Of a stretch of DNA of 49,084 nucleotides, positions 1-49,084 are shown piece by piece. Origin of the DNA: Gammaproteobacteria bacterium (GTDB taxonomy: Bacteria > Pseudomonadota > Gammaproteobacteria > HK1); NCBI GenBank assembly GCA_018224385.1, contig JAGTVB010000109.1, forward strand, positions 1 through 49,084, read 5' to 3'. How positions within the stretch are numbered: the stretch's first letter is position 1; the number at the start of each line of letters is the position of its first letter. The notes under the pieces were generated by a model, which was given only the letters and a program-made list of their open reading frames with translations, had not been told where the DNA came from and ran no database searches. The position numbers were made by a program, and so were the translations under genes.

Positions 1-1
1 C

Positions 2-1015
2 GGTCTCAGCGACGCGCAAACGGAAGGTATTTTAGAGCTAAAACTGCGACATTTGGCAAGACTCGAGGAAATGCGTATTCGCGCGGAGCAGGCTGAGCTT
101 GCCAAAGAACAAGGTCAGCTCGAGCGCACCTTATCCTCGGAACAACGTATCCGGCGCTTAATGCGGGAGGAGATTAAACGCGATGCGAAACGTTATGGTG
201 ATGACCGTCGATCGCCCCTCGTGCAGCGAGCCACGGCGCGGGCCATCGACGATCGCGTACTGGTTCCTTCTGAGGCGGTCACCGTGGTGCTCTCCACCCG
301 CGGCTGGGTGCGGGCGGCGAAAGGGCACGAAATCGATCCGCGGACGCTGAGCTACAAGGCCGGCGACGAGTTCAAGGCGGCCAGCATGGGACGCAGTCAT
401 CAGCGGGCGGTGTTTTTGGACTCAACCGGGCGAACCTACAGCCTGCTGGCACACACCTTACCCACCGCTCGTGGCCAGGGGGAGCCGCTGGCTCGGCACA
501 TCAACCCGCCCGACGGAGCGCGTTTTGAAGGCGTGATGTTTGGCGATCCGGAGACGCTCTATTTGCTCGCGTCGGATGCGGGTTATGGATTCGTCGCTCG
601 GCTCGGTGATCTGTATTCCAAAAATCGGTCCGGCAAAGCGACGCTGTCCTTGCCCGCCGCAGCACAGGTGCTCATACCGTCGCAGATAGCCGAACCTGCG
701 GGTGCCATGGTCGCCGTAGCTTCTAACACCGGTCGGTTACTGATTCATCCGCTGGCTGACCTGCCGCGCTTAGCGCGGGGCAAGGGGCTCAAGATGATGG
801 ATATTCCCGTCGCTCGTTTGCGCGCCCGGGACGAATATGTGGTAGCGGCGGTGGTACTGCCGCAGTATGCGGGCCTTACCATCCTTGCCGGCAGACGCCG
901 TCTGACCCTCAAGCACACCGATCTTGCGAATTACCAGCAAGCGCGCGGTCAGCGTGGCAGGAGACTACCGCGCGGGCTGCAGCGAGTCGACGCATTGGAG
1001 GTGGCGTTCCCTTGA
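2..1015 (+). CDS. parC: DNA topoisomerase IV subunit A, C-terminal part (5' truncated by window)
   Basis: Frame open from base 2 (GLSDAQTEGILELKLRHLARLEEMRIRAEQAEL...RRSPLV), typical ParC coiled-coil and C-terminal beta-propeller repeats; stop at 1015. Confidence 0.93.
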   Translation, partial: GLSDAQTEGILELKLRHLARLEEMRIRAEQAELAKEQGQLERTLSSEQRIRRLMREEIKRDAKRYGDDRRSPLVQRATARAIDDRVLVPSEAVTVVLSTRGWVRAAKGHEIDPRTLSYKAGDEFKAASMGRSHQRAVFLDSTGRTYSLLAHTLPTARGQGEPLARHINPPDGARFEGVMFGDPETLYLLASDAGYGFVARLGDLYSKNRSGKATLSLPAAAQVLIPSQIAEPAGAMVAVASNTGRLLIHPLADLPRLARGKGLKMMDIPVARLRARDEYVVAAVVLPQYAGLTILAGRRRLTLKHTDLANYQQARGQRGRRLPRGLQRVDALEVAFP

Positions 1016-1484
1016 TAAACGTGCACGCTGCCCCCTCGCTCACTAAAAGGTGAGCGCAGGGCCCGCGGCGTCACCCCCATCGGGCGCATCTTTTCATCAC
1101 GGCGGCACCTGAGCTTACCGGGCCTATTTATGGCGTGGCCCGGCACGGCCTTTCCGGGACCCTCCCGTTAACGGCTGCTTGACTAACGAGGGGGCTGGTA
1201 AAGGGTGAGTTGCATGGCGAACGGTGGTATGGTGTCGGCCTTTCGACTTGCAGACAGTCAAACAGCGCCGATGACCGATATAAAACTCGAATGAGGGCGA
1301 ACTACGCTGCGGACCGAGCAGAAAAAGAGCGACGGGACGGCACCGGTCATGGGGCCGCTATGATGGGGTACGGGCATGAAACGATTATTGACGATGGTCA
1401 TCGTTTGCTCCGGGGGTGGTCGTAACTTCTGAATGGTGGTGCGGATCAAACGATGACTAGGGCCCGATTTTTCGTCGCGACAGG

Positions 1485-2777
1485 TTGGGGGTGATTGTGA
1501 ATAGCCGAGCAAAGCCCGGACAAACGCGCCAACCCGCGCTCATCCGTCCGTTCGCTGCCCTTCGCCCGCTTCCGCAGCATGCGGCCGAGGTAGCAGCACC
1601 ACCCTATGATGTGGTCGCTGCGGCCGAGGCGCGAGCGCAGGTTGTCGGCAAGCCCTGGAGCTTTCTGCATGTTTCACGGCCCGAGATCGATCTGGCGGAG
1701 CACGTCGATCCCTACGACCCCGCGGTGTACGCCAGGGGAGCGGAAAATTTTATCCGCATGCAAAATGCTGGGGTATTGAAACGGGATGAGGCGCCTTACT
1801 ACTATGTGTATCGGCTAATTCATGGGGAGCATTGTCAAACGGGGCTCGCGGCGACCGTGGCGGTGCAAGCCTACCGCGAGAACCGGGTGCGCCGCCATGA
1901 ACTTACGGTGCCCACCAAGGAATCGGACCGGGCTCGCCACATCGATACCTTAGACGCCCAAACCGGACCCGCGTTGCTGGCCTACCGTGCGTCGCCGGGA
2001 ATCGATGAGTTGCTTGGATCGGCGGCTAGGGATGCGCCGGAGCTGGACTTTTGCGCGGACGATGGTGTCCGGCACAGCCTCTGGGTCGTTCGGGACCGGC
2101 AACAGATAGCCGTGCTATCAAATGAGTTCGAGGCCCTTGATAAACTCTATATCGCCGACGGTCATCATCGGTCCGCCGCCGCCTCAACGGTGGCTGGTTG
2201 GCGTGGAGGCGGCGCGGCTGGAGGAGTAGGCGACGAAAGTCACGCGTATTTCTTGGCGGTCATGTTCCCTGACCGGCAGTTGCGCATCCTAGACTATAAC
2301 CGTGCGGTGGCGGATCTCCACGGGCTTTCGACGCAAGAATTTCTTGCCGCAGTGAGTAAGACTTTCAAGATAGAGCCGCAATCCGGCGCCGTGCGCCCGC
2401 AGCACCGCAGGCAATTTGGCATGTACCTTGGGGGTACATGGTACCGCTTGTCGTTCCTAAAAGGAGACGCGGCATTGGGCGACGATCCCGTGGCGCGCTT
2501 GGATGTGGCCCTGCTTGGCACCCACCTACTCGAACCGTTATTGGGAATCAGGGATCCGCGCCGCGACCGGCGCATCGAATTTATGGGAGGTGTTCGAGGG
2601 CTCGACGCCTTACAACAGCGCGTGGATTGTGGGGAAATGGCGGTGGCGTTTTCCCTCTATCCCACCACTATTGGCGAGTTGTTTGCGGTGGCCGACGCCG
2701 GGCTGCTGATGCCACCGAAGTCCACGTGGTTTGAGCCGAAACTCGCTGACGGTCTGTTGTCGCATGTTCTTGATTAA
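1485..2777 (+). CDS. DUF1015 family protein
   Basis: 430 aa; IRPFAALRPLPQHAAEVAAPPYDVV and LYIADGHHRSAAA motifs typical of DUF1015; start codon is non-ATG or uncertain. Confidence 0.85.
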   Translation: MGVIVNSRAKPGQTRQPALIRPFAALRPLPQHAAEVAAPPYDVVAAAEARAQVVGKPWSFLHVSRPEIDLAEHVDPYDPAVYARGAENFIRMQNAGVLKRDEAPYYYVYRLIHGEHCQTGLAATVAVQAYRENRVRRHELTVPTKESDRARHIDTLDAQTGPALLAYRASPGIDELLGSAARDAPELDFCADDGVRHSLWVVRDRQQIAVLSNEFEALDKLYIADGHHRSAAASTVAGWRGGGAAGGVGDESHAYFLAVMFPDRQLRILDYNRAVADLHGLSTQEFLAAVSKTFKIEPQSGAVRPQHRRQFGMYLGGTWYRLSFLKGDAALGDDPVARLDVALLGTHLLEPLLGIRDPRRDRRIEFMGGVRGLDALQQRVDCGEMAVAFSLYPTTIGELFAVADAGLLMPPKSTWFEPKLADGLLSHVLD

Positions 2778-2786
2778 GAAGCTGCG

Positions 2787-3118
2787 TTGTAGCGGTTCTT
2801 TCTTGGCTCGGTAACAACGCATCATTTCGATCGATGCTCCGCCAGGATCATGGTTGCGGCGCTGTTTCTCCTTAAGGCCGGTGTGGTCGCCCCTCTGCCG
2901 GTCCCAAGGGACGCCGTGAATACATCCCTGTTGGCTTGTGTGCGGCGTCCCTGCCGGACACGCTCTTCCTTGGGGCCGGCAGAGGGGCGGCCTGCAGGTT
3001 CTTGTTACGATTTGATTTTCTGAGGGTGACACTAATGAAAGAAGGGCCATGGCATGGCCCGTTATTGCGGGCGTCGCCTGAGAGAGGCTGTTAGGCATGC
3101 AACGAGAAACCGCTATAA
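2787..3118. repeat. Dispersed repeat family D, copy 1, carrying an internal palindromic insertion
   Basis: 2790-2881 aligns by eye to 43627-43719 (about 80% identity), and 2991-~3085 aligns to 43720-43808; end motif tagcggtt (2790) is inverted as aaccgcta near 3110. Confidence 0.7.
2882..2991. repeat. About 110 bp GC-rich palindromic element inserted in repeat D copy 1
   Basis: Arms CGCCCCTCTGCCGGTCCCAAGG (2889-2910) and CCTTGGGGCCGGCAGAGGGGCG (2969-2990) are inverted repeats with 1 mismatch in 22; segment absent from the other D copy. Confidence 0.7.
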
Positions 3119-3174
3119 GAACGACAACTGCTATGCTGGCGGGAACCAACGCGGCGAATTGACCTTGTGCCGGC

Positions 3175-4164
3175 TCAAAGCGGTAATTTGTAGGGTAAAC
3201 CGGCTGCTTCTTGCACCAGCCTGGGCACAAGATAGCCCGGTAGCTCGCGGCGTAGCTCATGCATGAGCAATCGAGCCTGGGATGCGGGCACCGCGAAATG
3301 GCTTGCTCCCTGCACCCGATCGAGAAGATGCAGGTAATAGGGAAGGACGCCGGCTGCAAACAGTGCTTCGCTCAGCTCGGCAAGTGCTGAAAGCGAATCG
3401 TTGACCCCTTTTAGCAAGACAGACTGGTTCAACAGAGTGACTCGGGCAGCCCGCAGCCGCGCCAGCGCGGCGACTACCTCGGCAGCGATTTCGTTGGCAT
3501 GATTAACATGCAGCACCAGCACCGGCTGCCAGGGCTGCCCGGACAACCATCTCAACAGTCCATCGCTGACACGCTCGGGGAGTACCACGGGCAGGCGCGT
3601 GTGGACGCGCAACCGTTTAACGTGCGCAATCTCCCTGAGACTGGCCGTCAGCACGGCCAGCTTAGCATCCGTCAGGCACAAGGGATCGCCACCGCTCAAG
3701 ATGATTTCGCGGATGCTAGGGTGCGACTTGATGTAGGCGAGGGCGCGTTCGAGGTGGTGGTCTTGCGGCACGAGGGTATCGCGGCGCAGGTGTCTGCGGA
3801 AACAATAGCGGCAATTGATGGCGCAGGCGTTGGTGGCGAGCAGTAGCGCTCTACCGTGGTATTTGTGCAACAATCCAGGCTGGCGCAGAGCGGCGCGATC
3901 GCCGACCGGATCCTCGCTATAGTCGATACGATTGATCCCTTCCTCGCGGCTCGGCAGCACCTGTCGCAGCAGCGGGTCGTGCGCATCGCCTTTGCGCATC
4001 CGTGCCGCGTAACCGCGTGGTACACGCATGGGAAAACGGGCGTTGGCGTGCTCCTCGACGCGCGTCGAGTCGATCGGTAGCTCGAGATCTCGCAGTAATG
4101 CGGCGGGATTACGATACGCCTGAGCGAGTTCGATCTGCCAAGATGGACGGCGGGCGGCTATCAT
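3175..4164 (-). CDS. epmB: EF-P beta-lysylation protein EpmB (radical SAM lysine 2,3-aminomutase-like)
   Basis: 329 aa; radical SAM motif CAINCRYCFRRH; LILSGGDPL-like motif; adjacent to efp and epmA. Confidence 0.93.
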   Translation of the reverse strand: MIAARRPSWQIELAQAYRNPAALLRDLELPIDSTRVEEHANARFPMRVPRGYAARMRKGDAHDPLLRQVLPSREEGINRIDYSEDPVGDRAALRQPGLLHKYHGRALLLATNACAINCRYCFRRHLRRDTLVPQDHHLERALAYIKSHPSIREIILSGGDPLCLTDAKLAVLTASLREIAHVKRLRVHTRLPVVLPERVSDGLLRWLSGQPWQPVLVLHVNHANEIAAEVVAALARLRAARVTLLNQSVLLKGVNDSLSALAELSEALFAAGVLPYYLHLLDRVQGASHFAVPASQARLLMHELRRELPGYLVPRLVQEAAGLPYKLPL

Positions 4165-4305
4165 ATGCGCGGGCTCACAGAGGGCGGTTGAGGTGACAGC
4201 TAGGGCATAATAGCTTAACTTCAGCGTCTCGTCCGCTGCGATCAGGTGCCGATCGGGAGTGCCCTTAACCTAAATTGGATGACTCCGGGGAGTGGTGGAG
4301 AAGCG

Positions 4306-4875
4306 ATGGCCAGCTACAGCACCAACGAGTTCAAGAGCGGCTTAAAAGTGCTCATCGATGGCGACCCGTTTTCGATTCTGGAAAATGAATTCGTCAAGCC
4401 GGGGAAAGGACAGGCATTCAATCGCGTCAAGTTGCGCAACCTGAAGACGGGTCGCGTTATCGAGCGAACGTTTAAGTCAGGCGATTCGCTGGAGGGTGCC
4501 GATGTGCACGAAACCGATTTGCAGTATCTCTACTATGACGGAGACAGCTGGCATTTTATGGATGCGGGTTCCTACGAACAGTTTACAGCCGACAGCAAGG
4601 TGGTGGGCGACGCAGCGAAGTGGCTGAAGGAACAGGATCTGTGTACCGTTACTTTTTGGAACGGCCAACTATTGAGCGTGGCACCTCCTAACTTTGTCGT
4701 GTTGATGGTCAACGAAACTGAACCCGGTGTACGGGGCGACACGGCAAGCGGCGCCACCAAGCCTGCAACTCTAGAGACGGGTGCGGTGGTAAAGGTTCCC
4801 CTGTTTGTCGATGAAGGGGAACTCATCAAGGTTGATACACGCACCGGGGAGTACGTCGCGCGTGCCAAAGAGTAG
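4306..4875 (+). CDS. efp: Elongation factor P
   Basis: [54 protein letters not shown] at 4306 chosen over the longer ORF start at 4246. Confidence 0.96.
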
Positions 4876-4995
4876 CGCGCACAGCCACGCCGAGTCGCGC
4901 AGCTATATTAGTCGTGCCGTGGGACGCAGGCAATTCGTCTTCCGACCTCACTCAGGGTTGTCCTGTTCGGATGCATCCGATGGCGCGCCGCTGGC

Positions 4996-5970
4996 GTGAC
5001 ATCGTCAACGGAGGATTGGCGTCCGACCACCAGCCTTTCAACACTGCGCCGCCGAGCACGGATCATGGCGGCCATTCGCAGTTTTTTTGCCGACCGGGGC
5101 GTTCTCGAAGTAGAAACCCCGCTATTGAGTGCCGCTACCGCGACAGCACCCCATCTTCAGAGTTTCAAGACTCAATGCCGCTCGGTGCCGGGGCACCACC
5201 TCTACCTGCAGACTTCTCCGGAGTCGGCCATGAAGCGCTTACTGGCTGCCGGCAGTGGACCGATCTTTCAAATCTGTAAAGCCTTTCGCGAGAGCGAGCA
5301 AGGCGCGCTGCACAACCCGGAGTTCACGTTACTCGAATGGTACCGGCCCGGGTTTTCCGCTGCTGCGCTAATGACTGAAACCGAGGCTCTCTTGGAGCGA
5401 CTCCTAAGACTTGGGCCGATGCGGCGTTTTACTTATGGAGAAGCATTTCGCAAGTATGCCAATATCGATCCGTTCGCCGTATCGACGCCAAGCCTACAGG
5501 AATACGTAGTCCGCGCGCTCGGGATCGCGCCGCAAACGGCAACATCCCTAGAGCGGGATGCGTGTCTAGACCTTATCCTTAGCCGGCGTATTCAACCGGC
5601 CCTGCATCGGCGGCCGACATGGCTATGCGAATTTCCCGGGAGCCAAGCGCAACTTGCTCGGATTCTCGAGGGGAGCCCGCCGGTGGCAGACCGGTTTGAG
5701 CTGTTTATCGCCGGCGTCGAGCTTGCGAATGGATATTGTGAGCTCACGGACAGCAAGGAACAAAGGCAACGCTTCCTTGGCGACCTCGCCGTGCGGCGTC
5801 GGCTGGGGCTTCCCCAAGTTCCCGTGGATACGCGCCTGCTGCGCGCTCTTGAGCATGGCCTCCTGGAGGAGTGCAGCGGAATTGCCCTGGGCGTCGATCG
5901 GCTCGTGATGCTTTCAGCGGGCGAAGCGCATCTCGAGGCAGTGCTGCCTTTTCCAATCTCGCGCGCTTAA
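4996..5970 (+). CDS. epmA: EF-P lysine lysyltransferase EpmA (GenX/PoxA)
   Basis: 324 aa class II LysRS-like catalytic domain without anticodon domain; FFADRGVLEVETPLLS, FRESEQGALHNPEFTLLEWYRPG; GTG start. Confidence 0.94.
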   Translation: MTSSTEDWRPTTSLSTLRRRARIMAAIRSFFADRGVLEVETPLLSAATATAPHLQSFKTQCRSVPGHHLYLQTSPESAMKRLLAAGSGPIFQICKAFRESEQGALHNPEFTLLEWYRPGFSAAALMTETEALLERLLRLGPMRRFTYGEAFRKYANIDPFAVSTPSLQEYVVRALGIAPQTATSLERDACLDLILSRRIQPALHRRPTWLCEFPGSQAQLARILEGSPPVADRFELFIAGVELANGYCELTDSKEQRQRFLGDLAVRRRLGLPQVPVDTRLLRALEHGLLEECSGIALGVDRLVMLSAGEAHLEAVLPFPISRA

Positions 5971-6000
5971 CCATGACCAGCGTAGTCATGCATGTGGCTT

Positions 6001-7620
6001 TTAAGGCAAGGCGGGTTCCGTTGAAGGAACCAGCACGGTGTTCTTCGGCGGCACGCGGGTGTCGGGCTGTGGATAGTCGAGGATATAGTGCAGACCTCTG
6101 CTTTCTTTCCGTGAGCGCGCGGAGCGAATGATGAGATTGGCCACAACCGCCAGATTTCGGAGCTCGATGAGGTCGTTAGTTACCCGAAAGTGGCCATAGA
6201 ACTCATGGATTTCCTGTAACAGCAGGTCAATGCGGCGTTTGGCACGTTCAAGACGTTTTGTGGAACGCACTATACCAACATAGTCCCACATGAAACGCCG
6301 CAGCTCATCCCAGCTGTGCGACACCACAATTTCCTCATCGGCATCCGTGACCAGCGTTTCATCCCATTCGGGTAAAAGGGACGGCATGGGAACATCTGTT
6401 AACGTTGCCTGGAGGTGCTCACCGGCTGACTCAGCGAACACCAGGCACTCCAGCAGGGAATTGCTGGCCATGCGGTTCGCGCCATGCAGCCCGGTAAAGG
6501 CCACCTCACCAATCGCGTAGAGTCCTTTCAGATCGGTCTGGCCGGATCGGTCAGTCATCACGCCTCCACACAAATAATGGGCGGCGGGGACTACCGGGAT
6601 GGCTTCTCGGGTGATGTCGATGCCAAACTCCAAGCAGCGGGCATAGACGCCGGGGAAATGGGATTGGATGAAGTCCTGCGAACGATGGGAAATATCGAGG
6701 TACACACAGTCTGCGCCGAGCCGTTTCATCTCATAGTCGATAGCGCGCGCCACCACGTCTCTGGAAGCCAGCTCGCCGCGCGCATCAAACCGTTGCATGA
6801 ACCGACTACCGTCCGGCAAGATAAGCGTACCGCCTTCTCCCCGAATGGCCTCGGTGATGAGAAACGAGCCTGCCTGGGGGTGATAAAGACAGGTCGGATG
6901 GAACTGAATGAATTCCATGTTGGCAACCCGGCAGCCCGCCCGCCATGCCATCGCAATGCCATCCCCAGTCGCGACGTCGGGATTGCTGGTGTAAAGATAG
7001 ACTTTGCCGGCGCCGCCGGTAGCCAGCACGACGGCACGTGCGCGGAAAACCTGGACCTGTCGCGTCGTTCGGTCAAACACATAGGCACCGACACAGCGAT
7101 TTTGGGAATGCCCAAACGTGCTGCTCGGGATCAGATCGAGAGCCAAGTGGAATTCATACAATGAGACATTGGCAAGTTCGCGTACCCGTTGCGCCAGCGT
7201 ATTCTCGATGGCGACACCGGTTGAATCGGCGGCATGTATGACTCGCCGATGGGTATGGCCACCTTCGCGTGTGAGGTGATAAGTCAGACTTCCATCGGCT
7301 GCCTCGGTGCGAGTGAAGTCGACGCCTTGGGTTATCAACTGCCGGATACAGTTCTCAGCGCGCTCGACGGTAAAGCGAACGATCTCAGGGTCACAAAGCC
7401 CCGCACCCGTATTTAGCGTGTCTTCGATGTGCGAAGCCAGCGAATCATCCTTGTGCAAAACTACGGAGACGCCCCCTTGGGCATAGAGGGTATTGCTTTC
7501 CGTAAGCGGTCCCTTGGAGACTAAGGCCACGCGGTATCGTCGCGGGAGTCGCAGGGCGAGACTCAGACCGGCGGCGCCGGTGCCAATGATGACTACGTCA
7601 AAACTCGGTTGTGATTTCAT
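6001..7620 (-). CDS. nadB: L-aspartate oxidase
   Basis: 539 aa; [23 protein letters not shown] motif; [49 protein letters not shown]. Confidence 0.95.
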
Positions 7621-7769
7621 TAGACTGAGGTATGGAGCATCTTAGGCTTGCAGGTCATAATGATGGCGGATGAAGTACAATCGGTATATTAGAATATAAT
7701 GATACCCATGAAATGGGGGGCTTTGTCGGTGCTAAGTCAGCTTTAGCGCTTAGCGCTACTTAGCTTATT

Positions 7770-7786
7770 CCGGGCAAGCCCGGTTT
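7770..7786 (+). terminator. Short GC hairpin followed by T-rich stretch upstream of rpoE
   Basis: CCGGGC-AA-GCCCGG then TTTCTT; preceded by TAGCGC-TTA-GCGCTA dyad at 7744-7758. Confidence 0.35.
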
Positions 7787-7951
7787 CTTGGGAGCCTTCA
7801 GACGCTTGAGCCAGCGCGGTGCGGAAAGGCGCGAAGTTGTCCGCGGGCTGAGGGGACCCGATGCGGGCCCCTCCTCGATGCGAACTATATCCAGATGCCT
7901 TGGTCTACGACAGTAGCAAGGAGCGCGGAGCCGGAAAAGAGGACAGCCCGG

Positions 7952-8527
7952 ATGGGCGAAGACGGCGTTGATCGAGCGCTCGTTGAGCGGGTGCAGCGAG
8001 GAGAGAAGGAGGCGTTCGACCTGCTTGTGCTGAAGTATCAGCACAAGCTCGTGAAGCTTGTATCGCGTTATCTTCGCGACTCTTCGGAGGTGCTCGATGT
8101 TACGCAAGACACTTTTCTCAAGGCATATCGGGCATTACCCAAATTTCGAGGCGACAGCGCTTTTTATACCTGGCTGTATCGCATCGCCATTAACACCGCC
8201 AAAAACCACCTTGTCTCGCAAGGGCGGCGCCCACCTGAGGGAGATGTTGACTCCACCGATGCAGAGCAGTTAGCGGGGGAGTCAGAGCTTAAGGATTATG
8301 GCACGCCTGAGCGCCTTTTGCTGAAAGAAGAAATAGAAAAGACGGTGATCGAGGCTATCGATCAGCTGCCGCAAGACTTAAAAACAGCGATCACGCTGCG
8401 TGAGTTGGAGGGGCTGAGTTACGAAGAGATAGCGCAAGCCATGGAATGCCCGATTGGGACTGTGCGCTCGCGTATCTTTCGAGCTCGAGAGGCGATAAAC
8501 AAGAGGCTTGAACCATTGCTGGACTAA
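7952..8527 (+). CDS. rpoE: RNA polymerase sigma factor RpoE (ECF, AlgU-like)
   Basis: VQRGEKEAFDLLVLKYQHKLVKLVSRYLRD...VLDVTQDTFLKAYRALPKFRGDSAFYTWLYRIAINTAKNHLV; ATG 7952 preferred over 7895. Confidence 0.95.
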   Translation: MGEDGVDRALVERVQRGEKEAFDLLVLKYQHKLVKLVSRYLRDSSEVLDVTQDTFLKAYRALPKFRGDSAFYTWLYRIAINTAKNHLVSQGRRPPEGDVDSTDAEQLAGESELKDYGTPERLLLKEEIEKTVIEAIDQLPQDLKTAITLRELEGLSYEEIAQAMECPIGTVRSRIFRAREAINKRLEPLLD

Positions 8528-8541
8528 GTGATGTCATTGGT

Positions 8542-9186
8542 ATGAGTGAAGAAGCGAAAGAGCAGATTTCGGCATTGATGGACGGCGAAGTCAGCGCGGA
8601 TCGGCGACTGCGGATCGTTGACAAGCTGCTCTGCGAACCACGGCTCGTCAAAGCTTGGGAGCGTTACAATCTCATTAGCGATGTGCTTCGTAACAATGTC
8701 TGCGAGACGGCGTTTGGCCCCGCATTCTCGACACAAGGAAGCATTGTTCAGGACGCACAGGACACAGAGCCCGTCGAGGCACGCCCAAAGGCCAAGCAAT
8801 TCGAAGGACTCTCCTGCACCTATGTTGCGACGCGAGTCGCTGAGCTTCTTCGCCAAGAACCACTGCTGTTTCGTCGGCGCCCTCCCATCCCACTAAGACC
8901 CGCCCTAGGATTTGCGCTTGCGGCGTCCATTGCCATCGTGGCGGTGATCGGCGTGCAGCGGGTGGCTCAGCATTCCCTGCAAGCTGATGCGACGCCGCCA
9001 TCTCAGGCTATCGCTCCTCTCCAAGATGAATTGGTAACGGCAGCGTCAGCCGGCGAGTACGAACGAGCGGCCAAGGCGCGGCTGACCAGTTACTTGGTGA
9101 ATTACAGCGAGTACTTAGACAATGGCATGCGCGGCCTGTTGCCGTATGCGCGGATCGTAAGCCACCACGATGCGAATAACCCCTAA
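8542..9186 (+). CDS. rseA: Anti-sigma-E factor RseA/MucA
   Basis: Follows rpoE; MSEEAKEQISALMDGEVSADRRLRIVDKLLCEP...WERYNLISDVLR N-terminal RseA domain and a TM segment. Confidence 0.88.
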   Translation: MSEEAKEQISALMDGEVSADRRLRIVDKLLCEPRLVKAWERYNLISDVLRNNVCETAFGPAFSTQGSIVQDAQDTEPVEARPKAKQFEGLSCTYVATRVAELLRQEPLLFRRRPPIPLRPALGFALAASIAIVAVIGVQRVAQHSLQADATPPSQAIAPLQDELVTAASAGEYERAAKARLTSYLVNYSEYLDNGMRGLLPYARIVSHHDANNP

Positions 9187-10204
9187 TTGGCCGCTGCGCA
9201 CCGACTGCTCCCGCTATTATCTCATCATCCTGCTCTCGTTGATTGAGTTTGGGCTGGCGGTTCCGGGCCACGCCACCACACCGTCCGAGGCTGAGCAGTG
9301 GCTAGACAAGATGGTGCAGGCAGCCCGTTCGTTAAATTATGATGGCACCTTTGTCTACCGTGCCGGTCCTCAGCTCGAGTCGATGCGCATCATTCACCGG
9401 ACGGACCCAGACGGCAGCCAGCGCGAACGTCTCATTTCCCTCAGCGGCGCGCCTTGGGAAGTATTGCGCGACGGGACGCAGGTGACGTGCATCCTCCCCA
9501 GTGACCGCTCGGTAGTGATTGGCAAGAGTCGGCAGCGCCCATTCTTGTCGTCAGCGCTATTCAAAAAACCCGAGCAGCGCAGCCAGTACTACAGTTTCTC
9601 TATCGCCGGAAGCGACCGAGTGGCCGGTCGGCCAACGGAGATAGTGGCGGTCGCACCGTTGGACCGCTACCGATACGGGTTTCGCTTATGGGTCGACCAT
9701 GACACAGGCCTTTTACTGAAGTCCGAGCTCATTGGTGAGGAGGGTATGGCGCTCGAGCAGTTTGTTTACACCAGCGTCGAGGTGCGTCAAGAGATCCCTG
9801 ACCAATTGCTAAAACCTGGCTTGAGCGGTAGCGGTTTCAAGCGCTACCAGCACGGAACGGGACAGAAGCCATCACAGCCCCCGGCGGCGCTTCCTTTTAC
9901 CAGTGACCATTGGCAAGTGACGTGGGTGCCCCCGGGTTTTGTGTTGAGCGATCAGGCGAGCGACTCAGTGCCGAAACGTCATGTATCGGTAAGGCGCCTC
10001 GTCTACACTGACGGATTATCTTCGTTTCTAGTGCTCATAGAGCCGCTGGAATCCGCGGCGGAGGGTCAGCAAGGCTTATCCAAAATGGGCGCTGTTCATG
10101 CCTACGGTCGGTTTCTTGACGGCTTTCAAATAACTGCTTTTGGCGAAATTCCGCCCACGACAGTTGAGAAGGTCGGCATGTCGATCGAACGCAGTCCGCC
10201 TTAG
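9170..10204 (+). CDS. rseB: Sigma-E regulator RseB/MucB
   Basis: WLDKMVQAARSLNYDGTFVYRAGPQLESMRIIHR; overlaps the end of rseA. Confidence 0.9.
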   Translation: MRITPNWPLRTDCSRYYLIILLSLIEFGLAVPGHATTPSEAEQWLDKMVQAARSLNYDGTFVYRAGPQLESMRIIHRTDPDGSQRERLISLSGAPWEVLRDGTQVTCILPSDRSVVIGKSRQRPFLSSALFKKPEQRSQYYSFSIAGSDRVAGRPTEIVAVAPLDRYRYGFRLWVDHDTGLLLKSELIGEEGMALEQFVYTSVEVRQEIPDQLLKPGLSGSGFKRYQHGTGQKPSQPPAALPFTSDHWQVTWVPPGFVLSDQASDSVPKRHVSVRRLVYTDGLSSFLVLIEPLESAAEGQQGLSKMGAVHAYGRFLDGFQITAFGEIPPTTVEKVGMSIERSPP

Positions 10205-10286
10205 CAGCCGTTCGATAGACTAGTGCGCTTCTCAGAGCGGCGTTGGGCGGTGGCTCGCCATTTGCCGTTGGAGGAGGGAGGTATTC

Positions 10287-11729
10287 ATGCCGCGCGTACC
10301 GGTGATTCGACAGGCAATGATGCTGATGGGCGCGGTGGCGGTTGCGCTGCTTGCGTGCCTGCCCCCCGCCGCGGCGCGAAATTTGCCCGAATTCACTCGG
10401 CTCGTAGAGCAGCAACGCGCTTGCGTCGTCAATATCAGTACGTCCCAGAGACAGTCGTTATCCCTCTCTGGGCCGGACGAAGGGACACCATTCCACGGCT
10501 TCTCTGAGGACGCGCCGTTTAACGACTTTCTCGATCGGTTCTTCGGGGAAGGCGAACGGGATGGGTTTGAACCCGAATTGCTGGGATCGGGTTTCATCGT
10601 ATCAGAAGACGGCTATGTGCTCACCAACCATCACGTGGTCGAAAATGCCGACGAGATTAGGGTGCGGCTCAGTGATCGTCGGGAATTCGACGCGCGTGTC
10701 ATCGGGGCTGACCGACGCAGCGACATTGCGCTGCTCAAAATCGAGTCGCAAATACCTTTGCCAGCGGTCAAATTGAGGGTACCAACCCACCTCCAGGTGG
10801 GAGAGTGGGTGCTCGCCATAGGATCACCCTTCGGCTTCGAGCACTCTGTGACAGCGGGCATTGTGAGTGCCAAGGGGCGCAGCTTGCCTAGGGAGAGCTA
10901 CGTGCCATTTATACAGACCGATGTGGCCATCAATCCCGGTAACTCCGGTGGGCCGCTGTTCAATCTCGATGGAGAAGTCGTTGGGGTTAACTCACAAATT
11001 TTCAGCCGCGCCGGTGGGTTCATGGGGTTATCTTTCGCAATCCCCATCGATGTCGTTATGGAGGTCGCTGACCAACTGCGCACCACAGGGCATGTTTCTC
11101 GAGGTTGGCTTGGGGTGTTGATTCAGGATATCGGCGGCGATCTGGCGGAGTCGTTCAGAATGGATAAGCCCGAGGGCGCACTGGTCGCCAAGGTCCTTAG
11201 CGGCAGCCCTGCTGAACGGGCCGGATTGAGAGTCGGCGACGTCGTTGTCGCCTTTAACGAGCATTCCATTGACCGTGCCGCTGATCTACCGCCGATGGTT
11301 GCTCGAACCCCAGCGAACACTCAGATACTCGTCAGTATTGTTCGAGGCGGTACGCTGCAATCACTACCCGTCGTCGTCGGTGAGCTACCGGAGGATGAGG
11401 GCATACGGCCAAAGCCAGCCACGCCGCGGGCAGAAAAAAGGATGAACAACGACTTGCTCGGGTTAGCGGTGGTTGATTTGACGGCGGAACAGCGCGTCCG
11501 CTACACGCTACCCGAGCATGGCGTGTTGATCGAGCGGGTGGAACCCGGCCCGGCTCAGCAAGCAGGTATTCGTACCGGCGACATTCTGCTGTTGCTCGAT
11601 GGCGTGGAAGTAACGAACCGTGACGAGTTCGAAAGGCTGGTAGCGGGTTTGCCGGCGGGTAAGGCGGTTTCTGCGTTAGTTCAGCGTGGCCGCTATCCCC
11701 TGTTTGTCGCCCTCAAGCGACCTCAATAG
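10287..11729 (+). CDS. mucD: Do-family periplasmic serine protease (MucD/DegP)
   Basis: 480 aa; GSGFIVSEDGYVLTNHHVVENADEI; TDVAINPGNSGGPLFNLDGEVVGVNSQI catalytic Ser motif; two PDZ domains. Confidence 0.95.
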   Translation: MPRVPVIRQAMMLMGAVAVALLACLPPAAARNLPEFTRLVEQQRACVVNISTSQRQSLSLSGPDEGTPFHGFSEDAPFNDFLDRFFGEGERDGFEPELLGSGFIVSEDGYVLTNHHVVENADEIRVRLSDRREFDARVIGADRRSDIALLKIESQIPLPAVKLRVPTHLQVGEWVLAIGSPFGFEHSVTAGIVSAKGRSLPRESYVPFIQTDVAINPGNSGGPLFNLDGEVVGVNSQIFSRAGGFMGLSFAIPIDVVMEVADQLRTTGHVSRGWLGVLIQDIGGDLAESFRMDKPEGALVAKVLSGSPAERAGLRVGDVVVAFNEHSIDRAADLPPMVARTPANTQILVSIVRGGTLQSLPVVVGELPEDEGIRPKPATPRAEKRMNNDLLGLAVVDLTAEQRVRYTLPEHGVLIERVEPGPAQQAGIRTGDILLLLDGVEVTNRDEFERLVAGLPAGKAVSALVQRGRYPLFVALKRPQ

Positions 11730-11765
11730 ACCGCAGAGGCTTGGCCATTTCTGAAAGGAACTGGA

Positions 11766-11915
11766 CTAAACGCCTCTTAACAATCACACTATGTACCACC
11801 TAGCGCATGTCGAATGGTCACAGACGATGGCGGAGCGCCCCGTGACGGTGACCATCAAACAAGTGTGAGCGACAGATTTGTACTGTTTAGAGGGCGTTTA
11901 GCGACGCCCTTTTTT
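11766..11915 (+). promoter_or_regulatory. Candidate attenuator-like leader upstream of lepA
   Basis: CTAAACGCC (11766-11774) is the exact reverse complement of GGCGTTTAG (11893-11901), which overlaps the terminator left arm; central 8 bp stem ATGGTCAC/GTGACCAT. Confidence 0.45.
11891..11915 (+). terminator. Intrinsic terminator between mucD and lepA
   Basis: AGGGCGT-TTAGCG-ACGCCCT followed by TTTTT. Confidence 0.75.
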
Positions 11916-11928
11916 CGTTCCCTCCTCT

Positions 11929-13725
11929 ATGCAGCATATTCGAAACTTCTCTATCATCGCCCACATTGATCACGGCAAATCCACTCTCGCGGATCGATTT
12001 ATTGAGATCTGTGGCGCATTGACAGCGCGGGAAATGGCAGAGCAAGTGCTGGATTCTATGGATCTTGAGCGGGAACGGGGCATTACCATCAAAGCCCAGA
12101 GCGTGACCTTAAGCTACCGATCCAGGGGAGGTGAAACCTATCAGCTGAACCTCATCGACACACCAGGACACGTCGATTTCTCCTACGAGGTATCCCGTTC
12201 CCTGGCCGCCTGCGAAGGCGCGCTGTTGGTCGTCGATGCGGCACAAGGGGTCGAGGCCCAGAGCCTGGCGAATTGCTACATTGCCTTGGAGCAGGGCCTG
12301 GAGGTGATCCCGGTGTTGAACAAGATCGATCTACCGAATGCAGAGCCGGACCGAACGGCGGCTGAGATCGAAGATCTCATCGGATTGGAAGCCCGCGACG
12401 CCGTTCGAGTGAGTGCGAAAACAGGGGCGGGCGTAGCCGATCTTCTCGAGATCCTCATTCAACGGATCCCTGCGCCCACCGGCAGTGCGGCGGCGCCGCT
12501 GCAGGCACTCATCGTTGATTCATGGTTTGATAATTATGTCGGCGTGGTCTCGCTGGTTCGGGTCGTGAATGGAGAAATTAAGGTCGGGCAACGTATCCAG
12601 GTCATGTCCACCGGCCGCAGTCACATCGTGGATCGGGTGGGTATCTCGGTTCCCAAGCCCCAAGACCTCGCGCGCTTGACAGCCGGTGAAGTCGGTTACG
12701 TCATCGCGGGGATCAAAGATGTGGACGGTGCGCCGGTTGGAGATACCATTACGGATGCGCGCCGTTTAGCATCGTCGTCATTGCCGGGATTTAAGGCCAG
12801 CAAACCCCAGGTCTATGCGGGCCTTTTTCCGACGGATTCGAAGGACTTTCAGGCGCTGCGCGAGGCGCTTGCGAAATTGCGCCTCAATGATTCTGCACTG
12901 CACTTTGAGCCTGAAGCATCGAGCGCGCTCGGGTTCGGCTTTCGATGCGGCTTTCTTGGCCTGCTTCATATGGAGATCGTGCAAGAGCGTCTAGAAAGAG
13001 AGTACGCCCTGACGCCAATTACCACGGCACCGAGCGTTGTCTACGAAGCGTTAAGCACCGATGGGAAGGTAAGCTACGTCGCCAATCCGGCCCAATTACC
13101 GCCTTCCAATCAACTCGTTGAGCTGCGCGAACCGATTGTTTTGGCTGATATCCTTGTGCCCGAGCGGTATGTCGGCAGTGTGATGACCCTATGCGTCGAG
13201 AAACGCGGAGTCCAAAAGCAGCTGCAGTACTTCGCCAGGCAGGTGTCACTGCGCTATGAATTGCCACTGAGCGAGGTGGTGTGGGATTTTTTTGATCGGC
13301 TGAAGTCGGTAAGCCGAGGTTATGCTTCATTGGATTATCATTTTGTGCGCTATCAACGCGCGGATTTGGTAAAACTCGACACCCTCATTAACGGTGAATG
13401 CGTGGATGCATTGTCGACTATTGTTCATCGGGATAAGAGCCATTTGGTTGGCCGTGAGGTAACGAGTAGTCTTCGAGCCATCATTCCTCGACAGATGTTC
13501 GATATCGCAATCCAGGCCGCTATCGGCTCTCAGATAGTGGCGCGGCAAACAGTAAAAGCCTTGCGCAAGAACGTGACTGCCAAATGCTATGGAGGTGATG
13601 TCACGCGCAAGCGCAAGCTGCTCGAAAAACAAAAGGCAGGTAAAAAGCGCATGAAACGGTTGGGTAAAATAGAGATACCTCAAGAGGCGTTCCATGCCGT
13701 GCTAAAGGTGGGGAAGGATCAATGA
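11929..13725 (+). CDS. lepA: Translation elongation factor 4 (LepA)
   Basis: 598 aa; [59 protein letters not shown]. Confidence 0.98.
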
Positions 13726-14552
13726 GGTTTGATTTCCCGACAATCATGGTCCTGTTGGTGGTCGTCACGGGCGCCATCTGGATGTTCGATGTGCTCGTGC
13801 TCGCGCCGCGTCGACGCCTAGCGATGGCTCGCTCTGGCGCGGGAGCGGGGACCGATAGGTCTAAAAGCGAAGCACTACCGCAGCCGGCACCGGTGCCGAA
13901 AATTGTTGAGTACGCACGCTCGTTCTTTCCCGTTTTTCTTATCGTGCTGATTGTGCGATCGTTTGTGGTAGAACCGTTTCGTATTCCTTCAGGCTCTATG
14001 ATGCCCACCCTTGAAATCGGCGATTTTATTCTTGTTAATAAGTTTTCGTACGGTATTCGTTTGCCCATTCTTGATAAGAAGGTCATTTCGATCGGGGACC
14101 CCAAACGTGGTGATGTCATGGTCTTTCGCTACCCCGAGGACCCCTCAACGCCTTTCATAAAACGCGTGGTGGGTTTGCCTGGCGATCGGATCGGATACTA
14201 CGATAAGGTACTGTACATCAACGGTGAGCCCGCCATGCAAGAACGGATCGGTATCTACACCGGGGCAGGGCGCGGAAGCAATATGATCGGCGCTAGCGAA
14301 CGCATTGAGCACCTGGCCTCTAAGGAGCACACGATCTTGATACAGCCAGGCTATCCTTCTTTGCCGACAGAAATGGTCGTCCCGCCAGGCACGTACTTCG
14401 TGCTCGGGGACAACCGCGACAATAGCCGCGATAGCCGTTACTGGGGTACCGTTCCAGATAAGTATCTGATTGGAAGGGCATTTCTTATCTGGATGAACTG
14501 GGACTGGGGATCGGGAATCGCTTGGAAGCGTATCGGCGAACCGATCCAATAG
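13722..14552 (+). CDS. lepB: Signal peptidase I
   Basis: [75 protein letters not shown] overlap with lepA. Confidence 0.97.
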
Positions 14553-14592
14553 CTGCCATCATCAAGTTGCCAAGGCAAAGGGAGATTAAGCA

Positions 14593-14970
14593 ATGGAGTA
14601 TCATCAACGGCAACAAGGAATCACTGCGATTGGTTTGGTCCTATGGTTAATTATTCTCGCGGTCGGGGCTCTGCTCACGCTGCGGCTTTTTCCCATCTAC
14701 ATGGAGAGCTTCAAGATAGACACGGCAATGCAGAGCGTCGTTGACGATCCAGCGGTGGCAGAGAAGTCGAATCGCGAGCTTGTCGAGGCGTTGCTGCGCC
14801 GTTTTGACATTGACGACGTGCAGCGTATCGATAGTCGAAACTATAGAAATCACGTTAAGATCGAGAAAAAGCACGGCAAAGTCGCCATTATGGTGACCTA
14901 CCGTGCGGAAGCGCCCTTGTTCCGAAATCTCAGCCTCGTGGCCGATTTTCGCAAGCAAACCCAGAATTAG
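14593..14970 (+). CDS. DUF4845 domain protein
   Basis: Small single-TM protein between lepB and rnc: MEYHQRQQGITAIGLVLWLIILAVGALLTLRLFPIYMESFKI. Confidence 0.85.
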   Translation: MEYHQRQQGITAIGLVLWLIILAVGALLTLRLFPIYMESFKIDTAMQSVVDDPAVAEKSNRELVEALLRRFDIDDVQRIDSRNYRNHVKIEKKHGKVAIMVTYRAEAPLFRNLSLVADFRKQTQN

Positions 14971-14975
14971 CCTTC

Positions 14976-15650
14976 ATGCAACCCTCGCCCGCGGTAGATG
15001 ATCGGATAGGCTATCGGTTCAGCGATGAGCGCTTGCTGGAGCGGGCGCTGACGCACCGAAGTGCTTCCCGAAGGCACAATGAACGTCTCGAGTTCCTGGG
15101 CGATGCCGTGCTGAATTTCCTAATCGCTGACGCTTTGTACCAACACATGCCCGAGGCGCGGGAAGGTGAACTCACCCGTTGGCGCGCCAACCTCGTGCGG
15201 CGTCAAACGCTAGCGGCCCTTGCTCGAAAGCTGGCTCTTGGACGGCACCTCAAATTGGGAAGCGGGGAGATCAAGACCCGCGGCGCGGAACGAGATTCCA
15301 TTCTTGCAGACGCATTCGAGGCCGTGATCGGTGCCGTTTATCTTGACGGTGGCCTGGAGGCGTGTCGAACCATGGTGTTGCGATTGTTCGCGCCGCATTT
15401 CTTCCCTGCTCCTGGAGAAAAGAGTGTCAAAGATCCTAAGACGCGCTTGCAGGAGGCGGTGCAGTCCCAAAACCTGCCATTACCGACCTATGCCGTTGTG
15501 CGTGTCGAGGGTGCGGCCCATGAGCAACGCTTTACCGTTGCCTGCCAAGTGCGCGGCATGGTGGAGGCGGTGGAAGGGTTTGGAAGCAGCCGGCGGCGGG
15601 CGGAGCAAGAGGCCGCCCGCAAGGCTCTTGCATTGATTGCGCATGGATAA
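14976..15650 (+). CDS. rnc: Ribonuclease III
   Basis: LTHRSASRRHNERLEFLGDAVLNFLIADALY; C-terminal dsRBD. Confidence 0.97.
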   Translation: MQPSPAVDDRIGYRFSDERLLERALTHRSASRRHNERLEFLGDAVLNFLIADALYQHMPEAREGELTRWRANLVRRQTLAALARKLALGRHLKLGSGEIKTRGAERDSILADAFEAVIGAVYLDGGLEACRTMVLRLFAPHFFPAPGEKSVKDPKTRLQEAVQSQNLPLPTYAVVRVEGAAHEQRFTVACQVRGMVEAVEGFGSSRRRAEQEAARKALALIAHG

Positions 15651-16545
15651 ATCGAAATTTCGGTGTGGGTACGCGGCGATCATTGGCCGGACTAACGTTG
15701 GCAAATCAACGCTACTGAATCGCATGCTGGGGCAGAAAATCAGCGTTACCTCCCGCAAGCCCCAAACTACCCGTCAACGCCTATTGGGAATTAAGACCAC
15801 CTCAAGCTATCAGGTCATTTATGTTGATACCCCCGGGCTTCATCAACACGACAACCGTGCGCTGAATCGTTACATGAACCAGGCGGCAGGCAACGCATTG
15901 TTAGGGGTTGACGTGGTCATCTGGCTGGTGGAGGCGATGCGCTGGACCGAGATGGACGCCCAAATCTTGGGACGTTTGTCGGTTCGACCAACACCGGTGT
16001 TGGTGGGCGTAAATAAAATCGATCGAATCATACCGAGAAAGAAGCTGTTGCCTTTTCTCGAAGTGATTTCCAAGTATTCGATGGTCACAGAAGTCATTCC
16101 CTTGGCTGTGCGGCGTGGTGAGAACGTGCAGCGTCTCGAAGAGATTGTGGTTCGGTATCTCCCAGAACAGGAGGCGATTTTTCCAGAGGATCAGATCACC
16201 GACCGTAGCAGCCAATTCCTAGCTGCCGAGTTCATTCGGGAAAAGCTTATTCGCCGGCTTGGACAAGAGCTGCCTTATCGGCTGAATGTCCAGATCGAGC
16301 AGAGCATTGAGCACGGCCAATTGCTGCACGTGGATGCCATTATTTGGGTGGAAAAGACGTCGCAAAAGGCTATCGTCATCGGCGAACGAGGACAAGTGCT
16401 CAAGGATGTGGGGTCAGCGGCTAGAAAAGACCTGGAGCGCCTGTTCGATCGGCAGGTTTTTCTGCGATTGTGGGTCAAAGTGAAACAAGGCTGGTCGAAT
16501 GATGAGCAGGCCCTGCCCCGCATGGGCTTCGGCGAGCACTGGTAG
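15643..16545 (+). CDS. era: GTPase Era
   Basis: CGYAAIIGRTNVGKSTLLNRMLGQKISVTSRKPQTTRQRLLGIKT; KH domain; overlaps rnc. Confidence 0.97.
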   Translation: MDKSKFRCGYAAIIGRTNVGKSTLLNRMLGQKISVTSRKPQTTRQRLLGIKTTSSYQVIYVDTPGLHQHDNRALNRYMNQAAGNALLGVDVVIWLVEAMRWTEMDAQILGRLSVRPTPVLVGVNKIDRIIPRKKLLPFLEVISKYSMVTEVIPLAVRRGENVQRLEEIVVRYLPEQEAIFPEDQITDRSSQFLAAEFIREKLIRRLGQELPYRLNVQIEQSIEHGQLLHVDAIIWVEKTSQKAIVIGERGQVLKDVGSAARKDLERLFDRQVFLRLWVKVKQGWSNDEQALPRMGFGEHW

Positions 16546-16553
16546 TTCCGCAA

Positions 16554-17291
16554 GTGCCCTCCGTACATCCCCACCGTGCTTTTATCCTGCATACTCGTCC
16601 ATATGGCGAGACCAGTCTGTTGCTCGAAGCCTTTAGCGCTGACTTTGGGCGTGTCGGATTGCTTGCCAAGGGCGCACGCCGGGGCAAGTCCCGCGGGCGT
16701 GGCCTCCTGCAGCCGTTTCGCCTGCTATTGCTGTCCTGGCTGAGGCGACGAGAACTCGGGCTGGTCACCGCTGTCGAGGCTGACATGCCCTTCCCATTGC
16801 TGCAGGGACGGGCGGTGTTGAGCGGGTTCTATCTTAATGAGCTGTTGCTTCGATTACTGCAGCGCGATGATCCTCAGCCGCAGTTATTTGAGAGTTACCT
16901 AACGGCCGTTCGTGAGCTGGCCGAGCAGCCCCGAGAAGAACCCATACTTCGAGTTTTCGAGAAGCGTCTGTTGGACGCCTTAGGTTATGGCCTGACGCTC
17001 GACAGAGACGTGCAGAGAGGGCAGCGCATCGATCCCAATGCCGTTTATTACTATCGGCTCGATTGCGGACCGGTGCTGGAGCCAGCCTTTGGTCCGTTCG
17101 AAGTACAGATAGGTGGACGAACACTGCTTGCTCTGGCACAAGGTCATGTCAGTGAATCCACCGAGTTGCTGGAAGCCAAGCGCCTATTGCGACTCGCTTT
17201 AAAACAGCAGCTAGGAGAGAAGCCATTGATGAGCCGCACCCTTTTTCGAAAGCCGATTGACTGGTCGCCTGCGCCTGCCGAAAAGGTTTGA
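16554..17291 (+). CDS. recO: DNA repair protein RecO
   Basis: HRAFILHTRPYGETSLLLEAFSADFGRVGLLAKGARR; position after era. Confidence 0.93.
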   Translation: MPSVHPHRAFILHTRPYGETSLLLEAFSADFGRVGLLAKGARRGKSRGRGLLQPFRLLLLSWLRRRELGLVTAVEADMPFPLLQGRAVLSGFYLNELLLRLLQRDDPQPQLFESYLTAVRELAEQPREEPILRVFEKRLLDALGYGLTLDRDVQRGQRIDPNAVYYYRLDCGPVLEPAFGPFEVQIGGRTLLALAQGHVSESTELLEAKRLLRLALKQQLGEKPLMSRTLFRKPIDWSPAPAEKV

Positions 17292-17490
17292 GCAACGGTT
17301 TCAGCAATGTTGCGAGCGCGGCGGGAGCCGGGAAGCTGGCTCCGAAGGAGCGGCGAGTCCCCGCGGTGGTGGGAGTAACGACTGGAGTGTCCGTGGGTGT
17401 GCGTGAGGCGCGCGCTCCGCCGTGCCATGCCGCGCCCGCTAGGGCAAGCGCAGGAATGTCACAACGGCGTCAGCCCATGGAGCGACCGGG
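17289..17490. repeat. Dispersed repeat family 1, copy A (diverged), filling the recO-acpS gap
   Basis: tgagcaacggtttcagcaatgttgcgagcg and ctggagtgtccgtgggtgtgcgtgagg match 28864 copy B (agaagctgttttaaaaatgtcgcgagcg ... ctggagtctccaagggtgtatccgagg). Confidence 0.55.
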
Positions 17491-17493
17491 ATA

Positions 17494-17877
17494 ATGATTT
17501 ATGGTATCGGCGTGGATCTCGTGCGCGTTTCCAGGATCGCGACGGCGTTGTCACGCTTCGGTGAGCGATTCGCGCAGCGCATTCTTTCAGATGCAGAGTT
17601 GCAAGCATGGAGACGAACGCCGCGCAGGGCGGATTTTGTTGCCAAGCACTTTGCCGCGAAAGAGGCGTGGGTAAAAGCGCTCGGCACCGGTTTTCGCGGC
17701 GGGCTTAGCTGGCGCGAGATCGAGATCCTTAATGACTCACTGGGGAAGCCCTACATCGTGTGCGACGGTCGCGCCCGGGAGATGCTCGTAGAGCGTGGTA
17801 TTGGTTCGAGCCATCTTAGCTTAAGCGACGAGGACCCGTTCGCCATTGCCTTTGTGATCTTGCTGCTGCACCCGTGA
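17494..17877 (+). CDS. acpS: Holo-[acyl-carrier-protein] synthase
   Basis: MIYGIGVDLVRVSRIATALSRFGERFAQRILSDAEL; FVAKHFAAKEAWVKALGTGF. Confidence 0.96.
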   Translation: MIYGIGVDLVRVSRIATALSRFGERFAQRILSDAELQAWRRTPRRADFVAKHFAAKEAWVKALGTGFRGGLSWREIEILNDSLGKPYIVCDGRAREMLVERGIGSSHLSLSDEDPFAIAFVILLLHP

Positions 17878-18174
17878 CGGTGGGCCTGATCCAGTGTCGT
17901 TTATTGGTATTGTCCCCAATCGCTGCCTTAAATAGAGGTCGGGCGCCACGCAAGCTCAGCGCGGCGCCGCTCAATGAATTTCCCCCACCTATCGACTTCG
18001 CGTTATTCGTCTTCCCTAAGACTGAGTCGTAGTCGTGTTGGCTTGCGGCTGTTCGAGACTCCGCGAGGCATTCTTCTGTCCTTGGCGCCACTCGAGGCGG
18101 CTCAGGAGCAAAGATCGCGTCATTCTTAACATGGCGGTTAACCGTAACTCCAGCTGCTTGCCGTGATGGTTGCG

Positions 18175-20724
18175 TCAGCCTTCTTCAGCCCTTTCACGCC
18201 CGCTTTCGGTCCCGTTTTGCGTTTGATGCGTTCTCGGCGTAGCGATTTCTTCTTTGCCGGCGTCCCGATGCTCGGCAGGGGTAGACGAGGCGGTGTGTTT
18301 TACGCTTGTGCCACTCGCCGGGACATCCGCCGCCAGTGATGCTCGCGACTCGGTGCTGATGTCGTGGCTGGATATCTGTCCTGCAGGCGCGCCTAGAGAA
18401 GTTGACTGGGGGATACGTGTTGGCGCTTCCTGCTCTGGTGGTGTCGACCGAACGGATGGCGCGTTCGTCCGATGATCCTCAGTAAACTCACCGACCGAGT
18501 GCGAAGCACGGTCATGCATCAGGGGCTCGGCCCTGCTTTCGGCGGGGCCGCGAGCGGTGCGTTCTGAGTCTTGCGCTTCGAGGCGGCGCTCTGACTGGGC
18601 CGCCATACCCTCAGCTCGCTGCGAGGGCTCGCCTGGACTTTGCGTACTCTCGCCGGCTTCTCGCGAGCGGTTTCGACTCCCATTGCCTCGTCGCCCTCTT
18701 CGGGGGCGGGATCGAGCGGCACCGGGACTGAGCCTCGTCATGGCACTTTGCGTCTTGACAGTTTCCTCGGCGACGGAATCTTGATTGGTCTGCCGGACTT
18801 CAACCTCATCTTCTGGGGCCGCAGTCACGGGAGCGGCTTGTTCGAACTTGCTGTCGGTACTGTCAGGACGCGGTGAAGAATTGCCGGTGCTCATTCTTGC
18901 GCTACGACGCCGCTGGCTTACTTGTCCACTTCGCCGGGAGGGTCCTCGGCGGCGTTCACTGTCAAATCGCCGTGATTGAGTCTGCTCCGTGGTCGGGGAA
19001 GGTTCGCTGGCAGATTGTCTTTCTCGTGGCTCGGATTCCTCTTGTCCGCCGAATACAGAGGCCCAAAGTTTGCGAATGAAGCCTCCCTCGCTTTTGCGAC
19101 TGCTTTCGGGTACTGGCGTCGGGGGGACGATGCTTTTCACTGCTGGCTCGGGATGCCTGAGTTGTTCGCTGCCCGTTACGAACTGCGGAAGCGGTTGGGA
19201 CTTGGTGGCCAGGTCATAGCTTGGCGGCCGGTTCACTTCACTTCCCAGATCAGCTTGTCGAATTCTCAGGATGCTGTAATGGGGCGTCTCCATGCTGGCA
19301 TCGGGCACGAACACGATCTGTATCTGCTGGCCTTTCTCAATAGCGTGTATTGACCCCCGCTTCTCATTGAGAAGATAAGTACCGACATCGATTGGCAGCC
19401 GCACCACGATTCTTCCGGTGTTCTCCTTTACGGCATCTTCTTCGACCACGCGCAGAATGGATAGCGCGAGGGATTCAATGCTGCGCACGCTACCCTGTCC
19501 ACTACAACGGGGACAAGTCTCCAAGCTGAGTTCTCCAAGGGACGTGCGCACCCGCTGCCGGGACATTTCCAGCAACCCGAAGCGCGAGATGCGGCCTACT
19601 TGCACTCGCGCTCGGTCCATCTTTAAGGACTCCCAAAGGCGTTTTTCCACCTCCCGCTGGTTGCGCGGTACTGCCATGTCGATGAAATCGATAACCATGA
19701 GCCCGCCGATGTCGCGCAGGCGCAGCTGCCGCGCGATTTCTGCGACCGCCTCGAGGTTGGTTGTTAGCGCCGTCTCCTCAATGTCCACACCCTTCGTCGC
19801 CTGGGCGGAGTTGATATCGATGGATACCAGCGCCTCGGTACGATCGATGACGATGGAGCCCCCTGACGGCAAACGCACGGAATGCTCGAATGCCGACTCG
19901 ATCTGGCTTTCGATCTGGTAACGGCTGAACAGCGGAACGGTGTCTTCGTAGCACTTGACTTTATTCAGGCTGTGGGGCATTACCTGCCGCATAAAGTGGC
20001 AGGCCTGCTCATAGATCTCCGGGTTATCAATAACGATCTCGCCGATATCTTGACGGAAATAGTCGCGGATCGCGCGAATGATTAAATTACTTTCTTGAAA
20101 AATGAGAAAGGGTGCCGTCTGGGCTTGCGCCGCCGTCTCGATCGCCTGCCAGACATGCAACAGATAATCGAGGTCCCATTGGAGTTCTTCACCGGACTTG
20201 CCGACGCCGGCGGTGCGCACGATAAGTCCCATGCCGGAAGGGACGTTTAGGCTGCTCAAGATTTCTCGCAGCTCGTGCCGCTCTTCGCCCTCGACCCGCC
20301 GCGAGATCCCGCCCGCCCGCGGGTTGTTGGGCATAAGCACCATGTAGCGGCCGGCGAGGCTAATAAACGTGGTAAGGGCCGCTCCCTTGTTGCCACGCTC
20401 CTCCTTATCGACTTGAACAATGAGCTCCTGGGACTCCTCGAGCACATCCTTTATATTGACTCGGGCAAGACTCTCGGTTGCTTTATTAGCAAAATACTCT
20501 CTGGAAATTTCTTTGAAAGGGAGAAATCCATGACGCTCCGCCCCATAGTCTATAAAGGCGGCCTCAAGGCTCGGCTCAATCCGGGTAATTTTCCCTTTAT
20601 AAATATTGCCTTTTCGTTGGCCGCGAGAGGGCACCTCGATGTCGAGGTCGTATAGATACTGCCCATCCACCATCGCAACGCGCAGCTCTTCTGGCTGAGT
20701 CGCGTTGATCAGCATTCTCTTCAT
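18175..20724 (-). CDS. rne: Ribonuclease E
   Basis: [69 protein letters not shown]; long Arg/Pro/Ser-rich C-terminal scaffold; start moved to 20724 from the ORF start at 20919. Confidence 0.97.
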
Positions 20725-21325
20725 GTTGACATCCCGTGCAGGTGCGTAACAGTGGTCCCGACCGGCAGCGGAACACTTGCTGATGGTAAAGCTGGAAACA
20801 AGGCCGAACTTCCCATTAACTCGCAATGGGAATGCGCGATGGCAGGTCAGGGAGGGGATAGGGTGCGATGCTACGGCCGCAATGCCTAACCGGTGGGATG
20901 CTCCTCGAGCGCCAAGCACTCACAGTTGAATGTCTGTGTCTTGAAAACAGGGCACTTGAGCCAGCAGGATCTTGCGGCCGCTCTGGTGTGCCTCAAGGGT
21001 TTCATCCTGACCATTTCGTCTCCCTATGCGGTATCCTTGTCGGACCCGCTGCCGACGGAACGTTACCGTGTTCTCCGGGCTCAATGCTGTGTGTCTTGCT
21101 CGCACTCTGCCGGTGCGCGTCGCGCCTGTTGCACTCAACAGCAAGCGACATTCAAACCTTCGAACCCAGCTCTGTTCAACATCATCATTGGCGCTGTGCT
21201 GCCTCGTATCCGGGTGACGAGCACAAGCCTATGGGTTCCGCTTATCCTAGACCTATTAACTATAACAACGTTGGTCTATCTATAGCAATGTTGGGCCATT
21301 TCAGCAAACTGTTATCATTGCCTGC

Positions 21326-22312
21326 ATGGAAAGCACTATCCCTGTTCAACGCAGCCCTGCGCAAAACCTTGTGGTGGACGCCGAATACGAGGGCCAGCGA
21401 GTGGATAACTTTCTAATGGCCCGTCTGCACGATGTACCGCGCACCCGGATCTACCGCGGTCTGCGGCGAGGTGAGGTGCGGGTCAATAAGGGGCGCATTG
21501 ACCCCGCTTACCGCTTGCGGGTGGGGGATATCGTTCGCATCCCGCCGCTGCACCTTCATGAGCGCCGCCAGGCAGTGGTGCCGAATAGGCAGCTTGTGAT
21601 ACAGCTTTCCTTAAGTACCGTGTACGAGGATGAAGAGCTGCTCGTCTTAAATAAGCCCTCGGGGTGCGCGGTCCATGGCGGCAGCGGAGAGCGTCTCGGC
21701 ATCATCGAGGCCATGCGCAGCATGCGTCCTGAGCTGCGCTTCCTCGAACTGGTACATCGATTGGATCGGGATACTTCCGGCTGTCTATTATTGGCTAAAA
21801 AGCGCAGTATCCTAAAGCAACTCCATCAAGGTCTGCGGGAGCGCAAACTGCGCAAGCGCTACCTGGTGCTGGTACGGGGATGCTGGCGGGGTGGCAGCCG
21901 GCGAGTGGAAAGCGGATTGCGGAAAAGAACACTGCCCTCTGGAGAGCGCGTGGTACGTTGCGATGCGGCAGGCAAGCCTTCGACCACGCTTTTTCATCCG
22001 TTGGCAATTGACTCCCAAGCGAGCTTACTGCAGGCGACACCGATTACCGGACGCACCCACCAAATACGCGCCCAGGCAGCTTTGATCGGCTATCCGGTAG
22101 CCGGAGATGCCAAATACGGTGACCGCGACTTCAATCAGAAAATGGCCAAGCTCGGCTTACGGCGGCTGTTTCTGCATGCGCTCTCGGTGAGATTGCCTGG
22201 GGGCTTGACGTCAAATGACCGAGCAGTAATAGCACCCATGCCGGACGATTTACAGGCGGTACTTCAGCGTTTGGAGATCTCCCATCCACTCTGTACACGA
22301 CCACAGCCGTGA
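21326..22312 (+). CDS. rluC: 23S rRNA pseudouridine synthase RluC
   Basis: S4 domain then LELVHRLDRDTSGCLLLAKKRS; divergent from rne as in many gammaproteobacteria. Confidence 0.93.
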   Translation: MESTIPVQRSPAQNLVVDAEYEGQRVDNFLMARLHDVPRTRIYRGLRRGEVRVNKGRIDPAYRLRVGDIVRIPPLHLHERRQAVVPNRQLVIQLSLSTVYEDEELLVLNKPSGCAVHGGSGERLGIIEAMRSMRPELRFLELVHRLDRDTSGCLLLAKKRSILKQLHQGLRERKLRKRYLVLVRGCWRGGSRRVESGLRKRTLPSGERVVRCDAAGKPSTTLFHPLAIDSQASLLQATPITGRTHQIRAQAALIGYPVAGDAKYGDRDFNQKMAKLGLRRLFLHALSVRLPGGLTSNDRAVIAPMPDDLQAVLQRLEISHPLCTRPQP

Positions 22313-22616
22313 CAAATAGGCGATACCGTCTGTTGGTGTGAGGCTGGCGTTGGCGTTCCCGAGCCGATCGGATCGTCCTGGGCCGCCTCTCGTCTCCGCA
22401 ACTACCACGCCGCTAGAGCGTTTACGGCGAGGCGTGTTAGGCCTTTGCTCAGCTTGGAGACCCGCCAGAGCCCTCGAGATTTGGAACAGAGGTTAAAACG
22501 AGGACCGCGAGCGCCTCAACTTGCATGGTTTCCTTGCGCCTGCTTAGATTCGATCTTGGATCAACCTCACTGGCTCAATGGAATGGGTAATCATCTGTAG
22601 GAGCCTAGCAACCCAG

Positions 22617-23603
22617 ATGCAGCAAAGTAATCCCGCGTCTACCCCAGCCTCAGAGCAATCCCATTTGTCAGCGAACGGGTGGGAAAGAGAGCTGCTTACA
22701 AGGCTCGCTGTTGCCGCCTTAAAGGAACAACGCCGCGCGCGACGCTGGAGTCTCTTTTTCCGCTTCTTGATACTTGCTTATGCGAGCGCATTACTGGCCC
22801 TGTATCTGCCGGACGACATTGTTTTATCTGGAAAAGCCAAGCCGCATACAGCGTTGGTCGACGTACAGGGTGTCATTTCTGAAGACGGCGAAGCCAGCGC
22901 GGATCGAATCATCAAGGGGCTGCGCGCCGCATTTGCCGATGACGATACCGCGGGCGTCATCGTGCGCATCAATAGCCCCGGTGGCAGCCCGGTACAAGCG
23001 GCCTATATCAACGAAGAAATAAAGCGGTTGCGCTCGCTCCATCCCGACATCCCCCTGCATGCCGTCGTTACCGACATGTGTGCCTCCGGGGGTTACTATG
23101 TCGCCGCCGCCGCAGACAAGATTTTCGTCAACAAGTCCAGTGTCATTGGTTCCATTGGTGTGCTCATGAATGCTTTTGGGTTTGTGGGAATTATGGAGAA
23201 GCTCGGCATCGAGCGCCGACTGCTCACCGCCGGCGAGCACAAGGGACTCCTCGATCCGTTTTCACCGATGAGGACAGACGAGGTCCAGCATGTGGAAGCC
23301 ATCTTGAAGGAACTGCACAGTCAATTCATCGACGTGGTAAAAGACGGCAGGGGAGCGCGCTTAACGGGTGGAGAAGAACTCTTCAGTGGCTTGATCTGGA
23401 GCGGCGAGAAAAGCATGGAGCTTGGTCTTGCGGATGCGGTTGGGGGGGCACACTATGTTGCGCGGGAGGTTATCGGCGCCGAGGAGCTGGTCGATTTCAC
23501 GCCCAAGCATGACTACCTGGATCGGTTTGCGAAGCGCATTGGCGTGGCCATGGCTCGCTTGCTGCCGACTTACGCCAGCGTATCGTCGATGCAGCTTAGG
23601 TGA
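22617..23603 (+). CDS. sppA: S49 family peptidase (SppA-like signal peptide peptidase)
   Basis: GVIVRINSPGGSPVQAAYINEEIKRL; VVTDMCASGGYYVAAAADKIFVNKSSVIGSIGVL; ATG 22617 preferred. Confidence 0.9.
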   Translation: MQQSNPASTPASEQSHLSANGWERELLTRLAVAALKEQRRARRWSLFFRFLILAYASALLALYLPDDIVLSGKAKPHTALVDVQGVISEDGEASADRIIKGLRAAFADDDTAGVIVRINSPGGSPVQAAYINEEIKRLRSLHPDIPLHAVVTDMCASGGYYVAAAADKIFVNKSSVIGSIGVLMNAFGFVGIMEKLGIERRLLTAGEHKGLLDPFSPMRTDEVQHVEAILKELHSQFIDVVKDGRGARLTGGEELFSGLIWSGEKSMELGLADAVGGAHYVAREVIGAEELVDFTPKHDYLDRFAKRIGVAMARLLPTYASVSSMQLR

Positions 23604-23701
23604 AAAAATGAGAAGCCTGTGTCCCGCGCTCGCTTGCCGTCAAGATGGCTTGGCGGCAACGCAACTTACTCACGGTGAGGGTATTCTGATAGCGGGGCAG
23701 C

Positions 23702-24322
23702 CTAGGACGTGGATAACACGTCTAACTGTTCGTTCTCGAGCATCCTGACGAGCGGTATTAGCGGCAGGCCGACTATCGTGCTCGAATCGTCCACGTCCAC
23801 GCGGCTGAACAGCGCAACGCCAAGTCCTTCGGATTTGAAGCCGCCCGCGCAGTCAAAGGGCTGTTCTCGGCTGACATAGCATTCGATTTGGTGAAGCGAA
23901 AGTGAGCGAAAATGCACTGTCGCCAAAACCGTATCCACCTGGGTGCAGCCGGTGCGCGTGTTGAGGACGCAAAGACTCGTCAGAATTTGCACGCGACGGC
24001 CTGAGGCGCGCAACAGTTGCTCAATATTGGCTTCACGGCTGCCGGGCTTGCGCAGAACTTGTCCATCAAGAACAGCTACTTGATCGGATGCGATAATGAG
24101 CGCGTCGGGATAGTGATGACGAACGGCACCGGCTTTCATTTCCGCTAACCGCTGAACATATCCGGAAGGTGTCTCCGGGTCAAGCCAGCGCTCGTCAAGG
24201 TTCGGCGAAACCACGACGAATGGGATTCCAAGTCGGGTGAGCAATTGGCGTCGGTACACGGAGCTGGAGGCAAGCACGACCGTCTGGGAACTTTCAACGT
24301 CCAACTTCGACATAACGAGCAA
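23702..24322 (-). CDS. Maf family nucleotide pyrophosphatase (YceF-like)
   Basis: VVLASSSVYRRQLLTRLGIPF; IASDQVAVLDGQVLRKPGSREAN; FDCAGGFKSEGLGVAL; next to yceD-rpmF. Confidence 0.9.
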   Translation of the reverse strand: MLVMSKLDVESSQTVVLASSSVYRRQLLTRLGIPFVVVSPNLDERWLDPETPSGYVQRLAEMKAGAVRHHYPDALIIASDQVAVLDGQVLRKPGSREANIEQLLRASGRRVQILTSLCVLNTRTGCTQVDTVLATVHFRSLSLHQIECYVSREQPFDCAGGFKSEGLGVALFSRVDVDDSSTIVGLPLIPLVRMLENEQLDVLSTS

Positions 24323-24332
24323 TCAATAGTTT

Positions 24333-24362
24333 TTGACTAATGACGCCTACCTTAATTAATAT
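24333..24362 (+). promoter_or_regulatory. Sigma70-type promoter for yceD-rpmF-plsX-fab cluster
   Basis: TTGACT (24333-24338), 18 nt spacer, TAATAT (24357-24362). Confidence 0.5.
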
Positions 24363-24371
24363 TACGCGGTT

Positions 24372-24890
24372 ATGTCAAAGGGCTTGCCCGAGCTCATCTA
24401 TCCGCTTCAGCTTGCTCGCTCCGGGCGTTCCCTGCAGGGTCAGATCCCTGTCGCATGGATGTGGCGTCTCGCCGAGACCCTGTGCAGCACTGCAGGCGAG
24501 ATAGTAATAGACCTGCGCTTTGGGCGCGGGGACCATGGATGCCTCTGCATTCAGGGCACGATCCAAGGTGAACTGCAGCTGGTGTGTCAGCGCTGTCTGG
24601 AGCCGCTCCCTTGGTCAGCTAATTGTGAGGTGCGCCTTGGCCTGATTCCGACGGTGGAATCTCAAGAGCGTTTGGAACCGGGCCACGAGCCGCTGGTTGC
24701 ACAAGAGGATAGTCCCCTGTCCCTGGTAGCAATGGTTGAGGATGAACTGATACTGGCATTACCGATTGTCCCTATGCACCCCGAGAGTCGGTGTCCGAAG
24801 GCCGATAGATCAGGCGCTGGTGCTGACCCTGATTTGGAGGCAGACGCAAAGGAGAGTCCGTTCGCGGTGCTCAGCAACCTGAAGCGCTGA
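24372..24890 (+). CDS. yceD: DUF177 / YceD family protein
   Basis: [26 protein letters not shown]; position between maf and rpmF. Confidence 0.92.
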
Positions 24891-24910
24891 TCATTAAGCT
24901 AGGAATTCTG

Positions 24911-25096
24911 ATGGCCGTACAACAAAACCGTAAGAGTCGCTCGAAGCGAGGCATGCGCCGTTCTCATGATGGGCTGTCACTGCCGCCCATATCCATGGAC
25001 CCGACAACGGGTGAAACACATCTGCGCCACCATGTCAGTCGTGAAGGATTTTACCGGGGCAAGAAGGTCATCGCAGATAAGGAAGATAAGGGATGA
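24911..25096 (+). CDS. rpmF: 50S ribosomal protein L32
   Basis: [25 protein letters not shown]...[18 protein letters not shown]. Confidence 0.98.
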
Positions 25097-25103
25097 ATAG
25101 GGT

Positions 25104-26126
25104 TTGACCCTCACCGTTGCTCTTGACGCCTTTGGTGGCGATCACGGTCCGGCCGTGGTCGTTCCGGCGGCGCTGCGGGTGCTGTCTGAGTATGATGGGC
25201 TGCAGGTTATCCTGGTGGGGGAGCGTGCGACACTGGAACGCACCGTTCGCGCCCAGGGTGCGGCTGATAGCGAGCGCTTGACTATCCGCCACGCCTCACA
25301 GACGGTGGCAATGGATGAGCTTCCATCGCTGGCCCTGCGCACGAAGAAAGATTCGTCGATGCGAGTGGCGTTAAACTTAGTCAAGGAAGGGGTCGCCGAT
25401 GCCTGCGTGAGTGCGGGCAATACCGGTGCTTTGATGGCCACTGCGCGATTTGTGTTGCGGACACTGCCAGGCATCGACCGTCCAGCCATCGTTTCTTCGC
25501 TGCCGACCGTATGCGGCCATACGCGCTTGCTGGACCTCGGGGCCAATGTGGACTCCACCCCTGGGCAGTTGTTTCAATTTGCGGTAATGGGTTCCGTGCT
25601 TACCAACGCCGTTGATAACGTGCCCCACCCACGCGTCGGACTGTTGAACATCGGTGAGGAAGAAATAAAGGGAAATCAGAGAGTTAGAGAAGCGGCGCGG
25701 TTGCTCGCGGGCAGCGAACTGAACTACGTCGGATTTGTTGAGGGGGACGACATCTATCGAGGCACTGCGGACGTTATCGTGTGTGACGGATTTGTGGGCA
25801 ATGTGGCGCTCAAATCGAGCGAAGGTGTCGCCCACATGATCAGCCATTATGTCAAGCAGGAATTCACGGGGAGTTTCTATGCCCGCATCGCCGCTTTGGT
25901 GGCACGACCCGTGCTTAACAGGCTCCGACGCAAGATTGATCCTCGGCGCTACAACGGCGCGAGTCTGGTCGGGCTTCGAGGGATTGTGGTTAAGAGTCAC
26001 GGTGGAGCTGATGTTTTAGCCTTCGCCAATGCTATTAGGGAAGCGATTGCGGAGGTGCAAAAAAACGTGCCGGCACGGATTAGCAACCTTTTGGAGTCGG
26101 TGTTGACCACGAAGGAGGCCGTGTGA
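25104..26126 (+). CDS. plsX: Phosphate acyltransferase PlsX
   Basis: [53 protein letters not shown]; apparent TTG start. Confidence 0.96.
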
Positions 26127-27079
26127 CATTCGCGCGGGTGCTCGGTACCGGAGGTTACCTTCCCGAACACTGCTTGACCAACTCGGACCTTGAACGGCTT
26201 GTTGACACCAAGGATGCTTGGGTACAAGAGCGAACAGGTATTCGAAAGCGTCATATTGTGGGTCCGGGAGAAACGACATGCGATCTGGCCGAGCATGCTT
26301 CACGGCGCGCGCTAGAGGCAGCCGGGATTGAGAAGGATGAGATCGATTTCGTGGTCCTAGGAACAACGACCCCAGACCTGGTTTATCCGGCCACCGCCTG
26401 TCGATTGCAGGCACGACTCGGCATATCCGGATGCCCGGCGTTTGATGTCCAGGCCGTTTGCACCGGCTTTATCTATGCCCTTAGCATAGCGGATCAGTTT
26501 ATCCGCACAGGTGCCGCCAAGTGCGCACTGGTTGTGGGGGCGGATGCAAGCTCGAAGATCCTGGACTGGACCGACCGAGGCACTTGCGTGCTTTTCGGTG
26601 ACGGCGCTGGGGCGGTTATTCTAGGGGCAAGCGAGGCTCCCGGGATCTTGTCTACGCATCTCCATGCAGATGGGCGATACGAACATCTGCTGTACGTCGA
26701 TGGGGGGGTTTTCCACGGTTATGATCACCCGGCTTACGTTCGCATGCAGGGCGGCGAGGTATTCAAGATTGCGGTTCGAACGCTCGGTCGCATCGTGGAT
26801 GAGACCCTAGCGGCGAATAACATGGACCGATGTGACGTGGATTGGCTGGTTCCCCACCAAGCTAATATTCGAATTATCAACGCCACCGCAAAGATGCTGG
26901 GTATACCCATGGAGCGGGTCGTGCTCACCATCGCGGAGCATGGAAATACATCAGCGGCCTCGGTTCCTCTGGCCATGGATGTGGCGATACGCGACGGACG
27001 TATCAGTCGAGGCGACACGCTGTTGCTCGAAGCGTTCGGCGGCGGTTTTACTTGGGGCTCTGCCCTGCTGAAGTACTAA
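26123..27079 (+). CDS. fabH: Beta-ketoacyl-ACP synthase III
   Basis: [57 protein letters not shown] start overlapping plsX stop. Confidence 0.97.
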
Positions 27080-27110
27080 GAACGTTTGAATTTCAGGGAG
27101 CTTTTCCGAA

Positions 27111-28112
27111 ATGCCCACAGAACTTGCCTTTGTCTTTCCTGGCCAGGGTTCCCAATCCATTGGCATGCTGGCCGCCCTCGCCAAAATCCAGCCTGAGGTG
27201 GAAAGCACGTTCAGTGCTGCCTCTGAGGCACTGGGATATGACCTATGGGGCCTCGTTCAGCAAGGACCCGAACGGGCGCTGATGGCGACGGAGCGAACGC
27301 AGCCAGCGATGTTAGCGGCCGGCGTCGCGGTCTGGCGCGTCTGGCGTTCTTTAGGCGGTCCGTTGCCAAGTGTGATGGCGGGACATAGTCTGGGAGAGTA
27401 TACGTCGCTTGTCTGCGCGGGGGCTTTGGATTTCCGCGATGCCGTGACTCTGGTTGCCGACCGGGGACGCCTGATGCAGGAGGCCGTCCCCCACGGTATC
27501 GGCGCCATCGCCGCTATCCTAGGCTTGACTGATGAGAAGGTTCAGAGTGTCTGTAGGATTGCGGCTGAAGACCAGGTGATTGCCCCGGTAAATTTCAACG
27601 CACCTGGCCAAGTGGTTGTGGCTGGCCACACGGCCGCCGTGGAACGAGCATTGAAGTTGGCGCAGGCAACGGGAGCCAAACGTACGGTGGTACTGCCAAT
27701 GAGTGTGCCGGCCCACAGCCCGCTGATGAAGGTGGTTACAGAGCGGTTTGCTGAGCGGTTGGCGGCGGTTAAATTGGCACGCCCTTCGGTTCCGGTCATA
27801 CACAATGCCGATGTTGCTGTTCATGCAGAAGCGCATAAAATCCGTGAGGCACTCAGCCGGCAGCTGGCGAGCCCGGTGCGTTGGACGGAAACCGTGCAGA
27901 CGCTCACCCGCCGGGGCGTGAAGCTTGTTGTGGAGTGCGGCCCCGGCAAGGTGCTGGCGTCGCTATGCAAGCGTATCGACCGTGGCTTGACAGCACTTCC
28001 AGCCTATGACGTGGAAAGCCTGAAGAAAGCGCTGGATCAGACCACCGCGCTCTTGGAACCCACGCCAGGCGTGAATCGGCTGTCGGCAGCGCTGGGGTAT
28101 ACCGGTGCTTAA
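27111..28112 (+). CDS. fabD: Malonyl-CoA:ACP transacylase
   Basis: LAFVFPGQGSQSIGMLAAL; VMAGHSLGEYTSLVCAGAL. Confidence 0.97.
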   Translation: MPTELAFVFPGQGSQSIGMLAALAKIQPEVESTFSAASEALGYDLWGLVQQGPERALMATERTQPAMLAAGVAVWRVWRSLGGPLPSVMAGHSLGEYTSLVCAGALDFRDAVTLVADRGRLMQEAVPHGIGAIAAILGLTDEKVQSVCRIAAEDQVIAPVNFNAPGQVVVAGHTAAVERALKLAQATGAKRTVVLPMSVPAHSPLMKVVTERFAERLAAVKLARPSVPVIHNADVAVHAEAHKIREALSRQLASPVRWTETVQTLTRRGVKLVVECGPGKVLASLCKRIDRGLTALPAYDVESLKKALDQTTALLEPTPGVNRLSAALGYTGA

Positions 28113-28115
28113 CCG

Positions 28116-28865
28116 ATGGCGATGACGTTGGCAGAGGAAGTGGCCCTCATCACTGGGGCGACTCGAGGCATCGGCGCGGCCATTGCCGATGTCCTCGGTG
28201 CCCAAGGCGCGTGGGTTATTGGCACCGGCACTTCTCCCCAGGGCGCCGAGGCTATCACAGCCAGATTCCAGCGACACGGTATTTCGGGCCAAGGCATCGT
28301 GCTCGACGTCACCAGCGCCGATTCCGTAGATGCGTTGTTCTCCCGCTTGCAAGTGGAAAAGCGGTTGCCAACAATACTCGTTAATAACGCCGGGATTACG
28401 CGGGACAACCTGCTGCTGCGCACGAAAGACGAAGAATGGGAGGCGGTCATCGGCACTAATCTAACCGGCGTTTTTCGCATGTCGCGGATCTGTGCGAAAC
28501 ATATGATGAGGGCACGCCGGGGACGTATAATAAACATCGCATCGGTGGTGGCCGCCAGTGGCAATGCGGGACAAACGAACTATTGTGCGGCCAAGGCTGG
28601 AGTGATCGGGTTCACGAAATCATTGGCTCGCGAGCTTGGCTCGCGAGGAATTACCGTTAATGCGGTGGCCCCGGGATTCATCGATACCGACATGACACAG
28701 AATCTGTCGCAAACCCAGCGTGAAGCACTCACGAGTCAGATTCCGCTCAACCGCCTTGGTCGCAGTGAGGAGGTCGCAGCTGCTGTACTGTTTCTTGCCT
28801 CCCCGGGGGCCAATTACATCACCGGCGAGACGCTTCATGTTAACGGCGGCATGTATATGACTTAG
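28116..28865 (+). CDS. fabG: 3-oxoacyl-ACP reductase
   Basis: ALITGATRGIGAAIADVL; LVNNAGITRDNLLLRTKDEEWEAVI; YCAAKAGVIGFTKSLARE. Confidence 0.97.
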   Translation: MAMTLAEEVALITGATRGIGAAIADVLGAQGAWVIGTGTSPQGAEAITARFQRHGISGQGIVLDVTSADSVDALFSRLQVEKRLPTILVNNAGITRDNLLLRTKDEEWEAVIGTNLTGVFRMSRICAKHMMRARRGRIINIASVVAASGNAGQTNYCAAKAGVIGFTKSLARELGSRGITVNAVAPGFIDTDMTQNLSQTQREALTSQIPLNRLGRSEEVAAAVLFLASPGANYITGETLHVNGGMYMT

Positions 28866-28980
28866 AAGCTGTTTTAAAAATGTCGCGAGCGCCGGCAGAG
28901 AAAAGGCGTAGTGGGATGAGCAACTGGAGTCTCCAAGGGTGTATCCGAGGAGTGGTCGCCCCATACCGGAATCTTGCCTC
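28864..28980. repeat. Dispersed repeat family 1, copy B, starting in the fabG stop codon
   Basis: agaagctgttttaaaaatgtcgcgagcgccgg (28864-28895) is an exact 32 nt reverse-complement match to 43922-43953. Confidence 0.8.
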
Positions 28981-29069
28981 TGAAGGGCCGGCTTGGAGCC
29001 ATTCAAAATCGGTCCTGACGGTTTTCTGTCGAGGTGCGTGCCCTGCAACGACGCTGCTACAGCAAGGCG

Positions 29070-29090
29070 CTGTTTCGGCAACAGTTTTTT
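29070..29090 (+). terminator. Weak terminator-like hairpin in the fabG-acpP gap
   Basis: CTGTT-TCGGC-AACAG followed by TTTTTT. Confidence 0.35.
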
Positions 29091-29250
29091 CTTGGTCTGA
29101 AGGATTTTTAGATACGGTAAGGCGGGACCCCTGAGGTTTCGCGGTGGCATGAGTGCAAAGAGCACATTGAGCACTGATTGCAAGTTACTTTGTTTGCAAT
29201 AAACTAACGCCGAACCTGCGTGGTTCATGGTGAGGGAGGACAATTCCGCA

Positions 29251-29493
29251 ATGAGTACCATTGAAGAACGCGTCAAGCAGATCGTCGTCGAGCAGCTTGG
29301 CGTCAAGGAAGAGGAAGTCAGCGGGGATTCTTCTTTCGTCGATGATCTTGGTGCCGATTCCCTCGATACAGTCGAGTTGGTCATGGCATTGGAGGAGGAG
29401 TTCAACTGCGAGATTCCAGATAACGAGGCGGAAAAGATCACGACCGTTCAGCAGGCTATTGACTACATCAAGCAGCACATTCAGGTGGAGTAG
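29251..29493 (+). CDS. acpP: Acyl carrier protein
   Basis: [54 protein letters not shown] at 29251. Confidence 0.98.
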
Positions 29494-29529
29494 TCATTCG
29501 GCCAGTGCAGCAAAGTCATTGACTGTTCA

Positions 29530-29551
29530 GGGTCGGCCTGCGGCCCTTTTG
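29530..29551 (+). terminator. Terminator/attenuator hairpin between acpP and fabF
   Basis: GGGTCG-GCCTG-CGGCCC (one G-U pair) followed by TTTTGTTT. Confidence 0.5.
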
Positions 29552-29571
29552 TTTGTATCGGAGTATGAGTT

Positions 29572-30810
29572 TTGAAGCGACGCGTGGTAGTGACAGGCCT
29601 AGGACTTGTCACCCCTCTTGGTCCTAACGTCGAGGGGACTTGGGAAAAGATAGTGTCAGGAAAGAGCGGGGTATCGCTCATCGATACGTTTGACACGACC
29701 CCATTCCCCAGCCGTATTGGCGGAGTCGTGCGCGATTTCGATGCGTCACGTTATCTTCCGCAAAAAGAGCTGAAAAAAATGGATCCCTTTATTCATTACG
29801 GGATCGCAGCGAGCATCCAGGCGATTGAGGATGCTGGATTGGAGATTACAGAAGAGAATAGTGAAAGGGTCGGCATCGCTATTGGCTCCGGTATTGGTGG
29901 GCTGCCAGGAATCGAAAAAGGCTATGACGCCTACCTTGCCGGAGGCCCCCGCAAGATCTCGCCGTTTTTTGTGCCAAGTAATATTATCAACATGGTAGCG
30001 GGCAACCTGTCGATCATGTATGGCATTCGAGGGCCCAACTATGGAATCGTCTCCGCCTGTGCCACCGGTACACACAACATCGGTGACGCCGCGCGCATGA
30101 TCGAACGTGGAGACGTGGATGCCATGATAGCGGGGGGCACGGAAATGGCCACATCGCCCATGGGACTGGGTGGATTTGCTGCGGCGCGAGCCCTTTCGAC
30201 GCGAAACGATGCGCCGGAGCAGGCCAGCCGGCCGTGGGACAAAGGACGCGACGGTTTTGTGCTCGCCGATGGGGCCGGGGTCATCGTGCTCGAGGCCTAT
30301 GAAATAGCGAAGGCGCGGGGCGCACGAATCTACGCGGAGCTTCTCGGATACGGCAAGAACAGCGATGCCTATCATATTACGCTTCCCTCCGCAGATGCTC
30401 GAGGAGCAAGTCGCTGTATGCTCCTTGCCCTCAATGATGGCGAGCTAAGTCCACAGAGTATCGACTACATCAATGCGCACGGCACCTCTACGCCCGCAGG
30501 CGATGTGGCAGAAACACGAGCGATCAAGAACGTCTTCGGATCTCATGCCTCCGATGTAGCGATAAGTTCAACGAAGTCGATGATAGGGCATATGCTCGGG
30601 GCGGCCGGCAGCGTGGAGGCAATTTTTTGTATTCTTGCCATTCGTGACCAGATTGCTCCACCGACCATCAATCTTGAGGCGCCGGATGAAGGCTGCGATC
30701 TCGATTACGTTCCGAATTTTGCCCGCAACATGAAGATTGACGTCGCTTTGACCAATTCCTTTGGTTTTGGTGGTACCAACGGTACCCTCATCTTCGGACG
30801 CACGTCCTAG
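29572..30810 (+). CDS. fabF: Beta-ketoacyl-ACP synthase II
   Basis: [88 protein letters not shown] start. Confidence 0.97.
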
Positions 30811-30966
30811 CACTCCTTCTAATCGAAAAGCTCTATACGCAGCGAAGCGCTTTAGCCCCATCGAGAGCGCTGGCCGAGGGGTATTAGGGCAAACCACTGC
30901 TCAATCCCGCGGACGGACCACGCCGGAGCCAAGCCTGCTTTGGATTAAATGCCGTGGTCAGATTAA

Positions 30967-32346
30967 ATGCCGCCGTCCGGTTCGAACTGTAGTTACCGAT
31001 GGCTCAATCACTATTCGGATCTGCTCCCGGTCCATGTGAGTCATCCTGAGCGCTATCCGTTTCTTTTGGAAAGCGTAGCGCGTGGTACTGACAATGCGCG
31101 CTACGATTTCCTGCTTGCCTTTCCTGAGGGTTCACTCGCGTTGTGGCCTGAGGGCGGATTGCGCAGTGACGCCTTCCGAACCTGCGGCCAGGACTTTTTG
31201 CATAATCTCGATTTGTGGTGGAGCACGCATCGAACTTGGCAGCCTTTACCCGGCGACCTGCCGTTCTGTGGCGGGTGGTTCGTGTATTTTGGTTATGAAT
31301 TGGCTGCCCAGATTGAGCCGGTTTTGAGCCTTCCCTGGCCCGAAGAGGGCTTGCCGATTGCGGCGGCTTACCGAATGCCGGCGGCGATCATTCGGGACCA
31401 CCAGCTACGCCGAACGATGGTTGCTGCCGAGCCAGAAGCACGAGAACTGGTCCCCGTAATGGTAGAAGATCTGCTGCAGGCGCCGAAATTGGCTAGGCAG
31501 GGGGGCTGTATTCTGCGAGAGGTCATTCGAGAGGAGCCAGAACACTTATTCCTTTCCCGGCTAGCGGAAATTCAGCAGTACATTTCAGAAGGCGATGTTT
31601 TCCAGGTCAATTTATCACGGCGCTGGCAGGGACTATTGAGACCTGATCTGTCCCATGGGGTGCTGTACGACCGCTTGCGCCAGTTCAATCCCGCGCCCTT
31701 TGCCGGTCTTGCCAATTTCGGGGACGCGGCGATTCTGAGCTCCTCTCCCGAGAGGCTGGCGAGCGTGCGGGGTGCAGTGATAGAGACGCGTCCTATCGCG
31801 GGCACCCATCCGCGCTCCCAAAATCATCGAGCCGACCGCATCCTATCGCGGGCTTTACTGACAAGCCCGAAGGAACGCTCGGAACACACTATGCTCATTG
31901 ACCTGGAACGCAACGATCTTGGCAGGGTCTGCCAGGTGGGTAGTGTCACCGTTCCAGAATTGATGGTCCTCGAATCCTACCCCCATGTCCATCATATCGT
32001 TTCGACGGTGTGCGGGCGGTTGCGGCGTGAGGTTACCCCGGGTGAGGTAGTACGGGCGATTTTTCCTGGAGGTACGATTACCGGTTGCCCAAAGATCCGT
32101 TGCATGGAGATCATCGCGTCTTTGGAAGCCGCACCGAGGGGACCGTACACCGGGACGATGGGTTATCTCGGCAGGGATGGCAGCATGGATCTCAATATCC
32201 TTATCCGAACGCTGATTCGGCGCGGAGAACAGATATGGCTACAAACCGGCGCGGGCATCGTGGCTGACTCAGTTCCTGAGCTTGAGCTTAGGGAGACTCG
32301 CCACAAAGCAGAAGCGGCCCTGCGTGCCTTGACCAAGAGCATGTAG
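30967..32346 (+). CDS. pabB: Aminodeoxychorismate synthase component I
   Basis: FQVNLSRRWQG; SSSPERLASVRGAVIETRPIAGTHPR; MLIDLERNDLGRVC; FPGGTITGCPKIRCMEIIASLE. Confidence 0.93.
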   Translation: MPPSGSNCSYRWLNHYSDLLPVHVSHPERYPFLLESVARGTDNARYDFLLAFPEGSLALWPEGGLRSDAFRTCGQDFLHNLDLWWSTHRTWQPLPGDLPFCGGWFVYFGYELAAQIEPVLSLPWPEEGLPIAAAYRMPAAIIRDHQLRRTMVAAEPEARELVPVMVEDLLQAPKLARQGGCILREVIREEPEHLFLSRLAEIQQYISEGDVFQVNLSRRWQGLLRPDLSHGVLYDRLRQFNPAPFAGLANFGDAAILSSSPERLASVRGAVIETRPIAGTHPRSQNHRADRILSRALLTSPKERSEHTMLIDLERNDLGRVCQVGSVTVPELMVLESYPHVHHIVSTVCGRLRREVTPGEVVRAIFPGGTITGCPKIRCMEIIASLEAAPRGPYTGTMGYLGRDGSMDLNILIRTLIRRGEQIWLQTGAGIVADSVPELELRETRHKAEAALRALTKSM

Positions 32347-33173
32347 TGGCGCTGATAAACGGTCAAGCGGCGAGCCGTCTCTCTTTCCTTGACCGCGGGT
32401 TGCAATACGGCGATGGGCTGTTCGAGACGCTGCCCGTGTGGTATGGCGAGGCCCTTTGTGTGCACCGTCATCTTCAACGGTTGGCTCGCGGATGCCAGGT
32501 ACTGGGTATACCGATGCCGGATACGGAGACGCTGCAACGCGAAATCTCCACTCTGGCAACGGGTGTAGAGCGCGGCGTTCTCAAGCTTATCGTTACCCGG
32601 GGCACGGCTGGCCGGGGATATGCCCCGCCCCATCATGTCTCGCCGACTCGAATCTTGTCGCTGCATCCGTGGGCTGCCTATCCGCCCTCGTATTGGAGTC
32701 ACGGGGTCGTCGCCCATCAGTGCCGCGTTCGACTGAGTCGAAATCAGTTGCTGGCCGGTGTAAAGCACCTCAATCGAATTGAGCAAGTTCTGGCCCGGCG
32801 CGAGTGCCAGACTTACAGCTGTCCGGAGGGGCTGATGCTCGATACCTCAGGATGGGTGATTGAAGGCACCATGAGCAATCTGTTCCTGGTCACGGATGGC
32901 CAGCTGATCACGCCCTGCTTGGGGCATTGCGGAGTAGAGGGCGTGATGCGAGCCATCATTATGGAGGTGATCCGTTCCGAGCGAAAAGTACCCTTGCGGG
33001 TCAAGGCAATTCGGTTGCCCTCTCTTGTGGCGGCGGAGGAGCTGTTTTTCTGCAACAGCCTTTTTGGCATTTGGCCGGTGCAACGGTTCGCTCGCCGTAC
33101 CTACGCAGTTGGTCCAATTACCCAGCACCTGCAGCGTGAATTAGTGCGTCGGCGCGTCGTCGCTCATGGGTGA
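32346..33173 (+). CDS. pabC: Aminodeoxychorismate lyase
   Basis: FLDRGLQYGDGLFETLPV; GVKHLNRIEQVLARRE; EGTMSNLFLV; GTG start overlapping pabB stop. Confidence 0.94.
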   Translation: MALINGQAASRLSFLDRGLQYGDGLFETLPVWYGEALCVHRHLQRLARGCQVLGIPMPDTETLQREISTLATGVERGVLKLIVTRGTAGRGYAPPHHVSPTRILSLHPWAAYPPSYWSHGVVAHQCRVRLSRNQLLAGVKHLNRIEQVLARRECQTYSCPEGLMLDTSGWVIEGTMSNLFLVTDGQLITPCLGHCGVEGVMRAIIMEVIRSERKVPLRVKAIRLPSLVAAEELFFCNSLFGIWPVQRFARRTYAVGPITQHLQRELVRRRVVAHG

Positions 33174-33334
33174 ATCGGTCCGCCACCGTGCGTGCGTCCG
33201 TGACTAGCAACAATGTCCGCCAACGTGCCAACTCGGGCTGCGAATTCCTAACAAGGTTGCGGGCAAGCGCGAGGTAGCCTAACCCGCGTGGAACACCGCC
33301 GCATCGCATCGGCGCCAGCAAAGGCGGATACTAT

Positions 33335-34378
33335 ATGCACAAAGTGCTCTATAAGCTTATGGGTATGTTGCTGCTCATGGCGGGTGCCGTCGCCGTTTGG
33401 ATAGCAGTGGAGCATCGTGCACTGAGCAAACGTACCTTGCATATTGGTGAAGCGCCCCTCACCTATGTCGTGACACCAGGCATGACTCTAACACACGTTG
33501 TGTCTCAGCTATCGAGCCAAGGAGTCCTCCATCGACCTTGGGCGCTTCTGTGGTATGCCCGTTGGCACGGAAAGGCCACGCAAATCAAGGCAGGCGAATA
33601 TCGGCTTGACGCTGGAACAACCCCGGCGCAACTGCTCGATGTGCTCGTTTCCGGAAGGGTGGTTCAACACGCCTTGACCCTGGTCGAAGGCTGGACTTTT
33701 AAAGAGGTATTCGCCGCCGTGCGGGCACATTCGCATATCGCACAGACCCTCACGGGAGTGCCCCCAGAAGGGATCATGGACACCCTGGGACTGGGGGGCA
33801 TACATCCGGAAGGATGGTTTTATCCCGAGACCTATTACTTTCCGAGTGCTCTCAGTGACCGTGATTTCTTGCGTCGGGCGTATAGCACTATGCGCCGACG
33901 CCTCCAATCAGAATGGGACGGACGGGCTCGCGAGCTACCTTATCGCACGTCGTACGAGGCCTTGATCCTCGCCTCTATCATTGAAAAGGAAACCGGAAGA
34001 CACGAAGAACGGGAACGAATCGCTGGGGTTTTCGTTCAAAGGCTCAGCAAGGGCATGCGTCTGGAAAGCGACCCCACGGTCATCTACGGACTGGGTAACG
34101 CTTTCGACGGCGATCTGCGGCGCCGCGACCTGAAGGAACTGACACCTTACAATACCTATCGTCGCAGCGGCTTGCCTCCTACGCCTATAGCCATGCCCGG
34201 CGGCGCCGCCATCCGAGCTGCACTTCATCCCGAATTAAGTGATGCCCTCTTTTTCGTGGCCCGAGGAGATGGTAGCCACCACTTCTCTGCAACCTACCCA
34301 GAGCATTTGCGCGCGGTGGCTCGGTATCAACTTCAGCGCCAGCAGGATCGCAATGGGCAACGACGCGCGGGTGACTGA
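33335..34378 (+). CDS. mltG: Endolytic murein transglycosylase MltG (YceG)
   Basis: LEGWTFKEVFAAVRAH; ASIIEKETGRHEERERIAGVFVQRLSKGMRLESDPTVIYGLG; HHFSATYPEHLRAV. Confidence 0.95.
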   Translation: MHKVLYKLMGMLLLMAGAVAVWIAVEHRALSKRTLHIGEAPLTYVVTPGMTLTHVVSQLSSQGVLHRPWALLWYARWHGKATQIKAGEYRLDAGTTPAQLLDVLVSGRVVQHALTLVEGWTFKEVFAAVRAHSHIAQTLTGVPPEGIMDTLGLGGIHPEGWFYPETYYFPSALSDRDFLRRAYSTMRRRLQSEWDGRARELPYRTSYEALILASIIEKETGRHEERERIAGVFVQRLSKGMRLESDPTVIYGLGNAFDGDLRRRDLKELTPYNTYRRSGLPPTPIAMPGGAAIRAALHPELSDALFFVARGDGSHHFSATYPEHLRAVARYQLQRQQDRNGQRRAGD

Positions 34379-34382
34379 TGGA

Positions 34383-35027
34383 ATGCATCAGGCCGACAAA
34401 TCGTACGGCCGCTTCATTACCTTAGAGGGAATCGAAGGAAGCGGTAAATCGACCCTTCTCCCCTACATACGCACCTTTCTCGAAACAGCAGGCAAATCTG
34501 TTGTCGTCACACGCGAGCCAGGGGGTACTCCCCTGGGAGAAGAAATACGTCGGTTATTGTTAGATCCCAGCTATGACAGCCTAGCCCCTAGCGCTGAGCT
34601 GCTGATGATTTTCGCCGCGCGCGTGGAACACCTTGAGCAAGTCATCAAGCCGTCGTTGCGGCAAGGGCGTTGGATTGTCTGTGATCGGTTCACAGACGCT
34701 ACCTACGTTTATCAGGGCGAGGGGCGTAACATCGCAAAAGCACGCATTGACGCCCTGGTCGATTGGGTTCAAGGTGCGCTGCGTCCGGATCTCACGCTAA
34801 TTTTTGATGTTCCTGTCCCGATGGGGTTGAGCCGGGTAAGCCAGCGGGGCGAAAAGGATCGGTTTGAACGAGAAGAACAGCGATTTTTCGAGCGGGTGCG
34901 TAATGCTTATCTGATGCTGGCAGCGGAGCATCCCGGTCGATGCCAGGTGGTTGACGCTAGCGCACCGCTGGACGTGGTTAGGCTGCGTGTGGACACCATT
35001 CTCAGGGCTTTTTTGCACGACTCATAA
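34383..35027 (+). CDS. tmk: Thymidylate kinase
   Basis: GRFITLEGIEGSGKSTLLPYIRTFLE; VVTREPGGTPLGEEIRRLLL; CDRFTDATYVYQGEGR; start at 34383 just after mltG stop. Confidence 0.96.
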   Translation: MHQADKSYGRFITLEGIEGSGKSTLLPYIRTFLETAGKSVVVTREPGGTPLGEEIRRLLLDPSYDSLAPSAELLMIFAARVEHLEQVIKPSLRQGRWIVCDRFTDATYVYQGEGRNIAKARIDALVDWVQGALRPDLTLIFDVPVPMGLSRVSQRGEKDRFEREEQRFFERVRNAYLMLAAEHPGRCQVVDASAPLDVVRLRVDTILRAFLHDS

Positions 35028-35270
35028 GAGAACCGCATGAGTTTAAGGTTAGGCTCGTGTGCCGCCCCCTAACGCCATACGCTCCCAAGATGTCCATTCC
35101 GGAACCGGACCAGGTCCATCAAGGTGGCTCTACCCACGAAGATATCGATGGCATCTCGGCAGTCCAGTGCTTGGCGCGACCTAAAGTCGTTTGCTGGGTT
35201 GGCAAAAATGCGGCCATAATGCTGGGCACTTCAGCACGAGTGGCTTCAAGAGCTCAGGTGATGGGATGCG

Positions 35271-36296
35271 ATGGATCTCTCTAGAACAATGGCTACGCTT
35301 TTGCCGTGGCATAACCCGCAGTGGACACTGCTCGCTGACGCGTGCAAAAACCAGAGACTCGGCCATGCCTTGCTGCTTCGCGGCCGCCAAGGTTTTGGCG
35401 TTCCGCAGTTTGCCCGACGCTTGGCGAGAGCCTTGGTCTGCCGGCACCCCATGTCCGATAAGCGGCCTTGCGGGATCTGCCGAAGCTGCTCACTGAGCAA
35501 CGCGGGGTCTCATCCTGACCTCATGATCGTAGAGCCCGACCAGGGGAAGGCGAGCATCGGCATTGTCCCGGTACGCCGTCTTATTGATGCACTGGGGTTG
35601 GCGCCGAAGTTCGGCGGACCCAAGGTCGCTATCCTGTCACCGGCAGAATTGCTAACGCGGGAGGCCAGCAATAGCTTGCTGAAAACACTAGAGGAACCTC
35701 CTGGCGATGCGGTATTTCTGCTGGTCTCGCACAGTGCTGCCAAGGTTCCCCCGACGGTCCGCAGTCGCTGCCAGCTGATCGACTTTCCCACCCCGTGTCG
35801 TCGCCAGGCGTGCCAATGGCTCGCGGCGCAGATGCCACAACCCGCCGATGTCGAGCTGGTGCTGGATATTGCTGGAGGGGCGCCGATTCGGGCATTGGAT
35901 ATGATGCAAGCCGATCATCTGCCTCTGCGGGGCAAGGTGCTTGAATCATTCGTCGATGTTGTTAGTGGACAAGCCGATCCGCTTGAGGTGGCTAAGTTGT
36001 GGCGAGTCTCGGGCACGAACGAGGTCCTGCAGTGGCTGGCATCTATGGCCGCAGATTGCATCAAGCTGAGCTGCGCTGAAGCTTCGTCGCGGGTAGTGAA
36101 CCGCGACATTCTCCCGGCGCTCACCAGCCTCGCCCAAGCGATCGCGCCGCGTCGCTTTTTCGCGCTTTGGGATTGCTGCATACAGGCCAACAAAGATCAC
36201 GGTGGGAGCGCCGGATTGAATGATCAACTTTTGTTGGAAGGCGTCGCTATGACCTGCACAGCATTGGCGCACCCGCGCAGCAGTTCATCTCATTAG
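35271..36296 (+). CDS. holB: DNA polymerase III subunit delta prime
   Basis: LGHALLLRGRQGFGVPQFARRLARALVC; CGICRSCSLSNAGSHPDLMIVEPD; NSLLKTLEEPPGDAVFLLVS. Confidence 0.95.
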   Translation: MDLSRTMATLLPWHNPQWTLLADACKNQRLGHALLLRGRQGFGVPQFARRLARALVCRHPMSDKRPCGICRSCSLSNAGSHPDLMIVEPDQGKASIGIVPVRRLIDALGLAPKFGGPKVAILSPAELLTREASNSLLKTLEEPPGDAVFLLVSHSAAKVPPTVRSRCQLIDFPTPCRRQACQWLAAQMPQPADVELVLDIAGGAPIRALDMMQADHLPLRGKVLESFVDVVSGQADPLEVAKLWRVSGTNEVLQWLASMAADCIKLSCAEASSRVVNRDILPALTSLAQAIAPRRFFALWDCCIQANKDHGGSAGLNDQLLLEGVAMTCTALAHPRSSSSH

Positions 36297-36364
36297 ATCC
36301 ATGCTTTGAGGACGCGGCTGATCCTCATCGGTCAAGTGAGAGGCAAGCTCAGGAGATTTTGGCT

Positions 36365-36709
36365 ATGAGTGCACCGAAACAAGGGATACTCTCGCTTTCC
36401 ATCAAAGAAATGGGTGCCTTGTACGCATCGTACATGCCCTTTGTGCGAGGCGGCGCACTGTTCATTCCCACCGCGCGGAACTATCGACTGGGCGATGAAG
36501 TGTTCATGCTGATTACGCTCATGGAGGAAAATGAGAAAATGCCAATCGCAGGGCGTATCGTTTGGGTAACCCCCAAAGGGGCGCAAGGAAATCGAGCAGC
36601 CGGCATCGGTGTCCAGTTCAGTGAAATTGATCAGGGTAAAACCCGTACCAAAATCGAGAGCTATCTTGCGGGTGCGCTAAAATCCGACCGTCAAACGCAT
36701 ACGATGTAA
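36365..36709 (+). CDS. pilZ: PilZ domain protein (type IV pilus biogenesis type)
   Basis: ILSLSIKEMGALYASYMPFVRGGALFIPT...DEVFMLITLMEENEKMPIAGRIVWVTPKGAQGNRAAGIGVQF. Confidence 0.92.
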   Translation: MSAPKQGILSLSIKEMGALYASYMPFVRGGALFIPTARNYRLGDEVFMLITLMEENEKMPIAGRIVWVTPKGAQGNRAAGIGVQFSEIDQGKTRTKIESYLAGALKSDRQTHTM

Positions 36710-36722
36710 TTTCCTATGGAGT

Positions 36723-37562
36723 ATGGAGCCTTTGCTTGTCGACTCACATTGTCACCTCGATCTGCTAAATCCTGCCGCCTACGAGGGCGGAATAACAGGA
36801 GTGGTTGCCGCAGCGCGCGCCCAGGGCGTGGGTTGGATGCTCAATGCCTGCGTTAACTTAAAGGCCTATGAAAAGATCCGCGACCTGGCACGCTGTTATC
36901 GCGGCATTTTTGCTGCTGTTGGGGTGCATCCGAATCAGCAACTTGTCTCCGAACCCGACGAGGATGAGCTGTTGCGGCTCGCTCGTGAACCGGAGGTTGT
37001 TGCCGTAGGTGAAACCGGGCTCGATTACTACCGAACTAAGATCGGACGTACCCCCCAGCAAGCACGGTTCCGTCGGCACATCGCTGTTGCAAAACGGGTT
37101 GGCAAGCCACTCATTGTCCATTGTCGCCAGGCGATGACAGACACGCTGCGAATTCTTCGTGAAGAGGGGGCGCACGAACTGGGCGGGGTAATTCACTGCT
37201 TCGTGGGCGACTGGGAGGCGGCGCGCCAAACGCTCGATCTCGACTTTTGCATCTCGCTATCAGGTAGCGTAACCTTCAAGAACACTCCAGACCTTCAGAC
37301 AGTCGCGGTGCAAACGCCCTTAGACCGCCTGTTGATCGAAACGGATGCGCCTTATCTTACGCCGCTCTCCCGACGCGGTCAGCCAAACCAGCCAGCCTAT
37401 GTCAGGCTCGTCGCTGAGCACGTCGCCATGCGACGCAATATGTCCTTTGCGGATTTTGCTCAGGCATCGACTGAGAACTTCTTCGGACTTTTTCGGCACG
37501 CACCTCAATCTCAAACGTGCGAGCCGGCATCGGCAGCGGTTTCCCCTCATTCGGCACAGTAG
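36723..37562 (+). CDS. tatD: TatD family DNase
   Basis: LLVDSHCHLDLL; VGVHPNQ; VGETGLDYYRTK; PLIVHCRQA; LLIETDAPYLTP. Confidence 0.95.
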   Translation: MEPLLVDSHCHLDLLNPAAYEGGITGVVAAARAQGVGWMLNACVNLKAYEKIRDLARCYRGIFAAVGVHPNQQLVSEPDEDELLRLAREPEVVAVGETGLDYYRTKIGRTPQQARFRRHIAVAKRVGKPLIVHCRQAMTDTLRILREEGAHELGGVIHCFVGDWEAARQTLDLDFCISLSGSVTFKNTPDLQTVAVQTPLDRLLIETDAPYLTPLSRRGQPNQPAYVRLVAEHVAMRRNMSFADFAQASTENFFGLFRHAPQSQTCEPASAAVSPHSAQ

Positions 37563-38689
37563 GCGCTTACGAGCTCCATGGCCGCCTCAAGCTTGGCTTG
37601 AGGCGTATAGAAGTGGGGAGAAAAGCGAATACTGCGGTTGCGAAGGGCACAGACGACCCCGGCGGATTTAAGGCGAGAAAACAGTGCGCTGGGATCCAGG
37701 CACCTGCAGCGGAAGCTGACGATGCCGCTCCGGCGTTGAGCGTCGTGAGGGGAGATGAGCTCAAGTTTTGGGTGTCGGCGAATCGCTTCGCACAGATACT
37801 CGGTGTTGCGCAGCACGGCCTCCTCAACTTTTTCTAAGCCCACCTCGAGCAGCAGCGAGAGACTGGCACGCAGGGCATGAATACCAAGCATGTTGAGGCT
37901 GCCGCACTCGAAACGCTGCGCACTGTCTGCCAATTGCCAATCGACCCGCTCGAAATCCCCGGCATTGGCCACCATGTGCCACCCATATTGAACAATATCA
38001 AGCGCTTCGCGCCGCTCAGGTCGGCAATAAAAGAGGGCGACTCCTTCGGGTCCCAACATCCACTTATGTCCGTCGGCCACTACGAAATCCGCACCGATTG
38101 CCTGCACGTCCATCCGCAGTGCGCCAAGGCTTTGAATGGCGTCCACACACAATAAAATGTCCTGTCGGCGGCAGTACTGCCCGAGACGCTCCAGATCCAG
38201 GCGAAGCCCTGTGGCATACTGCGCTGAGCTGACCGCAAGGAGGCGAGTGCTCCGGTCGCACGCGCCGATAAGCGCATCTTCGGGGGACTGGCCTCGTTCG
38301 AGGGCTATTTTGCGCACCCCAACGCCAAACCGCCTCAGGGATTCCCAGACGATACGGTTGGAAGGAAATTCCTGATCGGGAAGCACCACGTTGTCGCCCG
38401 CCTTCCAGCGCAAGCCATAGGCGACCGTAGAGAGCGCCTCAGAGGTGTTTTTGAGTAAGGCGATGTCGGTAACAGACGGCGCGTTTAACAGCGCTTGGCA
38501 TTGCGCGCGTAGGGAAGCTTCGACTTGCAGCCAGCGGCTGTAATCGAGCGCCCCCTGGCTTGCATTTTCCTCTGCGAAACGCCTCACCGCGAGCGCCGTG
38601 CGACGAGGCCAGGGAGCCACCGCCGCATGATTCAAATAAATGATATCCTCGCGTTGGGGAAATTCGTCCGAGTATTGGGAGTTTGGCAT
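37547..38689 (-). CDS. Class-V aminotransferase (cysteine desulfurase / isopenicillin-N epimerase-like)
   Basis: 380 aa; IIYLNHAAVAPWP; CVDAIQSLGALRMDVQAIGADFVVADGHKWMLGPEGVALFY with PLP lysine. Confidence 0.88.
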   Translation of the reverse strand: MPNSQYSDEFPQREDIIYLNHAAVAPWPRRTALAVRRFAEENASQGALDYSRWLQVEASLRAQCQALLNAPSVTDIALLKNTSEALSTVAYGLRWKAGDNVVLPDQEFPSNRIVWESLRRFGVGVRKIALERGQSPEDALIGACDRSTRLLAVSSAQYATGLRLDLERLGQYCRRQDILLCVDAIQSLGALRMDVQAIGADFVVADGHKWMLGPEGVALFYCRPERREALDIVQYGWHMVANAGDFERVDWQLADSAQRFECGSLNMLGIHALRASLSLLLEVGLEKVEEAVLRNTEYLCEAIRRHPKLELISPHDAQRRSGIVSFRCRCLDPSALFSRLKSAGVVCALRNRSIRFSPHFYTPQAKLEAAMELVSAYCAE

Positions 38690-38866
38690 GTGATCGGCCC
38701 GAGCGCGGCTGGAGGTTGGATGAGGTCGTCAACCATAACGGGGACGAATAGCGAGTATCAGGGTCCGTGCCTATAATAGATGTTTAGCTTCCAAATAGAG
38801 CATATCCCTGACCTAAAATGAAGACCCTTCGCATTGGGAAGGGTAACGCGCGGAGAAAGATTTGAG

Positions 38867-39790
38867 ATGGCAACCAGTTCATCCCGGGGTTCTACAACGA
38901 GCACCAACCGCGAGACCGGTTCGTGGCGAGTCAAGGGCGGCCTCGCACAAATGTTGAAAGGGGGGGTCATTATGGATGTGACCAGTGCGGAGCAGGCCAG
39001 GATCGCCGAAGAGGCCGGTGCATGCGCGGTGATGGCGCTGGAGCGAGTGCCGTCAGATATTCGTGCAGCGGGGGGGGTGGCCCGCATGTGCGATCCGGTC
39101 AGGGTTCGAGAGATTATGGATGCGGTAACCATACCGGTCATGGCCAAGGTTCGCATCGGGCATTTTGTTGAAGCGCAAATACTTCAAGCGCTTGGCGTCG
39201 ACTACTGCGATGAGTCGGAAGTACTTACGCCGGCAGATGAAACCTTTCATATCGATAAATGGCAATTCAAGATGCCCTTTGTGTGTGGGTGTACCGATCT
39301 CGGTGAGGCATTGCGTCGCATCGGCGAGGGTGCCGCAATGATTCGCACCAAAGGGGAAGCGGGTACTGGGAACGTCGTGGAGGCGGTACGCCATGCTCGA
39401 ACGGTGTTAGGCGGTATTCGGCGGTTGCAGTGTACCCCGGAAGAAGAATTGATGACGCTGGCCAAGGATCTCCGCGCGCCCTATGAGTTGGTATGCGAAG
39501 TCAGGGAGCAAGAGAGGCTTCCAGTGGTTAACTTTGCGGCAGGTGGCATCGCGACTCCGGCCGATGCTGCGCTGCTGATGCAGCTCGGGATGGACGGGGT
39601 GTTTGTCGGCTCGGGCATTTTCAAAGCAAGCGACCCTGCTCTGCGCGCCGCCGCTATCGTGAAAGCTACCACTCACTACAACAATCCGGACATCTTGGCC
39701 GAGGTTTCTGTGGGTTTAGGTGAGCCTATGCCTGGAATTGACATTCGACGGCTGGATGCAAGCGAACGTCTCGCTGCACGCGGTTGGTAG
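38867..39790 (+). CDS. pdxS: Pyridoxal 5'-phosphate synthase lyase subunit PdxS
   Basis: [68 protein letters not shown]. Confidence 0.97.
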
Positions 39791-40407
39791 CATTGAGGAA
39801 AATACGTGTCGGCGTCCTTGCTTTGCAGGGTGCTTTTCGTGAACATCTGACGATACTTCGGGCGCTGGGCGTACCGGCGGGGGAGGTTCGCTTGCCCGAG
39901 CAGATCGTCGGGCTCGATGGCCTGATTATTCCAGGCGGCGAAAGCACCACTATTATCAAGTTGGCTGAACTCTATGGCTTGCGCGAGGCCATCGCGCGGG
40001 CAGCGGCCGCGGGTATGGGGCTTTGGGGAGTCTGCGCCGGTCTGATAGTCATTGCCCGAGCCTTGACCGGTAACGCTCCCAAACCTTTCGGGCTTTTGGA
40101 CATCAAGGTCGCGAGGAACTGGTTTGGCCGCCAAATAGAGAGTTTCGAAACAGACTTGCCAGTCGCCGGGCTCTCCCAGGAACCGTTTCCGGCCGTTTTT
40201 ATACGAGCGCCGGCGATCGTCTCTATAGGAAATAATGTGCAGACGCTGGCGTCTCTTCCCGAGGGAATACCTGTGGCGGTAGTAAGCGGCAAGATCCTGG
40301 GGACAGCGTTTCATCCAGAGCTAACGGCCGATACCCGGCTACACGAGTTTTTCCTGAACTTACTGAATAGAAAAGATGAGCGCTCTAGGGAGATCAGGCA
40401 AGCATGA
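39784..40407 (+). CDS. pdxT: Pyridoxal 5'-phosphate synthase glutaminase subunit PdxT
   Basis: [60 protein letters not shown] start at 39784 or 39793. Confidence 0.95.
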
Positions 40408-40417
40408 GACATGAGGA

Positions 40418-41500
40418 GTGGCAATGATGGCTAAGCCGATTATCGCGATACCCATAGGCGATCCCGCCGGTGTCGGACCCGAGATCGTTGTCAAAGCACT
40501 CGGCGATCCGACGCTCTACCAGGTTTGCCGCCCCTTGGTGATCGGTGATGATGATGTTGTGGACAATGCCCTGAAGCAGAGCGGCCTTGGCGCGAAGCTG
40601 CAATGGGTTGATCGGCCTGGAGACGGTCGCTACCAGGTGGGCAGCGTGGCCATTTGTAGCGTGAAAAGCGTCGATGCAGGCGCCATCGTTATGGGCCAGC
40701 CGCAGGCTCGCTGCGGCAGCGCGGCATTCGCCTACATCGAACGATCGGTCGCCCTAGCCATGGCAGGAGAGGTGGACGCCATTGCGACGGCACCGATCAA
40801 CAAGGAATCGCTCAAGGCAGCCGGGGTGCCCCATATTGGCCATACGGAGATGCTGGCCGAGCTCACCGGAACGGTCGATCCATTGACCATGTTTGAGGTC
40901 CAGGGCATGCGTGTGTTCTTTCTCACTCGCCATGTCTCATTGCGCGATGCCTGTGGGCTGGTCACGCGCGACCGCGTGCTGGATTATATCGTTCGTGCGA
41001 CGACCGCGCTCAAGCGACTCGGCGTCACAGAGGGCACCATGGCGGTGGCGGGGGTCAACCCGCATGCGGGCGAGCACGGTCTGTTTGGCCGTGAAGAATG
41101 CGATCATATTGAGCCAGCGGTGAAACAAGCCCAATCCCTGGGCATTGACGTCGTAGGGCCCGTACCCGCCGACTCGGTATTCCACTTCGCCCTTGAAGGA
41201 AGGTATACCTCGGTACTGTCCACCTACCACGATCAGGGGCACGTGGCCTGTAAAACACTCGACTTTGAGCGAACCATCGCGATTACTAACGGGCTACCCT
41301 TCCTGCGGACGTCCGTCGACCATGGAACCGCGTTCGATATCGCGGGCCAAGGCGTAGCGAGCGCGGTGAGCATGGTGGAAGCCATTCGGCTCGCTGCCAA
41401 GTATGCCCCCTATTTCACACGCGTCGGTAACCGTGACAGCGCGGCGGCGAGCGATCTGCTCCCGTCCGAATCCACAACACGCATTAGCGCGAGTCACTAA
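40418..41500 (+). CDS. PdxA/PdxA2 family dehydrogenase (4-hydroxythreonine-4-phosphate dehydrogenase-like)
   Basis: [91 protein letters not shown]. Confidence 0.9.
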
Positions 41501-41544
41501 AGGGGAGGTGGGCTTTATTCGTTGATTGACAGTCGGGGAAAGCG

Positions 41545-42057
41545 ATGAGTCAAAACCTGGGGGCGCCCTACTCTATCGACGCATTGATCGCTCAGACGCG
41601 GCGCTTGGCAGCGGAGTTTCGGGCGGTTACCGGAAAGCCTCTCCCGGTCAGCGGTGCGATCGCCCAGTATGATGCGTCTCGGTTGCTCGAGCTCGATCCC
41701 GTGTCTGCAGGAACCGCAGGGTACGATGCCATCGGTCGTGGGTCTCGCTCCGGCCGGCGTATTCAAATTAAGGGGCGCGTGATTCCAGACGAGGGGCGCG
41801 CCGCACATCGCATTGGACAGCTTAAGCTGGATCAAGACTGGGATATCTTGATGCTCGTCTTGATGGACGAGCAATTTGAACCGTCCCACATCTATGAAGC
41901 GGAGCGACCGATTATCGAAGCGTGCCTCAAGGACACGGGGTATAAACGCCGCAACAGCCGTGGGGCAATGTCGGTCGCTAAATTTAAGAATATCGCCCGG
42001 CTTGTGTGGTCGCGCGCGCGTGGCCGCGAAGATGGCCCTCCTCACATGCCGTTCTAG
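41545..42057 (+). CDS. DUF6998-like hypothetical protein, possible PD-(D/E)XK-like core
   Basis: 170 aa; GTAGYDAIGRGSRSGRRIQIKGRVI...DWDILMLVLMDEQFEP; D...Q-x-K spacing suggestive only. Confidence 0.6.
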   Translation: MSQNLGAPYSIDALIAQTRRLAAEFRAVTGKPLPVSGAIAQYDASRLLELDPVSAGTAGYDAIGRGSRSGRRIQIKGRVIPDEGRAAHRIGQLKLDQDWDILMLVLMDEQFEPSHIYEAERPIIEACLKDTGYKRRNSRGAMSVAKFKNIARLVWSRARGREDGPPHMPF

Positions 42058-42380
42058 GAAAACGGAACGTCCTTGATCCACTCTCGTTACCGCTGCCCGC
42101 CCCGCCGTCGAGAACCTTCGCTTAAAAGATGTTTTGCGACATCCTCTTAGGCGGTCTTGGCGGCCGACCTTAAAACCTTCAGGCGGCTATCAAAGTGCGC
42201 TGTCGAAGCGGATAGTCTCGCTGTCGTATTTGACTTGTTCGGATTGATGCGAGGCGGATCCGCCCACCCGGTTGCTTCCTGCCGGAGAAAGTACGCAGCG
42301 CTTTAACGGCATGTGCGACGGACCATGCACCGGGAACGCATGCACGAGGATCCCTGCAGCGACGGAAATATCGCCAGTAA

Positions 42381-42392
42381 TTTGACGTCAAA
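42381..42392. promoter_or_regulatory. Perfect 12 bp palindrome TTTGACGTCAAA (operator-like)
   Basis: Self-complementary sequence in a non-coding region upstream of fliA. Confidence 0.3.
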
Positions 42393-42478
42393 AATATAGC
42401 GTCTGATTCCCGTTATTCATGGCGGCTCCCGAGCGCTAAATTGTGTCGGTGCAACCTTATTGGAGTTTTTTAAGTATC

Positions 42479-42505
42479 TTGACATGCTGAATATGCCAGT
42501 AATAT
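42479..42505 (+). promoter_or_regulatory. Sigma70-like promoter in the fliA upstream region
   Basis: TTGACA (42479-42484), 15 nt spacer, TAATAT (42500-42505). Confidence 0.35.
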
Positions 42506-42860
42506 CTCGTTGATAATTTGACAGTCGACAAACTCCCTTCCTTGTTCGTGCCTAAGAACTGACTCATTGTTCGATTATTTGACTCTTCGGGCATGCTCCT
42601 TGCTGGATTCGGCAGGCCGCTAAAGGGACTCGATATCCGAGTTAACGAGGCACCCTGGATCTCCGAACGCCCTTTATACCGCGGTCAGGTGCTGACACAG
42701 GCGATCGTTGCTTCTTGTACACGCAAGCCCGCGCGAGCGTCCCAAATCAATTTAGTGTCTGTGGCGTGCTGTCTCGCTTTGCGGATCGGCAACGGAGGCG
42801 GCGGGTCTTCTCCTGAGGGGCGGATACCCCCCTCGGTCACAGATGCAGGGAGGTTGAGCA

Positions 42861-43586
42861 ATGACTGGGGTGGCCGTTCACATCGATGCGCAGGAAGATC
42901 AAGCGGATTTTGTCACCCGACATGCAAGCCTGGTAAGGCGCATCGCATTTCATCTCAAGAGCCGCCTACCCCCAAGCGTGCAGACCGACGATCTCATTCA
43001 AGCGGGCATGATCGGCCTGCTCGAAGCTTTTCGAAATTATGACGCCAATCAAGGGGCGAGCTTCGAGACTTATGCCGGTATACGTATTCGCGGGGCAATG
43101 CTCGACGAAATCAGGAAAAGCGACTGGGCGCCTCGCTCGCTACACCGCAAGGTGCGTCAAGTGGCGGACGCGATACGGTCCATCGAGGCCATAGAAGGAC
43201 GTGATGCGCGCGATGTGGAAGTGGCGGATCGGTTGGGGATTTCTCTCGAAGCTTACCATCGCATATTGCAGGACGCTTCGGGGCATAAAGTCTTTAGTTT
43301 CGAAGATCTCACCGCCGGTAACGAGTCCCTTGCGGAGGGAATATGTGATTTTGCCCGAGGGCCCGCCGACGATTTGGTTATGGAAGAGTTCAAGCACGCG
43401 CTCGCGAGAGTGATTGCAAGCCTTCCGGAGCGCGAACGATTGGTCATGTCGCTGTACTACGATGAAGAATTGAATCTTCGAGAGATTGGCGCTGTGTTGA
43501 ATGTAAGCGAATCGCGCGTCTGCCAGATACATAGCCAAGCGTTGCTGCGCCTCAAGGCGCGCATGAGTGAATGGCGCGATGAATGA
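42861..43586 (+). CDS. fliA: RNA polymerase sigma factor FliA (sigma-28)
   Basis: VRRIAFHLKSRLPPSVQTDDLIQAGMIGLLEAFRNYDANQGASFETYAGIRIRGAMLDEIRKSDWAPRSLHRKVR; LPERERLVMSLYYDEELNLREIGAVLNVSESRVCQIHSQALLRLK. Confidence 0.95.
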   Translation: MTGVAVHIDAQEDQADFVTRHASLVRRIAFHLKSRLPPSVQTDDLIQAGMIGLLEAFRNYDANQGASFETYAGIRIRGAMLDEIRKSDWAPRSLHRKVRQVADAIRSIEAIEGRDARDVEVADRLGISLEAYHRILQDASGHKVFSFEDLTAGNESLAEGICDFARGPADDLVMEEFKHALARVIASLPERERLVMSLYYDEELNLREIGAVLNVSESRVCQIHSQALLRLKARMSEWRDE

Positions 43587-43626
43587 CCGATGGGATGAAA
43601 TGGTACTTGTTCGCTGCAATGTCCTA

Positions 43627-43808
43627 TAGCGGTTCTTACTTGGTTCGGTAACAACAGGTCATCTTGATCGATTGCTCCGCTCGGGTCATGGTTGCGGCAC
43701 TTTTTGCCCTTAAGGTCGGCCTACAGATTCTGGGTGCGGTATTAACCTTCTGAAGGGTGACGCTGACGAAAGGATGACCGTGGCCTTTATGCTCAGCGTC
43801 GCCTGGAT
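43627..43808. repeat. Dispersed repeat family D, copy 2
   Basis: tagcggttcttacttggttcggtaacaac... aligns to 2790 ff without the 110 bp internal insertion. Confidence 0.7.
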
Positions 43809-43953
43809 AGAAGCTGCTTTAAAAACTACGGCGTTGGCCGGAGCGGCGTTGCGCGACGGCTCTCAATCCTCATGTACTGCCTGGTACACCTCGGTTGTTC
43901 ACCGCCGTGCGCCTTGCCACTCCGGCGCTCGCGACATTTTTAAAACAGCTTCT
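43809..43953. repeat. Dispersed repeat family 1, copy C: 145 bp element with terminal inverted repeats
   Basis: Left end AGAAGCTGCTTTAAAAA, right end reverse complement AGAAGCTGTTTTAAAAA; imperfect inverted repeat extends inward. Confidence 0.8.
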
Positions 43954-44507
43954 GAGGCAGTAAACTCTATCACCGTATAGCGCCACGCTTGGTAGTCACG
44001 AACCGTGTCCGGGAGCCCGGCTTTCCGTTTGAGCTGTCTAATGAACTGATGGCGGTCTGGAATCGATTGCCAGACGGCAGGAAGAAAGGTAGCGCGATGT
44101 TGGCCATGGGCAATAATGAGGCCATCGATCCCGGGATGTAAGGCATCGGCAAGCATCTCCTCCGACTCGAACAGAACCGGCGTGCTGGCAGAGAGCACCG
44201 AAATATGGATGGTAAGTTCCGGAAACTCTTCTGGAGCGAGGGGAGGGAAGCGCGGGTCGCAGAAGGCAGCAGCATAGCCGTGTTGAGCCACATCGACTAT
44301 AAGTGGCCGAATGGCTTCCAGGCTACCGATACAGCCCCTTAACGCGTGCGCAATCGTTAAAGTAACGAAGCTTGCTCCAAGCACCCGCAGTCCAGGGTCG
44401 CACCGATCCAGGACCATAGGCAGCGGACTTTTTTGAGTGAATCCATGCTCGATAGAGGTCCGAGCGGTCTGCAGAAGGGTGCTTTTGTGTTTTGGCGTTA
44501 GGTGCAT
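43899..44507 (-). CDS. AMMECR1 domain protein (AmmeMemoRadiSam system protein A family)
   Basis: FVTLTIAHALRGCIGSLEAIRPLIVDVAQHGYAAAFCDPRFPPLAPEEFPELTIHISVLS; C-terminus runs into repeat C. Confidence 0.9.
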   Translation of the reverse strand: MHLTPKHKSTLLQTARTSIEHGFTQKSPLPMVLDRCDPGLRVLGASFVTLTIAHALRGCIGSLEAIRPLIVDVAQHGYAAAFCDPRFPPLAPEEFPELTIHISVLSASTPVLFESEEMLADALHPGIDGLIIAHGQHRATFLPAVWQSIPDRHQFIRQLKRKAGLPDTVRDYQAWRYTVIEFTASEAVLKMSRAPEWQGARR

Positions 44508-44714
44508 GTCATCCCTCTGCCCTCTGGACCTGAGAGGTTAGCCGCTGTTCCCAAAAAACCATGCTTACCGGGGTCCCAATAAGCCGCGGGTAACATAGGC
44601 CATAGTGGCTTGACCCTATTAATTATAGCGGCTAATCATCGTGTGATCCCTCCGAGCCTGCTGTTGATGAGCCTTGAAACGGAAGGACCTACCTTGTACC
44701 ATCTCAAATGCGAG

Positions 44715-44791
44715 TGCGGGGTGGAGCAGTCTGGCAGCTCGTCGGGCTCATAACCCGAAGGTCGCAGGTTCAAATCCTGCCCCCGCTACCA
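44715..44791 (+). tRNA. Initiator tRNA-Met (CAT), CCA encoded
   Basis: 77 nt: TGCGGGGTGGAGCAG...TCGGGCTCATAACCCGA...GGTTCAAATCC...CCCCGCTACCA; GGG/CCC anticodon stem and unpaired 1-72 position mark the initiator type; upstream of rimP-nusA. Confidence 0.95.
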
Positions 44792-44924
44792 CTTCAGCTA
44801 TTTCGCCTCCATCTACGTCTGTGGTATGCGATCTCGGCTTAGATGGGCTCGCGGCACTAGCGGGTGGTACGATAGACTGGTTAGCATCGGCTTCTGTTCC
44901 CTCAGCGGCATTCAGGAGGATCAT

Positions 44925-45203
44925 GTGACCGATGATCGTCGCAGCACATCGAGTCAGTCCAGTGCTATCGAGAACATCGATCGCTGGAAACGGGCGATGG
45001 ACGGCATCGCGGCGAGTTTCGTTGAAACCGGGGTAAATCCGGCAGAAGCGATATTTGTCATGGCAAAGTGCATTGGGCATTCTCTACAGGAAATTCCCGA
45101 CCCGAATGAGCGAGAGAAGTTGTTGGGAAACCTTATGAACATTAGCCGTCGGATTATGCACCAGGCGGATAATGAGGCTCAGGAGACGTTTACTTGGAGC
45201 TGA
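44925..45203 (+). CDS. Small hypothetical protein
   Basis: GTG start preceded by AGGAGGA; VTDDRRSTSSQSSAIENIDRWKRAMDGIAASFVETGVNPAEAIFVMAKCIGHSLQEIPDPNEREKLLGNLMNISRRIMHQADNEAQETFTWS. Confidence 0.65.
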   Translation: MTDDRRSTSSQSSAIENIDRWKRAMDGIAASFVETGVNPAEAIFVMAKCIGHSLQEIPDPNEREKLLGNLMNISRRIMHQADNEAQETFTWS

Positions 45204-45254
45204 GCCTAAAGATAAGGCAGTTAAACAGCGATGGCCTAATAACACGGGCGATCA

Positions 45255-45352
45255 AGAAGCTGTGTTTGAGAACAGCGATGCCTAGGCTTGCCTTAGCAGC
45301 GTTGCGCGGCGGTTCAATGGTTTCGGACTTCCCCTATACACCCCGGTGTAGC
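45255..45352. repeat. Possible degenerate repeat family 1 relative
   Basis: agaagctgtgttt ... agcagcgttgcgcggcggttcaat resembles agaagctgcttt ... agcggcgttgcgcgacggctctcaat of copy C. Confidence 0.3.
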
Positions 45353-45618
45353 GAGTTGTCCTCGCGACCTTCCTAGCCTTTTCGCCCATGGAGTCAGCCG
45401 GTCGGGTCCAAAATGGCCATAGCCATTTTGTGGTTCCTCCATACCGAGCGCTTTGTTCTGGCGGTGCGCGCGGCGACACCTTGGGAATAGCATCCAAAGT
45501 GTTGAGACAAGGGGCGTAAAACCGTTATAATTAAACGCTGGATATTGTCAGGCGGGCATTACCCGGCGCAAGCAGATGCGACCTGGTGAAGGGCGCAGTA
45601 GGGGGGATGATAAGGTAA

Positions 45619-45647
45619 AGTGGGCTTCGCGCCCACTTTTTGTTTTT
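45619..45647 (+). terminator. Intrinsic terminator just upstream of rimP
   Basis: AGTGGGC-TTCGC-GCCCACT followed by TTTTTGTTTTT. Confidence 0.75.
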
Positions 45648-45658
45648 CTGGTAGAACG

Positions 45659-46114
45659 ATGAGACCGCAGCACGATGCACTACGCCGACTAATAGAGCCT
45701 GCAGTCACGGTGCTCGGATATGACTTGGTTGGAATCCGGTGTTGGCCACAGAGCGGGAAAACACTAGTACGTGTCTATATCGACAGCGAGGAAGGCATAT
45801 CGGTGAGTGATTGCGAGCGAGCCAGCCACCAGATTAGTGGTGTGCTCGATGTGTACGACCCAATTCCCGGTCACTACACATTGGAGGTATCTTCCCCGGG
45901 ATTGAACCGGCCGTTGTTCGTTGCGAGCGATTTTGAACGCTTTAAAGGCAGACGCATTGCCGTCAAGTTGGATACGCCTCTACACGGTCGAAGGAACTTC
46001 AGTGGAGTGTTATTAGGATGCCGCGAGGGTGTAGTGCGGATTCATGCTGATGGTTTCGAGCACTCATTGCCGCTCGAGCAGATCGGCACCGCGCGGCTCG
46101 TACCAGAGCTTTAA
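45659..46114 (+). CDS. rimP: Ribosome maturation factor RimP
   Basis: [65 protein letters not shown]...[15 protein letters not shown]. Confidence 0.96.
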
Positions 46115-46151
46115 TCACCGTCGTATCGGTGCAAGAACGTGGGGACGAGTC

Positions 46152-47663
46152 ATGAGCAAAGAGATTCTGCTGGTCGTAGATGCTGTCTCCAATGAAAAAG
46201 GCGTTGACAAAGGAATTATCTTCGAGGCCATTGAAGCCGCGCTAGCCAGTGCAACAAAGAAGCGGCATAAAGAAGATATCGACGTGCGGGTTACCATCGA
46301 TCGCAATACCGGTGATTACGAGACGTTTCGTCGCTGGCAGGTTGTGGATGATGCCGAAGAGTCTGTCGAGTTTCCGGTACGGCAAATAGCGCTGAGCGAT
46401 GCGCGCGGGCAAGATTCATCTGTCGAGCTGGGCGGCTATATTGAGGAGCCGATGGAATCAGTAGGCTTTGGCCGAATTGCTGCGCAGACGGCAAAGCAAG
46501 TGATTGTACAAAAAGTCCGCGAGGCCGAACGTGCCCAAGTTGTGGATGCGTTCAAGGATCGCGTGGGCGAGTTGGTTACCGGTGTAGTGAAACGCGTGGA
46601 AAGAAGCAACGTCCTCTTAGATCTAGGGGGAAATGCCGAAGCGATGGTCCTCAAAGAGGAACTGATTCCCCGCGAATCGGTGCGCCCCGGTGATCGGCTG
46701 CGAGGGTACCTCCGAGAGGTACGAGCGGAGGCAAGAGGTCCTCAATTATTCGTCAGTCGTACGGCGCCGGAGCTTCTCATTGAGTTGTTCAAGCTCGAGG
46801 TGCCCGAAATCGGTGAAGGACTTATTGAGATCTTGGGTGCGGCCCGCGATCCGGGCTCGCGGGCCAAGATTTCTGTGAAAACCAAGGAACTGCGGATTGA
46901 CCCGGTAGGTGCTTGCGTTGGCATGAGGGGGTCACGGGTCCAGGCCGTTTCGAACGAGCTGGCTGGCGAGCGCGTTGATATTATCCTTTGGGACGAGAAT
47001 CCTGCTCAATATGTCATCAATGCGATGTCTCCTGCGGAGGTTGCGTCTATCGTCGTCGATGAAGAAGCGCGCTCGATGGATGTCGCGGTTAAGGAAGACC
47101 AGCTATCCCAGGCCATCGGTAGAGGTGGCCAGAATGTACGGTTAGCCAGTCAGCTGACCGGCTGGGAGTTGAACGTCATGACGGATACCCAGGCTGAGGA
47201 GAAAACCGAAGCTGAGGTGGAGCGTTTGTCGGCCCTGTTCATGGAGCAACTCAATGTGGACGAGGAGGTGGCCACCATCCTCGCGCAAGAAGGTTTCTCC
47301 AGCATAGAAGAAGTGGCGTATTTGCCTACCCAAGAGATGCTGGGGATCGAGGAATTCGATGAGGCGATGGTCAAGGAGCTGCAATCACGTGCGCAAGACG
47401 TCTTGCTGGCCAGGGAAATTGCCACCGAGGAACAGGTATCGATAGCAGTGGAACCTGCCGAGGATTTGCTAAGCGTCGAAGGCATGGACCCCGATCTTGC
47501 CTATAAGCTTGCGCGCCACGGAGTGGTTACCCGAGAAGACTTGGCGGAGCAGTCCGTGGATGAACTCGTCGAACTGTCCGACGTTGATGTGGACCGAGCG
47601 GGCTCCCTGATCATGGCGGCGCGTGCAGTCTGGTTTGAAGAAGAGCACGAGCAGCAGAGCTGA
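46152..47663 (+). CDS. nusA: Transcription termination/antitermination protein NusA
   Basis: [39 protein letters not shown]1 and KH domains; two C-terminal acidic repeats. Confidence 0.97.
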
Positions 47664-47684
47664 ATATCGGTGAGGAAAGCAGCG

Positions 47685-49084
47685 ATGGCGGAGGTCACGG
47701 TTAGGCAACTAGCGGAAGTTGTCGGTATCCCGGTTGAGCGTTTGCTCGCGCGGTTGGGAGAAGCAGGTTTGTCCCAGCGCCAAGCTGATGAGCACATCAA
47801 CGATGCAGACAAGGCGCAGTTGCTATCCCATCTGCGCAACTTACATGGAACGCGTGAGGCCAAGCCCGCTGGGCCGAAGCGGATTACGCTGAAACGAAAA
47901 TCGATTAGCGAGCTAAAGATACCTGCGGCTCAAGGACGTCACACGCGAGGAACTGCCAAGACCGTGACGGTGGAAGTGCGCAAGCGGCATACCTACGTGC
48001 GCAGTGAGCGCAATGAAGAAAAGGCGAGTCCGGTTCGTTCGGAAGTCTCTTCGGTAGTTCATGCACGTATGGAAGCGGCTAAGAAAGCGCTGCAGGAGGA
48101 AGCAAAGCGTCGCCAGCAAGAACACGGGGAACAGCTTCGGGCCGAGCAAGAGACACGGGAAAAGGAGGAGGCACGCCGCAAGGCGGAGCCACCACCCGTT
48201 AGGCCGGCCAAGTTAGAGCAGCAAGTCGAACGGCAGCAGCCACCACCGCCCTTGGCCTTGGATACGGTAGCGGCACATGCGCCCGTAGAAGCGACCGAAG
48301 TTGTCGAGACGACCGGGATCGCTGCGGCGGAACAAGCCGAGGAAAGCCCTGCGATGGTGGCGCCGGCTGAGCGGGTGTCGCCTCAGCAGGAAGAAGTCGC
48401 TGCTTCGCGGCCAGAAGTGCCGCGCAAGGGCGAGCGACCCGCAAAGCGTGCCGAGAAGCGCGAAGGCGAGACCCGCCCAGAAAAAGGAGAAAAGCCTGCC
48501 CAAAAAGAGCTGCATGTTGCAACAGAAAAGCGAGGGCGCCGCAAGCAGAAGGTACGAACGCGCTCCGCGGTAACGCCAGTTGAGACCAAGCACGGGTTCG
48601 CGAAGCCGACTGCACCAGTAAGGCGAGAAGTAACTCTTGCTGAGACCTGTACCGTGGCAGAGCTCGCTCAGAAGATGTCAGTGAAAGCGTCCGAGGTCAT
48701 CAAGACGTTGATGAATCTCGGCTCCATGGTGACGATTAACCAGGTCCTGAATCAGGAGACGGCGTCCGTCGTGGTAGAGGAGTTGGGGCACAAACCGAAG
48801 CTGCTGAAAGAGGATGCGCTGGAGGAGGAATTGGTTCGTGCGAGTCAGCAGGATCGAGAATTAGTGCCACGCCCACCGGTGGTGACCATCATGGGGCATG
48901 TCGATCATGGCAAAACCTCACTGCTTGACTATATTCGACGCACTCGAATTGCGGCCGGTGAAGCAGGCGGTATTACGCAGCATATCGGCGCCTACCATGT
49001 AAAGACTCGAAGAGGCTTAGTGACGTTCCTGGATACACCGGGACACGCGGCATTTACGGCCATGCGGTCACGTGGTGCAAAGGC
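47685..49084 (+). CDS. infB: Translation initiation factor IF-2 (3' truncated by window end)
   Basis: ATG at 47685: [38 protein letters not shown]...; G1 motif [22 protein letters not shown]; open to the window end, absent from ORF track. Confidence 0.97.

Follow-up and report, generated by a model that had tools for sequence, protein, structure and literature searches.

The gap between mucD and lepA raises a simple question: does the terminator-like hairpin that lies just before the lepA start codon act on the expression of lepA, or does it only close the operon upstream? We analysed this locus in a gammaproteobacterial contig (hereafter the window, i.e., the whole stretch of 49,084 nucleotides) and compared it with the lepA leaders of other genomes. 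The relevant features of the window, with coordinates and strand, are the following.

10287-11729 (+): mucD-like serine protease (open reading frame; named from sequence and gene order)
11735-11777 (+): 5' local hairpin, AGAGGC/GCCTCT (minimum free energy fold; pair probability about 0.98)
11766-11774 (+): proposed antiterminator arm, CTAAACGCC (exact complement of 11893-11901; chance 0.0025-0.02)
11785-11795 (+): tentative lepA -10 region, CACACTATGTA (by-eye alignment with the sister-genus TATGAT; weak)
11814-11855 (+): central stable hairpin (P1) with the stem ATGGTCAC/GTGACCAT (-18.8 kcal/mol; within the segment with z -3.45)
11889-11915 (+): predicted intrinsic terminator of the lepA leader (pattern scan; -14 kcal/mol)
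11929-13725 (+): lepA, elongation factor 4 (open reading frame, 598 aa; 74-75% identity to same-family orthologues)
13722-14552 (+): lepB, signal peptidase I (open reading frame; named from sequence and gene order)

The mucD-lepA gap and its hairpins

The mucD-like gene is the last one of the upstream rpoE-rseA-rseB-mucD operon (the sigma-E operon). Since lepB overlaps lepA by 4 nt, we regard it as the downstream gene of the same operon as lepA. The first-pass annotation had given the gap between mucD and lepA as 199 nt, which is correct (mucD stop codon TAG at 11727-11729, lepA ATG at 11929), and had placed in it a clear intrinsic terminator and, further upstream, an internal stem. We recovered both. 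The terminator is composed of AGAGGGCGTT-TAGC-GACGCCCTTT and a T-run, with 10 pairs and a loop of 4, i.e., the GC-rich stem-loop followed directly by a U-tract that is typical of intrinsic (Rho-independent) terminators. The T-tract stops 13 nt short of the lepA ATG, and this is the only good terminator after mucD in the window. The internal stem (11814-11821/11848-11855) closes the central hairpin. None of 200 shuffles folds as well as the segment 11802-11915, and the terminator and the central hairpin exceed chance. The hairpin at 11889-11915 looks like a genuine transcription stop signal. The stretch that separates it from the lepA ATG (11916-11928) is CU-rich (CGTTCCCTCCTCT) and lacks a Shine-Dalgarno sequence; its pairing with AGAGGG in the left arm of the terminator would be possible.

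The promoter scan from mucD to the hairpin gave nothing above chance (best score 4.6 vs a mean of 6.2 in shuffles), so that the incoming transcription may be read-through from mucD. Alternatively or additionally, the window terminator may close the sigma-E operon and let limited read-through pass into lepA. TATGTA at 11790 is a promoter candidate by its likeness to relatives, a by-eye match that the MAFFT alignment did not recover. We discarded a sigma-E promoter in the gap, where GGAACT is present at 11757 without a -10 element at the proper spacing. Elsewhere in the window, the rpoE leader (7690-7790) contains TATAAT and then a terminator-like hairpin, CCGGGCAAGCCCGGTTTCTTG. At 2885-2992 there is an intergenic, imperfect inverted repeat with 34-nt arms, which is REP- or MITE-like and dispersed: the genome of the window contains 40 matches to it, each with E below 1e-10.

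The proposed antiterminator

The first-pass annotation had also proposed a switch, in which the pairing of CTAAACGCC with GGCGTTTAG (11893-11901) would exclude the terminator. The complementarity is real: the two segments are exact reverse complements over 9 nt, and TCT/AGA lengthens the duplex beyond one bulged G, as had been described. Still, the match exceeds chance only modestly. Exact matches of at least 9 nt were found in 0.25% of 20,000 shuffled leaders, and a duplex energy equal to the best one had P = 0.02. The left arm has its strongest partner elsewhere, near 11835-11846, inside the central hairpin. Matches of at least 9 nt occur at 4 of the 83 terminator-like sites of the window, i.e., at the lepA-leader site and three others.

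Folding of the growing RNA gave a dominant antiterminator when the transcript ended at 11902 (probability 0.89), and a terminator and 5' hairpin that win from 11910 on, where the probability of the antiterminator falls to 0.0001-0.007; these are equilibrium values and not kinetics. The switch was not borne out by these results, since the finished terminator and the 5' local hairpin outcompete it. The latter hairpin is new relative to the earlier annotation. It results from the local pairing of GCCTCT (11772-11777) with AGAGGC (11735-11740), sequesters part of the proposed antiterminator arm, and exists only when transcription arrives from mucD.

The pairing was also absent from the nearest relatives that keep the terminator (P = 0.97 for L004 and P = 0.59 for L006), which belong to another genus; such an absence is what the first-pass annotation had named as counting against its proposal. 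Among the 57 lepA-leader terminators identified below there was no significant enrichment of antiterminators (KS p = 0.11). We therefore rejected the antiterminator as a general feature of lepA. An exclusive alternative pairing that is conserved or covarying in homologous leaders, as expected of an attenuator, was not found in the comparison with sister-genus leaders. The 9-nt pairing of the window is probably coincidental, judging from a nearest comparison that is a sister genus and not the same genus.

Recurrence of the terminator in lepA leaders

We identified an intrinsic terminator at most 70 nt upstream of the start codon in 57 of 210 distinct lepA leaders, vs 6.5% in dinucleotide shuffles and 8.6% in the opposite-strand control. 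Nearly three quarters of the lepA leaders lack such a terminator by the 70-nt criterion. The positives are taxonomically dispersed, with the 27 found among newly fetched regions being spread over 20 families. The controls were drawn from the window and from 100 regions, none longer than 16 kb. When the upstream gene is co-directional, the terminator is present at 24 of 66 lepA genes vs 17 of 235 neighbouring genes; when it is divergent, only one of 11 lepA genes has it. The succession of a promoter-like site (7 bits or above, upstream of the terminator), a terminator and a start codon was found for 17 of 77 lepA genes vs 2 of 437 neighbouring genes (Fisher p = 2.5e-13), p-values being optimistic here because the genomes were treated as independent though they are related. 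Both the promoter-like sites and termination at lepA leaders are predictions. The window itself has the terminator and the start codon of this proposed class, and the promoter is clear in the sister genus.

Many leaders have only 5-30 nt between the stem and the ATG, so that no promoter could fit after the terminator. RNAs that end at the terminator are predicted to be short, with a median of 54 nt, and to have 5-32 nt ahead of the stem in both well-sampled lineages; the window leader is longer. Hence, in most relatives there is too little RNA before the hairpin to fit an antiterminator or a leader peptide. A self-contained antiterminator is, on these predicted RNAs, not the general mechanism.

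Conservation within lineages

The nearest relatives of the window are three species of one sister genus, with LepA about 74-75% identical. Only these three species were usable for the analysis of covariation close to the window's own clade, one of them carrying an insertion. Their leaders contain a promoter (TTGGTG-17-TATGAT), a hairpin placed where the central hairpin of the window is, a GGGCG...CGCCC stem, and a T-rich tract some 11 nt upstream of the lepA start codon. In the first hairpin, two compensatory changes can be read by eye between L004 (CCGTGCC/GGCACGG) and L006 (CTGTGGC/GCCACAG). The insertion, of roughly 150 bp with terminal inverted repeats (GGGTGCCTCTAAAAATAC...GTATTTTTAGAGGTGCCC), is in the lepA leader L005 (genome G006). 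It falls between the first hairpin and the terminator, and the terminator stem still adjoins lepA.

Two lineages were sampled more deeply; the names that we give them, Burkholderiaceae-like and Methylophaga-like, are inferred from named loci that share their leader (L089, L118, L062). In the Burkholderiaceae-like family, a -10 element of the GGTAAAATG type precedes the terminator and then lepA in 56 of 70 leaders. The terminator has a conserved stem base (AAGGCGCTC/GAGCGC(C/T)TTTTT), a variable top and a retained T-tract, and lies at most 70 nt from lepA in 51 of the 70 leaders, extra sequence intervening in some lineages. There are few double-sided changes in these stems because their base hardly varies. 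The Methylophaga-like family has CGTAAAAT, 5-17 nt of predicted RNA, and the terminator (L267-L288, L356) in 22 leaders from two genera and in one leader from a third genus. Its stem shows 17 double-sided changes, a number reached by none of 500 shuffles and far above that of slid controls. The terminator is missing in four genomes of the main Methylophaga-like genus (L292, L340, L341, L355) and in nearly all genomes of another genus. A long U-tract directly after the stem is kept in both well-sampled lineages. The aligned leaders indicate that the terminator is conserved in two lineages, with clear compensatory stem changes in one of them.

Outside these groups, lepA of E. coli K-12 is preceded by a hairpin that lacks a U-tract. 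A DNA search gave matches mostly in the lepA coding sequence. Within family f1, to which the window belongs, LepA matches only other translation GTPases (best E about 1e-21) in several genomes (G002, G012, G015 and others, three of them single-contig), and the LepA of four more genomes is only 50-53% identical. It is possible, given these matches, that lepA was lost or replaced within the family.

Probable early termination and its alternatives

We tend to favour, with some reservation, the view that the untranslated leader of lepA-lepB contains an intrinsic terminator, the hairpin at 11889-11915, and that this is a local case of an arrangement that recurs in Gammaproteobacteria (Beta included). 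The recurrent order would be a promoter, an intrinsic terminator within tens of nucleotides, and the lepA start codon. A fraction of the transcripts would stop as a short leader RNA, and the remainder would read through to give LepA and LepB. If the predictions are right, this order, often with no space for a later promoter, implies that lepA is made by read-through. The leaders establish a predicted terminator at a non-random position, with conserved U-tracts and, in one lineage, compensatory stem changes. From these we infer termination in the cell and read-through as the source of lepA-lepB expression, and the operon is probably throttled by early termination. The efficiency of termination could be fixed, simply lowering the expression of lepA-lepB, or could be set by a trans factor. 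We consider it rather unlikely, if worth keeping in mind, that a control of read-through in trans, without an antiterminator RNA, operates in many Beta- and Gammaproteobacteria, e.g., through an elongation factor or in response to the state of the translation or secretion machinery. The earlier claim of a cis-regulatory leader is thus supported as regards a termination element, given its recurrent position and covariation in relatives, and unsupported as regards the specific terminator/antiterminator switch.

The hairpin might have no regulatory role and be the ordinary terminator at the end of rpoE-rseA-rseB-mucD, close to lepA by position, with lepA expressed from read-through or from an unrecognised promoter. 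This is a minority possibility that we take seriously, because no other good terminator follows mucD, the promoter search from mucD to the hairpin was empty in the window, and lepA terminators are found mainly with co-directional upstream genes. Yet, an insulator would not place promoter-like sites upstream of the terminator as frequently as observed for lepA relative to neighbouring genes, and other genes placed in this way have a nearby terminator five times less often. A classical attenuator, whose antiterminator (11766-11774/11893-11901) is switched by a ligand, a protein or a ribosome, would explain the exact 9-nt complement, its rarity in shuffles, its dominance with transcription at 11902, and the competing 5' hairpin, which makes a three-way attenuator layout. 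We regard it as improbable: the pairing nearly vanishes once the terminator is complete, equally long matches exist elsewhere in the window, the sister-genus leaders lack it, and there is no general antiterminator trend.

Promoter, short RNA and terminator are also the layout of a small RNA gene, and the good folding of 11802-11915 (z -3.45) would suit such a gene, or an RNA derived from the 3' end of the mucD transcript, that ends here and affects lepA incidentally. But in most lineages very little RNA precedes the hairpin, and this RNA is poorly conserved; the sequence is not common even to members of the family, and the position is fixed relative to lepA, which makes this improbable as well. 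Finally, the stem is often near the predicted 5' end and the ATG, as would be a 5'-terminal stem-loop that stabilises the lepA mRNA and does not terminate transcription. A stabiliser would not need the long U-tract that both well-sampled lineages keep, and this explanation seems to us very improbable.

Comparison with known systems

What LepA/EF4 does in the cell is a matter of long debate. A conserved early terminator before lepA-lepB would make the levels of a translation GTPase and of signal peptidase depend on a read-through step that can be measured, and would help to find the conditions where cells want more LepA. If read-through were controlled in trans, LepA/EF4 and signal peptidase I would have a common and so far undescribed point of control. 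In the open-access papers searched we found no account of lepA attenuation or of a leader terminator, and nothing on the regulation of the lepA gene; with this coverage of the literature, novelty is provisional. Rfam covariance models gave no match at the gathering score in the window leader or in 16 related loci. The model of the antisense RNA AsrC (RF02746) overlaps the start region of lepA. It is unrelated to the leader; its only match was sub-threshold, on the opposite strand over the lepA coding sequence (17.3 bits vs a cut-off of 111).

Term-seq in E. coli has mapped premature termination in 5' UTRs (PMC7815308). As in those cases, 3' ends of the lepA leader RNA would be expected in the 5' UTR, upstream of the start codon; the text of that study does not mention lepA, which in E. 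coli lacks the U-tract. Leaders of the trp/his type, terminator riboswitches and protein-responsive leaders also have an intrinsic terminator in the 5' leader before the first gene of the operon. Unlike those attenuators, the lepA leader has no supported antiterminator and no known aptamer, and in most relatives the RNA preceding the stem is too short for an antiterminator or a leader peptide. The lepA leader terminator would, as far as its sequence indicates, work like a leader attenuator that stands outside the antiterminator class.
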